NCBI GenBank assembly: GCA_025350665.1 | Contig: JANXXJ010000293.1 | Coordinates: forward strand, 1 to 58,600 | Reading direction: 5' to 3' | DNA from: Gemmatimonadota bacterium | GTDB lineage: Bacteria > Gemmatimonadota > Gemmatimonadetes > Gemmatimonadales > GWC2-71-9 | DNA: 58,600 nucleotides | Part shown: positions 1 to 58,600 of the stretch, one piece after another | Layout: each line of letters starts with the position of its first letter | Numbering within the stretch: the first letter of the stretch is position 1 | Translations under genes and position numbers: made by a program | Notes under the pieces: model-generated | Databases searched by the model: none | Told to the model about the DNA's origin: nothing | The model's input: only the letters and a program-made list of their open reading frames with translations

Positions 1-326
1 GGAACACGCTGACGTCGGCCGGCGCCAACCGCCAGGACAACTACAGCGCCGGCCGGGCGGCCGGGTTTTACAGGCACGGCTTCACGAAGGCCAGTTTCTT
101 CCTCCAGAATCTCGAATTGATTCCGAACTTCGACAACAGCACGGACTTCCGGGTCAACAGTGAGAGCGCCTTCGTGGCGCCGATTTCAACCCGCATCGGA
201 CTCAAGCTTGGGTATGTCGTCCGCTATGATAATCTTCCGGGATTCAAACCAGATCCCAACCCGACGGGTGCCCGGTTCAAGAAAGCCGATCGGTACTTGA
301 CGGCGGGTATTTCCATCTCGTATTGA
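1..326 (+). CDS. DUF481-type outer-membrane protein, C-terminal part
   Basis: Only about the last 107 codons are present. The frame is entered at base 3 and ends at a stop at 324-326. The sequence alternates polar and hydrophobic residues as in outer-membrane beta-strands, contains a GYVVRYDNLP-type hairpin, and ends in an aromatic residue (ISISY), as barrel proteins do. The GYVVRYDN...TDRYLTAGISISY-like ending resembles DUF481/YdiY family proteins, which are salt-inducible or uncharacterised outer-membrane barrels. The start and signal peptide lie outside the window. The next gene begins 12 bases after the stop, so co-transcription is likely. Family assignment is moderately sure; function is unknown. 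Confidence 0.6.
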   Translation, partial: NTLTSAGANRQDNYSAGRAAGFYRHGFTKASFFLQNLELIPNFDNSTDFRVNSESAFVAPISTRIGLKLGYVVRYDNLPGFKPDPNPTGARFKKADRYLTAGISISY

Positions 327-337
327 TCGGGGACATC

Positions 338-1252
338 ATGGTGCTCGCTCTGTTCGCCGGCCTGATGGCCGTCACACCCACCCCGCCCATCCTGGTCGGC
401 CGCTGGGATTTGACCGTCGTCGGTTCCCATGGCCGGTATCCGGCATGGTTCGAAATCGTCCAGGCCGGCGATTCGCTGGCCGGCCGATTCCAGGGCCAAT
501 TCGGACACGCAACACCGGTGGCATCTGTTTCGACCCCAACCGGCCGCTTCCGATTTGTCTGGCCGAACGAGGACGATCCCAAGGCACCGGCCACCGTTGT
601 CGAGGGTCAGGTCGCCGGTGGGTCAACCATCACCGGCGCGTTGGTGCCGGTGTCGGGGGCGCGGGAGCCATTCCGTGGGGTTCGGGCCCCGGCTCTCAAT
701 CGACCTGGAGTGCCGTCATGGGGCCGTGGCATTGATCTGCTTCAGGGCGGTCTGACGGGCTGGAGGGTTCGCGACGGCAAGGCGTCGGGCTGGAAAATGG
801 TGGCCGGCGTTCTGACGAACGATGGACCCAGCGCCGATCTGATCAGCCGAGGTCTCTTCGACGATTTTCGGCTTCATGTCGAGGTCAACATTCCGCCGAA
901 CGGTAACAGCGGGATCTACCTGCGAGGGCGCTACGAGGTCCAGGTGCTGGACGGCTATCCCCAGTCGCCTGGGTCGCGGCGGATCGGCGGAGTCTACGGC
1001 CAGGTCACACCCACTTCACACCCTGCCAAGCCGGCCGGTGAATGGCAGACATTCGATATCACGCTGGTTGGCCGCCGGGTCACCGTGGTGCTGAACAGTG
1101 TCACGATCATTGACGGTGTCGAGATCCCGGGGATCACCGGCGGTGCCCTCGAGAGCAACGAAGGGGCCCCCGGTCCGGTGATGCTGCAAGGTGATCACAC
1201 CGCGATACAGTTTCGGAACATCCGGATCGAACCGGCCCATGACGGGTCATGA
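338..1252 (+). CDS. Secreted DUF1080 (3-keto-glycoside hydrolase-like) protein
   Basis: This 304-residue protein has a short hydrophobic signal peptide (about residues 1-17). A roughly 110-residue beta-rich N-terminal region is followed by a DUF1080 jelly-roll domain (about 125-300). The DUF1080 core is visible as NGNSGIYLRGRYEVQVLD, with GVYGQ and WQTFDI further on. DUF1080 members include enzymes acting on 3-keto-disaccharides, and in many genomes they sit beside Gfo/Idh/MocA oxidoreductases and TIM-barrel isomerases, as here. ATG 338 is preferred over an upstream TTG (323) because it begins the signal peptide directly. Activity as a 3-keto-glycosidase is inference from family and neighbourhood. 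Confidence 0.75.
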   Translation: MVLALFAGLMAVTPTPPILVGRWDLTVVGSHGRYPAWFEIVQAGDSLAGRFQGQFGHATPVASVSTPTGRFRFVWPNEDDPKAPATVVEGQVAGGSTITGALVPVSGAREPFRGVRAPALNRPGVPSWGRGIDLLQGGLTGWRVRDGKASGWKMVAGVLTNDGPSADLISRGLFDDFRLHVEVNIPPNGNSGIYLRGRYEVQVLDGYPQSPGSRRIGGVYGQVTPTSHPAKPAGEWQTFDITLVGRRVTVVLNSVTIIDGVEIPGITGGALESNEGAPGPVMLQGDHTAIQFRNIRIEPAHDGS

Positions 1253-1325
1253 CGCCCACCATTGAGACCCCGGCCGCAGTAGGTATCTTCGTTGGCGCAA
1301 CCCAACCTGACACGGAGGATTGACG

Positions 1326-1868
1326 ATGCGAACAAAAGGAATGTTGCTCGCCGCCGGGCTCGCTTTGGTGGCGGTGAGTGGACCATTGGAGGCCCAGGCG
1401 CGGTTTGGCGTCAACTTGAGCTGGGGAAGTGACTCGGATATTGGGCTGGGAGCCCGGGTTGGATTCGGTCTGGGGGAACTCACCCAGCGCAACAAGATCG
1501 AAGGCCAGGCCACGTTCGACTATTTCTTTCCCAAAGGCGGTCACATCTGGGAGGTCACGGGAAATGGGCTGTACCACCTGAACAGCTCGGGAACCGTGGC
1601 GCCATACCTTGGCGCGGGGCTCGGCTATGCGCACGCCGGGGCCAGCAGCAGCAACTACACGACAACCCGTTTCGCGACGCTCCGTCCGGTGCTCAGCATC
1701 GCCCAGTTGGCTTCGGGATATTCGGCGGGCAATTTCTTCTTGAACCTGCTGGGCGGCGTGCGTTTCAAGCCCACGGGGAACATCCAGCCGTTCGCTGAGG
1801 CGCGCGCCGAGATTGGTAGCGGGTCCCAGCTGGTGCTGACCGGTGGCGTGTACTTCGGCCGGAAGTAG
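1326..1868 (+). CDS. Small outer-membrane beta-barrel protein
   Basis: This protein has 180 residues with a clear signal peptide ending near LEAQA (residue about 24). A strong ribosome site (CGGAGG, about 8 bases before ATG 1326) fixes the start. The body consists of alternating amphipathic strands (GLGARVGFGLGE, APYLGAGLGYAHAG, FFLNLLGGVRF, LVLTGGVYFGRK), typical of 8-stranded OmpA/OmpW-like barrels. No catalytic motif is visible. It converges tail to tail with an oxidoreductase gene, and a 15-bp inverted repeat lies just after its stop. Substrate or role is unknown. Confidence 0.65.
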   Translation: MRTKGMLLAAGLALVAVSGPLEAQARFGVNLSWGSDSDIGLGARVGFGLGELTQRNKIEGQATFDYFFPKGGHIWEVTGNGLYHLNSSGTVAPYLGAGLGYAHAGASSSNYTTTRFATLRPVLSIAQLASGYSAGNFFLNLLGGVRFKPTGNIQPFAEARAEIGSGSQLVLTGGVYFGRK

Positions 1869-1877
1869 TCGCCGCCT

Positions 1878-3128
1878 TCAGGCGGTGATCTCGATCGTGG
1901 TTCCCGAGATCACCGCCTGATTGGCGCGAATGCCGACGATGGTCGACCGAAGCCCATCCATCGCCCCGCAGGGAACCGCCACGTTCGGAAACACCACGCT
2001 CCTGAGAAAATCAGCCAATCCGTAATAGAGCGGTGAGTAGGGCAGGCCGACGCCGGCTTTGAGTTGTCCCTGGGCGGCGAGTTTGGTGGCGTCCGCAATC
2101 AAGATGATGCCCTCGTCCTGGTGGAACTGCTGGCGAAGCGCATAGACCTCCCACCCCAGCGTGGTTGCGTCGACTTCCTTGAACATCCAGCCATGGGTCC
2201 AGGCGAGCCGGAACGCGGCGTTCGAACCCCTGAGGACTTCGTTCTGGGCACCGAAAGAGTTGCCCAGGGATGCCTCGCAAGCAACGGAGGTTCCATCGTC
2301 GAACCGAACGAGGGCGTTGATTGTGTCCGGCACCTTACGCCCGTCTCGGTTGGCGGCGACCATGCCGGTGCCCGAAACGCTGGTGGGGATCTTGTTCCGA
2401 TACCAATGGAAGACATCGAGCTGGTGCGACACCACTTCGCCCGCCAGGCCAAGTGAGACCGCCGGATCGAGGCGCCAGTTCGCCGTCGCATCGGTTTCGG
2501 TTCCGGAGGCGGGGAATCGCCACGAGGTCTTGCGGTGGAAATGGACCGACCCGCCAAGGAAGTCGCGGAAGGCGTCGGTGCGGTAGAACGTTCGCGCCAG
2601 TTGGTACACCGGGTTCGACCGGGCCAGAAACCCCGCCATGAAGACCCGGCCGGTGGCCGCCTGCGCGGCGGTCGCGATTGCGCGGCCATCCTCCACCGTA
2701 TGCGCCAAGGGCGCTTCGCAGTAGACGTGCTTCCCGGCGGCCAGCGCGTCTTCCACGATCAGCCGGTGGAGATGGGTCGGCGTGGCGACGACGACGGCGT
2801 CGAGATCCCGTCGCTTGTCGAGCATTGCCCGATGGTCGGCAAACCCCTCGGCGCCGGGGGCCCGGTCGAGCCCGATCCGGAGGCGCCCGGCTTCCGGATC
2901 GGCGAGGGCCACGACGCGGGCGCCATCGATCTTGGCCAGCTCCGCGATCATGGCGCGACCCTGGCGACCAACGCCCACGATGCCGACGGTCTTCGGCTCG
3001 GCCAGGCGACGTGGCCCGATTCGTTCCAGGTCGGGGATCAAGGCGACGCCGGCGAGTGAGCCCGCGGTTTGAACGAGGAACGCCCTGCGGCCCGGACTCG
3101 TCATGCCGGTATCGTCGGATGCCGCCAC
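1878..3128 (-). CDS. Tat-exported Gfo/Idh/MocA family oxidoreductase (EAP variant)
   Basis: This protein has 416 residues from GTG 3128, which is preceded by AAGGAA at good spacing; ATG 3104 is an alternative without a ribosome site. The N-terminus carries a twin-arginine-like GRRAFL followed by a hydrophobic stretch, so export is likely. The Rossmann motif GVGRQG is at about 52-57. The usual catalytic EKP motif reads E138-A139-P140, so the normally conserved lysine is absent. A C-terminal substrate-domain motif (GEVVSHQLDVFHWY) is present. The family uses tightly bound NAD(P) to oxidise or reduce sugars. The gene overlaps the preceding apbE by 28 bases and is the last of a minus-strand operon. 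Confidence 0.85.
   Translation of the reverse strand: MAASDDTGMTSPGRRAFLVQTAGSLAGVALIPDLERIGPRRLAEPKTVGIVGVGRQGRAMIAELAKIDGARVVALADPEAGRLRIGLDRAPGAEGFADHRAMLDKRRDLDAVVVATPTHLHRLIVEDALAAGKHVYCEAPLAHTVEDGRAIATAAQAATGRVFMAGFLARSNPVYQLARTFYRTDAFRDFLGGSVHFHRKTSWRFPASGTETDATANWRLDPAVSLGLAGEVVSHQLDVFHWYRNKIPTSVSGTGMVAANRDGRKVPDTINALVRFDDGTSVACEASLGNSFGAQNEVLRGSNAAFRLAWTHGWMFKEVDATTLGWEVYALRQQFHQDEGIILIADATKLAAQGQLKAGVGLPYSPLYYGLADFLRSVVFPNVAVPCGAMDGLRSTIVGIRANQAVISGTTIEITA
1879..1919. terminator. Perfect 15-bp inverted repeat at convergent gene ends
   Basis: Bases 1879-1893 and 1905-1919 are exact reverse complements separated by 11 bases. The hairpin starts 11 bases after the barrel gene stop on the plus strand and occupies the last codons of the minus-strand oxidoreductase gene. 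Neither side has a U-run, so it is either a U-less terminator or a protective 3-prime hairpin for both convergent transcripts. Confidence 0.55.
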
Positions 3129-3934
3129 GGATGTGTTCCTTTCCTGATCCAGCAGTTCCACGACCCATTCAACTGGCCCGGGCGGGTGCCGGTGACCGCG
3201 GCGGCCGTGGCCCACGCGTCCGCCAGCCCCGCACCCGGACCAACCACCACTGCTCCGTGGTCGCTTGTCAAGAGCTGGCCGATGCCGCGGTCGAACAGAT
3301 GAGCGCTCTGGCGCCCGTCCCGTATCACCATGGACGCCGAACAGGCCAAGCCCTGGTCCATCAAAGCGATAACGGGGTCGCCAGCCTGGGCGCCCAGTGC
3401 CACCCGCCATCCCGGACTTCCTGAAGGAGCACCGAGACCAAACATGCTGCTGGTGCCCCCTTGGACGAATGCCTGGGTGACCCCGGCGTCGCGGAGCACG
3501 GTGACGGCCCAATCGACGGCGAATCCCTTGGCGCAGCCGCCCAAATCGGGATCACAGAACGAGGTGGGGAAAGCGACCGTACCGCGGTCCAGGTCGGTGA
3601 TCGGCCACTCGGCTGGGCCGGCTGGATTGCGATAGTAGGGATCGAAGGCCCCCTCCGACTGCCGGGCCACCCACGCCAGGGCCTCGAACATCGCCAGGGT
3701 CTGGCGGTCAACAACAACCGGCCTGGGCGCAGACCGCCTGAGGTGGGCGATCAGGCTGGCCTGATCGAACCGTGAAAACGCCTGATGAGCTTCCTCGACG
3801 CGAGCGAGCGCGGCCTCACCGGCCGCTCGGAGGACTCTCGGATCTTCTCCGAGGAGGACGATCTCGAACCGGGTTCCCATGGCCGCCGTGGCCACGCGAA
3901 CGTCGGCGGTGCCGGGCTGGGGCGGGGCGGTCAT
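3101..3934 (-). CDS. apbE: FAD:protein FMN transferase (ApbE family)
   Basis: ApbE enzymes attach FMN covalently to Thr or Ser of target flavoproteins. This 277-residue protein shows the family GTRFEIVL start, the FSRFDQASLIAHLRR segment, the GGCAKGFAVDWAV motif (usually DLGGIAKGYAVD) and a C-terminal DAWATAAAV segment. ATG 3934 is used because the upstream frame lies inside the preceding oxidoreductase gene; its ribosome site is weak (AGG abutting the ATG). There is no signal peptide or lipobox, although many ApbE proteins are exported. It sits between two oxidoreductase genes and no FMN-binding-domain target is visible in the window, so its substrate is unknown. Confidence 0.85.
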   Translation of the reverse strand: MTAPPQPGTADVRVATAAMGTRFEIVLLGEDPRVLRAAGEAALARVEEAHQAFSRFDQASLIAHLRRSAPRPVVVDRQTLAMFEALAWVARQSEGAFDPYYRNPAGPAEWPITDLDRGTVAFPTSFCDPDLGGCAKGFAVDWAVTVLRDAGVTQAFVQGGTSSMFGLGAPSGSPGWRVALGAQAGDPVIALMDQGLACSASMVIRDGRQSAHLFDRGIGQLLTSDHGAVVVGPGAGLADAWATAAAVTGTRPGQLNGSWNCWIRKGTHPWRHPTIPA

Positions 3935-3951
3935 CCTGACTGATGAGGCGG

Positions 3952-5274
3952 CTAGAGCTTGCGGGTTCGCATAGTCTTGGGATCGAATCCGAACGCCGAT
4001 CCTTCCCAGATCGACCGGGTCGCGAGATCGACCGCCACCATGACTCTTGCTGCCAGTTCCACCGGACTCGGCGCCGGAGCGTGGCTTCGAATGGCATTGA
4101 GCCACTGGATGCGCAGCTGGTCCTGATCGTCACCGTGGTCTTCGCCCTCGAAGTTCTGCTCGTCGACCTGGTCGGCGAAGACTCGCTCAGGGCGGATGGT
4201 GACGTTCCGGCTTCCCCCAACGTACAGGTTACCCTTGTGTCCCCGAATCACCGTTTCGAATCCGACTTCGTTGGAGGTCGAGCCGGCCACGATCATCGTG
4301 TGCTCGCCCTCGAACTCGATCGCGATGTTCACCTGGTCGTGGTTTTCCATCACCTTGTCCACATAGTGACCACCTGACGCGACCACCCGCGTCGGCCACC
4401 CGACGTCGAGCGCCATCAGGAGCGGGGTGATCCGATGCACCAGCAGGTCACCGATGATGCCGGTGCTGTATTTCCGGTACCGGCGCCACCGCGCATAGAT
4501 CTCGGGATTCCACGGAATTTCTCCCAGGCCCCCGCACCACTGCTTCCAGTCGAGATTGACGCCTGGCTCCCAGGTCGGATCGATGGCGTAGTACAGCCAC
4601 TCCCCGTCCTTCGAGTTGCGACAATACGATGTCTGACTCCAAACCGGCTTGCCGATGGTACCGGCCTTCACCAATTCCTGGGCCTTCCGGTAGCTCGGCA
4701 TCACGACGAACTGGGTACCGACGTTGATCAGTGCTTGCGGATTGGAGCGCACAACCTGGAGGAGCCGCAACGCCTCGGGCAATCGAAGCGTCATCGGTTT
4801 TTCCAGATAAACCGCCTTGCCGGCGGCGACAGCAGCCTCTGCCATCGGGGCATGCCAGTGCTCCGGCGAGGCAATGACGACGCCGTGCAGATCCTTCCGG
4901 CCGAGGAGCCCGTGAAAGTCGGCATAGTGTGTCTCCACGGTGCCGGCACCCTGGATTGCCTCGAGCTTCTGGCGGGCGGCGTCGAGCCGCGGACGACAGA
5001 CGTCCGAAAGCGCCACGACCCGCACGGCCGCGCGCCCGTCCTTGCCGATCGTCGCGAAGGATTCAACGTGTCCCGTTCCCATACCGCCGGTACCAATCAC
5101 GCCGATATTCAGCGGTTCGTCGTCCGCCACGGCCGGTCGCGGGGCCGCCCGGGTGACCGGCGCCGCGAGTGCGGTCGCGATGGCCTCGTTGGTCCGGGCC
5201 AGCGACAGAACACCTGATCCCATCGCCACCCGAGTGGAACGGGCGAGAAAATCGCGTCGGGTCGTGTCGGTCAT
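3952..5274 (-). CDS. Tat-exported Gfo/Idh/MocA family oxidoreductase
   Basis: This 440-residue protein has a twin-arginine signal ([10 protein letters not shown] plus hydrophobic and Ala-rich region to about residue 45). The Rossmann motif [12 protein letters not shown] is at about 57-68. The catalytic EKP motif is intact ([11 protein letters not shown]), and [15 protein letters not shown] supplies the usual substrate-domain histidine. Exported members of this family act on glycosides or sugar derivatives in the periplasm with a retained cofactor. Its ATG overlaps the stop of the upstream isomerase gene (ATGA at 5271-5274), indicating translational coupling. Substrate is not predictable from sequence alone. 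Confidence 0.9.
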
Positions 5275-6146
5275 GAGGCCATCTCGATCTGCAGGTGCTG
5301 GAGGAGGCGGAGTGTGCCGATGATGCCCTCGCGCTCAGTCAACCGGTCGCCCTCGAACTCGATGCCGACCCACGAATGAAACCCCGCATCGAGCACGATC
5401 TTCATCAGGCGGCGGTAATCCTTGGTCGTCTCGTTTCCAAAGCCGTCGAAATCGTGAGTTTTGGCGCTGACTGCTTTGGCAAAGGGCATCATGTCCCGAA
5501 CCCCTTGATAGCGATCGTATTCGTAGAAGTTTCCGAAGTCCGGCAGGGTGCCGCAGCGGGGCTGATTCACCAGTCGCATCACGCCGGCCAGCCAGTCGCC
5601 GTGGGACGACAGTCCGCCGTGATTTTCGACGACCACGTTGAGATTCATCGGCATGGCGAATTCCGTCAGCCGCCGAAGCCCGTCGGCCGCAAGTTTCTGC
5701 TGCTCCTCAGGCGTGCCGCTGCTGGCAGCGTTGACCCGGATCGTGATGCACCCGAGGGTCCTGGCGGCGTCGAGCCATTTGCGATGGTTGTCGACCGCCC
5801 GGGTACGCCTGGCATCGTCGGGGTCTCCGAGGTCGCCTTCGCCATCGCACATGATGAGGTGCTGGAAGACACCTTCGTCGCTGGCCCGCCGGTTCATCTC
5901 GGCCAGATAGGCCGCGTCGCGGGCCCGGTCCTTGAAGAACACGTTTACATACTCGATCGCTTCAATTCCGAAATCACGACGGGCGATCGTCGCGAAATCG
6001 AGGTGGTCGATTTCCTTGGCAAACAGTGCCTTGTGGAGTGACCATTGCGCGAGAGAAATCTTGAACGGGGCCGCGGGCAGCATGCGGGTCATTGAGGGCA
6101 AGGACAGGGCGGCGGCCGTGCCGGCCAGAAAATCACGACGTTGCAT
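5271..6146 (-). CDS. Tat-exported sugar phosphate isomerase/epimerase-like TIM barrel
   Basis: This 291-residue protein from ATG 6146 opens with [13 protein letters not shown], a twin-arginine signal. The body is an AP-endonuclease-2 type TIM barrel with [11 protein letters not shown] near the start, NVVVENHGG carrying a metal-ligand glutamate in the middle, [17 protein letters not shown] and WVGIEFEGD near the end. In 3-keto-glycoside pathways, relatives of this family act as 3-keto sugar lyases, hydratases or isomerases, and this gene is coupled to an oxidoreductase. Specific activity is inferred only. Confidence 0.85.
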
Positions 6147-6204
6147 CAGAGGCGATCCGGGTCGGAATCGCCCCAATACTACCGCGGGATCTTGCCGGGC
6201 GCGA

Positions 6205-7701
6205 CTAGCGGGGCACGCGGCCGAGGCGGGCGCCTTCGAACCGGATGGCCTGAACGGTGCCGCCGGCACCGATTTCGAACGTAACCGGGGCGGTACCCTG
6301 CCACGCGTTGTCCCAGCGGGCTCGAAAGGTATCGAAATGCCAATGTTCGAGCGCGGCGTGAAGCTGGGAGCTCTGCCTCAGGCCGAGAGCCCCGTTCTCG
6401 GTCACGATCTCGACCCGGCCGAACAGAGAGTCAGCGTAGGTGCCGGCGTAGGCCTCGAGCGCCAGGGATGGCCTGGTCCCGGGAACCCGCTGCCGTTCGG
6501 CCTTCGCCTGCGCGCTGTCGCCTTGGGCGCCGATCTCGCGGTAGACGGCCAGCAGCTCCGTGCTCCAATCCCGGGCTGGCCCGCCAAGCCAGGTATCAAA
6601 GGCGCGGTACATCAGGGCGTGGCGAGCCTCGACATGATCGAGGTTGGCCAGCACGTACACGCCCAGGCGCTGCTCTGGAATCAGGCCGATGATCGCAACC
6701 ATTCCGTCAATGCTTCCAGTGTGGAACTGCACCATCTGGCCCCGGTAATCCTGCTGGAACCAGCCCATGCCGTAGGTCGTCCAATGAGGCTTGGTGAGCT
6801 CCCGCGACGGATAGAAGCCAGAGGGCGGGACCATGGTCTGGGGTCTGAACAACTCGGCCCAGGTTGATGGTTTGAGCAGGGCGTGGCCCTCGACCCGGCC
6901 GGAATCGATCATGAACGCGGCCCACTTCGCCATATCGGTCACGCTCGACCAGACCGACCCGGCCGGCGCCACCGGATCCACGGCGGCGTTGGTGATGACC
7001 CGAGGCACGCCGGCGATCCGGAAGTGCGGCGCCGCGACGTTCAATTTGCCGATCGTACCGGCCAGCGTGGCCACCGTGCTGGTCATGCCGAGCGGCCCGA
7101 AGATCCGGGTCTCCACGAAACGGGTCCACGGCATGCCACTGGCCGCCGCCACGATGGCCCCGGCCGCTGCGTACATTACGTTCTGGTAGATGAACGAGGA
7201 TCGCAGCGAGTACCCCGAAGGGATGAACCTGGCGCGGCGGAGTACTTCGGCCGGGGAGTTGTCATTCCGATACCAGAGGACATCGCCGTTGACCAGCCCA
7301 GCCCGGTGGGTGAGCAGGTCGCGAACCGTGACTTCGCGGGTAACGTAGGGGTCCGAGAGTTCGAAGCCCGGGAGATACTTGGTCACCGGGTCGTCCCAGC
7401 GAACTTTGCCTTCGTCCACCAGCATGCCGATGGCCGCGGCGGTCATCGCCTTCGTAGTGGAGCCGATGGCAAACAGGGTGTTGGCGTCGGCCGGATCGGG
7501 GCGGCCGAGTTCGCGAACCCCATACCCCTTGGCAAAGATCGTCTTGCCGTCCTTGACGACCGCAACCGCGAGGCCGACGGCACCCCAGTCCTTGACGGCC
7601 TGTGCCGTGTAGGCATCAAAGGCTGCCACCTTGGGGTCGGGGGTCTGGGCGGCGGCGGTCGTCACCGTTCCGAGAGTCAGGATGGCGAGAAATGTTTTCA
7701 T
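6205..7701 (-). CDS. Secreted class C beta-lactamase-like serine hydrolase
   Basis: This 498-residue protein from ATG 7701 has a signal peptide ([19 protein letters not shown]). Family motifs are in order: SxxK as GSTTKAM with the nucleophilic serine, YxN as IYQN, and HTG as [10 protein letters not shown]-terminal domain of about 110 residues resembles DUF3471. Such proteins are esterases, D-aminopeptidases or peptidases far more often than antibiotic-resistance enzymes. It is the first gene of the minus-strand run, 58 bases upstream of the TIM-barrel gene and divergent from the oxidoreductase at 7812. Confidence 0.85.
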
Positions 7702-7811
7702 GGGCCGGACCGGATCGAGGGGACAGGGAATCTGCGCCAAATGTACACAAACCCGTTGCGGACCTCAGCCAGTGGGCTAGCTTCCCTGCGCCCTCACCAA
7801 CCCATCGGCCA

Positions 7812-9071
7812 ATGCCCAAGCGACTCGGGGTCGGTTTCATCGGCAGCGGTTTCAACGCCCGCTTCCACATGCTCTCCTGGCAGGGCGTCCGCGATGCGGA
7901 CGTTCTCGGTGTCTGGAGCCCCAATCGAAGGAACGCCGAGAGCGCGGCGCGCTACGCCCGGTCGCTCGATATCGGCGATTGCCGCGCCTACAAATCGATC
8001 GCCGATATGGTGGCCGACCCACGGATCGACGCCATCTGGCTCTCGGGGCCGAACCAGGCCCGCATCGAGAACGTCGAGGAGATGGTCGATCCCATTCTCC
8101 GAGGCCGGGCGGAACTGATCGGGGTGGCCTGCGAGAAACCGCTGGCGCGCAACGTGGCGGAAGCGACCGAAGTGACGACCCTCGTGAAACGGGCCGGCCT
8201 GATCCACGGATACCTCGAGAATCAGTGCTTCTCGCCTCAGGTCGAACGCGGCCGGGAGCTGCTCTGGGCCCGCGGGGCCGCCTTGACCGGCCGGCCCTAT
8301 CTCGCCCGGGCCGCCGAGGAGCACAGCGGGCCTCACATGCCCTGGTTCTGGCAGGGCAAGCTGCAGGGCGGCGGGGTGCTCAACGACATGATGTGTCACT
8401 CGGCTCTGGTGGTGCGGCATCTGCTGACCAAGCCGGGCGATGATGTGAGCACAGTTCGCCCAGTGCGGATCACGGGGCATGTCGCCAGCCTCAAGTGGAC
8501 CCGGCCCGAATACGCCCGGCGCTTGACCAAGGCCATGGGACCGCAGGTGAATTACACCAGGGAACCGTCCGAGGACTTCGCCAGCGTCATGATCGAGTTC
8601 GAGACGGCCGACGGGTACCGGGTCTTTGGCGAGGCAACGACCTCCTGGAGTTTCGTCGGCGCCGGGCTCCGACTGTCGGCCGAACTGCTGGGGCCGGAAT
8701 ATTCCATGTCGTGGAATACCCTGGACAGCGGCCTCAAGCTGTTCTTCAGCAGGGAGGTCCAGGGCCGTGCGGGTGAAGACCTGGTGGAGAAACAGAACGC
8801 CGAAATCGGTTTGATGCCGGTGGTTGCCCAGGAAGCGGTGGCCTACGGGTACGAGGGCGAGAACCGCCATTTTGTCCGGGCCTTCCTGGGCAAGGAGAAG
8901 CCGCGGCTGACATTCGATCACGGGCTCGACGTCGTCCGGGTGCTGATGACCGCGTATCGGAGCGCGGAACTGGGCCGCACGGTGGAATTTCCGCCCCCGG
9001 GGTTGGGCCGGTTCGTACCGGATGTCGCCAAACGAGGCGCGAAGCTTCCCCGAGCCCGCACCGGACGTTAG
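7812..9071 (+). CDS. Cytoplasmic Gfo/Idh/MocA family oxidoreductase
   Basis: This 419-residue protein starts directly with KRLGVGFIGSGFNARFH, a Rossmann motif with no signal peptide, so it is probably cytoplasmic, unlike the two exported paralogues nearby. The EKP motif is intact (VACEKPLARN). The region GGGVLNDMMCHSALVVRHLL is the substrate-domain helix with histidine. ATG 7812 is chosen because it immediately precedes the Rossmann strand. The MFS permease follows 36 bases later, suggesting uptake of a product and its intracellular reduction or oxidation. Confidence 0.88.
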   Translation: MPKRLGVGFIGSGFNARFHMLSWQGVRDADVLGVWSPNRRNAESAARYARSLDIGDCRAYKSIADMVADPRIDAIWLSGPNQARIENVEEMVDPILRGRAELIGVACEKPLARNVAEATEVTTLVKRAGLIHGYLENQCFSPQVERGRELLWARGAALTGRPYLARAAEEHSGPHMPWFWQGKLQGGGVLNDMMCHSALVVRHLLTKPGDDVSTVRPVRITGHVASLKWTRPEYARRLTKAMGPQVNYTREPSEDFASVMIEFETADGYRVFGEATTSWSFVGAGLRLSAELLGPEYSMSWNTLDSGLKLFFSREVQGRAGEDLVEKQNAEIGLMPVVAQEAVAYGYEGENRHFVRAFLGKEKPRLTFDHGLDVVRVLMTAYRSAELGRTVEFPPPGLGRFVPDVAKRGAKLPRARTGR

Positions 9072-9107
9072 ACCTGCGTTGCAGACCCAACACCCCGGAG
9101 GTTGACG

Positions 9108-10382
9108 GTGACTGGCAAGATGGGACGCCTTTCGGTCATGATGTTTCTCCAGTACGCCGTGTGGGGCGCCTGGCTGCCCTTGGCGGGTCGATACCTGTCG
9201 GCGCCGGCGCAAAATGGCGGGCTGGGGTTTTCCGGGGGCCAGATCGGGCTGATTCTGGGCCTGGCCGGATCCATCGGCGCCATCGCCTCGCCGTTCATTG
9301 CCGGCCAGCTGGCTGATCGGTACTTCAACACCGAACGGTTCCTGGGTTTGCTGCTTGCGATCGGTGGGGTGATCAAGTGGGTGACCGCAGGCCAAACCGG
9401 TTTCCAGGCGTGGCTCTACCTCTCGATTCTGTACAGCGTCGTTTACATGCCGACCCTTGCGCTCTCGAATTCGATGGCGTTTGCCCACCTCGACAACCGG
9501 GACCAGCAGTTTCCCAGGGTCCGGGTCTGGGGCACGATCGGTTGGATTGCGGCCAGCTGGATCTTTCCGATGCTCTACCTGCAGAGCCAGCTTCACGTTC
9601 AGTGGATGCCGCCGTTCCTCGTGGGCCCTGAAAAAGCAAACGTCACGGCCCATCTGGCGGATTCCCTGCGCTTTTCCGCGATGATTTCGTGGGGTTACGC
9701 GATCTTCTGCCTCTTCCTCCCGAAGACGCCGCCCAAACGGGACGCGGTGGAAAAGCTGGCATTCGCCAAGGCCTTTCGCCTGTTGAGAGAACCGTCGTTT
9801 GCGGTACTGGTCGCGGCGAGTCTGCCGATCAGCATCATCCATCAGATCTATTTCATACAGACGCCGCCGTTCCTGTCGCACCTCGGTCTGCTGGACAGCC
9901 AGATCGGACCGGCTATGACTATCGGACAATTCAGCGAAATCGCTGTCATGGGAATGCTGGGGTGGATGCTGACCCGCTTCGGCTTCAGGACGGTTATCAC
10001 CCTCGGTGCCTTCGCCTATTTCGCGCGGTACTTCCTGTGGAGCCTGCCGGGCCTGCCTCCGTCAGTCCAGGTGATGACGCAGGCGCTCCACGGGATCTGT
10101 TACGCCTGTTTCTTCGCCGGTGCCTTCATCTATGCGGACCGGATCGCTCCACCAGACATTCGGAACTCGGTCCAGACGGTCTTCGGCATCATCATTCTTG
10201 GAGGAGGACCGGTACTCGGTGGGGTCCTCTCCGGCTGGCTCGCGGACCACTATGCGATGTCAGCCGGCGGAGTCGATTTTGCCGCGCTGTGGCGGGTTAC
10301 CGCCCTGATTGGGCTTGCGACCGCGGTGTTGTTCTACCTCTTCTTTCGCGAACGTCGACCAGCACCGGAGTCCACGGCGTAG
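9108..10382 (+). CDS. MFS permease, nucleoside:H+ symporter (NupG)-like
   Basis: This 424-residue membrane protein has about 12 hydrophobic segments. GTG 9108 lies 6 bases after GGAGG; an upstream TTG (9102) is too close to that site. The N-terminal LSVMMFLQYAVWGAWLPL and the loop DRYFNTER resemble the NupG/nucleoside H+ symporter group, whose environmental members often import sugars or glycoside products. It follows an oxidoreductase gene and precedes a TonB receptor, which supports a role as the inner-membrane step of one uptake route. The substrate is unknown. Confidence 0.85.
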   Translation: MTGKMGRLSVMMFLQYAVWGAWLPLAGRYLSAPAQNGGLGFSGGQIGLILGLAGSIGAIASPFIAGQLADRYFNTERFLGLLLAIGGVIKWVTAGQTGFQAWLYLSILYSVVYMPTLALSNSMAFAHLDNRDQQFPRVRVWGTIGWIAASWIFPMLYLQSQLHVQWMPPFLVGPEKANVTAHLADSLRFSAMISWGYAIFCLFLPKTPPKRDAVEKLAFAKAFRLLREPSFAVLVAASLPISIIHQIYFIQTPPFLSHLGLLDSQIGPAMTIGQFSEIAVMGMLGWMLTRFGFRTVITLGAFAYFARYFLWSLPGLPPSVQVMTQALHGICYACFFAGAFIYADRIAPPDIRNSVQTVFGIIILGGGPVLGGVLSGWLADHYAMSAGGVDFAALWRVTALIGLATAVLFYLFFRERRPAPESTA

Positions 10383-10422
10383 CCGCCGAGGGTTCCCCCG
10401 GTACTGGTTTACCTTTACGACA

Positions 10423-12633
10423 GTGCCGAATTTCTTGCGGTGGCTCGAATTCGTCCGGCATGTCCGGGCCAGATCGGTGGTCGGCCTGTGGAGGGTCGGC
10501 GTCGTTCTGGCGGTCGTCGGTGCCCGCCCCCTGGCAGGCCAGGCTCCATCGGGGACCCTCGTGGTCACCGTCCGGCGAGAGGATTCGACCCTTCTCCGCG
10601 GTGCCATCGTGCGTGCCGACCGGATCGGGGCGACCACGGATGCGGCGGGCTTGGCCCGTCTCGAGCTCCCCGCTCGCCTGGTTACGGTGACCGCATCCCA
10701 TCCCGGCTATGTGCCGAGGATCTTCGAGATCACGATCTTGCCGGGGCTCTCGCAGCGGTTTGATCTCCTGCTCGAGCGGGAGACCGCGCTGACCCGGCGG
10801 GTCTACACGGGTCGGACGATCGACAGCACCGGCGGCTCCTCGCGGCAGGTCCTGACGCTCGGTTCCGACGATCTCGATCTCGCGATTCAGCAACATCCCG
10901 CCGACCTGACCCGCCTCATCCCGGCAGAGTGGGGGGTCCGGGCCCAGCAGCAGGCCGGTGCCCTCGACGGGACCCAACTGCGGCTCGATGGCCTGCGAGG
11001 CCAGTACACCGGCATTCTGGTTGACGGCCTGCCCCTGCTCGGCCAGCAACCCGGCGCTTTCGGGCCGTTGCATCTCGGATCCTTCGAATTCAGCCAGGCC
11101 GAACTGTTGCCCGGAGCGGCCGCCGCACTGTATGGCCCTGCGGCAGCCTCCGGCGTGATCAATCTGATTTCACGCCGTCCGGAGCGCGATCAGGCTCGCC
11201 TTGGGATCAACCAGTCGTCGGAAAAAGGCGGCGATGTGATGTTCTGGGGCGGGCGTCGCCAATCGGCCACGTTGAGCGGTTCATTGACGGCGAGCCTTCA
11301 CCAACAACGGCTGGTCGATTCCGATGACGATGGGTGGGGCGAGTTCCCGCGGGCGGTCGGATTCGCGATCCGGCCACGGGTGTTCGTCGAGCGACCCAAT
11401 GGTGATGCGCTGACGGGAACAGTGGGGTTTTCTTCTGAAGAGCGGGCCGGCGGATACCTCTCGACCAATGCCGCGACCGATCTCTATCGGGAGAAGCGCC
11501 AGGCCCAACAGGCGGACGGTGCGCTGACGGCCTCGAAGAACCTCGGTAGCGGATCCACACTCCGATTCAACTTGACCACGGTGATCCAGTCCAACACCCA
11601 CACCTTTGAGGACGTTCGGGAACGTGACCGCCGGTCCACGATCGCCACCGATATCGCCGTATCGCGGCCGATGGGCGACGCCCTCGTTGTCCTCGGCATC
11701 GGCTATTGGCGCTATGCGCTGCGCGAGCGCGACCTGCCTGGCTTCGACTACACGGCCAGTGTACCGGGAGCCTTCGCCGAGGTCTCCGTGGCAGTGAGTC
11801 CGACGGTCCGAGCCGTGGTGGCCGGCCGATGCGACGCCCACAACATCCACGGCCTGCAGTGCGTGCCCCGCCTCGACCTCCGATATCGCTCCGCAGGCGG
11901 AACAAGTATCTCGGCGTACGGGGGGCTGAGTTATACGTCTCCGACTCCATTGATCGATGAAGTCGAGACCCTCGGCCTCAGCGGCATCATTCCGGTCGGG
12001 CTCAAATCGGAGCGGGTCGGTTCTGCCGGCATCGTGGTGGATCACCAGGGGAGGCACTGGGATGTTCGGGTTGCCGGCGGATACGATCGCGTTGGACTGC
12101 CGCTCCGCCTGACCCCGATCGCCGGCGACACCATGCGGCTGCGGTTGATCAACGTGACTGAGCCGACCCGCGTTGTTTCCGCCTCGGTTGCCGTTGGCTA
12201 CCGGGCCGGGGGCGTGTCGCTCCGTTCATTCTATCGATTTCAGGATGCCACCGAGGGCGTTCCCGGAGCGACCGGCCGGCGCGAGTCCGACCTGACTCCC
12301 AAACACCAAATCGGTGGTTCGGTCAATTGGCGTGCGCCGGGTGGCGCGGGCACCGAGTTGCGATTCGAAGCGATCTACGTCGGCCGCCAATCTCTGGCCG
12401 ACAATCCGTTCCGCCCGCGAGCTCCGGCCTATCCGCTTGCTTCCGCCCTGGTGTCCCAGCGCTCCGGGCGGGCCCGGATCTATCTCAGTGCCGAAAACGT
12501 CTTCGATCGGAAATTGCGGGCGTACGAACCCGTTGTTCTCACGGTGCCAGCCGCGGCCGGCCGGCGAACCACGTCGCCGTGGATCCCGGTTCGGGGGCGC
12601 GAAATCAGCCTGGGAGCGCTGGTGGACTGGTAG
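10423..12633 (+). CDS. TonB-dependent outer-membrane receptor
   Basis: This protein has 736 residues from GTG 10423; GTG 10477 is an alternative and neither has a strong ribosome site. A signal peptide ends near RPLAGQ. A carboxypeptidase-regulatory-like beta-sandwich follows (about 45-125), then a plug domain with GTQLRLDGLRGQYTGILVDG and ALYGPAAASGVINLISRR, and a barrel of about 500 residues ending in an aromatic residue (ALVDW). A TonB box is not obvious. These receptors import oligosaccharides, siderophores or cobalamin; the neighbouring sugar genes favour a carbohydrate. Confidence 0.85.
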   Translation: MPNFLRWLEFVRHVRARSVVGLWRVGVVLAVVGARPLAGQAPSGTLVVTVRREDSTLLRGAIVRADRIGATTDAAGLARLELPARLVTVTASHPGYVPRIFEITILPGLSQRFDLLLERETALTRRVYTGRTIDSTGGSSRQVLTLGSDDLDLAIQQHPADLTRLIPAEWGVRAQQQAGALDGTQLRLDGLRGQYTGILVDGLPLLGQQPGAFGPLHLGSFEFSQAELLPGAAAALYGPAAASGVINLISRRPERDQARLGINQSSEKGGDVMFWGGRRQSATLSGSLTASLHQQRLVDSDDDGWGEFPRAVGFAIRPRVFVERPNGDALTGTVGFSSEERAGGYLSTNAATDLYREKRQAQQADGALTASKNLGSGSTLRFNLTTVIQSNTHTFEDVRERDRRSTIATDIAVSRPMGDALVVLGIGYWRYALRERDLPGFDYTASVPGAFAEVSVAVSPTVRAVVAGRCDAHNIHGLQCVPRLDLRYRSAGGTSISAYGGLSYTSPTPLIDEVETLGLSGIIPVGLKSERVGSAGIVVDHQGRHWDVRVAGGYDRVGLPLRLTPIAGDTMRLRLINVTEPTRVVSASVAVGYRAGGVSLRSFYRFQDATEGVPGATGRRESDLTPKHQIGGSVNWRAPGGAGTELRFEAIYVGRQSLADNPFRPRAPAYPLASALVSQRSGRARIYLSAENVFDRKLRAYEPVVLTVPAAAGRRTTSPWIPVRGREISLGALVDW

Positions 12634-12642
12634 GTCCCAAGC

Positions 12643-14610
12643 TCAGTCCTTCCGCTTCGCCAGCTCCTTCTTGGCTTCCGAATGACCCGCCTCAGCCGCC
12701 AATCGAAGCCATTTCATCCCGTCAGACTCGGATTTTCTGGTGCCCTTGCCGTCGAAGAACGCCCGCGCGATCCGGTACTGGCCCTCGGCACTGCTGGCGA
12801 CCGCCGCCTGCTGGTTCCAATGAAACGCCGCAGAGTCGTTCCGCGCCACGCCGCGCCCGCGGGCGTACATCTCTGCCAGCCGGAGCTGACTGTCCAGATC
12901 GCCTCCCGCCGCCGCCTTCTCGAACCACAATGCGGCGCGGACCGGATCACGTGCCGTGCCCAGGCCGTCATCCAGTCGCCTGCCGATGATCGGATAGGCT
13001 CGAGCCACCTTGGTTTCGGCGGCCTTGAGGTACATTTCGGTGGCGCGGCTCGGATCCCGGCTTTCGTATCGCTTTCCAAGCCACCACGCCGCTTCGCCGT
13101 CCCCGCTCCGTTCGGCCTGCTCGAAGAACTCCGTTGCCTTGACGGAGTCAGCGCCCACGCCGCGCCCGTCGCTGAGCAATTCTCCCGCGAGGCGTCCGGC
13201 CCTCGGGTTGCCACCCCGGGCCTCCTCGATGCACCTGACGACCGCCCGTTCCCAATCACGTTGCTCGTACAAGGCGGCGCATCCGACGAGCGGACCCGGT
13301 GTAGTGTCGGTGCCCGTCGAAACCGATGGCGGAACTGCCGCGACAATCCGGCCGCTCGTATCGCGTCCCGATCGGGGCAGCGTGGTTGGAGCCGCGATTC
13401 CGGGCCCGTCGCTGCGCGCGGCCGGTGGCGGAACCTTCATCTGAGGGGGTGGCGGTTGAACTGGCGGGAGCGGTGCGCTGATTCCGGCCGGGGTGGGCCA
13501 CCACGCGATCACGGCCCAGCCGGCGAGAAGACCGGCGGCCACGCTCCCCACCAGCCAGGGGATCCACCGCCGCCTCCGACTCGGCGGAGGATCGAGCTCT
13601 GGTGGATTCACGTAGCCCGGATCGAGAAGCGCCGTCGCGAATTCCCCGATGGTGTCGAACCGGTTCCGCGGCTGTTTCTGCAGGGCCCGATGCAGGGCAG
13701 CCACAATCGGAGCGGGCACGTTGTCGACCAACGAGGCGAGCGGTGGCGGCTGATCAAGCAACTGTTTGGCGATGATGGCTCGGGCAGTCTCGCCTTCGAA
13801 GGGTGCCCGGCCGGCCAGCATTTGATAGGCCACCACGGCCAGAGCATATTGGTCGCTGCGATGATCGATGTTCGATTCGCCGCTGGCCTGTTCCGGGCTC
13901 ATGTATTGCGGAGTCCCGACCACGACCCCGGTTCCCGTGAGATCCTTCTCGCCTGAATCGACCGCTTTGGCTATGCCGAAGTCCATCAGCCTGACCTGAC
14001 GGTCCTTGCCCTCCAGCATGATGTTCTCGGGCTTGATGTCCCGGTGCACCACATTCGCCTGGTGGGCCACTGCTAACGCCTGGGCGGCCTCGAGAACGAT
14101 CCGCTGCACTTCAGCGATGGGGAGGCGGCGCTGGCGCTGCAGAACGGCCTTGAGGCTCTCGCCTTCGATCAGGGGCATGAGGATGTAGCAAATGCCTTCA
14201 GACTCGCCGACATCGTATACCGGCACGATCGCGGGGTGGCGGAGTGCCGCGACCGACATGGCCTCGCGGCGAAACCGGGCCAGCAATGACGGGGTCACGA
14301 TCAGATCAGGCCGGAGCACTTTGATGGCCAGCTCCCGGTTCAATTTCCGGTCGTGAATCTGAAAGACCTCGGCGTAGCCTCCCCGACCGATCAGACCCAC
14401 CAGGTCGTAGTTCGGTCCCAGGGCTTTTCGGAGCCGCTCCGGTTGTCGCTCATAGCTGGCTGAAATCGCGCCACTCGCGGTACTCGCCTCGCCGATGATC
14501 TGGGTGTGGGTCGCGGAGCCGCATTGGGCGCAGTAGGCCGCGTCGTCAGGAAGTGGCGACTGACACGACGGGCAGGAGTGGCTGAATACGACGCGCGGAG
14601 GTTCGGACAT
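12643..14610 (-). CDS. Membrane Ser/Thr protein kinase with zinc ribbon and Sel1 repeats
   Basis: This 655-residue protein begins with a zinc ribbon (C13-x2-C16 and C27-x2-C30). A Hanks-type kinase domain follows at about 70-335, with GRGGYAEVF glycine loop, AIKVLRP lysine, HRDIKPENIM catalytic loop, DFGIAKA and MSPEQ. Next come a basic stretch, one transmembrane helix (WLVGSVAAGLLAGWAVIAWW), a proline-rich linker and about four or five Sel1-like repeats (ARGRGVARNDSAAFHW type) on the outside. The Sel1 repeats probably bind a periplasmic protein or cell-wall ligand. It lies 39 bases downstream of a paralogue with the same architecture; all catalytic residues are present. Confidence 0.92.
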   Translation of the reverse strand: MSEPPRVVFSHSCPSCQSPLPDDAAYCAQCGSATHTQIIGEASTASGAISASYERQPERLRKALGPNYDLVGLIGRGGYAEVFQIHDRKLNRELAIKVLRPDLIVTPSLLARFRREAMSVAALRHPAIVPVYDVGESEGICYILMPLIEGESLKAVLQRQRRLPIAEVQRIVLEAAQALAVAHQANVVHRDIKPENIMLEGKDRQVRLMDFGIAKAVDSGEKDLTGTGVVVGTPQYMSPEQASGESNIDHRSDQYALAVVAYQMLAGRAPFEGETARAIIAKQLLDQPPPLASLVDNVPAPIVAALHRALQKQPRNRFDTIGEFATALLDPGYVNPPELDPPPSRRRRWIPWLVGSVAAGLLAGWAVIAWWPTPAGISAPLPPVQPPPPQMKVPPPAARSDGPGIAAPTTLPRSGRDTSGRIVAAVPPSVSTGTDTTPGPLVGCAALYEQRDWERAVVRCIEEARGGNPRAGRLAGELLSDGRGVGADSVKATEFFEQAERSGDGEAAWWLGKRYESRDPSRATEMYLKAAETKVARAYPIIGRRLDDGLGTARDPVRAALWFEKAAAGGDLDSQLRLAEMYARGRGVARNDSAAFHWNQQAAVASSAEGQYRIARAFFDGKGTRKSESDGMKWLRLAAEAGHSEAKKELAKRKD

Positions 14611-14649
14611 GGACGGCAGGAGTGAATTTCACGCCCGGAGTAGGGCGGG

Positions 14650-16683
<2,034 letters not shown>

Positions 16684-16759
16684 GAGCGAAGTTTCCGCAG
16701 GAAGGTGAGCTACGGCAAGGGCAGCCCCGAACGGCGGCCGTGCCCCAATACCGGGTTGG

Positions 16760-16789
16760 TTGGCCTCAAACCGTTGCGTGGGTTATATT
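16760..16789 (+). promoter_or_regulatory. Candidate sigma-70 promoter of efp
   Basis: TTGGCC (16760-16765) and TATATT (16784-16789) are separated by 18 bases. This would give a leader of roughly 85 bases before the efp start. The rest of 16684-16880 shows no other gene. Confidence 0.4.
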
Positions 16790-16880
16790 TATGGGCTTCC
16801 ATGACACCGGGTCAAGGCGGCCGCCAGGCCCCAGGAAGGCCCGGCAAAAACACCACCAACGTCTCACAACGGTCAGCGGT

Positions 16881-17444
16881 ATGGCAATCATTGCAAGCAA
16901 TATGCGGCGGGGCATGGCGATCATGTTCAACGGGGATCCGTGCCGAGTGCTGGATTTTCATCATCACACGCCAGGCAATCTCCGGGCGCTGGTCCAGGCC
17001 AAGCTCCGGAAGCTCAAGACCGGAATCCAGTTCGAACACCGGTTTCGGGCCACGGACAGCCTCGAAATCGCAGACCTCGAGACCCACGAACTGGATTTCA
17101 TGTACAAGAGTGGGTCAACCTACCACTTCATGAACGCCGAGACGTTTGATCAGCTCGAAGTGGAGGGCGAAGACCTCGGCGACAATGCCAAATGGATGTC
17201 CGACGGCATGCGGATCATCGCCGAGTTCTACGAAGGGAGACCGATCGGGATTCAGATGCCGAACACCCTCACTCTCGAAGTCACGGACACGGCGCCGGTG
17301 ATGAAGACCGCGACCAAGACCGCGTCGACCAAGCCGGCGTTGCTCAACAATGGGATCACGGTCAATGTGCCTGAGTTTATCCAGACCGGCGAAAAGATCC
17401 GCGTCAGTCCCGAGACCGGAGACTACATCGATCGCGCCAAGTAA
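16881..17444 (+). CDS. efp: Elongation factor P, variant loop TPGNLRA
   Basis: EF-P binds between the P and E sites of the ribosome and relieves stalling at polyproline stretches. The 187-residue length and three-domain layout are normal, and the C-terminus ENIRVSPETGDY-like signature is present (KIRVSPETGDYIDRAK). Aligned by eye without gaps to the E. coli protein, the loop-tip lysine K34 (PGKG) is replaced by N33 in TPGNLRA; the nearest basic residue is R35. Neither EpmA-type lysine nor EarP-type arginine modification is therefore possible at that exact position. ATG 16881 has only a weak ribosome site. Two poly-Pro linker proteins nearby are plausible clients. Confidence 0.95.
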   Translation: MAIIASNMRRGMAIMFNGDPCRVLDFHHHTPGNLRALVQAKLRKLKTGIQFEHRFRATDSLEIADLETHELDFMYKSGSTYHFMNAETFDQLEVEGEDLGDNAKWMSDGMRIIAEFYEGRPIGIQMPNTLTLEVTDTAPVMKTATKTASTKPALLNNGITVNVPEFIQTGEKIRVSPETGDYIDRAK

Positions 17445-17465
17445 TCTGCGACGGTGGGAGAAAAG

Positions 17466-17498
17466 AAAGGGCTGATCGCTTGTCGATCGGCCCTTTTC
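17466..17498 (+). terminator. Rho-independent terminator after efp
   Basis: A 13-bp stem (17466-17478 with 17484-17496, one G-U pair) and a 5-base loop are followed by a short T-run. It lies 22 bases after the efp stop. Confidence 0.8.
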
Positions 17499-17565
17499 GT
17501 TCGGCGCGGCCCGACCCACAGCAGCCGACTCTGGCGACCGGCGCCAAAGGCGCTAGGATGATGGC

Positions 17566-18666
17566 ATGCTCTTCATTGCCTTGGCCCTCCAGGCCGCGGT
17601 CGGGCGGCCGGCGGCGCTGCGAGATTCGGTGCCGTTTGCCCGTCTGGTTGAGTCGCTGTCCGAATCGGGCGGCTACTTCGATTCCGACAATCTGATCTCC
17701 AACGAGTCGTCCTATCTCCATATCGCCGGCGCCCTCCGGACCCGCGCCGACAAGGGCGGAGCGTACATCGGCGTCGGCCCGGATCAGAACTTTTCGTACA
17801 TCGCGGCCGTCCGGCCGTCCATTGCATTCATCGTTGATCTGAGACGGGACAACCTCGTCCTGCACCTGCTCTACAAGAGCCTGTTCGAGATCTCCCGGAA
17901 CCGGCTCGAGTTCCTCTGCTTCCTGTTCGGTCGACCGGTTCCACCCGATCTGCCATCGTGGGATGGCCGTTCCCTCGCGGACCTGCTCGCCTACGTCGAT
18001 CGGGCCGCGCCGGATACCGCTCGCCACGCGAGAACCCAGGCCATCGTGTCTGACCGGATCAAGGCCTACGGACTAGGCCCGCGGTCGGTCGATTTTGGAA
18101 CCCTGAAACGGTTTCACGACGAGTTCGTGCGAGCCGGCCTTGCCCTGCGTTTCACCTCATACGGTCGAGGTCCCCGCTCCTACTACCCGACCATTCGGCA
18201 GCTGTATCTCGAACGTGATCTCGAAGGACGGGAAGCCAGCTACCTTGCCCAGGAAGATGATTTCCGCTACGTCCAGATGCTCGAACGCCGCGGCCGGGTC
18301 ATTCCGCTGGTCGGCGATTTCGGGGGCAGCCGAACCTTCAAGGGTATTGGCCGGTTTCTCGAGGACCGAGGCGACCGAATCAGTCTCTTCTATGCCTCGA
18401 ACGTGGAGTTCTACGTCTTCCGGCAGCAGGTGTTCCGACGGTATGCGGACAACCTCAAGGCGCTGCCGTGGTCGAGCAAGGCCCTGATTGCCAGAAGCTA
18501 CTTCGGCGGGGTCATGGGCCAACCGCATCCGCAGGCCCGTGCTGGCTACGCGAGCGTTCAGTTGCTGCAAAGTGCCGCCGGTTTCCTTCGGCAGGCCGCC
18601 AATCCGGACGGCGTATCGTATCGCGATCTCGTGGCCCGGAGCACCCTCGATCTGCCGCCCCCGTGA
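17566..18666 (+). CDS. Conserved protein, LIC_10091-like family
   Basis: This 366-residue protein starts at ATG 17566 after an AGGA ribosome site. It contains YIGVGPDQNFSYIAAVRP, FIVDLRRDN, a central charged region, and VIPLVGDFGGSRTFKGIGRFL followed by SLFYASNVEFYVF. These blocks match my recollection of the LIC_10091 family first named in Leptospira, which looks like a Rossmann or methyltransferase-like fold. The N-terminal hydrophobic stretch (LFIALALQAAVG) may be a signal peptide. No function is known to me. It ends directly against the convergent lepB gene. Confidence 0.7.
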   Translation: MLFIALALQAAVGRPAALRDSVPFARLVESLSESGGYFDSDNLISNESSYLHIAGALRTRADKGGAYIGVGPDQNFSYIAAVRPSIAFIVDLRRDNLVLHLLYKSLFEISRNRLEFLCFLFGRPVPPDLPSWDGRSLADLLAYVDRAAPDTARHARTQAIVSDRIKAYGLGPRSVDFGTLKRFHDEFVRAGLALRFTSYGRGPRSYYPTIRQLYLERDLEGREASYLAQEDDFRYVQMLERRGRVIPLVGDFGGSRTFKGIGRFLEDRGDRISLFYASNVEFYVFRQQVFRRYADNLKALPWSSKALIARSYFGGVMGQPHPQARAGYASVQLLQSAAGFLRQAANPDGVSYRDLVARSTLDLPPP

Positions 18667-19365
18667 CTACCGAGGCGCCGTAAACAGCCTCCGCCAACGG
18701 ATATTGGTGAGAAACGGTAGCGGCTTGTAGGTGTCGGCGTCGAAGCTGAAATACACCACCAGAGGCCGGCCCCGAACGTTGGCCCTCGGCAGGAACCCCC
18801 AGAAGCGACTGTCGTACGACTCCCGCCGATTGTCACCCATCATGAACAAGGAGTCCGGCGGAACGACAAGAGGCCCCCAATTGTCGGGGTCTGGCGAATA
18901 CGCCCCGCGGTCGGCCCGCCGCAGCCTCGGGGTTTGCCACTGCCGCATCTTGGCGGCGCCGGCGAGATCGGTTTCCATGTGCCGGTTGCCGGGCAGCACC
19001 CACGGCTCGTCCACCGCGGTCCCGTTGCGCTCGAGGACCCCATTGTGCATGGCGATGGTGTCGCCCGCGACACCGATCAGCCGCTTGACCACCTTGAGAC
19101 CCGCCTCTTCCACTGAATCAAAGACGAGAATGTCACCGCGCCGCGGCTCGCGAATCGCCGGCAGGCGCTTGCCGAGCAACGGTACTTCCGCTCCATAGAG
19201 CATCTTGTTGACGTAGAGGACATCGCCGATCAGCAGGGTGCCCTCCATGCTCGAGGAGGGGATCCGGAAAGCCTGCAGAATGAACGTGCTGAACGCGAAC
19301 CAGATGACCAGTGCGATGGTGATCGTCTTGGTCCAGTCCCAGATCCAGCGAGCGAGGGCGCGCAT
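18667..19365 (-). CDS. lepB: Signal peptidase I
   Basis: LepB cleaves Sec and Tat signal peptides at the outer face of the inner membrane. This 232-residue protein has one N-terminal transmembrane helix (TITIALVIWFAFSTFIL), the nucleophilic Ser39 in RIPSSSMEGTL, the general-base Lys94 in KVVKRLIGVAGD and the C-terminal MGDNRRESYDSRFWG box. All family boxes are intact. It follows the acyltransferase-like gene on the same strand with a 69-base gap. Confidence 0.96.
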   Translation of the reverse strand: MRALARWIWDWTKTITIALVIWFAFSTFILQAFRIPSSSMEGTLLIGDVLYVNKMLYGAEVPLLGKRLPAIREPRRGDILVFDSVEEAGLKVVKRLIGVAGDTIAMHNGVLERNGTAVDEPWVLPGNRHMETDLAGAAKMRQWQTPRLRRADRGAYSPDPDNWGPLVVPPDSLFMMGDNRRESYDSRFWGFLPRANVRGRPLVVYFSFDADTYKPLPFLTNIRWRRLFTAPR

Positions 19366-19434
19366 TCGTTGATCCGTCGGGTGGTGGGTCGGTGAACCCG
19401 TACGGCTGCGCCTGACGGAGGTTTCACCTCCTGC

Positions 19435-20562
19435 TCAGAGCTTCACGATCCAGCCTCGGCGGTCAAACCAACGGAGAATGAGGTACCAGACGGCTACGAA
19501 GCTGACCGCATAGGCGAGCGATGCGTTGATCGGGCTGAGCCACGAACCGAAACCACGTTCGAAGATGACTTGCTGCAGAGATCGGCGCTGCCCGTCGGAC
19601 TCGAGCGTGATCAACGAGCCGATGGTGCGGGCCATGAGCCCTGAGCCGAGGAAGGCGACGAGCGGATTCCGTCCAAAGGTGACAAATGGGCGGGCCCACC
19701 CGGCGGTGCCGACCGATTCGATCAGCCACGTAACGGTGCCGAGCACCAAGCCGGCCATGCCGGCCGAGAACAGGACATAGGAGCTGGTCCACAGGTTCTT
19801 GTTGATCGGGAAGACCCAACCCCAGCACAGACCGGTGGCCGCGGCTAGCGCCGCTGTCCCGAAGAGGCCGTTCAGCCTGACCGCGACCGGGGCCCGGTCC
19901 CGCATCCAACGTCCCGCGATGATGCCCAGCAGAGAGGTCGCAACGGCCGACCCGGTCGAGAGAGGCCCTTCAGGGTCCCACGTTTTCGACAACGCCCACA
20001 GGTGCCCGTTCAGCAGCCAGCGGTCAACGTAAGCCGCGATCGTGCCATCAGGCACATCGATCGTTGGGATGGACTGGCCCGGAGGAGTAACCAGCGTCAG
20101 CACCGCCCAGTACCCGAGCATCAGACCGGCACACCACATGGCGACGATCCCGGTCGGGCGCCGCCAGGCCAGCAGGGCACTGACGGCGTAGCAGACCCCA
20201 ATCCGCTGCAGGACACCGGGAATCCGGATGGATGTGATACGAGTGATCGGCACGTAGGGGAAGGCGGTCAGGAGGAGTCCGCACAGGACGATCAATCCAC
20301 CGCGAGCGACAATTCGCCAGCGAATCATCACGTCGGTGGCTCCGAGGGTGGACCGACGCGCCAGGGACAGTTCGGTGGTGATTCCCACGATGAACAGGAA
20401 GAATGGGAAGACCAGATCGGTCGGCGTCCATCCATGCCATGGCGCGTGCGCAAGGGGGGGATAGACGGCAGCCCACGTTCCGGGATTGTTCACGAGCAGC
20501 ATCCCGGCCACCGTCATGCCACGCACGGCATCCAGGGCAACCCATCGTTCGGTCCGATTCAT
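19435..20562 (-). CDS. HGSNAT/DUF5009-like multi-pass membrane acyltransferase
   Basis: This 375-residue protein has about 10-11 transmembrane segments. It starts with RWVALDAVRGMTVAGMLLVNNPG, and PWHGWTPTDLVFPFFLFIVG follows, the hallmark of the heparan-alpha-glucosaminide N-acetyltransferase/DUF5009 group, in which a conserved His (PWHGW) takes the acetyl group. Bacterial members probably acetylate cell-envelope sugars. It is divergent from the copper gene cluster and upstream of lepB. The acceptor is unknown. Confidence 0.85.
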   Translation of the reverse strand: MNRTERWVALDAVRGMTVAGMLLVNNPGTWAAVYPPLAHAPWHGWTPTDLVFPFFLFIVGITTELSLARRSTLGATDVMIRWRIVARGGLIVLCGLLLTAFPYVPITRITSIRIPGVLQRIGVCYAVSALLAWRRPTGIVAMWCAGLMLGYWAVLTLVTPPGQSIPTIDVPDGTIAAYVDRWLLNGHLWALSKTWDPEGPLSTGSAVATSLLGIIAGRWMRDRAPVAVRLNGLFGTAALAAATGLCWGWVFPINKNLWTSSYVLFSAGMAGLVLGTVTWLIESVGTAGWARPFVTFGRNPLVAFLGSGLMARTIGSLITLESDGQRRSLQQVIFERGFGSWLSPINASLAYAVSFVAVWYLILRWFDRRGWIVKL

Positions 20563-20661
20563 GTCGTCTACCGTTCGCGGGACTCGTGGCGGTCGTTCCC
20601 GACAGCCTATATGTTATGCCATTCCCTCCCAGCGCTCCACTCTTGCTGATGGATTGATGCC

Positions 20662-22476
20662 ATGATGACCTTCCGGCGCAAAGGGCCTCTCTGGGCCTTG
20701 ATACTGGCCTTCGGCTGCGGCAAGCCAGAAGCAGCCGGGACCCTTATCAACATGTACGACAACCAGTTCAACGGAGCGGTCGCTCGGGTTCCGGTCGGGA
20801 CCCGGGTCACCTTTCTGAACGGGGGTCGGAGCGTCCACAACGCAACGGCCGTGGACGGAGCCTGGAAGAGTGGTGACGTGGCGGCCCATTCCTCGGGCGA
20901 GGGGCGGGGCGCCGACGTCGTATTCGACAAGCCAGGTGTGTACAAGTACTACTGCTCGTACCATGGCACGAAGGACAGTCACGGGATGGCCGGGGTTGTC
21001 GTGGTCGGCGATGTCAGCTACAGTCCGAGTCCGCGTGGCGCGATCGCCCCGGCCGACACCGCGAGCGGTAGAGTACGACACGTCCCCGCCGAGTACCCGA
21101 CCATTCAGGCGGCGGTCGATGCGGCCAGCCCGGGGGACCTCGTGCTCGTCGGCCGCGGCGTCTATCGGGAGGAGGTCACGGTCACCACGCCGTCGTTGGT
21201 CATCCGGGGGGTTGACCGGAATGAGACGATCATCGATGGGGAGTTCGTTCGCGGCAATGGTATCGCCGTACTGGCCGACGCGGTCGCGGTCGAGAACATG
21301 ACTGCTCGCAATGCCCTCCTGAACGGGTTCTTCTGGACCGGGGTGACGGGTTTCAGGGGTTCATACCTCACCGCGTACAACAATGGCGACTACGGCGTTT
21401 ATGCCTTCGGATCGAAGGATGGAGTGTTCGAGGACTCCTACGCCTCCGGGTCGCCGGATTCCGGGTTCTATATCGGCCAGTGTTACCCCTGCCGCGTCGT
21501 GATCCGTAGCGTTGTGGCCGAGCGCAATGGCCTCGGCTACTCGGGTACGAATGCGGGGGGGCAACTATACCTGGTCAGCTCGATCTGGCGGAACAACCGG
21601 GCCGGGATCGTCCCGACATCACTCGACGTGGAACTCGATCCGCCGCAGCGGAACGCCGTTTACGCCGCCAACCTCGTGATCGACAACAACAACCTGGGTG
21701 CGCCCGCGATCGTCATCAACTCCGTGGCCTTTGGCAACGGAATATTGCTGGCGGGTTCGGTTCGAGACACCGTCATACGCAACGTTGTCCTGGATCATGC
21801 CAGCCATGGCATCGTGACCAGCCCGATCCAGGACCGGAATTTCTATCCGGCCATCGACAACGTCATCCGGGACAACGTCGTTCTCGGGTCCGGTCGCGGC
21901 GATCTCGTCAACGCAGGCCCCGGCGCCGCCGGCAACTGCTTTTCCGGTAACGAGTACCGCACGGCGGTGCCCTTCGGCCTCGAGGTGGCCCGGGGCTGCC
22001 ATGGGCTGACGATGCCCTGGTGGTCGGACTGGGTGCCATTTGGGACCATTTTCGCCCGGGCACTCGTGGCAAAGGAACCGTTCCCCGATTGGAAAACCCA
22101 GCCGCCCCCGCCCCCACAGGCAGGCATGCCATCGCCTGAGTCCGCGCCGGTGCGAATCGCGACCCACGTCTTCGAATCGCTCCATTTCGACCTCGCCTCC
22201 GCCCAGGTGCCGGCGGGCACTGATTCAATCGTCGCGGTCTGGCGGAGTGGTGCCGCACCGCACGACCGGACGCCGGGCTGGCTTGGTCGGATTGCGGCAA
22301 ACGCCGCCTTCCTCATCGGGCCGCTCATAGTTTGTTGGTGGCTCATGCGGGCCCTGCGCTCGCGGAAAGCTCCGGTCGACCGGCCGTGGGGTCGGCGGCT
22401 CGGCGCGTTGGTGACTGGTGTGCTCGCCTGGGTGGCTGTGGTCGGGCTGAGCATCTGGTACTTCAGTCGGATTTGA
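20662..22476 (+). CDS. Cupredoxin - right-handed beta-helix fusion lipoprotein
   Basis: This 604-residue protein has a lipobox-like LAFGC at residue 19. A plastocyanin-like domain (about 25-120) has copper ligands H59, C98, H101 and M109 in YYCSYHGTKDSHGM. A NosD-like right-handed beta-helix follows (about 130-430, starting YPTIQAAVDAASPGDLVLVGRG), then two C-terminal transmembrane helices. NosD beta-helix proteins serve copper-site assembly in nitrous oxide reductase, whereas the fused copper domain here suggests a copper-handling or electron-transfer scaffold. The multicopper oxidase gene starts three bases after its stop. Possessing both a lipobox and C-terminal membrane helices is unusual. 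Confidence 0.85.
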   Translation: MMTFRRKGPLWALILAFGCGKPEAAGTLINMYDNQFNGAVARVPVGTRVTFLNGGRSVHNATAVDGAWKSGDVAAHSSGEGRGADVVFDKPGVYKYYCSYHGTKDSHGMAGVVVVGDVSYSPSPRGAIAPADTASGRVRHVPAEYPTIQAAVDAASPGDLVLVGRGVYREEVTVTTPSLVIRGVDRNETIIDGEFVRGNGIAVLADAVAVENMTARNALLNGFFWTGVTGFRGSYLTAYNNGDYGVYAFGSKDGVFEDSYASGSPDSGFYIGQCYPCRVVIRSVVAERNGLGYSGTNAGGQLYLVSSIWRNNRAGIVPTSLDVELDPPQRNAVYAANLVIDNNNLGAPAIVINSVAFGNGILLAGSVRDTVIRNVVLDHASHGIVTSPIQDRNFYPAIDNVIRDNVVLGSGRGDLVNAGPGAAGNCFSGNEYRTAVPFGLEVARGCHGLTMPWWSDWVPFGTIFARALVAKEPFPDWKTQPPPPPQAGMPSPESAPVRIATHVFESLHFDLASAQVPAGTDSIVAVWRSGAAPHDRTPGWLGRIAANAAFLIGPLIVCWWLMRALRSRKAPVDRPWGRRLGALVTGVLAWVAVVGLSIWYFSRI

Positions 22477-22479
22477 ACC

Positions 22480-23466
22480 GTGTCGATCACTCGCCGAGAA
22501 CTGATATTGGTGGCCGGAGGCGCGGCGGCCGGCGTCGGGGCGTTGCTTGGCCATCGTGCCTGGCTCGAACGAAGCCGGCTTGCAGTCACCGGGGTGGTTC
22601 TGCCCCGGCCGACGGCACAGCGCTATGGGCATGGGGCGATGCCGCCGGCCGATCTGGGACCGCTCAGCCTCGACGCGGCGACCTGGCCACGCAAGGCAGA
22701 TCCGCGGGCCAGTCAAACGACCCGACGCATCACGCTCGAGGTCGTTGACCAACCCATTGGCATCTCGGTCGATCGAACCTTCGATGCCTGGACCTTCGGG
22801 GGGACCGTTCCTGGCCCAACTCTCCGGGCGAACGAGGGGGACACGCTCGAGATCACCCTTCGCAACCGAACCTCACATGCCCACAACCTACACTTTCACG
22901 GCAGCCACGAGATCGAGGCGGACGGATGGGAGCCCGTGCCACCGGGCGGCGAGGCTGTCTATCGTCTGACGGCCGGCCCCTTCGGGGTCCACCCCTATCA
23001 TTGCGACTTTACGCCGAGCGAGGATCACATAGCCAACGGGTTGTATGGGCTGCTGATCGTGGACCCGCCCCGCGGGCGCGAACGGGCGGAGGAGCTCGTC
23101 CTGGTGCTGTGCGGGTTCGATGCCGATGGTGACGGCAAGAGTGATCTATTCGGCTGGAACGGCCCGGCAGGGTTCTATGCGAAGTACCCGATCAAGGTGG
23201 AAACCGGTCGTCTGGTCCGGGCCTACGTCGCCAATTTCGTCAGTGACGTTCCGCTGGTCTCATTCCACCTCCATGCCGAGATGTTTGACGTTTACCGCAA
23301 CGGGACTCGGCGTGAACCGGATGAACGGACCGACGTGCTCTCCCTTGGGCCGGTCGAACGAGCAATGATCGAGTTTCGATTGCCCCGGCGCGGGCGATAC
23401 ATGTTCCACCCCCATCAGCGGTTCCTGGCGGAACATGGGGCAATGGGCTGGATGGCGGCGGTCTGA
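22480..23466 (+). CDS. Tat-exported two-domain multicopper oxidase
   Basis: This 328-residue protein from GTG 22480 has a Tat-like start (ITRRELILVAGGAAAG). Copper motifs are H138-x-H140, H171-P-Y-H174-C175, H263-x-H265 and H310-x-H312, plus EH at 318-319. The type-1 site reads H-C175...H183...L188, where an axial methionine is replaced by leucine, as in high-potential laccases. A DADGDGKSD acidic loop could bind calcium. Length matches two-domain laccase or nitrite-reductase relatives that work as trimers. It lies between two cupredoxin genes, so electron exchange with them is likely. The substrate (metal, phenol or nitrogen oxide) is unknown. Confidence 0.88.
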   Translation: MSITRRELILVAGGAAAGVGALLGHRAWLERSRLAVTGVVLPRPTAQRYGHGAMPPADLGPLSLDAATWPRKADPRASQTTRRITLEVVDQPIGISVDRTFDAWTFGGTVPGPTLRANEGDTLEITLRNRTSHAHNLHFHGSHEIEADGWEPVPPGGEAVYRLTAGPFGVHPYHCDFTPSEDHIANGLYGLLIVDPPRGRERAEELVLVLCGFDADGDGKSDLFGWNGPAGFYAKYPIKVETGRLVRAYVANFVSDVPLVSFHLHAEMFDVYRNGTRREPDERTDVLSLGPVERAMIEFRLPRRGRYMFHPHQRFLAEHGAMGWMAAV

Positions 23467-23754
23467 TTCGCCATTCTTGCCGTACCATTTCGCTACGGGT
23501 GCCGTGAATAGCGACCTCGACCAGTTTTTCGTGAGGGTCGCAAGATGTTGTCAGGAAGATGGTTGACAACATTGACAGCGGGTAGCACCTGCCAATCACT
23601 CCAGGCGTAACTAGCAAAAACTCGAACGCCGCCGTTGTCGGGGTCTTCGCTTTTCTCCGATGTCATCCTACGTTCATCAGACCTGTCGGCCGGTTCGCAG
23701 GCAGCCGCTACCCGATACGGCGACGATTCACTTTGCCTTGCCAAGGAGGAGTAT
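23467..23754. other. Gene-free leader with 8-bp inverted repeat
   Basis: This 288-base stretch separates the oxidase from the cupredoxin gene. It holds an exact inverted repeat (23545-23552 with 23565-23572, 12-base spacer) that overlaps a TTGACA (23563-23568) and abuts a second (23572-23577). No convincing minus-10 box follows. It may be an operator or promoter for the cupredoxin gene; no gene is supported. Confidence 0.35.
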
Positions 23755-24132
23755 ATGCGGCGTGTAGCCATGTTCGTTGCGGCCTCATGGGTCCTGTTGG
23801 CGGCATGCGGGGGAGGCAGCACTGATGCCGTTTCTCCCCCCCCTCCACCGCCGCCCCCCCCCTCGCCACCGCCGGCGCCCAACTCGGTAACGGTCAGCTC
23901 CAATCAGTTCAATCCGTCGCAGCTGACGGTCAGCGCCGGAACCACGGTGACCTGGAACTTCCAGACCGGACCTCACAACGTGACGTTCCAGGACAATCAG
24001 GGAAATTCCGGCGACCACACGAACGGAAGCCATGATCGTACTTTCAACGCCGCTGGGACATTCCGATACCGCTGCACGCACCATTCCTCAGATTTCACCA
24101 GTGGAATGAGCGGATCGATCGTCGTCCAGTAG
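23755..24132 (+). CDS. Cupredoxin (plastocyanin/azurin-like) lipoprotein
   Basis: This 125-residue protein from ATG 23755 has a strong AAGGAGG ribosome site. The lipobox LLAAC places lipidated C18. A proline linker (about 28-41) leads to one cupredoxin domain with ligands H74 (GPHNV), C107, H109 or H110 and M118. It is probably an outer- or inner-membrane-anchored electron carrier or copper carrier for the multicopper oxidase encoded upstream. The poly-Pro segment would need EF-P for efficient translation. Confidence 0.85.
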   Translation: MRRVAMFVAASWVLLAACGGGSTDAVSPPPPPPPPPSPPPAPNSVTVSSNQFNPSQLTVSAGTTVTWNFQTGPHNVTFQDNQGNSGDHTNGSHDRTFNAAGTFRYRCTHHSSDFTSGMSGSIVVQ

Positions 24133-24149
24133 GGCTCCCGAAATGCGAC

Positions 24150-24186
24150 GACGGGGCTGGCTCCATAGCCGGCCCCGTCTTTCATT
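24150..24186 (+). terminator. Rho-independent terminator after cupredoxin gene
   Basis: A 13-bp stem (24150-24162 with 24167-24179, one wobble pair) and 4-base loop are followed by TTTCATT. It separates convergent cupredoxin and ahcY genes. Confidence 0.75.
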
Positions 24187-24197
24187 CGCCCCCGGGA

Positions 24198-25688
24198 CTA
24201 GTACCGGTAGTGATCAGGCTTGTAGGGGCCGTCCGATTTGACGCCGATGTAGGTCGCCTGCTCCGCCGTAAGACGGGTCAGCTTCACTCCCAGCTTGTCC
24301 AGGTGAAGCCGTGCGACCTTCTCGTCGAGATGCTTGGGCAACACGTAGACCTTCCGCTCGTATTGTCCGGCGTTCTGGTGCAACTCGATCTGGGCCATCA
24401 CCTGGTTTGTGAAACTCGCCGACATCACGAAGCTCGGGTGTCCGGTCGCACAGCCAAGGTTGAGCAGCCGCCCCTCGGCCAGGATCATGACGCTATGGCC
24501 ATCGGGGAAGACCCACTCATCGTACTGCGGCTTGATATTGATCCGCTGGATGCCCTTGGTCTTCTTGAGCCCGGCCATGTCGATCTCGTTGTCGAAATGG
24601 CCGATGTTGCCCACGATGGCCTTGTCCTTCATCCGCGCCATGTGGTCGGCCGTCAGGATGTTGAAGTTGCCCGTGGCTGTGATGAAGATGTCCGCCGTCG
24701 AGATCACATCGTCGATCGTCAGGACCTGATAACCCTCCATCGCCGCCTGCAGCGCACAGATCGGGTCGATCTCCGTTACGACGACCCGCGCCCCCTGACC
24801 CCGGAGCGCCTGAGCGCACCCCTTCCCAACTTCGCCGAAGCCGCAGACAACCGCGAGTTTGCCGGAAATCATGACGTCGCTGGCGCGATTGAGGCCGTCG
24901 ATGACCGAGTGACGACAGCCGTAGATGTTGTCGAACTTCGACTTGGTGACCGAATCGTTGACGTTGATCGCCGGAAACAGCAGCGTCCCGGCCTTCGTCA
25001 TTTCGTAGAGTCGGTGAACACCGGTCGTAGTTTCCTCGGACACCCCGCGAATTCCCGCGGCGACCCGGGTCCATCGGCCCGGATTCTTGGCAGCTTCAGC
25101 CCTGAGCAGATCGAGAATGACGCCCCATTCCTCAGGATCAGCCTCGGCATTGAAGGGCGGAATCGCTCCCGCCTTTTCGAATTCAGCGCCCTTGTGGACC
25201 AGCATGGTGGCGTCGCCACCGTCGTCGAGAAGAAGGTTCGGCCCGCCGCCATCCGGCCATACCAGGGCTTGCTCAGTACACCACCAGTATTCCTCGAGGG
25301 TCTCGCCCTTCCAGGCGAAAACTGGCGTGCCCCGGGGCCGGCTGACGGACCCGTCGCGGCCCACAACCACGGCGGCTGCCGCGTGATCCTGGGTCGAGAA
25401 GATGTTGCATGAGACCCATCGAACATCGGCGCCGAGGTCGGTCAACGTCTCGATCAACACGGCCGTCTGCACCGTCATGTGCAACGAGCCCATGATCCGG
25501 GCCCCCGCCAAGGGCTTCTTGCCCTTGTGTTCAGCCCTGGTCGTCATCAACCCGGGCATTTCCTGTTCGGCGAGCCGGATCTCCTTGCGGCCGAATTCGG
25601 CTTCGCCAAGGTCGCGGACCTTGAAGGGCGGCCGGCCCTGTTCCTTCATGGCGTCGAAGGGGTGAAGGGCAGGTACAGTAGTAGTCAC
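24198..25688 (-). CDS. ahcY: S-adenosylhomocysteine hydrolase
   Basis: AhcY splits S-adenosylhomocysteine into adenosine and homocysteine, removing the inhibitory product of methylation. This 496-residue protein starts at GTG 25688 after GGGAG. It shows [27 protein letters not shown] with the substrate lysine, the NAD-binding [15 protein letters not shown] and the conserved C-terminal KPDHYRY. It carries the roughly 40-residue insertion typical of the longer bacterial/eukaryal class ([25 protein letters not shown] region follows). It lies three bases after the ArsR-methyltransferase gene. Confidence 0.97.
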
Positions 25689-25691
25689 GTT

Positions 25692-26645
25692 CTATTCTCC
25701 CAGTTGGTGAGGTTTTCTGGCGGAGGCCACGAACATCAGCGGGCCTCTGGCTGCGGGTTGCGGCGGTAATCCGTGGTAACTGTGGGTTTCGAGACCGGCA
25801 TCGTTGAACCACCGGCCGATGATATCAGCGTCGAAGCCGAGCCATTGGTGACCCATGGTGTCGCGATAATCGGTGTGTTCGTGCGGCATCATGTCCACGA
25901 CGATCAGCCGGCCCCTCGGTTTGAGAGTCCGACTGGCTTCCCTGATCGCCCGGACCGGCTCGGCAACATGGTGCAGCACAAGCACAATCAACGCGAGGTC
26001 GAGAGTCGCGGCCTCGATCGGCAGTTTCTCAAGGGCGCCGAGTCGCAAGTCCACATTGGGACGATGACCGAGCCGCCGGCCGGCCGATGCCAACATCGCC
26101 GCCGACTCGTCGACCGCGATGACCTTCGCGACCAGGGGAGCGATGCTTCCGGCCAGTTGTCCAGTGCCGGCGCCAAGGTCGCCGACCACCCAGGCTGGAT
26201 CCAGCAACCCGCCCAGTGCCATCCACTCGATCCCGGCTCCGAAAAGTTCGGCGCGCAGGCGGTCCCAGTCCCCAGCACTCGTAGCGAAGAACTCCTGGCT
26301 TTTCGAGTGCCTGCCGGCCAGGACGGTTCGGATCCGCTCGGCGTCTCGCCGGGCCGCGGTCCCGTTCCCGAATTGTTCGCGGACGACATTCCACAACCGG
26401 CGGGCGTCGGGATCGAGCACCGACGTGTGGAGACGATAACAATTGCTGTTTCCATTGGCCCGGCTTGCAATCCAACCATCATCCCCGAGAACTCGGAGAT
26501 GGCGACTGACCGTTGATTGGGGAAGCTGAACCGCCTGGCACAACTCGTTAACCGCCAGTTCCTGCTCCTCCAGCAACAGCAGGAGCCGACACCGGGTGGG
26601 GTCGGCCAGCGAACTCAGGCGAGAAAACAGAGGTGTGATTGTCAT
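25692..26645 (-). CDS. ArsR-family regulator fused to SAM methyltransferase
   Basis: The protein has 317 residues. Residues 1-95 form a winged-helix ArsR domain (PTRCRLLLLLEEQELAVNELCQAV, LPQSTVSRHLRVL). No cysteine metal-binding motif of the ELCVCDL type is seen; it reads ELCQAVQL, so metal sensing by that site is unlikely. Residues about 140-310 form a class I methyltransferase domain (GDLGAGTGQLAG, VIAVDES, LVLHHVAEP). Being directly upstream of ahcY, it may sense SAM or SAH and adjust the methyl cycle, as the unrelated-architecture SahR regulators do. A promoter and palindrome lie immediately before the start. Confidence 0.85.
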   Translation of the reverse strand: MTITPLFSRLSSLADPTRCRLLLLLEEQELAVNELCQAVQLPQSTVSRHLRVLGDDGWIASRANGNSNCYRLHTSVLDPDARRLWNVVREQFGNGTAARRDAERIRTVLAGRHSKSQEFFATSAGDWDRLRAELFGAGIEWMALGGLLDPAWVVGDLGAGTGQLAGSIAPLVAKVIAVDESAAMLASAGRRLGHRPNVDLRLGALEKLPIEAATLDLALIVLVLHHVAEPVRAIREASRTLKPRGRLIVVDMMPHEHTDYRDTMGHQWLGFDADIIGRWFNDAGLETHSYHGLPPQPAARGPLMFVASARKPHQLGE

Positions 26646-26648
26646 CCC

Positions 26649-26662
26649 TTAATCCGGATGAA
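26649..26662. promoter_or_regulatory. Palindromic operator candidate before arsR-type gene
   Basis: A 14-base palindrome with one mismatch (TTAATCCGGATGAA on the plus strand) has an exact ATCCGGAT core. It lies between the minus-10 box and the start codon, a position expected for autorepression by the ArsR-type protein. Confidence 0.5.
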
Positions 26663-26691
26663 TAGATACACTAATGGCGATGCAGGGTCAA
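26663..26691 (-). promoter_or_regulatory. Sigma-70 promoter of the ArsR-methyltransferase/ahcY operon
   Basis: On the minus strand TTGACC (26691-26686), a 17-base spacer and TATCTA (26668-26663) form a near-consensus promoter. Transcription would start about 10-11 bases before the gene, giving a very short leader whose AAGGG abuts the ATG. Confidence 0.65.
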
Positions 26692-26719
26692 CCCTCTGGT
26701 TGTCTCTCTTAAGTTATTG

Positions 26720-28129
26720 TTACTGAATCTTTTGCGACGTTGAGAGTTCACTCGGCATATCCTCGTGCCAGCCCGTGACGGCTTGGTACATGCATCCGAG
26801 CGACAGCAAGACGTCTTCCCGCTCGAGGTCACCGATCAGTTGCATCGCGATGGGAAGTCCGCTCCGGCTTCTCCCGCATGGGAGCGCCAGCGCGGGAACA
26901 CCGGTCAGGTTTTGGGGCGCGTTGTAGTGACAAAACGCCTCGGCGAGACTGACGTCCCGCCCGGCCAGTCGGACGCCAATCGTCCCGATCGTGGGTGGGA
27001 GGACCGGCAAGACTGCTCCGAGGAGGCAATCGGCTTGACGAAACAGTTCCTGATAGTCCGCAGCGAGGCGTAATCTCAATTCCTCGGCCTGGACCAGCTG
27101 GAGCGCCGAGAGTTGATAACCCGTTTCGAGACGGGACCGAACGAGGGGGCCGTACCCTTCGGGGCTGTCGCGGAGAAATCGGTCGTGGTAGCTGAGTGCT
27201 TCCGCGCCCACGATCACCCGTGACGCTTCCAGCGAGCCATCCAGAGTCGGCACCTCTACGGACGAGATCCGGGCCCCAAGTTTTTCCAGGGTTCGAATGG
27301 CCCGCTCGATCGCCCGGCCAATCTCGTCATCGACATCCCGGAGGAGGAACTCCGCCACGGCGATCCGGGGCCGACGCAGGCGCCGTTTTGCCGCAGTGGC
27401 TGCCCGTTGGGCCGCGGACCTGGCGGTTACCATGGAGGCGAAAAGCAGTGCCGTGTCTGCGACCGTCCCGGCGATCGGACCGACATGGTCGAGTGTCGCG
27501 GCCAGCGGAAACACGCCGTCAGAGTTGACCGCTCCAAACGTCGGCTTCAGTCCCACGACGCCGCAACAGGCCGCCGGGATTCTGATCGAACCGCGCGTGT
27601 CCGTGCCAACCGATCCCAGTCCCAATCCGGCGGCCACGGCGGCAGCGGACCCCCCGCTCGATCCTCCCGCCACCCGGCCGGTGTCCCATGGGTTCCGGAC
27701 TGCGCCAAAGTGCTCGTTGACACTGGTCACGCCAAACGCCACTTCGTGGAGATTCGCCTTCCCGATGACGATGGCGCCGGCCCGCCGCAGTCGAGCCACG
27801 ACCGGCGCATCCGTCCCAGCCGGAATCCCGCCGGGGACGATGCGGGATCCGAGCGTCGTTGCCGCATCCCGGGTGAGAATCAGATCCTTGATCGAAATCG
27901 GAATTCCGAAGAGGGGCGGCAAAAGGCCGCCGCGAGCCACCCTCCGCTCGGCCTTGCGAGCGGCGAGGCGGGCCTCTGCCGCGGTCACCGCCAGCAGAGC
28001 GTTGAGGGTTGGGTTCACCCGTTCGATCCGCTCCAACGTTGCGTCGATCAACTCGACGGGGGAGAGGCTGCGGGTACGGATGAGGCGTGCTGCACGGACG
28101 ATGGTCAGACGGGCGGGTGTGGCGGCCAT
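26720..28129 (-). CDS. Amidase signature family hydrolase
   Basis: This 469-residue protein starts at ATG 28129. The Ser-cisSer-Lys triad is visible: Lys in GIPISIKDLI, cis-Ser in GGSSGGSAAAVAAGLG and nucleophile Ser in GTDTRGSIRIPAACCG. Related enzymes hydrolyse amides, including aryl or fatty amides and, as GatA, glutaminyl-tRNA ammonia donation; no gatB or gatC neighbours are present, so a catabolic or detoxifying amidase is more likely. There is no signal peptide. Upstream, divergent, is a small secreted DUF6265 gene. Confidence 0.88.
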   Translation of the reverse strand: MAATPARLTIVRAARLIRTRSLSPVELIDATLERIERVNPTLNALLAVTAAEARLAARKAERRVARGGLLPPLFGIPISIKDLILTRDAATTLGSRIVPGGIPAGTDAPVVARLRRAGAIVIGKANLHEVAFGVTSVNEHFGAVRNPWDTGRVAGGSSGGSAAAVAAGLGLGSVGTDTRGSIRIPAACCGVVGLKPTFGAVNSDGVFPLAATLDHVGPIAGTVADTALLFASMVTARSAAQRAATAAKRRLRRPRIAVAEFLLRDVDDEIGRAIERAIRTLEKLGARISSVEVPTLDGSLEASRVIVGAEALSYHDRFLRDSPEGYGPLVRSRLETGYQLSALQLVQAEELRLRLAADYQELFRQADCLLGAVLPVLPPTIGTIGVRLAGRDVSLAEAFCHYNAPQNLTGVPALALPCGRSRSGLPIAMQLIGDLEREDVLLSLGCMYQAVTGWHEDMPSELSTSQKIQ

Positions 28130-28255
28130 GGCTGGATAATAACGGGGCGATTTCCCGGCTGGTCTCGTTCGTAGGGGGTTTTCGAGACCCCCCATGTCAT
28201 ATTTCACGGCGTTCTGGCCCGTCCGGCCCAGCCGCCTTTCGAGGAGAGTGATCGG

Positions 28256-28798
28256 GTGCGACAAGTACGACGGATGTTTCCCGTGGTGATCGCAGTGCTG
28301 GCCCTCACGGCCGGTACCCTGTTGCAGGCCCAGGACCGCCGGCCGGACCGGCCGGACCCCAGACCGCCGAGGCCCAAGGACGTCAAATTGAAGGTCCGTC
28401 TCGACCAGAAGCTCAAGTTCATGGCAGGCTGTTGGCAGGGTCGACTGGACCCGGAGACTGTCGTTGAGGAGATCTGGACCAACCCGACCGAGAACCTGCT
28501 TATCTCGACGACGCGGTACCTTCGACAGAATCGGGCCACATCCTTCGAAATGAGCCGGATTCTGGCCACCGACTCAACCGTGACGTTCTCCGCGTCGTCG
28601 GAAGGGCGTCCGTTCGACGAATACACCATGACCCAGCTCGTCGACGAGTTTGTGCAGTTCGAGAACCCGAAAAAGAGTTTTCCCCAGAAGATCAGCTACC
28701 GCCTGGCGTCGGACGGAAGCCTGATTCCCCGCAACGAGGGCGATGGCCAGACCGCGGTCGAAGTCCGATTCAAGAAAGTGAAGTGCCCCGGCACCTGA
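28256..28798 (+). CDS. Secreted DUF6265-like protein
   Basis: This protein has 180 residues from GTG 28256, 7 bases after AGGAGAG; ATG 28274 is an alternative. The signal peptide (FPVVIAVLALTAGTLLQAQ) is followed by a Pro/Arg/Asp-rich stretch, then KFMAGCWQGRLDPETVVEEIW, the signature of the DUF6265 lipocalin-like fold. A cysteine pair is possible (C59-region and C-terminal KCPGT). Function is unknown. Confidence 0.7.
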   Translation: MRQVRRMFPVVIAVLALTAGTLLQAQDRRPDRPDPRPPRPKDVKLKVRLDQKLKFMAGCWQGRLDPETVVEEIWTNPTENLLISTTRYLRQNRATSFEMSRILATDSTVTFSASSEGRPFDEYTMTQLVDEFVQFENPKKSFPQKISYRLASDGSLIPRNEGDGQTAVEVRFKKVKCPGT

Positions 28799-28843
28799 CG
28801 ACTCAGCCGGGCATGAGTAAACGCGGAAGGCCGGCTCATTCGC

Positions 28844-28880
28844 CATCTGCCGTCTCCACAGGACGGCGGATGGGTTCTTC
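28844..28880 (+). terminator. Terminator hairpin between convergent genes
   Basis: An 11-bp stem (28844-28854 with 28862-28872, one wobble) with a 7-base loop is followed by GGTTCTTC. It lies between the DUF6265 gene and the convergent lipoprotein gene. Confidence 0.55.
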
Positions 28881-28895
28881 GTTGGCAGGTGAGCG

Positions 28896-29396
28896 TTATT
28901 GATTCGGGCTCGTCTTCTTTCGGCTCACGGCCCAAGTACCCACCCTTCGGCGTCCCGACAGTTCCAGGTAAGAAACGAATTTCCCCTCCAGCTTGTCACC
29001 CGCGAGGATCCCTTCGAACGTGGTGGAGGTCTTCTCGCCGGTATCAGGGTCGGGGTACGGCTCGAGCCACCCAGTGATTTCCTTTCCTTCGCAGCGCACG
29101 AAACTGATCTTGATCACCCGCGGCGTGCGTTGGACCGGGTCGTCGGTCCGAACCGGCGCGGTCGGCATCTCGATGTTGGCTGGCACCATCAGGACATCGC
29201 CAACCGCCGTATCCTTCCCGGCAGCCAGCGTAAACACGATCGAGCCGTTCCGGCCGGTCTCGCCACTGATATATTCGCCGACCCATTCGCCGACCAGCAC
29301 ATTGACATTGCCTCGGACCGGGACCGGCGTCCCTGGAACACCACAGCCTGCGACGGCGATCGCAAGTCCTGCCGCCCACCAACCTCGATCCAACAT
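28896..29396 (-). CDS. Uncharacterised lipoprotein
   Basis: This 166-residue protein from ATG 29396 has an AAGGGGG ribosome site 6 bases upstream. A lipobox (IAVAGC) sits near residue 20. The mature part is a beta-rich domain (VLVGEWVGEYISGETGRNGSIVFTL, then GKFVSYL near the end) of a calycin or small beta-sandwich type. No known family is recognised with confidence. It precedes nothing on its strand and lies downstream of the ABC export operon. Confidence 0.7.
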   Translation of the reverse strand: MLDRGWWAAGLAIAVAGCGVPGTPVPVRGNVNVLVGEWVGEYISGETGRNGSIVFTLAAGKDTAVGDVLMVPANIEMPTAPVRTDDPVQRTPRVIKISFVRCEGKEITGWLEPYPDPDTGEKTSTTFEGILAGDKLEGKFVSYLELSGRRRVGTWAVSRKKTSPNQ

Positions 29397-29481
29397 AGGG
29401 TGCCCCCTTGTGACTCCCGCTCGGACCATAGTCGGAGCTTCATGAAGAGAGTGTGAGAGACCGGCGAAGGGAGGACGACAG

Positions 29482-30546
29482 CTACTTCCAGCGGAAGATT
29501 TTGACAGCGAGTGCGAAACATATGACCAGCCATGCGCTGAGAACGCCAAAGGCCAGCGGCAACTGGGTGACGCCGGCTCCTTCCAGCATGATGGCTCGAA
29601 GGCCGTCATTCAAAGCCGTTAGGGGGAGGGCCTTGATGAACGGTTGCATGGCATCCGGAAAATTTCCCGACGAAAAGAACACCCCGGAAAACACCCACAT
29701 TGGGAGCATGGTGACGTTCATCAGGCCGGATGCGGCCTCGACGGTCCTGGGCCGGGCGGCGATGAGGAGACCAAGTCCGCCGAAGGCCATCGAGCCGAGC
29801 AGGCAGAGAGCTACCAGCCCGACAATGGAGCCCCGGAGTGGGACGCCGAAGGCCAGCACACCGAAGCTGACCAGGAATCCGATTTCGACCACCAGCAAGG
29901 TGAGGCGGGCGAGCACGAAGGAGGCCAGGTATTCGGCGCGGGACATCGGTGTCGCGACGAAGCGCCGGAGCAGTTTCTTCCGCCGCTGATCGACGACCGA
30001 GAATCCGATGCCCCACATGCTGCTGGCCATCAGGTTCATGCCGAGGAGGCCAGGAATCAGAAAGTCGATGTAGCGCGACCCCCGCTCTCGCACGAACGCG
30101 TTGATGACCGGAACGGGATCCCGGCGCCCGGCCGACCGCTGGAGTACATCGTCGACGACGCGCCGGGCGGCGACGGCCTCAGGGCGGGTGTCGTCGAAAC
30201 GATATTCGATGCGGGCCTCTCCGGATGGGACGACAAGCAAAGCCACTTTGCCGGTGCGCAGAAGCCGGCTCGCGACGGAGTCATCGACCTCGCGAACGTC
30301 GAGCAAAGTTTCCGCCCTGAGGCCGGCTGCCACGGCCGCATAGGATCCGGTCCTCACGACGCCGATCTTGGCGACTTCCGGTGGCTTGCTCCGGAACGCC
30401 AGTCCCAACCCGGCGGCCATCAGCAGAGGGAAGATGAACGTCCAGAACATGGCTTCGGGCTCCCGGTAGAACTCCCGATACCGGGCCAGCGTCAGTTGGA
30501 CGATGGCGCGATCCCGCCAAGGGCGCGGCGCCCCTTTCTCAACCAT
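29482..30546 (-). CDS. ABC-2 type transporter permease
   Basis: This 354-residue protein has one N-terminal helix (AMFWTFIFPLLMAAGLGLAF), an extracytoplasmic domain of about 120 residues, and about five C-terminal helices with GLMNVTMLPMWVFSGVFF, typical of ABC-2 exporters (NodJ/DrrB type). Its start overlaps the end of the ATPase gene by 8 bases, so the two subunits are made together. The exported substrate, often a drug or lipid or polysaccharide, is not known. Confidence 0.88.
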   Translation of the reverse strand: MVEKGAPRPWRDRAIVQLTLARYREFYREPEAMFWTFIFPLLMAAGLGLAFRSKPPEVAKIGVVRTGSYAAVAAGLRAETLLDVREVDDSVASRLLRTGKVALLVVPSGEARIEYRFDDTRPEAVAARRVVDDVLQRSAGRRDPVPVINAFVRERGSRYIDFLIPGLLGMNLMASSMWGIGFSVVDQRRKKLLRRFVATPMSRAEYLASFVLARLTLLVVEIGFLVSFGVLAFGVPLRGSIVGLVALCLLGSMAFGGLGLLIAARPRTVEAASGLMNVTMLPMWVFSGVFFSSGNFPDAMQPFIKALPLTALNDGLRAIMLEGAGVTQLPLAFGVLSAWLVICFALAVKIFRWK

Positions 30547-31471
30547 CGCGGAGGTGGCGCCCGGTCAGATGCACGAAGACATCTTCCAGGGTCGCCGTGT
30601 GAGTCGTGAGTTCGCTGAGGGCGCTGTCGCGCCCGTGCAGCAAGGCGAGCAATGCGGGGATCGTCTGATGGATCATGGTCACGTCGAGCTGGTAGCGACC
30701 GTCCTTGACCTGGACGCCGGTGACACCGGGCAGGGCTGCGAGTTCCGTTTCGCCGAGGGCCAGACCATCGAGCCTGAACTCCACGACGTGTTCGGTCCCC
30801 AGCAGCGAAATCAGCTGCCTCGGGGTGCCTTGCGCGATGATCTTGCCGTGGTCGACGATCGCTACCCGGTCACAGAGGTGCTCGGCCTCGTCCATATAGT
30901 GCGTGGTGATCACGACCGTTCGGCCTTCGGCCTTGAAACGCCCGATCAGATCCCAGAGTTGGCGTCGTGATTGGGGATCCAGGCCGGTCGTCGGCTCATC
31001 GAGAAAAAAGAGATCAGGATCACCGACCAGGGCGCACGCCAGCGCCAGCCGCTGCTTCTGACCGCCGGACAGTTGCCCGACCCGGGCGGTTCTCTTTTCG
31101 TCCAGCTGAACCGCCGCAATCACCTCATCAACCGGCCGACGGCGCGGGTAGAAGCTGTGAAAGAGCCGAACCGTCTCCTCGACCGTAAGTTTTTCCGTGA
31201 GCTGGGTTTCTTGCAGCGAGATTCCGATCGCGGCGCGGATCCCGAGAGGGTTGTCGCGGTGGCGCATGCCGAGAACGACGACCTCGCCGTCGTCCGGATT
31301 GTTCAGGCCTTCACAAATCTCGATGGTGGTCGTCTTGCCGGCCCCGTTCGGCCCAAGCAGGCCAAAGCACTCCCCGCGTGCGACCTCGAGATCAAGGCCG
31401 TCCACGGCAACGATATTCCCGTACCGCTTCACGAGGCCTCTTATCGAAAGGGCCGGTGTCGTCGTGCTCAT
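30539..31471 (-). CDS. ABC-2 transporter ATP-binding protein
   Basis: This 310-residue protein shows Walker A GPNGAGKTTT, signature LSGGQKQRLALA, Walker B LFFLDEPTTGLDP and the H-loop TTHYMDEAEHLCD. A C-terminal DrrA-like extension follows the nucleotide-binding domain. Its ATG overlaps the stop of the preceding small gene (ATGA). It energises the permease encoded next. Operon position after padR suggests drug-type induction. Confidence 0.93.
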   Translation of the reverse strand: MSTTTPALSIRGLVKRYGNIVAVDGLDLEVARGECFGLLGPNGAGKTTTIEICEGLNNPDDGEVVVLGMRHRDNPLGIRAAIGISLQETQLTEKLTVEETVRLFHSFYPRRRPVDEVIAAVQLDEKRTARVGQLSGGQKQRLALACALVGDPDLFFLDEPTTGLDPQSRRQLWDLIGRFKAEGRTVVITTHYMDEAEHLCDRVAIVDHGKIIAQGTPRQLISLLGTEHVVEFRLDGLALGETELAALPGVTGVQVKDGRYQLDVTMIHQTIPALLALLHGRDSALSELTTHTATLEDVFVHLTGRHLRDG

Positions 31472-31806
31472 TCGGCGGCGACTCGAGGTGCAGCCGGAAT
31501 CGGGGTCGCGTCCCGCTGGCCGGCCAGGAGGCGCTCGGTAAAATCGATTCGATTCTCGAGCTCGGCGACCCGCGCGGTCAGCATGTCAATGTCGCCGAGC
31601 CGCGCCTCCAGGTCGGCCTGCAGCTCGGCGACCATGCGGCGGCTCGTCGACCGGAACGGAGGCAGATCATCATCCCGATCCCAGCCCTCGGCACGCCACC
31701 ACCGTCGCCGGCCCGAACTCCAGCCCCATCGTACCGCCGGCACGATGACAAATACCACCCAGAGCAGGGACCAGAATCCCGGCAGACCGGCCAGTGCATG
31801 TCCCAT
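31468..31806 (-). CDS. Small membrane-anchored coiled-coil protein (PspB-like)
   Basis: This 112-residue protein from ATG 31806 has one N-terminal helix (FWSLLWVVFVIVPAVRW), a basic/aromatic stretch (GRRRWWRAEGWDRDDD) and a C-terminal coiled coil (VAELQADLEARLGDIDMLTARVAELENRIDF). The layout recalls PspB, a membrane stress sensor, but similarity is only architectural. It is squeezed between padR and the ABC ATPase with an ATGA overlap, so it probably works with the transporter or its regulation. Confidence 0.7.
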   Translation of the reverse strand: MGHALAGLPGFWSLLWVVFVIVPAVRWGWSSGRRRWWRAEGWDRDDDLPPFRSTSRRMVAELQADLEARLGDIDMLTARVAELENRIDFTERLLAGQRDATPIPAAPRVAAE

Positions 31807-31816
31807 GGCTGTCTCC

Positions 31817-32404
31817 TTAGGCCTTTTCCCACTCACGTTCAATTTCGTCGGCAGCGCGCTTCAGGATCTCGACGATCTGCGGGACCGCGGGGTGATCGCC
31901 GCCCCACCGCCACGCGCGCTTGTAAGTCATCCCGGCCAGCCGCGTGAAGGCATGGTTGAGATCCGCCATCTGACCGCCGGCGAAGTCGCGGACCGTGTCC
32001 CGAACCCGTTCGAAGATGTCGTCGAGCAAGTCGCGGTTGTCTTCAAGAAAGCGTTCGCCCTCGGGCGTGATATGGTAGACCTTCTTGCCGTCTTCGTCGA
32101 CGGCCCGGACATAGCCCTGATCCTCGAGCAACTGCAAGGTGGGATAGACGGTTCCGGCGGAGGGCGTGTAGCAGCCGTGCAGCCGCTCTTCCAGCGCTTT
32201 GATGACTTCATAGCCGTGACGGGGCTTTTCGCGAAGCAGCCGGAGGATGACAAATTTGACCTCGCCCGACTCGAACATCTGGCGCCGCCGTCGGCCCCAA
32301 TTCCGCTGACCGCCTGGTCCGCCAAAGCGGAATTCGAATTTGCTCGGATCGAACGCGAACCCAAAGATGTTGCCTAAACCCCAATCATCATGATCGTTAG
32401 CCAT
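31817..32404 (-). CDS. PadR-family transcriptional regulator
   Basis: The protein has 195 residues. ATG 32404 is chosen because GAGGGGGG lies 6 bases upstream; in-frame ATG 32455 lacks a ribosome site. A Gly/Phe-rich N-terminal extension (GFAFDPSKFEFRFGGPGG) precedes the winged helix (VKFVILRLLREKPRHGYEVIKALEERLHGCYTPSAGTVYPTLQLLEDQGYV). A C-terminal helix mediates dimerisation. PadR proteins repress efflux genes until a ligand binds. Two operators of shared core lie directly upstream, over its own promoter and facing a divergent ABC operon. Confidence 0.92.
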   Translation of the reverse strand: MANDHDDWGLGNIFGFAFDPSKFEFRFGGPGGQRNWGRRRRQMFESGEVKFVILRLLREKPRHGYEVIKALEERLHGCYTPSAGTVYPTLQLLEDQGYVRAVDEDGKKVYHITPEGERFLEDNRDLLDDIFERVRDTVRDFAGGQMADLNHAFTRLAGMTYKRAWRWGGDHPAVPQIVEILKRAADEIEREWEKA

Positions 32405-32462
32405 TTCTACCCCCCTCAAAGCTGAAGCAATTTGTTCATCAGTAATGACGCGCATCGTGTCG

Positions 32463-32476
32463 TACGATATATCGTA
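32463..32476. promoter_or_regulatory. PadR operator 1 (exact 14-bp palindrome)
   Basis: TACGATATATCGTA is an exact palindrome and contains the padR minus-10 box. Its core GATATATC recurs at operator 2, 34 bases away centre to centre (about three helical turns). Confidence 0.65.
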
Positions 32477-32499
32477 AGAATTGTTTCTTGGCATGTCAA
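32471..32499 (-). promoter_or_regulatory. padR operon promoter
   Basis: On the minus strand TTGACA (32499-32494, consensus) and TACGAT (32476-32471) are separated by exactly 17 bases. Each box is overlapped by one operator, as expected for autorepression. Confidence 0.65.
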
Positions 32500-32515
32500 G
32501 ATATATCGTGTGACA
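32494..32515. promoter_or_regulatory. PadR operator 2 (imperfect palindrome)
   Basis: A 22-base element with TGTCA/TGACA arms and a GATATATCG core, overlapping the padR minus-35 box and lying where the divergent ABC operon promoter should be (a loose TTGTTT...TATCGT is present on the plus strand). The rest of 32405-32616 shows no other feature. Confidence 0.6.
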
Positions 32516-32616
32516 TAGCTAATCGTTCCACTGTGAAACTAGTTAGCGTGCTGGTTCGTAAACGGCTTTGTTCACTGACCGAATTCGATCTCTCACTATC
32601 CGCCTGGAGGCGCGCC

Positions 32617-33585
32617 GTGCCCAACGACGCGAACGATGTTGTTATCCGCACCGCCGGGCTCTCGAAGAGTTACCGGGGTGTCGAAGCCCTCACCGGTCTC
32701 GATCTCGAGGTAAAACGAAATTCGATCTTCGGGTTTCTCGGACCGAACGGCGCGGGGAAGACCACGACGATCAAGCTCTTGCTGGGCCTGGCCAGGCCCA
32801 CGGCCGGCACCGCCACCCTTTTCGGCCTGGACAGCGAGCGGGACACCCTCGAGGTTCGCCGCAAGATCGGGTACCTGGCACAAGATCCCCGATATTACGA
32901 CTATATGACGGCGCGCGAGACTGTCCGCTTTACCGCGCGCTTCTTCTTCTCCGGTCCCGGCGCCGCTCTGGAACGACACCTTGCGGAGACGCTCGACCTC
33001 GTTGGACTCGGCGACAAAGCCGACCGACCGATCCGCGGGTTTTCCGGCGGCGAGCGCCAGCGGCTTGGCATCGCCCAAGCCCAAATCGCCAAGCCCGAGT
33101 TGCTGATTCTGGACGAACCCGCGGCGTCGCTCGATCCAATGGGCCGCCGGGACGTCCTGGAGGTGATGGCGCGGCTGCGCAGCCACACCACGATCTTCTA
33201 CTCGACTCACATTCTCGAGGACGTTCAGCGAGTCAGCGACACAGTGGCAATCCTCAACCAGGGCCGACTCATTGCCCGAGCGCCGATCGGAGACCTGCTC
33301 AGCGGCTCCGGCCACACGACCTATACGGTCGAACTGTCGGGCAACGTGGAGTCCGCCCGGCGGCGGGTGGCCGGCTTGCCCTGGGTGCTGTCGCTCGACG
33401 AAACAGCGGTCGCCGCGGATACCACTCGGTGGCAGGTCTCCGTTGGCGACGAGCAAGCGGCGGACCAGACACTCGCCAGAACCATCCTGGCTGACGAATC
33501 GACTCAGCTCCGGTCGTTCGGACGCCGTCGGTACCAACTGGAAGAGGTATTCATGAGCCTCATCGAAGGAGGGAGCCGCCAATGA
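32617..33585 (+). CDS. ABC transporter ATP-binding protein
   Basis: This 322-residue protein starts at GTG 32617, 6 bases after TGGAGG. Walker A is GPNGAGKTTT, the signature FSGGERQRLGIAQ, Walker B LLILDEPAASLDP and the H-loop FYSTHILEDVQRV. A C-terminal domain of about 90 residues follows. It resembles Nos/Gld-type exporter ATPases. It is divergent from padR across the operator region and overlaps the next gene by ATGA, so it forms a two-gene transporter. Confidence 0.93.
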   Translation: MPNDANDVVIRTAGLSKSYRGVEALTGLDLEVKRNSIFGFLGPNGAGKTTTIKLLLGLARPTAGTATLFGLDSERDTLEVRRKIGYLAQDPRYYDYMTARETVRFTARFFFSGPGAALERHLAETLDLVGLGDKADRPIRGFSGGERQRLGIAQAQIAKPELLILDEPAASLDPMGRRDVLEVMARLRSHTTIFYSTHILEDVQRVSDTVAILNQGRLIARAPIGDLLSGSGHTTYTVELSGNVESARRRVAGLPWVLSLDETAVAADTTRWQVSVGDEQAADQTLARTILADESTQLRSFGRRRYQLEEVFMSLIEGGSRQ

Positions 33586-34361
33586 CGCTCGATCCGACTC
33601 CGAGCCGAGGCTGGTCGACCGGCTTCGGCAACCTCTTGAACAAGGAGCTTCGCTCCTGGTGGGGCACTCGACGCTGGTTGGTTCATCTCGGCTTGTGGCT
33701 GGCCGTCGAGACCGGATTCATCCTCCTGATTTCCCTGGAGGGTCGACACGACATGACGCCGGCGAAGGGCTTGGCCGAGACTATGCAGGTGTTCTTTCAG
33801 GCTGGTGGCTTCTTCGCCCTTATCGGCGCGGTGCTCGTGACCCAGGGGGCGATCGTGGGAGAGCGCAGTTCCGGAACCGCGGCCTGGGTCCTGACCAAGC
33901 CAACGACCCGTCCCGCCTTCGTGCTGTCCAAATTCGTTGCCATCACGGCGACCTTCCTGTTTCTGTCGCTGGTGCTGCCTGCGATCGGCGTTCTGGTGGT
34001 TACCAAGCTGATCTGGCATACGCTCCCGGTGGCGTCGCATTTCCTCGAAGCGCTCGGGATCCTGGCTCTTCATCAGACGTTCTACATCGCGCTCACCCTG
34101 ATGCTCGGTACCGTCTTCGGTTCGCGAGGTCCGGTCTCGGGTCTGGCCCTGGGATTCTGGGTGGCCGGCAATATCGCGCCCAATCTCCTTCCCAAGTGGA
34201 TCGTGCTCAGCATGCCCTGGATGCTGACTCAGGGAGCGTCCGCGATCGCCACCTGGCAGCCACTCCCGGCGCCGCTGTGGATTCCAGCCACGGCGACCGC
34301 GGGCTGGATCGTTCTGGTCCTGGGGCTCGCGGTCTGGCGATTCGGCCGGGAAGAGTTCTAG
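33582..34361 (+). CDS. ABC-2 type permease
   Basis: This 259-residue protein has six transmembrane segments (LVHLGLWLAVETGFILLI, FFALIGAVLVTQGAIVGE, FVAITATFLFLSLVLPAIGVLV, and three more). The ERSSGTAAWVLTKPTTR motif between helices 2 and 3 is typical of ABC-2 permeases (YhaP/NosY-like). It is translationally coupled to the ATPase gene. The substrate is unknown. Confidence 0.88.
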   Translation: MTLDPTPSRGWSTGFGNLLNKELRSWWGTRRWLVHLGLWLAVETGFILLISLEGRHDMTPAKGLAETMQVFFQAGGFFALIGAVLVTQGAIVGERSSGTAAWVLTKPTTRPAFVLSKFVAITATFLFLSLVLPAIGVLVVTKLIWHTLPVASHFLEALGILALHQTFYIALTLMLGTVFGSRGPVSGLALGFWVAGNIAPNLLPKWIVLSMPWMLTQGASAIATWQPLPAPLWIPATATAGWIVLVLGLAVWRFGREEF

Positions 34362-34438
34362 CGCCGGATCGCCTTGCCAAACGCCCCACCGGTCCAGAGA
34401 TTCGGGGAGATTCCGGATCTTTCAAGGGAAAGGCGTTC

Positions 34439-36298
34439 ATGTTGCTGCAAACACTTCTGGTTCCATTCCGGGGACTGGTCCGGGCCGCGGTGGTCTCGAC
34501 TCTGGTGGCGTCTCCGGCCGGCGCCCAGGTTCGAGCGGACTACGTCAGGCGGACCGAGATGGTCCGGATGCGGGACGGCGTATCTCTCTACACGGAAATC
34601 CTGACCCCGGTCCAACAGACCGGGCCGCTTCCCATCCTCATGGAGCGGACGCCTTACAACGCGATGCTGGTCGGTCCCCGCCTTGGCAATCGGTACAAAG
34701 TACTGGCGGATGAGGGATACATCTTTGTCTTTCAGGACGTACGAGGCAAGTACGGCTCCGAGGGCACTTTCGTGATGCTCCGACCGCCCCGTGACCCGAA
34801 ACTTGGGGAGGCCGTCGACGAAGGTACCGACACCAACGATACGATTGACTGGCTGCTCAAGAACGTGCCCGGGCACAATGGCCGGGTCGGCATGGTGGGT
34901 ATCTCCTACGGCGGGTGGCTCACCATGATGGCCATGGTGGAGCCTCACCCCGCGCTCAAGGCGACGTCACCGCAGGCTTCGCCGGACGACATGTACCTTG
35001 GCGATGATTTCCATCACAACGGCACGTTTCGGCTGAGTTACGGGTTCGAATACGTGGCGAATCTGGAGGCCGGCCGGATCAGCCAGCCATTCCGGTTTGA
35101 CCGGGCGGACACCTTCGAGTGGTTCCTCAAACTTGGCGGACTTGCCAATGCCGACGGGCGCTATTTCAAAGGCCAGCGCCCGACCTGGACCGACTTTGTC
35201 ACTCATCCGAACTTCGACGCTTTCTGGCAACGGCGAAAAGTGAGCCCGGTCTTCGCCCACAAGCCGGTCACGGTGCCCACGCTGACGGTGGCCGGCTGGT
35301 GGGATCAGGAGGATTTCTACGGGCCGCTGACCATCTACCAGGCGATGGAGCCAAACGATACCAGAGGGATCAATCACATCGTCATCGGCCCCTGGAACCA
35401 CGGTGGTTGGGCCCGCGGCGAGGGTGCAGCGCTTGGCCCGATCCAGTTCGCGACCAATACATCCGCGTGGTTTCGGGAGACGATCGAAGGGCCGTGGTTC
35501 GCCTACTGGCTCAAGGATCATGGCACGCTGGACCTTCCCGAGGCCCTCACCTTCCGGGCCGGCGACAACACGTGGCAGCGGCATGACCACTGGCCGCCTC
35601 GCTCCGGTGTCATCCCGAAATCGCTCTACCTCCAGCCCGACGGCGGGCTCGCATGGCAGGCTGCCGCTGCCGGTTCGGCCTCTACCGCCTATGTCTCGGA
35701 TCCGAACCGCCCGGTTCCATACCGTCAGCGGCCAGTCGTTCCCCTCTATGGCGGGAGCCTGCCCTCGAGTTGGCCGGTGTGGCAGGTGGATGATCAGCGG
35801 CACGCCCACCTTCGACCGGACGTGCTCAGCTTCGACTCCGGAACCCTGAACACCGACGTGACCATCGCCGGTCGAGTGGCGGCCCGTTTGTTTGCCTCCA
35901 CCACCGGAACCGACGCCGACTGGATCGTCAAGCTGATCGACGTCTATCCGGAGGATGTGCCGGACGATCCCAAGATGGGCGGGTACCAGCTGATGGTGGT
36001 CAACGATGTGTTCCGGGCCCGATATCGGAACAGCTACGAGAGACCCGCTCCGGTCATGGCCAATCAGGTGAGCGAGTATGCCGTCGATCTCCATGCGGCC
36101 GATTACACCTTCAAGAAGGGCCACCGCATCATGGTCCAGATTCAAAGCACCTGGTTCCCACTGATCGACCGGAACCCGCAGCGATTCGTGCCCAACATCT
36201 TTCAGGCCAAGGACGGCGACTTCATGACCGCGACACAGCGGATCTACCACTCAATACGGTATCCCAGCCGGATCGACGTGTCCGTGGTGGATCGATGA
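34439..36298 (+). CDS. Secreted CocE/NonD family alpha/beta hydrolase
   Basis: This 619-residue protein from ATG 34439 has a GGAAAGG ribosome site and a signal peptide ending near SPAGAQ. The X-Pro dipeptidyl-peptidase (S15) domain has Ser156 in GISYGGW, Asp in AGWWDQEDFYGP and His in GPWNHGGW. A C-terminal jelly-roll domain (DVTIAGRVAARLFASTTGTDADW onward) completes the fold. Relatives hydrolyse esters, amides or glutaryl-acyl antibiotics. It is followed, with an ATGA overlap, by a close paralogue. Confidence 0.92.
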   Translation: MLLQTLLVPFRGLVRAAVVSTLVASPAGAQVRADYVRRTEMVRMRDGVSLYTEILTPVQQTGPLPILMERTPYNAMLVGPRLGNRYKVLADEGYIFVFQDVRGKYGSEGTFVMLRPPRDPKLGEAVDEGTDTNDTIDWLLKNVPGHNGRVGMVGISYGGWLTMMAMVEPHPALKATSPQASPDDMYLGDDFHHNGTFRLSYGFEYVANLEAGRISQPFRFDRADTFEWFLKLGGLANADGRYFKGQRPTWTDFVTHPNFDAFWQRRKVSPVFAHKPVTVPTLTVAGWWDQEDFYGPLTIYQAMEPNDTRGINHIVIGPWNHGGWARGEGAALGPIQFATNTSAWFRETIEGPWFAYWLKDHGTLDLPEALTFRAGDNTWQRHDHWPPRSGVIPKSLYLQPDGGLAWQAAAAGSASTAYVSDPNRPVPYRQRPVVPLYGGSLPSSWPVWQVDDQRHAHLRPDVLSFDSGTLNTDVTIAGRVAARLFASTTGTDADWIVKLIDVYPEDVPDDPKMGGYQLMVVNDVFRARYRNSYERPAPVMANQVSEYAVDLHAADYTFKKGHRIMVQIQSTWFPLIDRNPQRFVPNIFQAKDGDFMTATQRIYHSIRYPSRIDVSVVDR

Positions 36299-38130
36299 GG
36301 GCCGCGTGGCTGTTGGCTGCCGCCGCCGGACTTTCCCTTGGGGTTCCGGCCGCCGCTGTCGCTCAGGGTGATATCGCCGCCTACGATCACTCCACCGTCA
36401 TGATCCCGATGCGGGACGGCGTGCGCCTCAACACGGTGGTGTGGCGCCCCAGAGACCAGATCGGTCCATTGCCGATTCTGCTGCAGCGGACGCCATACGA
36501 CGCGGAGGGCACCTGCCGTGGCGTATTTGCGGAGTATGGCTCGATCGTTCGCGAGCGCTACTTGCTGGTATGCCAGGATCTGCGGGGCAAGTACGGCTCC
36601 GAGGGCCAGTTCTCCATGATCCGTCCGACCCGGGTGCCCGGGGACGTCAAGGCCATCGACGAGACCACCGACGCCTACGATGCCATCGACTGGTTGGTGA
36701 AGAACCTGCCCAACACCAACGGTCGAGTCGGGATGCGAGGGATCTCGTACGACGGCTGGACGACGATGATGGCGTTGCTCGATCCGCATCCAGCGCTCAA
36801 GGCCGCGTCGCCCCAGGCTTCTCCGGACGACATGTTCCTGGGAGACGACTTCCACCACAATGGCGCCTTCCGCCTCAGCTACGGCTTCGAGTATGTGGCG
36901 GCTGTGGACGGGCAAACGTTCACCCCCTATGCGTTCGACCGTCTGGATACGTACGAATGGTTCCTCCGCCTAGGGGGGTTGGCCAACGTCGACGGCAGGC
37001 TCTTTCATCACAACAAACCGGCCTGGACCGACTTCACCAGCCACCCCGCCTTTGACGACTATTGGAAAGCCCGGAAGGTGATTCGTCACATCACCAGCGT
37101 GAAGGTGCCGACGCTCACCGTGGCCGGGTGGTGGGATCAGGAAGATTTCTACGGTCCGCTGACCATCTACGAGAAGATGGAGTCGCTCGACACCAAAGGG
37201 ATCAACTATCTCGTGGTCGGTCCGTGGAACCACGGCGGTTGGACCGACGAACAAGGGGCGGCTCTCGGCCCGATCAAGTTCGGCAGTCCAACCAGTGCGT
37301 TCTTCCGGGATTCGGTGGAAGCCCGCTGGTTCGCCTACTGGCTCAAGGACAAGGGGACGCTCAATCAGCCCGAAGCCCTCACGTTCCGGGCCGGGGCCAA
37401 CACCTGGCAGCGCCACGACACCTGGCCCCCCAAGACCGGCGTGACGGAGCGGCGGCTCTATTTCAACTCGGCCGGGCGCCTGACCTGGACGCCGCCACCG
37501 GCCGGCACCGCCTTCGACAGCTATGTGTCGGACCCGGCCCATCCCGTTCCGTACCGGGCCCGCCCGATCGTTCCGCTGTATGGCAGCAAGCCGCGTTCGT
37601 CCTGGCCTCTGTGGCAGGTGGACGATCAACGACACAGTCACCTGCGGCCCGACGTCCTGAGCTTCGAGACCGAACCCCTCGCGGCCGACGTGACGATCAG
37701 CGGCAAGGTCCTGGCCCGCCTTTTTGCGTCGACGACCGGCACCGACGCTGACTGGGTGGTCAAGTTGATCGACGCCTACCCGGAGGACTACCCCGCTGAA
37801 CCCGTGATGGGCGGGTACCAACTGATGGTGGTCGGGGATGTGTTCCGCGGCCGTTTCGTCTCGAGCTACGAGCGCCCGGCGGCGCTGACTCCGAACAAGG
37901 TCACGATGTTCCCGGTGGATCTGCATGCCGCTGACTACACTTTCAAGCAGGGCCACCGGATCATGGTGCAGGTCCAAAGCACCTGGTTCCCCTTGATCGA
38001 CCGGAACCCGCAGACCTTCGTCGCCAACATCTTCGAGGCCCGGGATCAGGACTACCGGAGCGCGACCCAGCGGGTCTACCGGTCGGCGCGCTATCCGTCT
38101 CACCTCTCCGTTTCCGTAGTCACCCCGTGA
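36295..38130 (+). CDS. Secreted CocE/NonD family alpha/beta hydrolase (paralogue)
   Basis: This 611-residue protein has a signal peptide (RAAWLLAAAAGLSLGVPAAAVAQ, shown by its Ala-Gln end). The nucleophile motif is GISYDGW, with Asp in AGWWDQEDFYGP and His in GPWNHGGW; the shared C-terminal blocks (GTDADWVVKLID, VQSTWFPLIDRNPQ) are nearly identical to the upstream protein. It is a tandem duplicate with all catalytic residues intact. The difference GG to DG beside the nucleophile and N-terminal divergence suggest altered substrate range. Its stop overlaps the next GTG. Confidence 0.92.
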   Translation: MRAAWLLAAAAGLSLGVPAAAVAQGDIAAYDHSTVMIPMRDGVRLNTVVWRPRDQIGPLPILLQRTPYDAEGTCRGVFAEYGSIVRERYLLVCQDLRGKYGSEGQFSMIRPTRVPGDVKAIDETTDAYDAIDWLVKNLPNTNGRVGMRGISYDGWTTMMALLDPHPALKAASPQASPDDMFLGDDFHHNGAFRLSYGFEYVAAVDGQTFTPYAFDRLDTYEWFLRLGGLANVDGRLFHHNKPAWTDFTSHPAFDDYWKARKVIRHITSVKVPTLTVAGWWDQEDFYGPLTIYEKMESLDTKGINYLVVGPWNHGGWTDEQGAALGPIKFGSPTSAFFRDSVEARWFAYWLKDKGTLNQPEALTFRAGANTWQRHDTWPPKTGVTERRLYFNSAGRLTWTPPPAGTAFDSYVSDPAHPVPYRARPIVPLYGSKPRSSWPLWQVDDQRHSHLRPDVLSFETEPLAADVTISGKVLARLFASTTGTDADWVVKLIDAYPEDYPAEPVMGGYQLMVVGDVFRGRFVSSYERPAALTPNKVTMFPVDLHAADYTFKQGHRIMVQVQSTWFPLIDRNPQTFVANIFEARDQDYRSATQRVYRSARYPSHLSVSVVTP

Positions 38131-39518
38131 CCGGCCTGCGAACCTCGGCACTCGACCCTGGCGCGGAGTCGGAACTCGCCGCGCGGTTTGGCGATCGGTT
38201 TACGACGGCCACGGCGATCCGCGATCATCACGCGCAAGGCGAGGCGTATCCGATTCCGCATCCACCGGACGCAGTCGTCTTCCCGAAGACCACCGACGAA
38301 GTGAGTCAGATTGCGGCGATCTGTACCAAGTATCGGACCCCGATGGTCGCCTGGGGGGCTGGTTCATCGCTGGAGGGTCACATTGCCGCTGTCCGCGGCG
38401 GGGTGACGGTCGATTTCTCGGAAATGAACCGAATCACGCGTCTCTCGCCGGAGGACCTCGACGTCACGGTGGAGGCCGGCGTGACTCGGCGACAACTGAA
38501 CGACGCGCTCAAAGGTACCGGCCTCGCCTTCTTCATCGATCCGGGCGCCGACGCCACGCTGGGCGGGATGGCTGCCACCCGTGCTTCGGGGACGACAGCG
38601 GTCCGCTACGGTACCATGCGGGAAAACATCCTCGGGCTCACCGTCGTGCTGGCCGATGGCCGGGTCATTCGTACCGGCGGCCGAGCCCGCAAGTCATCGG
38701 CCGGGTACGATCTGACTCGTTTGTTCGTCGGATCGGAAGGCACGCTGGGCCTGATCACCGACGTCACGCTTCGATTGCACGGCATCCCGGCGGCCATTGC
38801 GTCGGCTGTGTGTCAGTTCGCGTCCCTCGACGGGGCGGTGGACACGGTCATCTCCACGATCCAGCTCGGTGTGCCAGTCGCGCGGATCGAACTCCTCGAT
38901 GAGGTGTTCATGGCGGCGCTGAACAAGTATGCCGGCCTCGATTACGCGCCGGCGCCCACGCTGTTCTTCGAGTTCCATGGCGGGTCTGATGCCGGCGTTC
39001 GTGAAGATGCGGCAACCGTGAAGGAGCTCGCCGAACAGAATGGAGGTTCGGCCTTCCAGTGGGCGACCGATGAGACGGAGCGGGCCAGGTTGTGGAAGGC
39101 GAGACACGAGGCGTACTTCGCCAGTCTGACGATCAAGCCCGGCGCGCGGTCGTGGATCACGGATGTCTGTGTCCCGATATCCTGCCTCGCGGAGGCCATC
39201 CGGGCCGCCAAGCGGGACATCGCAGAATCGTTCATCCAGGGGGCGATTCTGGGCCACGTCGGGGATGGGAACTTCCATGTCGGCTATCTCGTCGATCCGG
39301 CCAACCCCACCGAGCTGACCGAAGCGAAGCGGCTCAATGACCGGATGGTGGATCGGGCCATCGCGGCGGGTGGGACCTGCACGGGCGAGCACGGGATCGG
39401 GCTGGGCAAGCAGGAATCGCTGCTCAAAGAACATGGTGAGGGGGTCCAGGTCATGCGCGATATCAAGCGGGCGCTTGATCCGGGCAACCTGCTGAATCCG
39501 GGGAAGATCTTCCGCTAG
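38127..39518 (+). CDS. GlcD-type FAD-linked oxidase (D-lactate/glycolate dehydrogenase)
   Basis: This 463-residue protein from GTG 38127 overlaps the previous stop (GTGA). The PCMH-type FAD domain shows VVFPKTTDEVSQIAAICTKYRTPMVAWGAGSSLEGH, and the C-terminal half has GHVGDGNFHVGYLVD (active-site His) and CTGEHGIGLGKQE. This pattern fits cytochrome-linked D-lactate dehydrogenases oxidising D-2-hydroxy acids to 2-keto acids. No signal peptide is present. In this operon it could oxidise a 2-hydroxy acid released by the hydrolases (inference). Confidence 0.9.
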   Translation: MTGLRTSALDPGAESELAARFGDRFTTATAIRDHHAQGEAYPIPHPPDAVVFPKTTDEVSQIAAICTKYRTPMVAWGAGSSLEGHIAAVRGGVTVDFSEMNRITRLSPEDLDVTVEAGVTRRQLNDALKGTGLAFFIDPGADATLGGMAATRASGTTAVRYGTMRENILGLTVVLADGRVIRTGGRARKSSAGYDLTRLFVGSEGTLGLITDVTLRLHGIPAAIASAVCQFASLDGAVDTVISTIQLGVPVARIELLDEVFMAALNKYAGLDYAPAPTLFFEFHGGSDAGVREDAATVKELAEQNGGSAFQWATDETERARLWKARHEAYFASLTIKPGARSWITDVCVPISCLAEAIRAAKRDIAESFIQGAILGHVGDGNFHVGYLVDPANPTELTEAKRLNDRMVDRAIAAGGTCTGEHGIGLGKQESLLKEHGEGVQVMRDIKRALDPGNLLNPGKIFR

Positions 39519-39538
39519 CCACCATCGAGGGATCCTGC

Positions 39539-40843
39539 ATGCGGGCACTCCTGCTGGCCGCGGCTCTTGCCGCGCCGACCGGTTCATTGGCAGCCCAGAC
39601 ACCGCGCGACACGACGGCAGCGGTAATTCGGGCTGGCCGACTGTTCGACAGCGAGACCGGTACCTTCGGGGCCGGCCGGGAAATTCTGGTGCGTGCGGGT
39701 CGGATCGTTGCCGTCGGTGACAAAGTCGATCACCCGGCCGGGGCCCGGCTGATCGACTTGAGTCGCTATACCGTGATGCCCGGGTTGATCGATGCTCACA
39801 CCCACCTGCTGTATCTGGAAGGCGTGACCGGCGGCCTCACGATGGAAGGCGTCAAGGCCCTCGTGAATGAGGGGCTCCCGCTCCGGACGCTCCACGGCGC
39901 AGCCCGGGCCAGAACGTTTCTCGAGGCCGGCATTACCACCGTTCGTGATCTTGGCAACAGTGGCCGGTTCGGCGACGTGGCCCTCCGGGACGCGATCGAG
40001 GATGGCAGTGTCGACGGGCCGCGAATGATTGTGTCCGGACCGGGTTTGAGCTCCGTCGGTGGCCAGTTTCCGGGTCTCAAGCCGGGCTACGAGGCCATCG
40101 CCGGGGACGAGTACCAGATCGTCCACAACGCCGCCGAGGCAGCCGATCTGGTCCGGCAGAATGTGACGTTCGGCGCCCAGGTCATCAAGATCTATTCGAA
40201 CAACACCCCTAATGTCGGCTTTCTTAGTTCCGACGAGATCCGGGCGATCGTCGCCGCGGCGCGAATTCATGGGGTCAAGGTGGCGGCGCACGCCACCGAT
40301 GATGCGGCCGTCTATCGGGCCGCCGATGCCGGCGTCAACTCGATCGAGCACGCGTACCGTGTGGCCGATTCCACGCTGGCGCTAATGGCCAGGAACGGCG
40401 TGACCCTGGTGCCCACTGATATCGACAGCGTGACGCTGGTCCAGTACATGACCATCAGCAACCGGGGCGGCCCCCCGCCGACCCCGGATCAGATTCAGCG
40501 GTTCATGGCCAGTCAGCGTGACCGCCTGATGCGGGCGGTCAAAGCCGGGGTCACGATCACCGCCGGCTCGGACAACTATCTCGACCTCCACTGGCCGCAA
40601 GGCTCCGCGGCCCGACGCAACCTGTTTGCCTATCGCGCGGCCGGCATGACGGCCGCGCAGGTGCTCCAGGCCGCGACGATCAACGATGCCCGTCTATTGG
40701 GCATGGAGGGGCGGCTTGGCGTGATCAAGGCGGGAGCCTGGGCGGATCTGGTCGCCGTGGACGGCGATCCGGAGCGGGATTTTGGCGCGATCGAGCGGGT
40801 GCGCTTCGTCATGAAGGCCGGGACCGTCTATGTCGGTCGCTGA
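39539..40843 (+). CDS. Secreted amidohydrolase (imidazolonepropionase/prolidase-like)
   Basis: This 434-residue protein has a signal peptide (LLLAAALAAPTGSLAAQ). The metal-dependent hydrolase motifs are intact: PGLIDAHTHLLY, carboxylatable Lys in VIKIYSNN, His in VAAHATD and IEHAYR, and Asp in TAGSDNY. This set matches binuclear-zinc Xaa-Pro or Xaa-Arg dipeptidases of the secreted Sgx9260 type. The neighbouring genes (CocE, S9, M19 remnant) fit peptide breakdown in the periplasm. Confidence 0.9.
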   Translation: MRALLLAAALAAPTGSLAAQTPRDTTAAVIRAGRLFDSETGTFGAGREILVRAGRIVAVGDKVDHPAGARLIDLSRYTVMPGLIDAHTHLLYLEGVTGGLTMEGVKALVNEGLPLRTLHGAARARTFLEAGITTVRDLGNSGRFGDVALRDAIEDGSVDGPRMIVSGPGLSSVGGQFPGLKPGYEAIAGDEYQIVHNAAEAADLVRQNVTFGAQVIKIYSNNTPNVGFLSSDEIRAIVAAARIHGVKVAAHATDDAAVYRAADAGVNSIEHAYRVADSTLALMARNGVTLVPTDIDSVTLVQYMTISNRGGPPPTPDQIQRFMASQRDRLMRAVKAGVTITAGSDNYLDLHWPQGSAARRNLFAYRAAGMTAAQVLQAATINDARLLGMEGRLGVIKAGAWADLVAVDGDPERDFGAIERVRFVMKAGTVYVGR

Positions 40844-40870
40844 CGAGCCAGTTGGCAGGGACCGCCTTCG

Positions 40871-42013
40871 ATGATCTGGCTGGCGGCGGCCATCCTGGCG
40901 CTGACAGTTCTGATGGGGTTGGAGACCCTGATTGGTGGGTCCCGAATCCGTCGGCTGCGCGATTGTCCGCCGGTCGATCGTCTTCACGCGCCCCCAGTAT
41001 CGATCGTCGTTGCGGCACGGGACGAGGCGGCCCACATCGAGGCGGCGGTCGCCACGATGCTGAGGCAGGACTATCCCGATTTCGAGCTGGTGGTGGTTGA
41101 TGACCGGTCCACGGATGATACCAGTGGCATTCTCGACCGAATGGCGACCGCCGACCCCCGCCTGACGGTTATCCATGTCTGCGACCTGCCCCCAGGCTGG
41201 CTGGGCAAGAACCACGCATTGCAGGCGGGCGCAGGACAGGCCCGGGGGACCTACCTCCTGTTCGCCGATGCGGATGTTCACCTGGCGACGGATGCCCTGA
41301 GCCGGGCGATCGGCCGATGTGAGGCCGCGGGCATAGACCATCTGGCCGTCGGGCCGGACCTGGTCATGCCAGGCGCCTTGCTCCAGGCGTTCGGCGTCTT
41401 CTTCCTCTACTCGTTTCTCGCCTTTACCAAGCCCTGGAAGGCCAGTGACCCGAACAGCTGGTTTTTTGTCGGGATCGGGGCCTTCAACCTGGTGCGCCGC
41501 GAGGCGTATTGGGACGTTGGGGGCCACGAACGAGTCCGTCTCCGCCCCGACGATGACCTCAAGCTGGGCAAGGTGCTCAAACGGGCGGGATATCGTCAGG
41601 AGGCCGGCATCGGTTCCGGGATGCTCTCGGTGGCCTGGTACCACTCCCTTGGCGAGATGATCCACGGGCTCGAAAAGAACATGTTTGCCGGCGTCGACTA
41701 CAGCATCCTCCTTTCCCTCGCGGGAGGATTGCTGCAACTTGTCCTTGGCGTGTTGCCGATCATTGCGGTGTTTGCGGTGACCGGGCCGGTCCGAGTTCTG
41801 CTGGCCGCCCAGGTCGCAGCCGTCATCCTGACGATGGCCGTCAACGCGAAGGTGCTGGGATTGCCGGTGCGGGTGGTATTGCTGACCCCGATCGTCGTCG
41901 GGCTGTTCGTATTCATTCTGTGGCGCACCATGGTCCTGAACCTGATTCAAGGCGGGATCCGCTGGCGCGGCACGTTCTACTCTCTCCGTGAACTCAAGGC
42001 CAATCGAGTATGA
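40871..42013 (+). CDS. Membrane glycosyltransferase family 2
   Basis: This 380-residue protein has an N-terminal membrane helix. A GT-A domain follows: VSIVVAARDEAAHIEAAV, VVVDDRSTDDT, PPGWLGKNHALQAG, FADADVHL (DxD) and RPDDDLKLGKVLKRAGY. Three or four C-terminal helices complete it. The GWLGKNHAL box is shared with carotenoid (CrtQ-like) and hopanoid-associated glycosyltransferases. Its stop overlaps the start of the S9 peptidase gene. The acceptor is probably a lipid, but this is inference. Confidence 0.88.
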   Translation: MIWLAAAILALTVLMGLETLIGGSRIRRLRDCPPVDRLHAPPVSIVVAARDEAAHIEAAVATMLRQDYPDFELVVVDDRSTDDTSGILDRMATADPRLTVIHVCDLPPGWLGKNHALQAGAGQARGTYLLFADADVHLATDALSRAIGRCEAAGIDHLAVGPDLVMPGALLQAFGVFFLYSFLAFTKPWKASDPNSWFFVGIGAFNLVRREAYWDVGGHERVRLRPDDDLKLGKVLKRAGYRQEAGIGSGMLSVAWYHSLGEMIHGLEKNMFAGVDYSILLSLAGGLLQLVLGVLPIIAVFAVTGPVRVLLAAQVAAVILTMAVNAKVLGLPVRVVLLTPIVVGLFVFILWRTMVLNLIQGGIRWRGTFYSLRELKANRV

Positions 42014-44013
42014 AATTGTTCGCTCTGTTGCTGCTCCTGATGCCCGGCCTTGCCACGGCGCAGGCCCCGGCCAAGCGCCGGGTGGTTCCCGGCGACTTCT
42101 ACCGGATCAAAGATGTGGGCAATCCAGTCCTGTCTCCGGACGGCCAATGGGCCGCCTACACGGTGGGGACCGCCGATTCAGCCAAGGACAAGCGGACCAG
42201 TGACATCTACATGACCAGCTGGGATGGCACGAAGACCATCCAGCTGACTTCCTCGCCCGACGACGAGTCGGCGCCGCGGTTCAGTCCGGACAACCGCTAC
42301 GTCAGCTTTCTGAGCGCTCGCGGGAACGATGAGAAGGGAGCCCAGCTCTGGCTGCTCGATCGTCAGGGCGGCGAGGGGCAACGGGTAACGGACCTCAAGC
42401 CCGGGATCAACGACTATGCCTGGTCCCCGGACGGCAAGCGTCTGGTCTTCGTGAGGATCGATCCCGACCCCGACACGGCCACGTCAACGGAGAAGCGGGC
42501 CCCGAAAGCGATCGAAATCGACCGGTGGGACTTCAAACGGGACTACGTCGGGTACCTGACTCGCCGCCGCACCCATCTCTATCTGTTCGATCTCGCGGCC
42601 CGAACGCTCGAGCAGATCACCAGCGGCGATTTTGATGACGCCGCCCCCGCCTGGTCTCCGGATGGTCGAACCATCGCATTCGTCAGCAAGCGGGCTCCCG
42701 GAAGCGATCGCACCGATAACGCCGACATCTACGCGGTCGAGGCCCGTGCCGGCGCGGTACCGAGACAGATCACGACCTTCGAAGGGAGCGACGGGGGGCG
42801 GGGGTCAGGCGGACTGAGTTTCAGTCCAGACGGGAAGTGGATTGCCTACCTCCGGTCCGGCGATCCCAAGTACTGGGCCTACAACAATCGCCGAGTGGCG
42901 ATTTCGCCTGCGGCGGGGGGCGAGGCCCGGGTGCTCACCGAGACGCTCGATCGTCCCGTGAACGAGTTGCAGTGGTCGAGTGACGGCAGCGCGATCTACT
43001 TTGTCTACGACGACGATCGCAGCGTGCCGCTCGGCCGGGTGATGATCGCCACGGGGGCGATCGAGCAGGTGATCAAGGGTCCCCGGGCGTTCGGAGGCCT
43101 GTCGATCAGCGGTGGCAGGATGGCGATGGTTGAGAGCACCGACGGCGCACCGGCCGAGGTCGTGGCACTCGACAACGGTGCGGTCCGTCGGCTGACGCGG
43201 TGCAACGACTCGCTGATGGCCGTCCTCGATCTGGGACCGGTCCAGGAGCTGGAATCGAAGAGCCGGGACGGAACCAGAGTGGGCAGCATGCTCTACTTGC
43301 CGCCGGACTACCGGCCGGGACAGCGGTTGCCGCTGGCGCTCCACATTCACGGCGGTCCATTCGGCCAGGACGGTCACGACTTCGACCTGATGCGACGCGT
43401 GTTCGCGGCACGCGGCTACGCGGTGCTGGCCCCGAACTATCGGGGCAGTTCGGGGCGGGGCGAAGCGTACAGCCGGGCGATTTTCGGCGACTGGGGGAAC
43501 AAGGAGGTCCTGGACCTCATTGGCGCGGTCGACGAAGCCATCGCCCGCGGCATCGCCGACCCGGCTCGGCTCGTCCTTGGCGGCTGGAGCTACGGGGGCA
43601 TTCTGACCGACTACATGATTGCGTCCGATCAGCGGTTCAAGGCCGGCGCGGCCGGCGCCGGCAGCGCGCTGCAGCTCTCGATGTACGGCCACGACATGTA
43701 TATCAACCAGTACGAGCAGGAGCTCGGGCTTCCGTGGAAGAACCCGGAGGCCTGGCTCAAGGTATCGTATCCTTTCTTCAAAGCGGACCGGATTACCACG
43801 CCCACGCTCTTCATGGGCGGGGAACGCGACTTCAATGTGCCGATTATCGGATCCGAGCAGATGTATCAGGCCCTCAAGACGAATGGTATTGACACCAAGC
43901 TCGTCGTGTATCCGGGGATGTTCCACGGGCCGGGTTTCCCCAGTCAGCGAGTTGACATCATGACCCGCTACATCGGCTGGTGGGAGCGATACGTCAAACC
44001 GATGATTCCATGA
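42010..44013 (+). CDS. Secreted S9 prolyl oligopeptidase family peptidase
   Basis: This 667-residue protein has a signal peptide (KLFALLLLLMPGLATAQ). A WD/PD40-type beta-propeller (repeated LSPDG, FSPD, WSPDG blocks, about 40-400) covers the entrance, and the C-terminal alpha/beta hydrolase has Ser in GGWSYGGILTDY, Asp in GGERDFNVP and His in GMFHGPG. Enzymes of this group (acylaminoacyl-peptidase or DPP-like) cut short peptides. The ATG overlaps the glycosyltransferase stop. Confidence 0.93.
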   Translation: MKLFALLLLLMPGLATAQAPAKRRVVPGDFYRIKDVGNPVLSPDGQWAAYTVGTADSAKDKRTSDIYMTSWDGTKTIQLTSSPDDESAPRFSPDNRYVSFLSARGNDEKGAQLWLLDRQGGEGQRVTDLKPGINDYAWSPDGKRLVFVRIDPDPDTATSTEKRAPKAIEIDRWDFKRDYVGYLTRRRTHLYLFDLAARTLEQITSGDFDDAAPAWSPDGRTIAFVSKRAPGSDRTDNADIYAVEARAGAVPRQITTFEGSDGGRGSGGLSFSPDGKWIAYLRSGDPKYWAYNNRRVAISPAAGGEARVLTETLDRPVNELQWSSDGSAIYFVYDDDRSVPLGRVMIATGAIEQVIKGPRAFGGLSISGGRMAMVESTDGAPAEVVALDNGAVRRLTRCNDSLMAVLDLGPVQELESKSRDGTRVGSMLYLPPDYRPGQRLPLALHIHGGPFGQDGHDFDLMRRVFAARGYAVLAPNYRGSSGRGEAYSRAIFGDWGNKEVLDLIGAVDEAIARGIADPARLVLGGWSYGGILTDYMIASDQRFKAGAAGAGSALQLSMYGHDMYINQYEQELGLPWKNPEAWLKVSYPFFKADRITTPTLFMGGERDFNVPIIGSEQMYQALKTNGIDTKLVVYPGMFHGPGFPSQRVDIMTRYIGWWERYVKPMIP

Positions 44014-44986
44014 CCGGGCGACGCCTGTTGGCCGGGCTGCTCGTGGTGCTGGCGCTGGGGATCGGTTCGCTCTTCACCGTCGTCGGTCCGATCGTGGCCG
44101 GCCGGATGAATCGGGTGGAGGCGGGCGTCGTTCGCCCGCCGTCGGCCGCGGCAGTCGCCCTGCATCGAACCCTGGGTGTCGTGGATCTCCATGGTGACTT
44201 GTTGCTCTGGCCGCGTTCGATCCTGGCCCGGGGGACCCGCGGCCACGAAGATCTGCCGCGGCTGCAGGAGGGCGGGGTGGTGCTCCAGGTGCTGTCGTCG
44301 GTCACGCAGACCCCGCGCGGCATCAACTACCTGCGGAACGACAGTACGACGGACCAGGTGCGGCTCCTGGCCATCGCCTCGCGCTGGCCGCTGGCGACGT
44401 GGTCGAGCCGGGTGGAGCGTTCGCTCTATCAGGCCCGGAAACTTGCCGCCGCCGCCCAGGCGTCCGGCGGCCAGCTCATCCAGATCCGGAGTGCGGCCGA
44501 TATCGGGCGTCTGCTGGCCGTTCCGGCATCCAACCCGAAATTGGTCGGCGTCCTGCTGTCGATCGAAGGGCTGCATGCCAGCGAAGGGCGCGAAGCCAAT
44601 CTCGATCGGCTCTACGATGCCGGCCATTGGATGATGGGAGTGACTCATTTCTTCGACAATGAGGCCGGCGGCTCCTCCGCCGGGGTGATGAAGGGCGGGC
44701 TGACGCCGTTCGGCCGGGATGCTATCCAATGGATGGAGCGGAAGGGGGTCATAGTCGACCTCGCCCACGCGTCACCGGCGACGATTGACGATGCCCTGCG
44801 TTTGGTTTCTCGCCCCGTGGTGGGTGTCCCATACCGGTGTCAAAGGAACCTGTCCCGGTCCACGGAACCTGGATGGTGCTGATCACTGACGCGCTGCTCC
44901 GGTCCGGGTTCACGGACGAGCAGGTGCGAAAGGTCATGGGTGGGAACGTACTTCGTCTCTTGACCGAGACCCTGCCGCCCCACTGA
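44010..44986 (+). pseudogene. Decayed M19 membrane dipeptidase
   Basis: ATG 44010 overlaps the S9 stop. Frame 1 encodes a membrane anchor, VVDLHGDLLLW (metal ligands H and D), LLSIEGLHAS (Glu ligand) and VIVDLAHASPATIDDAL, then breaks at about 44820 after RPVVG. The next family block, VSHTGVKGTCPGPRNLD, continues in a second frame, explained by one extra G in a GTGGTGGGTGT run. The final family block (LITDALLRSGFTDEQVRKVMGGNVLRLL) is in a third frame directly after it. The roughly 100 residues normally between, with the ligand aspartate of SDFDG, are deleted. A functional dipeptidase is unlikely. Confidence 0.85.
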
Positions 44987-45004
44987 AGCCGCCTGTGCGA
45001 CGCG

Positions 45005-45931
45005 TCAGGCGGCCAGGTAGCTCCGCATCCCACTCAGCGAGTCGATCGGCGTGAAGCCGAACCGGTTGATCAGTCCGGCAAGCTGGCGGGTGCCTTCTCC
45101 TCCAACCAAAACCGGAATCCTCGAGCCGAGTCCCGAGGCCAAGGCGGCAAACTCGCGCTCCGTTCCGGTCTCATCAATCGGGAAAACGATACTCAGGCCG
45201 ATCGCCCGGGCGTGGAGCTGGGTCGCGGCCAGGGCGACCTCCTCCCCGGGCAAATCAGGGCCGAGGTAAATGGCTCTCCAGCCGGCTGCGGCGGCGGTCG
45301 CAGCGGCCAGGATGGCTCCCAACTCATGGTGTTGGCCGGATGTCGTAGCGGCAACGAAGACGGGAGCTGTTGGATCGCTCGGGAGGCCGGCCAGCAGGCC
45401 GCTCATGATCTGGCGCACCGTGGCCGTCGTGAGGTGTTCCTGAACGATCCGAAGCCGGCCCTGGTGCCACTGTTCGCCCACCTCCCTCACCAATGGTGCC
45501 ACAACGGATTCCGCAAAGGGCACCGGGCCGAGCAACGTGGCCGCGCGGCGGAGCGCCACATCCAGGGCGGCGCCGTCCATCCAGTGGATCGCCTCGAGGC
45601 AGCGCCGGATGGTTCGCTCGGCAGCATCCTCGCCGGGCGCCGTCTCGGGCGTATCGGATCGGTGGCCAACGGTCTCGTCAAGCAGGCTGGCGACATCGGT
45701 ATCCGGCAGTTCGGAGAGACGACCGATCGAATGGCCGTGAAGCGTGGCCCGCCGCAGGAGTGACAGCCGGCCGACGTCCGACTCGGAATAGAGCCGCTGG
45801 CCTCCTTTGGTCCGGGCGGGTGCGACCACTCCGTAGCGCCGCTCCCAGGCCCGGAGCAACTCAGCGGACAGGCCGGTCCGCTTGAGCACGATCCGCACTG
45901 GAAAGACCGGAGTCTTGGGGTCTGACAGCAT
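45005..45931 (-). CDS. CarH/LitR-like MerR regulator with B12-binding domain
   Basis: The protein has 308 residues. An N-terminal MerR winged helix (VRIVLKRTGLSAELLRAWERRYGVVAPARTKGGQRLY split over 12-48) is followed by a four-helix B12-binding domain and a Rossmann cobalamin domain. The CarH hallmark W-x9-EH is present (W155, E165, H166), as is the base-off His motif, in variant form Q200-x-H202-x-x-G205. CarH proteins bind adenosylcobalamin, repress DNA in the dark as tetramers and fall apart in light. Start ATG 45931 sits so close to its promoter that the mRNA would be leaderless. Confidence 0.88.
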   Translation of the reverse strand: MLSDPKTPVFPVRIVLKRTGLSAELLRAWERRYGVVAPARTKGGQRLYSESDVGRLSLLRRATLHGHSIGRLSELPDTDVASLLDETVGHRSDTPETAPGEDAAERTIRRCLEAIHWMDGAALDVALRRAATLLGPVPFAESVVAPLVREVGEQWHQGRLRIVQEHLTTATVRQIMSGLLAGLPSDPTAPVFVAATTSGQHHELGAILAAATAAAAGWRAIYLGPDLPGEEVALAATQLHARAIGLSIVFPIDETGTEREFAALASGLGSRIPVLVGGEGTRQLAGLINRFGFTPIDSLSGMRSYLAA

Positions 45932-45936
45932 GCCCT

Positions 45937-45965
45937 AGCATACTCGCTTGTCCGGTTTTTGTAAA
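45937..45965 (-). promoter_or_regulatory. Promoter of the CarH-like gene, probably leaderless
   Basis: On the minus strand TTTACA (45965-45960), a 17-base spacer and TATGCT (45942-45937) form a good sigma-70 promoter. The A of the start codon is 6 bases beyond the minus-10 box, at the expected transcription start. Confidence 0.55.
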
Positions 45966-45990
45966 GTAAACATCGCTCGTTAACTAAACA
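45961..45990. promoter_or_regulatory. Direct repeats over the CarH-like gene minus-35 box
   Basis: Plus-strand 45961-45972 (GTAAAGTAAACA) and 45979-45990 (GTTAACTAAACA) match at 10 of 12 positions and are 18 bases apart. The first overlaps the minus-35 box, where CarH proteins bind tandem direct repeats, though the described repeat spacing is about 11 bases. Confidence 0.45.
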
Positions 45991-46071
45991 GGACCAGTAC
46001 AGCGTGAGGGGCTCCGAGATTTTCGTACCCACCGGTGCGTCGACCTCGGAGTCCCGTTCTCGAGTTCCGAC

Positions 46072-47412
46072 CTACTCGTGGAAGGGAGTGTCCGGCTGCG
46101 GGAACGGCCAACGGCGGCCGGCGTCGAACGCCTCGAGTTGAAGGAGGAACGTGCCGACGCCGGCGGCGCCCTGCATGAAGCCCGTCTGGGCAACAAGATT
46201 TGCCGGCTCGGAGCGATTTTCGGCCTGAATCCACCGCAGGCCGGTTTCGTCCTGGGTGGCCCGCTCCAGGGTGTTCGCCACGACGCGCTGCCGCATGGTC
46301 ACGGCGGCCGGCGTGTGATGATAACGGGCGAGATCGACCATGTATTGGCCGATGCCGACGTTGCCGCAGCACTGGCTGATGTTGTTCCAGTACCCGTCGG
46401 TTCGCTGCTCGGGGACGCCGGCGGCAAAGACTCCCTGGTTGAGGGAGTCGACCCAGTTGGCCCATCGTGACTCACCAGTGATCTGGTGGAGGCGATAGAA
46501 CAGTCGGGCCGTGCCGACCGGGCCGTGGCACCAACTGAGGTAGAACCGGTTCTCGCCGCCGCCGCTTTGGTGAAAAATCGTGGTGGCGCCGTTCCGCCGG
46601 GTCGCGATCGCCTCCAGGTAATGGGCGGCCTTGAGCGCGCCTTCCAGGAACCGCCGGTCGCCGGAGTCCTGGTAGAGCGTGGCGAGGAAGTAGCCGACGC
46701 CGGCGGTTCCGTGGGAAAAATTCGGGTAGTTTCGCCGGAATGAAGCCGCCGGGTACCACATCAAACCGCCCTCGGCCGCCTCCCCGGTGACCAGGAGGCG
46801 TTCGCCGGCCTTGACCGCTTGCGTCAGGAAATTGCGGTCCTTCCATTCACGGGCAGCCGCCAGCAGAACGAGCCCGGTCCCCGCCATTCCGCTGATGATG
46901 TCGTTTGAATCACTGGTCGCGCCGCGTTGACCGATCCGTTCGGCGGCCTGGCGGGCCGCCGAGCCGTACCGGGCGCCTCCGCCTGCCTTCGCTAGCGCCA
47001 GCAACGTGTAACCCAGGCCTCCGAGGCCCGTGTAGAGCCCGTTGTCGAGCTCCTCCGGTTTCGCCGTCATCTGTCCGATCAGATGATCGGCGCCGGACTG
47101 GGCCTTCGCGAGCCACTGCGGGTCATGATTGGCGGCGTGGAGGGCCGCAAAGAACAAGACGACGCCCGGCATGCCGCTGTAGAAATCCAGCCCCGCCGAA
47201 TCGGGCTTCAGCGGATCGGCGGGCCAGCGGGTCCCGCCGTCGCCCAGCTGGGAGCTCCGGTCGATCCATCGAGCCACTTCAAGGGCATTCGCCAGGAACG
47301 GTCGCGGTGCGGAGCGAGCGCGCCGGAGGTGGTGAAGCCACCCGTGCGGCAGGCCCACGGCCGCCGCCGCGAGCGAGGTTTGGGAAATCCAGGCGCGACG
47401 ATCCATGGTCAC
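46072..47412 (-). CDS. Exported LanC-like (lanthionine synthetase fold) protein, CCG type
   Basis: This 446-residue protein from GTG 47412 overlaps the previous stop (GTGA). The N-terminus DRRAWISQTSLAAAAVG is a Tat-like signal. The alpha/alpha toroid shows repeated G-G motifs (LYTGLGGLGYTLLAL, GMAGTGLVLL) and LanC active-site blocks: S233-H234-G235, W294-C295-H296-G297 and Q347-C348-C349-G350. Zinc ligands would be C295, C348 and C349; standard LanC has Cys-Cys-His (CHG), whereas the CCG form is known from promiscuous ProcM-type LanM cyclases. No dehydratase or precursor peptide is visible nearby. Export and a non-lanthipeptide role are inference. Confidence 0.82.
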   Translation of the reverse strand: MTMDRRAWISQTSLAAAAVGLPHGWLHHLRRARSAPRPFLANALEVARWIDRSSQLGDGGTRWPADPLKPDSAGLDFYSGMPGVVLFFAALHAANHDPQWLAKAQSGADHLIGQMTAKPEELDNGLYTGLGGLGYTLLALAKAGGGARYGSAARQAAERIGQRGATSDSNDIISGMAGTGLVLLAAAREWKDRNFLTQAVKAGERLLVTGEAAEGGLMWYPAASFRRNYPNFSHGTAGVGYFLATLYQDSGDRRFLEGALKAAHYLEAIATRRNGATTIFHQSGGGENRFYLSWCHGPVGTARLFYRLHQITGESRWANWVDSLNQGVFAAGVPEQRTDGYWNNISQCCGNVGIGQYMVDLARYHHTPAAVTMRQRVVANTLERATQDETGLRWIQAENRSEPANLVAQTGFMQGAAGVGTFLLQLEAFDAGRRWPFPQPDTPFHE

Positions 47413-49055
47413 CGGGGCGCACCCCGGTAGCCGGGACCGCGAATCACGCGGCCGGGCTTGGCACCGGTGTATTGGCCATTCTCGAACACTGCCACGCCGT
47501 TGACGAAGACGGCATCAATGCCGGTCGAGAGCGTCGCGGGTTCGGCGAATGTCGCCCGGTCCTGGACGGTGACCGGGTCGAGAATGACCAGGTCGGCCGC
47601 GAGGCCTGGCGCGATTCGTCCTCGGTCGTAGGCCATGATCTCGTTGGCGGCCACGGCGCTCATTCGATGGATCGCCCCCTCCAAGCTGAGGGCGCCGAGG
47701 TCGCGGACATATCGGGCAAGAACGCGGGGGAATGCGCCGTAGCCTCGCGGATGGACCGCGAATCCGGTGGCGGCAGGGCCGGCATCCGTATCGAACGAGG
47801 TAAACTCTTCCCGCATTGCCTTGATCTTGTTCGCCTCGGACATGCTCTGGGGCATCGCGAACGCCTCAGTTTGAGCGATCGCGAAGAAAACCGCCCAGGG
47901 ATCCTGGCCGACGGCGCGGGCGATGGCTCCGATTGACTGCCCGTTGTACGCCTGGTAGGCCTGCAACGTCAGGCCGGCGACGACCACGCGATCCCAGTTC
48001 TTGCCCACATGGGCGAACCAGTTTTCCCAGCCGCCCGTCGTCTCCATGTCGCGCCGCATCTCGGACTGGACCGCCGGATCGCGGAGTTTCTTCATCAGCG
48101 CGTCCTGGCCTTCGGCCGCATGTCTTGGGTGCAGCAATGCCCTGATGCCGAGGCCGTTGTTGATGTAGGGATAGACGTCGACCCCGACTTGCTGGCCGTC
48201 GATGCGGGCGGCGCGAATCCGGGCGAGTGCCTGATCCATCTTGCCCCAGTTCGCCTGGCCGGCCGTCTTCAGGTGATAGATGTGCACCGGGGTCCCGGCC
48301 GCTTTGCCGATCCGGAGCGCTTCTTCAATTGCCTCAAGCAGGCGATCGCCCTCGTTCCGCATGTGGGTGAAATAGCGACCGCCATATTCGCCGGCCACCC
48401 GGGTCAATTCCGTGATCTCCGCTTCGGAGCCGTAAATCGCCGGTGGGTAGATCAACGACGTGGAGACGCCGATGGCGCCGGCTTCCATCGCTTCGCGGAC
48501 CAGGGCCCGCATGCGGTCGAGCTCTTCGGGTGTGGCCTGTCGGTCGGTGTCGCCGATCACCAGCTGGCGGATCTGCGTGTGGCCGACCGTTTGGGCCATG
48601 TTCATCGGCATGCCGGCCTGGTCGAGCCTGGCGAGGAACTCCCGCATCGTGCGCCATCCGCGGCGGGTGCCCTGGGCCTCGCTGAGCGGGGCGTCGCTTT
48701 CGCCCTCGCCGGCATTGATCGTCGTGATCCCCTGTGAGATCAGGTTGAGCGCGGCGGCCGGATCGAGCAGAAACGGAGCAGCCGTCTGCCCCATCATGTC
48801 GATGAATCCGGGCGTGACGGTTTTTCCGGTGGCATCGACCGATTTGCGCCCGAGCGACGGAGCGATGCGGCCGATCGCCGCGATCCGTCCGTCGAGAACG
48901 CCGATGTCACCCCGATACCAGGGGGCTCCCGTGCCGTCGATGATCCTGCCCCCGTGAATGACGACGTCGTATCGGGGAGACTGCGCCCCTGCGGCGGGCG
49001 GCGGGCTGAGGGCCAGGAGACCGAGGGCCAGCAGCCATTTCGCTTTCAGTTCCAT
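47409..49055 (-). CDS. Secreted N-acyl-D-amino-acid deacylase-like amidohydrolase
   Basis: This 548-residue protein has a signal peptide (LLALGLLALSPPPAAGAQ). The amidohydrolase fold is clear (YDVVIHGGRIIDGTGAPWYRGDIGV at the start, HPRGYGAFPRVLARYVRD near the end). The metal site is altered: the usual PGFID-x-H-x-H reads PGFIDMMGQT, and the usual GNCG-type cysteine segment reads INAGEGES. His in YFTHMRNEGD and VHIYHLKTAG remain. It is thus a subfamily with a changed metal centre, so D-aminoacylase activity is uncertain. It overlaps both flanking genes (10 bases with the dehydratase and 4 with the LanC-like gene). Confidence 0.82.
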   Translation of the reverse strand: MELKAKWLLALGLLALSPPPAAGAQSPRYDVVIHGGRIIDGTGAPWYRGDIGVLDGRIAAIGRIAPSLGRKSVDATGKTVTPGFIDMMGQTAAPFLLDPAAALNLISQGITTINAGEGESDAPLSEAQGTRRGWRTMREFLARLDQAGMPMNMAQTVGHTQIRQLVIGDTDRQATPEELDRMRALVREAMEAGAIGVSTSLIYPPAIYGSEAEITELTRVAGEYGGRYFTHMRNEGDRLLEAIEEALRIGKAAGTPVHIYHLKTAGQANWGKMDQALARIRAARIDGQQVGVDVYPYINNGLGIRALLHPRHAAEGQDALMKKLRDPAVQSEMRRDMETTGGWENWFAHVGKNWDRVVVAGLTLQAYQAYNGQSIGAIARAVGQDPWAVFFAIAQTEAFAMPQSMSEANKIKAMREEFTSFDTDAGPAATGFAVHPRGYGAFPRVLARYVRDLGALSLEGAIHRMSAVAANEIMAYDRGRIAPGLAADLVILDPVTVQDRATFAEPATLSTGIDAVFVNGVAVFENGQYTGAKPGRVIRGPGYRGAPR

Positions 49056-50005
49056 GACAGGCCTCTGAACTGATCAAGGTTGACGTTGCCACCGCTCAAC
49101 ACGCAGGCCACACGAGATCCGGGCGGCAGGCCAATCAAGCCAGCCCGCAGCGCGGCCACCGGGGCGGCCGCGGCCCCTTCGACCACGAGCTTGCATCGCT
49201 CCATGATCCAGAGGACCGAATCGAAGATGTCGGTGTCCGGCAGCGTCACGATGTCGTCCACGTAGCGCTGGCAGACGGAGAAGGTAATCTCTCCCACGGT
49301 GCGGACGCGGAGTCCGTCGATGACGGTGCGGCAATCGATCGTCACGATCCGGCCCGCGGCGAGGCTCTCCTTCATGGCCGGGCCGTCGGACGACTCAACA
49401 CCGATGATTCGAATGTTCGGGTTGTGGCTCTTCGCGGCCATCGCCACGCCGGAAATCAGCCCGCCCCCGCCAATCGGGACGACGATCGCGTCCACGTCGG
49501 GCCAATCAGAGACGATTTCGAGGCCCAGGGTGCCCTGGCCGGCGATCAGGTCGGGGTCATCAAAGGGGCTCACGTAGATCAGGCCTTCCGTCCGGACCAG
49601 TTCCTTGGCCTTCTCGTTGGCCTCGTCCCAGATTCGGCCATGGAGCACCACCTCGGCGCCATAGGCTCTGGTGGCGGCTACTTTCGAGGGCGTCGCATTC
49701 TCCGCCATGCAGACGACCGCCCGGACGCCGTGAATGCTGGCGGCGAGAGCCACGCCCTGGGCATGATTGCCGGCCGAGGAGCAGACGATGCCCCGCTGTT
49801 TCTCCTCCGGCGTCATGAGAGCCAGCTTGTTGAGGGGGCCTCGGATCTTGTAGGCCCCGACCCGTTGGAACATCTCAGCCTTGAGGCGCACCTCGTACCC
49901 GCTGAGGTCCGACAACTGGCGTGACCCGAGCAGGGGCGTGTGGTGGATATGGCGGCCGATTCGCTCCCGGACTGCCCGGAAATCGTCAATCGTCAGGTCT
50001 AGCAT
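49046..50005 (-). CDS. PLP-dependent threonine/serine dehydratase
   Basis: This 319-residue protein from ATG 50005 is the short (catabolic, TdcB-like or serine racemase-like) form without the C-terminal ACT regulatory domain. PLP lysine is in RVGAYKIRGPLNKL, the phosphate-binding glycine loop is VVPIGGGGLISG, and SSAGNHAQGVA is the substrate loop. It converts L-threonine to 2-oxobutyrate and ammonia or, in relatives, racemises serine. Being coupled to an N-acyl-D-amino-acid deacylase relative, a role in D-Ser or D-Thr metabolism is possible (inference). Confidence 0.92.
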   Translation of the reverse strand: MLDLTIDDFRAVRERIGRHIHHTPLLGSRQLSDLSGYEVRLKAEMFQRVGAYKIRGPLNKLALMTPEEKQRGIVCSSAGNHAQGVALAASIHGVRAVVCMAENATPSKVAATRAYGAEVVLHGRIWDEANEKAKELVRTEGLIYVSPFDDPDLIAGQGTLGLEIVSDWPDVDAIVVPIGGGGLISGVAMAAKSHNPNIRIIGVESSDGPAMKESLAAGRIVTIDCRTVIDGLRVRTVGEITFSVCQRYVDDIVTLPDTDIFDSVLWIMERCKLVVEGAAAAPVAALRAGLIGLPPGSRVACVLSGGNVNLDQFRGLSWN

Positions 50006-50098
50006 CAAACCAAGCCTCGGGTGGAGTGGGTGGGGGCCACGAACGGAGCCGATGGGAATCTCGCTCCGGGGCGCCGTCCGAGCTACCCTGGCGGGCAT

Positions 50099-50128
50099 TT
50101 GCGCGGCCGACTGTGCGCGACGTACTAT
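50099..50128 (+). promoter_or_regulatory. Candidate promoter of the bicupin gene
   Basis: TTGCGC (50099-50104) and TACTAT (50123-50128) are 18 bases apart, giving a leader of about 30 bases before ATG 50165. It lies in the 159-base divergent gap. Confidence 0.4.
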
Positions 50129-50164
50129 CCCTGTTCGTCACACACCCGACACCACGAGTGTACC

Positions 50165-50932
50165 ATGGACCTAGGCACCGCCCGCGTCTTCCGATGGGAT
50201 GAACTCCCCCTGGAAGTCGTCACCGACATGCTGTCCCGCAAGATCGTCACCGGCGAGAAGGTGATGGCCGGTCATATCTGGCTCAAGAAAGGTTGCGTCG
50301 TACCCCAGCATTCTCATGAAGCGGAGCAGTGCTCCATCATCTTCTCCGGGGCGCTCAAGTTCATCATCGCCGGCGAAACGATGGTGGCGGGGCCGGGCCA
50401 GATCCTGGTGATTCCGTCCTGGGTCAAGCACGAGGCGGTCGCGCTGGAGGACACGTACGAAATGGACATCTTCGCGCCGATCCGCTGGGACTGGCTCGAC
50501 AAGACCGACTCGTACTTCACCCAGCAACCGGTTCAGGCGGCCGAGTTCTCCAATCCGGCGACCGCCGCGAATCCGGCCCGGCTGATCCGCTGGAGTGATG
50601 TGGCGACCACGCCAATGACTCCGCAGATCGACCGGGCGTTTGTGTCAGGAGAACGCGCAACAGCGGCGATGTTCCAGCTTCGCCGGGGCGGCGTTGTGCC
50701 GACACATCAGCACGAGGCCGAGCAGCTTACCTGGGTTCGGTCCGGTCGGCTCCGGTTCGTGGTCGGCGGGGAGGCGTTCGACGTCCCCGGTGGGTCGGTG
50801 CTCCGAATTCCGTCCAATGTGCCTCACAGCGCCGAGGCGATCGAGGACTCCGAAGCGACCGACATGTTCAGCCCTCGGCGGGAAGACTGGATCACCGGAA
50901 CGGACCAGTATTTCCAGCAGAATCATCGTTAG
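50165..50932 (+). CDS. Bicupin metal-binding protein
   Basis: This 255-residue protein contains two cupin domains. The first has PQHSHEAEQ...HEA and VIPSWVKHEA, the second PTHQHEAEQ...IPSNVPHSA, so each keeps a 3-His/1-Glu metal site. Sequence similarity between halves shows internal duplication. Bicupins of this size include quercetinase-like dioxygenases and pirin-like or KdgF sugar enzymes; which applies cannot be told. There is no signal peptide. It is followed 14 bases later by a quinone reductase. Confidence 0.85.
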   Translation: MDLGTARVFRWDELPLEVVTDMLSRKIVTGEKVMAGHIWLKKGCVVPQHSHEAEQCSIIFSGALKFIIAGETMVAGPGQILVIPSWVKHEAVALEDTYEMDIFAPIRWDWLDKTDSYFTQQPVQAAEFSNPATAANPARLIRWSDVATTPMTPQIDRAFVSGERATAAMFQLRRGGVVPTHQHEAEQLTWVRSGRLRFVVGGEAFDVPGGSVLRIPSNVPHSAEAIEDSEATDMFSPRREDWITGTDQYFQQNHR

Positions 50933-50946
50933 ATCCAAGGAACGGT

Positions 50947-51924
50947 ATGCGCGCAATCCGGGTTCATCAATTCGGCGATCCATCGGTTCTTCGGCTCGAA
51001 GAGGTCCCGACGCCCGAGGCAGGCGCGGGCCAGGTCCAGATCAGGGTTCAAGCCGCCGGGGTCAATCCGGTTGACACCTACATCCGGAACGGGCGCTACG
51101 GCGCCTTGCCGACGCCTCCGTTCATTCCAGGTTCCGACGGGGCCGGCACGATTGCGGGTCTCGGTGCGGGGGTGACGCGCTGGAAAGTTGGCGACCGGGT
51201 CTTCTTCCACGGTACTACACTCGGCGGTCCCTATGGCGCCTACGCCGAGGTAGCGGTGTGCGATCAGGACACGGTGTACCGCCTGCCGGCCAAGATGGGG
51301 TTTGCGGAAGGGGCCGCGCTCGGCGTCCCGTACGCGACGGCCTACCAGGCGCTGATGGTCAAGGCGCGGCCGAAACCCAACGAAATCGTGCTGGTCCACG
51401 GGGCCAGCGGTGGCGTCGGGACGGCAGCCTTGCAACTGGCTCGCTGGAAGGGCCTGCGCGTCATCGGCACAGCGGGCAGTCCTGACGGTCTCGAACTGGT
51501 CAAGGCCAATGGGGCGCACCTCGCCGTCAGCCACAAGGAAGCGCTCTACGTCGACCAGATTCGCGAGGCGGCGGATCACGGCCGCGGTCCCGACATCATC
51601 CTGGAAATGCTGGCGAATGTGAATCTTGATCAGGATCTTGACCTGGTGGCCCGCGGGGGCCGGATCGTCGTCATAGGAAGCCGCGGCAGAACGGAGATCG
51701 ACCCCCGAAAGATCATGGCCAAGGATGCGTCGATTTTCGGCGTGTTCCTCTGGAATCAAAGCAATGAGGAGCTGGCCGCGATCTATGCCGATCTCACGGC
51801 CGGGGTCGAGCAGGGCGCGCTGGTTCCGGTCATCGGCCAGGAGTTTCCGCTGGCCGAGGCCTCGCGCGCGCACGATGCCGTGCTCGCTCCTGGTGCGTAT
51901 GGCAAGATCGTGCTGGTTCCCTAG
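50947..51924 (+). CDS. NADPH:quinone reductase (zeta-crystallin family)
   Basis: This 325-residue protein has an AAGGA ribosome site. The zinc-free medium-chain dehydrogenase fold shows RAIRVHQFGDPSVLRLEEVP, AAGVNPVDTYIRNG, the NADPH motif VLVHGASGGVGTAALQLARWKG and GTAGSPDGLELVKANGA. Such enzymes reduce quinones or the double bond of enones with NADPH. It is co-transcribed with the bicupin gene, and a strong hairpin follows 16 bases after its stop. Confidence 0.92.
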   Translation: MRAIRVHQFGDPSVLRLEEVPTPEAGAGQVQIRVQAAGVNPVDTYIRNGRYGALPTPPFIPGSDGAGTIAGLGAGVTRWKVGDRVFFHGTTLGGPYGAYAEVAVCDQDTVYRLPAKMGFAEGAALGVPYATAYQALMVKARPKPNEIVLVHGASGGVGTAALQLARWKGLRVIGTAGSPDGLELVKANGAHLAVSHKEALYVDQIREAADHGRGPDIILEMLANVNLDQDLDLVARGGRIVVIGSRGRTEIDPRKIMAKDASIFGVFLWNQSNEELAAIYADLTAGVEQGALVPVIGQEFPLAEASRAHDAVLAPGAYGKIVLVP

Positions 51925-52221
51925 CCGGAAAATGAGAACGAGGCACCGGATCGGGGGGATCCGGTGCCTCGCCTCGGGGGTACTGACCCAGCCTGGGGGA
52001 GCAGGCGGGCCATGGGGAGACTCCGATCATGAATCGGAACGCTCATGTATTGGGCAATCGGCGTGCCGGTTTAAACCCGCGCGCAGGGCCTCCGTGCAAG
52101 ATCTTTTCCGCCTTGCGGTTAGGCCTGTGCCCTGCGGCGGTCATCGGCATCGGCTCGTAACCGCCTGATCCGTCTCCACCACAGGATTGTCGCTCGGTCC
52201 CAACGAAAGAGGAATCCAGGC
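51925..52221. other. 297-base gene-free region with palindromes
   Basis: The region between the quinone reductase and P1 peptidase genes holds the 13-bp hairpin listed separately, an exact 10-bp palindrome GGTTTAAACC (52068-52077) and a small CCGAT/ATCGG hairpin near 52022. No coding frame with a ribosome site is convincing, and no known RNA was recognised. Confidence 0.4.
51940..51970 (+). terminator. Perfect 13-bp hairpin without U-run
   Basis: 51940-51952 pairs exactly with 51958-51970 around a 5-base G-rich loop, 16 bases after the quinone reductase stop. No T-run follows, so it may stop or pause transcription without one or protect the mRNA end. Confidence 0.6.
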
Positions 52222-53376
52222 ATGGTCAGATTCGCCGCTGTGCTCGGCGCGCTCATCGCGATGGCGCCGCCGGTTGTGGCCCAGTCGAGGCCCCGGGCGC
52301 GGGATCTCGGCGTGGCGCCCGGCGAGTTCCGCCCCGGTTCCCGGAACGCCATCACGGACGTAGCCGGGGTCCGGGTCGGTCAAGTCACCGTGACCGAGGG
52401 CGACTCGGTCCGGACCGGCCTCACGGCGATTTTTCCGCACGCCGGCAATCCGTTTCTCGACCGGGTCCCGGCCGCGATTGTCGTCGGGAACGGCCATGGC
52501 AAGCTCCTCGGATCGACTCAGGTCGCGGAGCTGGGTGAGCTCGAGACGCCGATTCTGCTCACCTGCACGCTCTGCGTGTGGAAAGCCGCCGATGCCATGG
52601 TGGGCTGGCTGCTCGAACAGCCCGGCATGGACAAGGTCTACTCGATCAATCCTCTGGTGGGCGAAACCAACGACGCCGGGCTGAACGCGATCCGGTCCCG
52701 GCCAATCACGCCGACCCAGGTGCGAACGGCACTCGAGTCAGCCTCGACCGGGGAGGTGGCGGAAGGGTCCGTCGGCGCCGGGGCCGGAACCACGGCGTTC
52801 GGCTGGAAGGGCGGGATCGGTACCTCATCGCGGAAGTTGCCGGGCGCCCTGGGTGGCTGGACCGTCGGTGCTCTGGTTCAGAGCAACTACGGCGGCATCC
52901 TCCAGATCCTCGGCGTTCCGGTCGGCCGTGAGCTTGGCCGGTACTCATTCCAGCATGAGATCGAGAAGGAGCCGGGCGCCGGCTCGATCATGATCGTCGT
53001 CGCGACGGATGCGCCGCTCGACGATCGGAATCTCCGCCGCCTCGCGACCCGGGCATTGCTGGGCCTTGGCCGGACCGGATCGTTCATGGGCAATACGTCG
53101 GGCGACTACGTGATCGCATTCGCGACCCATCCCGCCGTCCGCCGTCCCCTGCCTGACGCCGCCGCCCGGCGGGACAGCCTGGTGTCCGGCCGCCGGGAGC
53201 TCGCGAACCAGGAAATGTCGGCGTTGTTCGAAGCCGTGGCGGAGAGTACCGAAGAGGCGATTTACAACTCGCTCTTTCGCGCGACGATGGTGTCAAGCCG
53301 GTTCGGCACGGTGGAGGCGCTGCCGATCGACCGGGTGACGGCGGTTCTCAGGAAATACCGCGCGATCGAACGTTAG
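52222..53376 (+). CDS. Secreted P1 (DmpA-type) aminopeptidase
   Basis: This 384-residue protein has a signal peptide (VRFAAVLGALIAMAPPVVAQ). It starts the domain with RARDLGVAPGEFRPGSRNAITDVAGVRVGQ in segments typical of DmpA, followed by SINPLVGETNDAGLNA and GSVGAGAGTTAFGWKGG. The self-cleavage site making alpha and beta chains is probably the Gly-Ser in RTGSFMGNTSGDYVIAF, with EEAIYNSLFRA near the end. DmpA enzymes release N-terminal D- or L-amino acids or beta-amino acids from short peptides. The ending overlaps the convergent crcB gene by four bases. Confidence 0.9.
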   Translation: MVRFAAVLGALIAMAPPVVAQSRPRARDLGVAPGEFRPGSRNAITDVAGVRVGQVTVTEGDSVRTGLTAIFPHAGNPFLDRVPAAIVVGNGHGKLLGSTQVAELGELETPILLTCTLCVWKAADAMVGWLLEQPGMDKVYSINPLVGETNDAGLNAIRSRPITPTQVRTALESASTGEVAEGSVGAGAGTTAFGWKGGIGTSSRKLPGALGGWTVGALVQSNYGGILQILGVPVGRELGRYSFQHEIEKEPGAGSIMIVVATDAPLDDRNLRRLATRALLGLGRTGSFMGNTSGDYVIAFATHPAVRRPLPDAAARRDSLVSGRRELANQEMSALFEAVAESTEEAIYNSLFRATMVSSRFGTVEALPIDRVTAVLRKYRAIER

Positions 53377-53756
53377 GCGCCGGCCCGTCCGGCCGCCGCC
53401 CAGCCGGCGAGGGCGAATCCGCCGAAGACGGCCGCCACGGCGAGGATGCCGGAGAGCCCGCCGTAAACGGCTGCCCGGCCGAACTCGCCCTGCTCGATCA
53501 GGGCCGCCACTTCGATGCTGAAGGTGGAAAACGTCGTATAGCCCCCGCAAAACCCGATCGTGAGGAAGGCTTTGGCTTCGGGTGACCAGGCCGCAGTCAG
53601 CGCGGCGTAGCGAGCCACAAACCCGAGGATCAGAGAGCCGGTCACGTTGACGAGCAGCGTCGCGATCGGCAACGGCGTGGGTCGAGCGAAGGCGATTGCC
53701 ACGAGATAGCGGGCGACGCCCCCCAGGGCGCTGCCCAGCGCGATGAACGGAATCAT
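53373..53756 (-). CDS. crcB: Fluoride channel CrcB/Fluc
   Basis: This 127-residue protein has four transmembrane helices, forming a dual-topology dimer that exports fluoride. The family boxes GGVARYLV, LPIATLLVNVTGSLILGF and FLTIGFCGGYTTFSTFSIE are all present, including the Asn and the phenylalanine box. The usual G-x-x-G-T-TFSTF reads GFCGGYTTFSTF. No fluoride riboswitch fits in the 41-base upstream gap, so it is probably read with the upstream small gene. Confidence 0.95.
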   Translation of the reverse strand: MIPFIALGSALGGVARYLVAIAFARPTPLPIATLLVNVTGSLILGFVARYAALTAAWSPEAKAFLTIGFCGGYTTFSTFSIEVAALIEQGEFGRAAVYGGLSGILAVAAVFGGFALAGWAAAGRAGA

Positions 53757-53797
53757 GGCTGAAATCTACTATCCCGGCGCTCGGGGCCGGGGCTGGT

Positions 53798-54283
53798 TCA
53801 GAGACGAACCCGGGCTTTGGGAGGAGCCGCCAGAACCTGATGGATAGCCGCAACGACGAAGTCGTCGTCGCTCCACAGGACGAGCTCGCCGCCGCGAGGC
53901 GAGGGTCGGAACAGGCAGCGGATCGATCCGCGGTGATCGATCAGAACCTGGATCGCGGGGAGGTCGGTTCGAATCGTCCGCACGCTGCGGAAGTCACCCC
54001 GCCGGATGGCCGCCGCGTTCTCCAGCAAATGGAGTCTGATCAATTCGACGGCGACCAAATCCCCCCGGGGGTCCGCCATCGAGATCCGCCCGCCGCTTTC
54101 ATTCGCCGTATATCCGACCAGTGGAGCGAAGGCGGCGGCGCGCGACACTGCAGAATTCTGCGCGTGCCCAACCGTCGCCGCGCAACATGCAATGGCCGCC
54201 CAGACCGCCAGGTGCCGCGCCAGCTGGTTCAGGGCGCCACCCATGGTGTGGGCCGGCACTGATTTGGATCCGATGTGATTCAT
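53798..54283 (-). CDS. Uncharacterised secreted protein
   Basis: The protein has 161 residues from ATG 54283, which has a GGAAGGG stretch about 10 bases upstream; ATG 54244 would begin just before the signal peptide (LAVWAAIACCAATVGHAQ) and is an alternative. The mature part is mixed alpha/beta (VAVELIRLHLLENAAAIRRGDF, LPAIQVLIDHRGSIRCLFRP, LVLWSDDDFVVAAIHQ). No family is recognised. It lies between crcB and the amidotransferase gene on the same strand. Confidence 0.55.
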   Translation of the reverse strand: MNHIGSKSVPAHTMGGALNQLARHLAVWAAIACCAATVGHAQNSAVSRAAAFAPLVGYTANESGGRISMADPRGDLVAVELIRLHLLENAAAIRRGDFRSVRTIRTDLPAIQVLIDHRGSIRCLFRPSPRGGELVLWSDDDFVVAAIHQVLAAPPKARVRL

Positions 54284-54361
54284 GTTGGGTCACCCTTCCG
54301 ATCCCGGAAGGGGCAAGACGAGTGCCAGTAGCGCGGCGGTGCGGTTGCCGGGGTGGGCGGC

Positions 54362-55120
54362 TCAGCGCCCGAAGCGGGCGGCGGCTTCGGTGAAGGTGTG
54401 GAACAGGTGCCGCGTCCTCGGATCTTTGACTTCGAGAACTTCCGGGTGCCATTGAACGCCGACCACGAAGCCGTCGCCAGGCCGTTCGACGGCCTCGACC
54501 AAGCCGTCGGGGGCGAAGGCCGCCGGGATCAAGTCGTGTCCGAGGCGCTTGAGCCCCTGGTGGTGCATGCTGTTGACCGTCACCCGCCCGGCGCCGAACG
54601 CCGTTGCGAGCCGACTGCCGCCGGCCAGCTCGACCTCGTGAGCCAGGTGATCGCGCTCGAAGCCGGCCGTCGGGAAATAGTCATGCTTGATCGCGTTGGG
54701 CAGTTGATCTTCGAGGTCCTGATGGAGGGTGCCCCCGAGGGCGACGTTGATTACCTGGAGGCCCCGGCACAGCCCGAGCAGCGGCTTGCCGTCTTCGATT
54801 GCCCACTCGGCCAGTTGCAGTTCGACGGCGTCTCTGGCAGGGTCGGTATTTCCGAGCTTGGGATGCGGCATCTCGTGATACCGAGCCGGCTCCATGTCCA
54901 CGCCGCCGGCAAGGAGAATCCCGTCCAATCGTTCGTAGACGCAGCGCAATGTATCCGGGTCGTCGTGGATCAGCGGAACCATCCAGGGAACCGCGCCCGC
55001 ATCGGTCGCGGCGTAGAAGTACCGCTGGTTCATGACCCAGGACGCCGGCAGCCCGCCGGGGATGCCGTCGATGGCCTGCAGGGTCTGGGTCGGTATGCCG
55101 ATCGTCGGCCGGTATTTCAT
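54362..55120 (-). CDS. Class-I glutamine amidotransferase-like / gamma-glutamyl hydrolase (PuuD-like)
   Basis: This 252-residue peptidase C26 protein has Cys118 in LLGLCRGLQVINVALGG and His and Glu in VVGVQWHPE. In E. coli PuuD cleaves gamma-glutamyl-GABA. Here it closes a cluster of amide-forming ligases, so it may remove a gamma-glutamyl group or trim a ligase product. It lies 80 bases downstream of the GCS2 gene, with an 11-bp hairpin between, which could lower its expression relative to the ligases. There is no signal peptide. Confidence 0.9.
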   Translation of the reverse strand: MKYRPTIGIPTQTLQAIDGIPGGLPASWVMNQRYFYAATDAGAVPWMVPLIHDDPDTLRCVYERLDGILLAGGVDMEPARYHEMPHPKLGNTDPARDAVELQLAEWAIEDGKPLLGLCRGLQVINVALGGTLHQDLEDQLPNAIKHDYFPTAGFERDHLAHEVELAGGSRLATAFGAGRVTVNSMHHQGLKRLGHDLIPAAFAPDGLVEAVERPGDGFVVGVQWHPEVLEVKDPRTRHLFHTFTEAAARFGR

Positions 55121-55160
55121 GGCGCCGTCAAGATAATCAGGGTAAGAGGATCATCGGCAC

Positions 55161-55196
55161 GGGTGGCCCGGAACCAAAGCAAGGCCCGGGCCACCC
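55161..55196 (-). terminator. Perfect 11-bp intercistronic hairpin
   Basis: 55161-55171 pairs exactly with 55186-55196 around a 14-base loop, in the 80-base gap between the ligase and amidotransferase genes. No U-run follows on the minus strand. It may be an attenuator or mRNA-stability element. Confidence 0.5.
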
Positions 55197-55200
55197 GGCC

Positions 55201-56307
55201 CTACAGGGTACCCTCGGCCGTCTCAACGATGAGCTGGTCGACCACGGCCTTGAGGTCGCCGGTCCGCTCGAACGTGGCCAATTGGCGGTCGGCGCTGGTC
55301 CCGTTCTCGAAAATGGTGAAGGCGTACTCGACCTCTTTCCGACTGCCGAGCTCGTCGAGAACGTCATCGACGAACCATTCGATCAGCTCCCGGATCAGGG
55401 TCCGGGCCGGCAGCTCCCTGCTCTTGCCGAAGTCGATCATCTTGCCGTCGAGTCCATACCGGCAGGCCCGCCACTTGTTCTCTTCGATGAACGTCGCCGA
55501 ATACTGGCGCCAGCTCAGGTTGTCCCGGCGGAGCTTCCAGACCTTGGCGATGATCGCCTGGAACAGCGCGGCGACGCAGACGGCCTCGTCCACCCGGGTG
55601 CAGACATCGCAGATCCGCATCTCGAGCGTGGGATAGCTCCAGCTGGGCCGAATGTCCCACCAGATCTTCGACGCATTCGGAATGCTGCCGGTACCGACCA
55701 GGGTGTTGACGACATCCTCAAACTCGCTCCACGAATGGAGGCTCCGAGGAATCCCGGTCCGGGGAAAGCTCCGGAACACAATGCTTCGATACGATTTGAG
55801 ACCGGTCTTCCGGCCCAGCCAGAACGGCGAACTGGTCGAGAGGCAGAGCAGGTGCGGCATCATGTAGCGCACCGCGTTCATCGCCTCGATGAGGAATTCC
55901 TTGTCCTCGATACCCACGTGGACGTGGGTGCCGAAGATCAGGAGCCGCTGAGCCAGTTCCTGGAGGTCCTCCTTGACACCCATGTAGCGTTCGAGCGGGG
56001 TTATCTCCTGTTCCAGCCAGCTCGAGAACGGATGGCTGCCCGCGGCCACGACCTTGAGGCCGTTCTTGGCTGCCAGATCCATGACCAGGCGTCGGAGCCG
56101 GACCAGTTCGGCGCGGGCTTCGGCCGGGGTATGGCAGACCTTGGTGCCGACCTCCACCATGGACTGGTGCAGCTCCGGTTTGATCTCGCCCAGCAGCACC
56201 GATTCTTCCTTGAGAATTTCGGTGATGTACGAGCGGAGCTCCCGGGTCTGGGGGTCGATGATCTGGTACTCTTCTTCGATTCCGATCGTAAGGCTGGGCG
56301 GTTTCAT
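55201..56307 (-). CDS. GCS2-type glutamate-cysteine ligase-like carboxylate-amine ligase (YbdK-like)
   Basis: This 368-residue protein from ATG 56307 begins LTIGIEEEYQIIDPQTRELRS, the GCS2 signature with metal-binding Glu residues. HPFSSW, FGTHVHVGIEDKE and SYPTLEMRICDVCTRVDEAV follow in family order. The family joins an amino group to the gamma-carboxyl of glutamate using ATP (YbdK makes gamma-glutamylcysteine weakly). The gap from the permuted ATP-grasp gene is 46 bases. Together with two other ligases and an amidotransferase it probably builds a small peptide-like metabolite; the partner amine is unknown. Confidence 0.92.
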   Translation of the reverse strand: MKPPSLTIGIEEEYQIIDPQTRELRSYITEILKEESVLLGEIKPELHQSMVEVGTKVCHTPAEARAELVRLRRLVMDLAAKNGLKVVAAGSHPFSSWLEQEITPLERYMGVKEDLQELAQRLLIFGTHVHVGIEDKEFLIEAMNAVRYMMPHLLCLSTSSPFWLGRKTGLKSYRSIVFRSFPRTGIPRSLHSWSEFEDVVNTLVGTGSIPNASKIWWDIRPSWSYPTLEMRICDVCTRVDEAVCVAALFQAIIAKVWKLRRDNLSWRQYSATFIEENKWRACRYGLDGKMIDFGKSRELPARTLIRELIEWFVDDVLDELGSRKEVEYAFTIFENGTSADRQLATFERTGDLKAVVDQLIVETAEGTL

Positions 56308-56353
56308 CAGGGCCGTTCCGGTTGAGCTGAAAGGTGAAAGACGGAACGGCCGG

Positions 56354-57700
56354 TCATCGCGGCTCGACGACGAAGGTCGGCACGGTGGAGCCACCGCCTG
56401 CCGTCACGTTCACGAGGGTTGCGGTTGACACCCGGGTGAGGCAGCCGTCCACGAACGCGCCGTCGAAGCAGAATGGCGCGGTGTCGACTATGCGGTCGGC
56501 ATAGACAACGGCCCCGTCGGCCAGGCTCGGGAAGGTTTCGGACGGGAGCCCGATTCGGCGCTGAACGATGTACGGCTGCTCCAAGGCCCGGGCAACTTCC
56601 GTCGCCCATCGGCCGTCCTCCACTTCCCAGCCGAGAATGACGCCGGCCCCACCGTAGTCGTCGTTCGGTTTGAGCACCAGCTGGTCGCGGTTGGCCGCGA
56701 TGTAGGGAAGAAGGTCGATGGTCTTGCCGTCGAGCCTGGTGGTCCGCTCTTCGACCACCCGGGTCCAGGGCACGTGGTCATCGATCACCGAGCGTTCGGC
56801 GGTCGTGAACAGATGATGGTTGCGTTCGTCGCTCAGGACGGCGAGGCTGGCCTTCTTGTGGAGGATCTTGGAGCGGAACGGGTTGACCATGCAGACGGCG
56901 CCGTCCCGAACGGCCCGGACCATCGGGTGATCCAGGCCGCCCTGCTCGATCAACTCGTTGATGAGCACCCGTTTGTAGATCAGGTCGATGCGAACGCCCT
57001 CGGAGTAGAGTCCGCCGTCGTGATAGTCCACCTCGCCCGGGTCGCCGATGATGCATTGCAGGCCCAGGCCGGCGAAGTAATCCCGGAACAGGCGGAACTC
57101 GCTCTGGGTCGGCACTTCCTTCCAGTCGAGGATACCAATGGTCGGTCTTTTCGACCCGCCGGAGAACCGGCGATACGCCTCGAGGAGTGAATGGAGCACG
57201 TGATGCCGGACCGGGAGCGGACTGATCGCGAAGCGGGACCGGAATCCGCGCAGGGCGGGCAGCGCCAGAAAGAGCTCCGTGAGCGCATCGTTGTAGCCCG
57301 AGCCGGCGGGGGTCTCGGCGTTGTACTCCGTGAACCGAAGCCGGCCATCATCGGGCGAGAAGAATGCATCGAGTCGCGAGACCGGCGATGCCACGGTCTT
57401 CGGATCCTCCAGCGCCAGCGTTCGCTCCCAGGGCTCCAGCCGGAACTGGTCCAGGACGGCCGGATTGGCGATCGCCGCCGCCAGGGCGGTGTCGAACGCG
57501 CCGAGCAGACTGCCGATCCGGCTCCGCATCTCGTCGTACTGATGCCTCGCCAGAAAGCGGGGCCTCAGGACGGTGCACAGTGGGCGGTCGCCGAAACGGA
57601 GCCCGCGTCTCGCCAACTCGGCATGGAGCCATTCGCCTGACTCGACGCCGATCGGGCCGTCGAGCGCTGCATGCCAGGCCTCGATGGCCGGGTCCGTCAT
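56354..57700 (-). CDS. Circularly permuted ATP-grasp ligase
   Basis: This 448-residue protein has the permuted order of CP-ATP-grasp enzymes: substrate part FTEYNAETPAGSGYNDALTE early, a middle Rossmann region (RPTIGILDWKEVPTQSEF), MVNPFRSKILHKKASLAVL, and the ATP-binding block LVLKPNDDYGGAGVILGWE near residue 360. ATP-grasp enzymes activate a carboxylate as acyl-phosphate and join it to an amine. Its ATG overlaps the stop of the preceding ATP-grasp gene (ATGA), so both are made in a fixed ratio. Confidence 0.88.
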   Translation of the reverse strand: MTDPAIEAWHAALDGPIGVESGEWLHAELARRGLRFGDRPLCTVLRPRFLARHQYDEMRSRIGSLLGAFDTALAAAIANPAVLDQFRLEPWERTLALEDPKTVASPVSRLDAFFSPDDGRLRFTEYNAETPAGSGYNDALTELFLALPALRGFRSRFAISPLPVRHHVLHSLLEAYRRFSGGSKRPTIGILDWKEVPTQSEFRLFRDYFAGLGLQCIIGDPGEVDYHDGGLYSEGVRIDLIYKRVLINELIEQGGLDHPMVRAVRDGAVCMVNPFRSKILHKKASLAVLSDERNHHLFTTAERSVIDDHVPWTRVVEERTTRLDGKTIDLLPYIAANRDQLVLKPNDDYGGAGVILGWEVEDGRWATEVARALEQPYIVQRRIGLPSETFPSLADGAVVYADRIVDTAPFCFDGAFVDGCLTRVSTATLVNVTAGGGSTVPTFVVEPR

Positions 57701-58600
57701 GCCGGTCCGGGGCGCACGGGCCGGCCCTTGAGAAAATTCTCCCAGCTGGGCCGGGGTGTGGCCGGGGGCGCCTTGGCGAGGCGGATCGCCATGTCAGCCA
57801 TCGCCTTGACGACCCACTCGAAATGGGTCGGCGTCAGAGAGTGGATGTCCATGTCGGGGGCTGGATTCATGAAGTCGATCGCGTAGGGAACTCCGTCCCG
57901 GATCGCCCATTCGATCGAGTTCATGTCGTACCCGAGTGCCCGAACCAGCGTCAATGAGTCGGCGACCACGCGATCGTGCAGTGCCGTGGGGAGGAAGTCG
58001 AGTTCAGGATGATATTTCCGGGCCTTGGGGTCGTACTTGATCGGATAGATGACTTCCTGGCCGATGCACAGGCAGCGAACGAATTCGTCCCATTCGATGA
58101 ATTCCTGCACGATCATCGTGAGCAGCCCGGACCGGTCGTAGTTGTACAACAGCTCTTCGAGGCTTCGGCAGACGTAGACTTCTTTCCATCCGCCGCCGTG
58201 GGCGTCCTTGAGAATGCAGGGCAGTCCCACATGGTCGACGATCGCCTGCCAATCGAGCGGAAACTCCAGGTTTCGCAAACTCTCCGTGTGGACGATGCCA
58301 GGGACGTATTCCTTGTTCGGCACGACGACCGTTTTCGGACTCGCGAGACCGAGCGAGGTCGCCAGCGTCGCGCCGAAGAACTTGTCGTCCGCGGTCCACA
58401 TGAAGGGATTGTTGACGACAGTGGCGCCCCGCAGTACCGCGTGCTTGAGGAAGGTCCGGTAGAACGGGACCTCGTGAGAGATCCGGTCGATGATGACCCG
58501 GTACTCCGCCGGATCGTCCATGTGCGGCGCGCCGACCTTCACGAATTCGGCCACCACACCTTCGTGACGACTGTTGACTTCCTCGATAAACGCCGGGGGC
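57697..58600 (-). CDS. ATP-grasp ligase, partial (runs off window)
   Basis: The open frame continues past base 58600, so the N-terminus is missing; 301 codons are visible, and GTG 58557 is not taken as start because the frame upstream (PAFIEEVNSRHEG) continues naturally into it. The ATP-grasp fold shows PFMWTADDKFFGATLATSLGL, the lysine and glycine loop LKDAHGGGWKEVY, VQEFIEWDEFVRCLCIG and the metal-ligand end IDFMNPAPDMD. It resembles D-Ala-D-Ala ligase/RimK-like proteins. It begins the visible part of a four-gene ligase cluster. Confidence 0.85.
   Translation of the reverse strand, partial: PPAFIEEVNSRHEGVVAEFVKVGAPHMDDPAEYRVIIDRISHEVPFYRTFLKHAVLRGATVVNNPFMWTADDKFFGATLATSLGLASPKTVVVPNKEYVPGIVHTESLRNLEFPLDWQAIVDHVGLPCILKDAHGGGWKEVYVCRSLEELLYNYDRSGLLTMIVQEFIEWDEFVRCLCIGQEVIYPIKYDPKARKYHPELDFLPTALHDRVVADSLTLVRALGYDMNSIEWAIRDGVPYAIDFMNPAPDMDIHSLTPTHFEWVVKAMADMAIRLAKAPPATPRPSWENFLKGRPVRPGPA

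What the first reader, a model, noticed from the sequence alone, without database searches (positions are those of the whole stretch)
46072..47412. Apparently exported LanC-like protein with a CCG (three-cysteine) zinc site
Seen: a Tat-like N-terminus (DRRAWISQTSLAAAA) on a LanC toroid whose zinc ligands read C295, C348, C349 (WCHG and QCCG), with SHG at 233-235. Known: LanC cyclases work in the cytoplasm with Cys-Cys-His ligands; a CCG motif is known from highly promiscuous ProcM-type lanthionine synthetases. Inference: an extracytoplasmic thioether-forming or thiol-adding enzyme not tied to a dehydratase, perhaps acting on a cell-envelope or xenobiotic electrophile. No lanthipeptide precursor or LanB/LanM gene was seen.
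Basis: partly seen in the sequence, partly recalled or inferred. Interest (0 to 1): 0.7.

Follow-up and report, generated by a model that had tools for sequence, protein, structure and literature searches.

The report
Exported three-cysteine LanC-like zinc protein
This soil-type bacterium encodes a zinc protein related to the enzymes that close thioether rings in lanthipeptide antibiotics, but it is sent out of the cytoplasm, has a three-cysteine metal site and no antibiotic-making partners, and belongs to an apparently undescribed exported family found in at least three bacterial phyla.

Summary
In detail: the ORF at 46072-47412, on the MINUS strand, encodes a LanC-fold protein (Pfam 136 bits; AlphaFold pLDDT 90.5; best folds CuvL, MadC, LanCL, NisC) with C295/C348/C349 and the catalytic-type histidines H234 and H296. 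It is one member of a family: 38 of 395 Gemmatimonadota genomes, plus Acidobacteriota and rare Proteobacteria. The zinc triad, both histidines and a family-specific W-x-Q-A-E-x-R...Q-T...Q pocket are kept in 43-44 of 44 core members. Gemmatimonadota members carry Tat-type N-termini, whereas acidobacterial orthologues carry Sec or lipoprotein-type signals, so localisation rather than route is conserved. No LanM, LanB or HopA1 dehydratase, and no second LanC domain, was found in the host genome; 30 of 38 relatives also lack all three dehydratase families. The three-cysteine site is not inherited from Gemmatimonadota three-cysteine LanM enzymes, the ProcM-type ligand set (AU p = 0.0125). Most likely it is an extracytoplasmic zinc-thiolate enzyme that adds a small thiol to, or removes it from, an unsaturated (dehydroamino-acid-like) substrate. 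The chemistry is inferred, not shown. New variant of a known fold family.

The parts
46072..47412 (-). Exported LanC-like protein (446 codons from GTG; ATG start at 47406 likelier)
   Evidence: PF05147 1.5e-39; AlphaFold pLDDT 90.5, pTM 0.89; Foldseek best PDB hits all lanthionine cyclases or LanCL proteins
47299..47412 (-). N-terminal Tat-type signal region, (V/M)TMDRRAWISQTSLAAAAVGLPHGWL...
   Evidence: RR motif kept in 31 of 32 aligned orthologues; pattern scan against background
46711..46713 (-). H234 in NFSHG, equivalent to the enolate-protonating His (His219 of LanCL1, His212 of NisC)
   Evidence: 43 of 44 core members; profile alignment to LanCL2 AHG; role of the LanCL1 residue from PMC9934072
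46528..46530 (-). C295, zinc ligand 1 (WCHG)
   Evidence: 43 of 44 core members; aligned to the WCHG Cys of LanCL2
46525..46527 (-). H296, equivalent to His277 of LanCL1 (Tyr in bacterial stand-alone LanC)
   Evidence: 43 of 44 core members; PMC9934072; class I LanC of the same phylum have WCYG
46366..46371 (-). C348 and C349, zinc ligands 2 and 3 (QCCG)
   Evidence: 44 of 44 core members; aligned to CHG of LanCL2 and QCCG of CuvL
46213..46233 (-). Family-specific pocket motif W394-x-Q396-A397-E398-x-R400
   Evidence: 43-44 of 44 core members
46171..46188 (-). Family-specific Q409-T410-G-x-M-Q414
   Evidence: 43 of 44 core members for Q409, T410 and Q414
47409..49055 (-). Upstream exported amidohydrolase (Amidohydro_3, D-aminoacylase-like), 4-bp overlap with the LanC gene
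   Evidence: PF07969; immediately upstream in 5 of 5 same-genus loci
49046..50098 (-). PLP-dependent threonine/serine ammonia-lyase-like gene, 10-bp overlap with the amidohydrolase
   Evidence: PF00291; best NCBIfam TIGR01127 just under its cut-off; present in all 4 same-genus loci long enough to show it

Best explanation
It is an exported, stand-alone LanC-fold metalloenzyme of a conserved family. Shown by sequence: a LanC toroid; a Cys-Cys-Cys triad in the positions of the LanC zinc ligands; the two catalytic-type histidines of LanCL1; export signals of three kinds in different members; no lanthipeptide dehydratase or second LanC domain in the host genome. Inferred: the three cysteines hold zinc in the cell envelope; zinc binds and activates the thiolate of a small thiol (or of a thioether product); H296 stabilises and H234 protonates the enolate; so the enzyme catalyses thia-Michael addition to, or the reverse elimination from, one specific unsaturated substrate held by the invariant W-x-Q-A-E-x-R...Q-T...Q pocket. 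The substrate would be a dehydroamino-acid-bearing peptide or a small enone-like compound met outside the cytoplasm, and the role scavenging or repair rather than antibiotic synthesis.
For: LanC fold. Ligand and histidine columns align with LanCL2 and CuvL and are kept in 43-44 of 44 core members from several phyla. WCHG gives the LanCL-type His where class I LanC of the same phylum have WCYG. Export signals: Tat-type in Gemmatimonadota, Sec or lipoprotein-type in Acidobacteriota, Tat plus a lipobox-like site in Robiginitomaculum L042. No LanM, LanB, HopA1 or second LanC domain in the own genome, with positive controls in relatives. 30 of 38 genomes with the gene have none of the three dehydratase families, and the two with a full-length LanB (G118, G139) carry a second LanC domain that groups with class I cyclases.
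Against: No biochemistry, no zinc measurement and no known substrate. A sister clade has lost the SHG histidine, and L170 has lost the cysteines as well, so some relatives may be non-catalytic. Residues that bind glutathione in LanCL1 are mostly not kept here, so the thiol partner is unknown. Gene neighbours are conserved only within a genus or family. The window protein lacks a clear signal-peptidase site.
Confidence: 0.5

Rival explanations
1. It is an exported lanthipeptide cyclase that closes rings on a peptide dehydrated elsewhere.
For: Same fold and catalytic residues as lanthionine cyclases. A few genomes with the gene also have LanM, LanB or HopA1.
Against: Own genome and 30 of 38 relatives lack LanM, LanB and HopA1, and in the own genome this is the only LanC domain. 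Genomes with full-length LanB have their own extra LanC. No conserved precursor-like neighbour was seen.
Confidence: 0.07
2. It works in the retro-Michael (C-S lyase) direction in the envelope, releasing thiols from thioether-linked amino acids or peptides as part of peptide or amino-acid scavenging.
For: LanC reactions are reported to be reversible (Yang and van der Donk 2015, listed as a reference in PMC9934072). Gemmatimonadota neighbours are exported amidohydrolases, an M19 dipeptidase, and cytosolic PLP ammonia-lyases or decarboxylases.
Against: Amidohydrolases and peptidases are common in these genomes and the sets differ between lineages; equilibrium usually favours addition.
Confidence: 0.2
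3. It is a non-enzymatic zinc or thiol sensor or binding protein that keeps the LanC fold.
For: Related clades have lost the catalytic His, and L115 has lost the zinc ligands. Acidobacterial L167 is fused to DUF5107 and TPR domains.
Against: Strict retention of both histidines and the pocket residues in the core family.
Confidence: 0.13
4. The toroid has been recruited for other zinc or hydrolytic chemistry, for example on envelope glycans or peptides, with no thiol involved.
For: Weak fold-level likeness to GH76 mannanases and AGE epimerases.
Against: No acidic glycosidase pair is among the invariant residues; the conserved set is the LanC zinc-thiolate set.
Confidence: 0.1

Closest known systems
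Eukaryotic LanCL1/LanCL2 (C-glutathionylating enzymes)
   Same: Stand-alone LanC toroid, WCHG motif with the His277-type residue, His219-type residue, no dehydratase needed
   Different: Exported; third ligand Cys instead of His; of the LanCL1 glutathione contacts, His274, Lys317, His323 and Glu374 correspond by position to S293, N343, C349 and Q414, and Arg364/Asp367 have no ungapped counterpart (by inspection of printed sequences)
Cyclase domain of class IV lanthionine synthetases (LanL, e.g. CuvL)
   Same: Best PDB match by profile and by fold; CuvL also has QCCG; LanL is the nearest outgroup in the tree, weakly (95/73, long branches)
   Different: No kinase or lyase domains, no precursor; exported
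ProcM-type and other three-cysteine LanM enzymes
   Same: Cys-Cys-Cys zinc triad (PMC11251773, PMC10783134)
   Different: No dehydratase domain; separate clade from Gemmatimonadota three-cysteine LanM, one shared clade rejected at p-AU 0.0125; ProcM itself was not in the tree
NisC/MadC-type class I LanC
   Same: Stand-alone cyclase fold
   Different: Class I LanC of this phylum have WCYG and CHG and sit in a distant clade with LanB partners
'Lanthionine synthetase LanC family protein' of Actinomycetota and Bacillota
   Same: Same clade, Cys-Cys-Cys site, stand-alone
   Different: No export signal seen; pocket residues differ, and the Mesobacillus and Nonomuraea proteins lack the SHG His

Membership tests
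LANC_like (PF05147) | Profile score over the curated cut-off and alpha/alpha toroid fold | tested here: met
   136 bits against 23.2; fold search
LANC_like (PF05147) | Three zinc ligands in the LanC positions | tested here: met
   By alignment: C295, C348, C349; geometry and metal content not measured
Lanthipeptide cyclase (class I-V) | Partner dehydratase (LanB, LanM, kinase-lyase or HopA1) in the genome | tested here: not met
   None in the own genome; positive controls in relatives
Lanthipeptide cyclase (class I-V) | Precursor peptide gene nearby | tested here: inconclusive
   None seen among ORFs of 80 aa or more near the gene; shorter ORFs were not screened
Lanthipeptide cyclase (class I-V) | Cytoplasmic protein | tested here: not met
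   Export signals across the core family; prediction only
LanCL (C-glutathionylation) | His219- and His277-type catalytic residues | tested here: met
   H234 and H296
LanCL (C-glutathionylation) | Glutathione-binding residues | tested here: not met
   By inspection of the printed LanCL sequence and PMC9934072 contacts; not a structural superposition
LanCL (C-glutathionylation) | Adds glutathione to Dha/Dhb | not testable with these tools
   Needs an in vitro assay
ProcM-type three-cysteine LanM lineage | Common descent of the Cys-Cys-Cys cyclase domain | tested here: not met
   Separate clades each 100/99; AU p 0.0125; only Gemmatimonadota LanM represented the lineage

The most novel reading that the evidence does not exclude
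A previously undescribed family of extracytoplasmic LanC enzymes performs zinc-thiolate Michael chemistry on a specific substrate in the envelope of Gemmatimonadota and Acidobacteriota. That would be the first LanC-type reaction outside the cytoplasm and outside lanthipeptide biosynthesis in bacteria.
Probability: 0.4. Interest if true: 0.8.

Novelty: new variant of a known kind. Interest (0 to 1): 0.6.

Why it matters
LanC chemistry is known from lanthipeptide synthesis in bacteria and dehydroamino-acid repair in eukaryotes. A conserved exported bacterial family with an intact active site, a three-cysteine zinc site and no dehydratase would mean a second bacterial use of the fold, perhaps an envelope counterpart of LanCL repair, and would offer a natural setting to ask what the third cysteine does for reactivity. 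It also warns that a LanC hit alone does not mark a lanthipeptide cluster.

Tried and rejected
Paper searches for LanC-like proteins with Tat signals (none), in the periplasm (one paper whose title and abstract deal with Streptomyces gene clusters) or in Gemmatimonadetes (two, neither describing an exported LanC in the passages read) found no description; PMC11251773 reports three independent three-cysteine clades but, in the passages read, no exported family. A functional link through conserved neighbours was considered and not claimed: ilvA-amidohydrolase-LanC is genus-level, TolB-amidohydrolase-LanC-PLP decarboxylase is mainly one genus with two further cases of the decarboxylase, and acidobacterial neighbours are unrelated. 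A 'first genome copy only' artefact was rejected by 38 genomes. Single origin of all three-cysteine cyclases was rejected.

Full report
What is there. The ORF 46072-47412 lies on the minus strand and encodes 446 residues from a GTG that overlaps the stop codon of the gene before it; an ATG two codons downstream is the likelier start. It matches LANC_like PF05147 at 136 bits, and NCBIfam LanM, LanL and LanKC models only below their cut-offs. AlphaFold gives a confident model (pLDDT 90.5, pTM 0.89) whose best solved matches are CuvL, MadC, LanCL2, plant GCR2, LicM2, LanCL1 and NisC.

Active site. A profile of 32 orthologues aligned to PDB sequences places NFSHG on the AHG of LanCL2, WCHG on WCHG, and QCCG on the second Cys-His pair; CuvL itself has QCCG. 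In 44 core members C348, C349 and W394 are invariant, and C295, H234, H296, H281, Q396, A397, E398, R400, Q409 and Q414 are kept in 43. The exception at most of these positions appears to be the divergent L083, as its row in the alignment suggests; itself prints counts without row names. In LanCL1 the equivalents of H234 and H296 protonate the enolate and hydrogen-bond to the substrate carbonyl (PMC9934072). That paper gives Tyr for bacterial stand-alone LanC at the second position; class I LanC of this phylum indeed have WCYG, while this family has the LanCL-type His. A strictly kept pocket across phyla argues for one specific substrate (inference).

Export. Gemmatimonadota orthologues have RR-type N-termini with an uncharged stretch: 31 of 32 aligned sequences have the RR and 27 of 32 pass a stricter pattern that 74 of 758 ORFs called in the same loci pass. 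Acidobacterial orthologues instead start with Sec-type signals (L158-L162, L164) or lipoprotein-type signals ending in a Cys (L163, L165, L166, L168), and Robiginitomaculum L042 has RR plus a lipobox-like VSSC. My lipobox pattern caught only L163, L168 and L042; L165 (AAC) and L166 (LSC) were judged by eye. Different routes with one destination is the strongest argument for extracytoplasmic function. Relatives in Streptomyces, Nonomuraea and Mesobacillus show no signal. The Pseudomonadales protein L043 has no recognisable signal either.

Independence from lanthipeptide synthesis. In the own genome this is the only LanC domain, and LanM, LanB and HopA1 are not found; the same searches find them in other Gemmatimonadota. 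Of 38 Gemmatimonadota genomes with the gene, LanM occurs in 4 (G167, G019, G122, G394), LanB in 3 (G118, G139, G168) and HopA1 in 1 (G182), leaving 30 with none; in about 31 the exported protein is the only LanC domain. Genomes are 81-100% complete, so single absences are not proof.

Phylogeny. The Gemmatimonadota and proteobacterial sequences of A1 form one clade (100/99) apart from a three-cysteine LanM clade (100/99), and a tree joining the two is rejected (p-AU 0.0125). In one search, which included long-branch rows, the non-zinc paralogue L115 fell inside that clade; one search left such rows out. A wider tree puts exported and signal-less stand-alone three-cysteine proteins together (99/99), with class IV LanL as a weakly supported neighbour (95/73) on long branches. 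One subclade (L131, L133, L169, L170, L173) has lost the SHG histidine, and L170 the cysteines too. ProcM itself was not in the trees.

Distribution. 38 of 395 Gemmatimonadota genomes at high score. In Acidobacteriota 24 of 396 match at E 1e-30 or better, of which some 16 belong to this clade and the rest are other LanC types or fragments. Rare in the alphaproteobacterial (2 of 337) and gammaproteobacterial (1 of 369) samples.

Neighbours. In the own genus an exported amidohydrolase lies directly upstream in 5 of 5 loci, with a threonine/serine ammonia-lyase-like gene before it in the 4 loci long enough to show it. Another genus has TolB-amidohydrolase, LanC, PLP decarboxylase; the decarboxylase also follows LanC in two other lineages. 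Acidobacterial neighbours share nothing. I draw no substrate from this.

Conclusion. Shown by sequence: fold, ligand set, catalytic histidines, export signals, absence of dehydratases. Inferred: zinc occupancy and thiol-Michael or retro-Michael catalysis in the envelope. It works like a LanC/LanCL enzyme on paper; it is not filed as a lanthipeptide cyclase because a defining feature was tested and not met.

Noticed in passing
L172:7394-10888 (-), L174, L085-L087: Gene trios of an APH-type kinase (PF01636) and a HopA1 lyase (PF17914) next to a stand-alone LanC, in Acidobacteriota and Gemmatimonadota; the LanC of L085-L087 and L172 were seen to have Cys-Cys-His motifs. This looks like class V lanthipeptide machinery with a LanC cyclase.
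   Followed up: partly
window 54362-58557 (-): Peptidase C26, GCS2 glutamate-amine/cysteine ligase, circularly permuted ATP-grasp and RimK-like ATP-grasp genes in a row, a probable gamma-glutamyl or peptide-ligase cluster.
   Followed up: no
L115 (G167:C813:64000-65600): A second LanC-like protein in the same genus that has lost the zinc ligands (WAHG, no CC) and lies in a 694-residue open frame.
   Followed up: no
L167:4820-9145 (+): Acidobacterial fusion of DUF5107 and TPR repeats to the exported LanC-like domain.
   Followed up: no
L157: A contig filed under an acidobacterial genome whose LanC locus is nearly identical to Gemmatimonadota f5 loci; probably mis-binned.
   Followed up: no
window 45005-45931 (-): MerR-type regulator with a B12-binding domain just downstream of the LanC gene; a homologue lies near the LanC gene in L032 and L048 but was not found in L049, L050 or L051.
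   Followed up: partly
L061, L065, L069, L071-L073, L076: Many Gemmatimonadota members have MCxxC or MC-rich residues just before the RR motif.
   Followed up: no

Follow-up and report, generated by a model that had tools for sequence, protein, structure and literature searches.

The window is a stretch of 58,600 nucleotides from a Gemmatimonadota genome. Four genes lie open near its end, all on the minus strand, in the order ATPG (ATP-grasp ligase), CPG (circularly permuted ATP-grasp), GCS2 (carboxylate-amine ligase) and GAT (C26 hydrolase). Strand and order agree with the preliminary description of this DNA, as does the ATGA coupling of ATPG to CPG. The window end is the end of its contig. 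The features are as follows.

57697–58600, minus strand: ATPG, open reading frame; truncated at its 5′ end where the contig stops, no start codon within the window.
56354–57700, minus strand: CPG, open reading frame; 4-base ATGA overlap with ATPG.
55201–56307, minus strand: GCS2; start at MKPPSL, as in orthologs.
54362–55120, minus strand: GAT, open reading frame; class-I glutamine-amidotransferase fold.
58524–58600, no strand assigned: 77-base overlap with the beginning of C88, another contig of this genome (G000); all 77 bases match.
C88:252–1001, minus strand: EstB; 72% identity to a PF00756 esterase from a genome of the same genus.

The gene cluster continues past the window, as had been proposed from the letters; the exact 77-base overlap with C88 at the window end shows this. 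C88 carries the ATPG start with its first ~18 residues, then the upstream esterase gene EstB. GCS2 has an alternative, longer reading frame with a GTG start that reaches 56394. Gene calls on C88 and at related loci are those of a simple codon-usage caller, with which genes may be missed or trimmed.

ATPG is predicted to be an ATP-grasp ligase of the RimK/LysX/ArgX fold. The fold model of an ortholog (L050, 92% identical to the window ATPG, pLDDT 88.9) matches RimK (5zct; Z 22.7, rmsd 2.8 over 260 residues) and ArgX (3vpb; Z 22.5), with RimK/Ddl relatives among the structure-search matches listed. The fold is common to RimK, LysX and ArgX, but identity to these is ~15% and the score lies far under the cut-off of the RimK alpha-L-glutamate ligase family (TIGR00768; 36.3 against 143.4 bits, 27.9 in an ortholog). 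The Pfam RimK score is 19.5 bits, below the cut-off of 21. A LysW-like carrier ORF, as in the LysX/ArgX system, was not found near ATPG in a scan of small ORFs within ~5 kb at 80 loci, a range in which a carrier encoded elsewhere would be missed. Sequences from the window and from 53 other loci in five phyla, which belong to the top 80 of at least 542 relatives, are 61–92% identical to one ortholog (alignment of 55 listed sequences minus L100, plus the window); matches of Chloroflexota sequences to a different ortholog go down to 48%. Conservation this strong suggests that the product varies little among hosts and is not peculiar to single strains. No match to one ATPG used as query was found in a plasmid collection, and carriage on plasmids was rejected on that result.

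CPG is, by its model (pLDDT 94.3), a probable ligase of the GspS/YgiC/glutathione-synthetase fold. The best matches are YjfC (Z 31.7), YgiC (Z 31.5) and GspS (Z 30.1), with rmsd 3.0–3.3 over 357–369 residues; relatives of GspS and glutathione synthetase are among the matches listed. That other families are missing from the ATPG and CPG listings is no evidence against them. The circularly permuted ATP-grasp fold is common to these Escherichia coli enzymes, but CPG is only 13–16% identical to them. Eukaryotic glutathione synthetases match at Z about 30. Residues R109, D111, E125, N127 and K344 are invariant across 59 sequences. The score against CP_ATPgrasp_2 (PF14403) is 25.1 bits, 28.0 in an ortholog, below the cut-off of 32. 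ATPG and CPG both fall below their Pfam cut-offs and are therefore distant relatives of the RimK and CP_ATPgrasp_2 families. Since the CPG fold lies near peptide–spermidine ligases and glutathione synthetases alike, its substrate and acceptor are not fixed by it, and the glutathione-like or spermidine-peptide product suggested earlier stays a candidate.

GCS2 scores 193.7 bits against its Pfam family (cut-off 21) and 528.1 bits against the YbdK-type carboxylate-amine ligase model NF010039 (PRK13515; cut-off 371). It is thus a full member of a family whose model names no substrate. Five orthologs from three other phyla score 491.9–535.3 bits against the same model. The glutamate–cysteine ligase equivalogs (PRK13517 and PRK13518 models, gshA_cyano) are not reached, the best score being 366.3 against 409 bits. 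GAT belongs to Peptidase_C26 (PF07722; 206.6 bits, cut-off 20.5), and its Cys-His-Glu triad C118, H225 and E227 is invariant in 29 sequences; family and triad are shared with PuuD and other C26 gamma-glutamyl hydrolases. The best-scoring NCBIfam equivalog is PuuD (NF008471), which points to gamma-glutamyl amide chemistry. In contrast to PuuD itself, GAT reaches only 114 of the 266 bits required by that equivalog, and Puu pathway genes are absent among the typed window genes. The catalytic motifs, earlier described as intact, are so in GAT and CPG.

The three ligases form a real module with near-perfect co-occurrence in two phyla, so the earlier view of three different amide ligases as one system holds across genomes. 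A lack of co-occurrence, named beforehand as the result that would overturn it, was not what the genomes showed. ATPG, CPG and GAT occur together in all nine ortholog loci of relatives, eight of them with GCS2 as well. CPG orthologs (E ≤ 1e-70) are present in about 103 of 395 Gemmatimonadota genomes. In two sets of 40 genomes of this phylum, chosen by handle and not at random, with positives carrying full-length or near full-length CPG, ATPG is present in 40/40 CPG-positive and 1/40 CPG-negative genomes and a GCS2 ortholog in 39/40 and 1/40, respectively. The CPG-negative exception is a decaying cluster: in a genome of the same genus (G005), CPG, the GCS2 N-terminus and the intact ATPG frame are all lost. 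GCS2 was not found in one genome of the CPG-positive set (G006). Among Chloroflexota, GCS2 at ≥49% identity, a cut-off set after the data were seen, occurs in 30/32 ATPG-positive genomes and in 0/89 others, often unlinked; with any match at E ≤ 1e-50 accepted, the counts are 30/32 and 18/89. Four ATPG-negative Chloroflexota genomes have a GCS2 relative at 46–48% identity. Two with ATPG (G431, G443) gave no GCS2.

Eighty loci, taken as best matches and not as a random sample, were compared across phyla; some repeat genomes of the other sets (L050/G004, L051/G006, L122/G039, L129/G027). Loci short of flank were skipped, which leaves 75 for EstA, 71 for EstB, 66 for CPG, 55 for GCS2 and 44 for GAT. 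The cross-phylum core consists of the esterase EstA, ATPG and CPG, in the order EstA-ATPG-CPG; GCS2 accompanies it almost always. Where the ATPG locus had room yet lacked a ligase, the gene was found elsewhere in the genome for CPG in 3/3 cases and for GCS2 in 18/21, the remaining three (G407, G413, G417) having no GCS2 found there either. A 69,158-base contig is common to G417 and G006, so these two are probably one genome. GAT adjoins the cluster in 23 of the 44 loci with room and is a common accessory of the module; all four genes stand together in 16 of these 44. Of the four-gene unit first proposed, the ligases thus belong together, but the cross-phylum core is a different one. The system also includes one or more alpha/beta-hydrolases, represented in this genome by EstB. 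GCS2 presence changes several times on a tree of joined ATPG and CPG (quick search with SH-aLRT as the sole support measure; of the 64 inner branches, 14 are drawn open).

Around the 80 loci, 1082 small ORFs were collected within about 5 kb; none is common to more than four loci. The search is a plain ORF scan that may miss or trim ORFs, and a fast-evolving, highly variable or distant carrier or precursor would escape it. It recovered truncated N-termini of GCS2 (~40 residues) in three loci and, in four related loci of Anaerolineae type, an ORF resembling Nif11. On this result a conserved graspetide or other RiPP precursor, or a carrier, is doubtful for the regions scanned. A defence role was rejected (PADLOC, 0 families for six proteins at E ≤ 0.001), as was an RNA element (no Rfam match at the gathering score in the window and the first 15 kb of C88).

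Co-occurrence of these enzymes in several distant phyla makes it probable that they produce one small peptide-like compound. The genes are probably a dedicated, NRPS-independent pathway to one small (pseudo)peptide; from the genes, folds, motifs, linkage and co-occurrence observed we infer the reactions, their order and the product, and fold resemblance does not fix a reaction. GCS2 would activate the gamma-carboxylate of glutamate and couple an amine or amino acid to it. CPG, like GspS/YgiC or a glutathione synthetase, would then activate the free C-terminal carboxylate of the gamma-glutamyl compound and couple a second amine. ATPG, of RimK/LysX fold, may add another amino acid or work on the other carboxylate. 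Cleavage of the gamma-glutamyl bond by the C26 hydrolase would serve as the last deprotection step, with gamma-glutamyl as protecting group, or for recycling. An ester on the substrate or product may be the target of one or more PF00756 esterases, for hydrolysis or transfer.

Four other functions were weighed; they overlap one another and the pathway reading, and their probabilities need not sum to one. A polyamine or other amine conjugate, in which GCS2 and CPG would join a polyamine with a gamma-glutamyl peptide for release by the C26 hydrolase, as in the Puu pathway and glutathionylspermidine, is unlikely. YjfC and YgiC, the top structural matches of CPG, are termed peptidylpolyamine synthetases in an excerpt of PMC12568646, and PuuD is the nearest equivalog of GAT. 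However, GspS, human glutathione synthetase and homoglutathione synthetase stand within about 1.6 Z of those matches and leave the acceptor undecided, YgiC is without the GspS activity according to an excerpt of PMC12506659, GAT falls short of the PuuD cut-off, and none of the typed neighbours was recognised as a polyamine gene. It is also improbable that the system tags proteins, in which case ATPG would extend a protein or carrier at its C-terminus, CPG would cap it and C26 or S8 peptidases would remove the tag. The best structural matches of ATPG are RimK and the carrier-protein enzymes LysX/ArgX, and a subtilisin-like protease gene (NCBIfam matches below cut-off) lies upstream of EstA in 9/80 loci, all from Chloroflexota. 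ATPG is nevertheless far below the RimK family cut-off, and none of the small ORFs scanned is common to more than four loci, which are closely related, although a fast-evolving or distant carrier would escape. No protein ligase is known among GCS2 enzymes. A tagging system with CP-ATP-grasp in the 2009 survey of Iyer et al. reportedly has an alpha-E domain and NTN-hydrolase or transglutaminase partners alongside; none of the three was found among seven window proteins searched in Pfam.

A thiol replacing glutathione is very unlikely. GCS2 would form gamma-glutamylcysteine and CPG would act as glutathione synthetase, in keeping with the structural match to the eukaryotic enzymes and with the Pfam family of GCS2, which holds glutamate–cysteine ligases; the esterase would resemble S-formylglutathione hydrolases, which PF00756 includes. 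A main redox buffer would hardly be expected to be distributed as patchily as CPG is in Gemmatimonadota. GCS2 reaches none of the glutamate–cysteine ligase equivalog cut-offs listed, and no thiol-using enzyme was recognised among the typed neighbours. Equally unlikely is a role in the decoration or control of glycogen, in which a (pseudo)peptide produced by the ligases and esterases would be bound to the polymer or act as a signal for it. Genes for GlgA, GlgP or GH57 lie within 10 kb of ATPG in 8/80 loci, in seven of these co-directional with ATPG and with two more ATP-grasps in between; seven of the eight are in the tree, at three places (L106 is absent from it), and at L026, outside the 80, GlgA and GlgP are convergent with the cluster; L026 lies in genome G031, a single contig of 4,636,964 bases, and holds all four genes. 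All eight are from Gemmatimonadota, however, with none from Chloroflexota or Planctomycetota; the GH57 genes of L129 run in the opposite direction, and no glycogen genes were seen in the window or in the initial 15 kb of C88. Chance neighbours with unrelated roles, for which it may be said that CPG and GCS2 paralogs occur elsewhere too, are extremely improbable and were rejected on the linkage and co-occurrence across phyla, which hold even where the genes are unlinked.

We know of no GCS2, RimK-fold ligase or PF00756 esterase partner of YgiC, YjfC or GspS. The survey of Iyer et al. (2009, Mol Biosyst) is said to describe amidoligase neighbourhoods similar to this cluster, operons mixing ATP-grasp and glutamine-synthetase-like ligases with peptidases, for which small peptides or tags were predicted. 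Among the literature matches listed, no title or abstract describes the gene set, but that survey is outside this scope and novelty is therefore not certain. Cp1B of the fungal E-64 pathway (9cjn) has a CPG-like fold (Z 26.2). According to an excerpt of PMC12568646, it is an NRPS-independent ligase that links an amino acid with a small dicarboxylic acid, and standalone ligases of such kind serve as biocatalysts. The partner of Cp1B is an ANL-family amide synthetase, whereas those of CPG are GCS2 and the RimK-fold enzyme.

The proposed EstA-ATPG-CPG-GCS2 pathway occurs in Gemmatimonadota, Chloroflexota, Planctomycetota, Acidobacteriota and Actinomycetota. Members of these phyla are frequent in soil, sludge and freshwater, but little is understood of them. 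Tentatively, the product may be a widespread, undescribed intracellular (pseudo)peptide, tied in part of Gemmatimonadota to alpha-glucan storage, and a new compound class with its own biosynthetic logic. Unlike the NF010039 model alone, GCS2 is here tied to ATPG and CPG; for a PRK13515-type enzyme the co-occurrence supplies partners and makes the function directly testable. Two further ATP-grasps stand beside the module in 9/80 loci, as expected for stepwise amide formation.

Four minus-strand genes, ATPG, CPG, GCS2 and GAT, are present at the positions where the preliminary description had placed an amide-ligase cluster.

57697-58600, minus strand: RimK-fold ATP-grasp ligase (ATPG), start codon absent in the window
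56354-57700, minus strand: circularly permuted ATP-grasp ligase of the GspS/YgiC fold (CPG)
55201-56307, minus strand: YbdK-type carboxylate-amine ligase (GCS2)
54362-55120, minus strand: peptidase C26/PuuD-like hydrolase (GAT)

The ATPG and CPG frames share four bases (ATGA); gaps are 46 bases (CPG-GCS2) and 80 bases (GCS2-GAT). The window end is the contig end, and the ATPG start is missing there. A search with an ATPG ortholog finds residues 1-43 at the edge of C88, another contig of the same genome (locus L130). The window end (58524-58600) and the C88 start (L130:1-77) share 77 bases exactly, probably an assembler overlap. Because of this exact overlap the two contigs are likely neighbours; genes from either side of the join also adjoin in the same-genus loci L018-L020. 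The next C88 gene beyond the ATPG start, on the same strand, has 72% identity with EstB, a PF00756 esterase encoded in a genome of the same genus. The own-genome run is therefore taken to be EstB-ATPG-CPG-GCS2-GAT, and the cluster does continue past the window, as had been proposed, with the ATPG start and EstB on C88. A further esterase, EstA, does not adjoin the cluster in the window's genus; the only relative found elsewhere in the own genome is 29% identical.

3' of GAT lie a 161-residue ORF (no match in Pfam or NCBIfam), a CrcB fluoride channel gene and, on the opposite strand, an S58 peptidase gene. The order of these three (52222-54283) is kept in three same-genus genomes (L018-L020). 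No fluoride riboswitch is found at the Rfam threshold in the window and the first 15 kb of C88.

GCS2 and GAT are clear members of their families. ATPG and CPG fall under the Pfam cut-offs of the nearest families and reach no NCBIfam cut-off. The ATPG fold was taken from the model of a 92%-identical full-length ortholog (pLDDT 88.9), the window copy being cut. Best structural matches are RimK (5zct, Z 22.7 with an rmsd of 2.8 across 260 residues), ArgX and LysX, with D-Ala-D-Ala ligases scoring close behind. The model of the window CPG (pLDDT 94.3) matches YjfC (7uk6) with Z 31.7 and rmsd 3.3 over 366 residues; YjfC, YgiC, homoglutathione synthetase, GspS and human glutathione synthetase lie within a spread of about 1.6 Z. 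YgiC and YjfC are termed peptidylpolyamine synthetases in one source (PMC12568646), and YgiC is without GspS activity according to another (PMC12506659). The E-64 ligase Cp1B is also a structural match to CPG (Z 26.2). CPG residues R109, D111, E125, N127 and K344 are invariant (alignment, n=59), the first four presumably being counterparts of GspS phosphate and metal ligands. GAT residues C118, H225 and E227 are invariant (n=29).

Within Gemmatimonadota, ATPG, CPG and GAT occur together in 9/9 ortholog loci of relatives and GCS2 in 8/9; GAT and GCS2 exchange positions in L026. In 23 further loci of the phylum, CPG has ATPG beside it in all 23 and GCS2 beside it in 22; in the remaining one, L036, the sequence stops about 740 bases past GAT. 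Distribution of CPG is patchy: a match at E<=0.001 in 118/395 genomes, orthologs in about 103/395 (count at E<=1e-70). Forty genomes with CPG were compared with 40 without. ATPG is present in 40/40 versus 1/40, a GCS2 ortholog (>=63% identical) in 39/40 versus 1/40; remoter GCS2 relatives, at 34-48% identity, are carried by two CPG-positive and three CPG-negative genomes. The sole CPG-negative genome with ATPG and GCS2, G005, belongs to the window's genus and carries a decaying copy (L131, G005:C1:380000-396000, about 7152-9539): ATPG split across two frames, CPG absent and GCS2 lacking its N-terminus, with GAT retained at 74% identity across 251 residues. The S58 peptidase has no match in L131. 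A second circularly permuted ATP-grasp, 31% identical to CPG, is encoded close to a contig end in the window's genome (L004, contig C19, about 5217-6107); ATPG and GCS2 are not matched on that 7.2-kb contig.

A scan with the ATPG alignment gives at least 542 relatives in named genomes. The best 80 loci comprise 38 Gemmatimonadota, 25 Chloroflexota, two Promineifilum, 11 Planctomycetota, two Acidobacteriota, one Rubrobacter and one ANGP1. Among these 80, counting solely loci with enough sequence on the side needed, same-strand neighbours of ATPG are EstA (239 residues; 70/75), CPG (63/66), GCS2 (34/55), GAT (23/44) and EstB (22/71); ATPG, CPG, GCS2 and GAT are all together in 16/44. CPG is encoded elsewhere (58-62% identity) in 3/3 genomes without an adjoining copy, and GCS2 (51-70%) in 18 of the 21 whose ATPG locus is without it. 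ATPG is present in 32/121 Chloroflexota genomes. GCS2 at >=49% identity occurs in 30/32 ATPG-positive versus 0/89 ATPG-negative genomes, a cut-off chosen after the list was seen, four ATPG-negative genomes having a 46-48% relative; at E<=1e-50 the counts are 30/32 versus 18/89. From neighbour and genome-wide counts the core is therefore EstA-ATPG-CPG, with GCS2 a near-constant partner even if unlinked. The ligase genes are thus linked and co-occur, in Gemmatimonadota (40 versus 40 genomes) and Chloroflexota (121), which bears out the grouping proposed from the window. Fisher values are tiny; since related genomes are not independent, weight is placed on the repeat in two phyla. A subtilisin-like protease gene precedes EstA in nine Chloroflexota loci. 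At unlinked GCS2 sites, a gene named from sequence as leucyl aminopeptidase-like adjoins GCS2 in four Chloroflexota-type loci.

GCS2-family enzymes are glutamate gamma-carboxylate:amine ligases. On gamma-glutamyl peptides, GspS and glutathione-synthetase relatives ligate at the C-terminal carboxylate. RimK-fold enzymes are amino-acid ligases, and C26 enzymes hydrolyse gamma-glutamyl amides. Most likely, GCS2 would act first, forming a gamma-glutamyl amide that CPG and ATPG would lengthen; GAT would cut the gamma-glutamyl link as the last step or recycle the compound, and the esterases would target an ester in the substrate or the product. Glutamate is put on and later removed in putrescine use and butirosin synthesis; such addition and removal would account for a GCS2-type ligase and a C26 hydrolase in one operon.

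Protein tagging would suit the RimK/LysX fold of ATPG and the S8-type protease at some loci, but no carrier or precursor shared by more than four loci is visible among small ORFs around the 80 loci. A polyamine conjugate is a possible product, and the fold alone cannot separate a polyamine from an amino-acid acceptor; the patchy spread of the gene set makes a substitute for glutathione less likely. Two additional ATP-grasp genes (about 405 residues) lie near the module in nine of the best 80 loci (of at least 542). Eight of the nine have glycogen-metabolism genes (GlgA, GlgP or GH57) within 10 kb (L080, L096, L099, L103, L106, L107, L114, L129), whereas L092 has the ATP-grasps alone. All eight belong to Gemmatimonadota, and a glycogen connection is thus hinted at in a single phylum. 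L099, L103, L106 and L114 have the co-directional order GlgA-GH57 (one or two genes)-ATP-grasp-ATP-grasp-EstB-EstA-ATPG; if the contig continues, CPG and GCS2 come next in the same direction. Both esterases are inverted in L080; the GH57 genes of L129 lie downstream in the opposite direction.

NRPS-independent amidoligase pathways are already known as a kind. No description of this gene set was found among the literature matches listed, the survey likeliest to contain it lying outside the search; the combination with EstA and its spread, likewise undescribed in those matches, may be new.

In L099, L103, L106, L107 and L114, GH57 and two ATP-grasp genes lie 5-10 kb 5' of ATPG and run co-directionally into the module, with glycogen synthase present in 4/5. 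Four related Anaerolineae-type loci (L110:5417-5659, also L116, L118 and L119) carry, about 1 kb from an ATP-grasp gene, an ORF named from sequence as a Nif11-like leader peptide with a GG motif, possibly part of a separate RiPP cluster.
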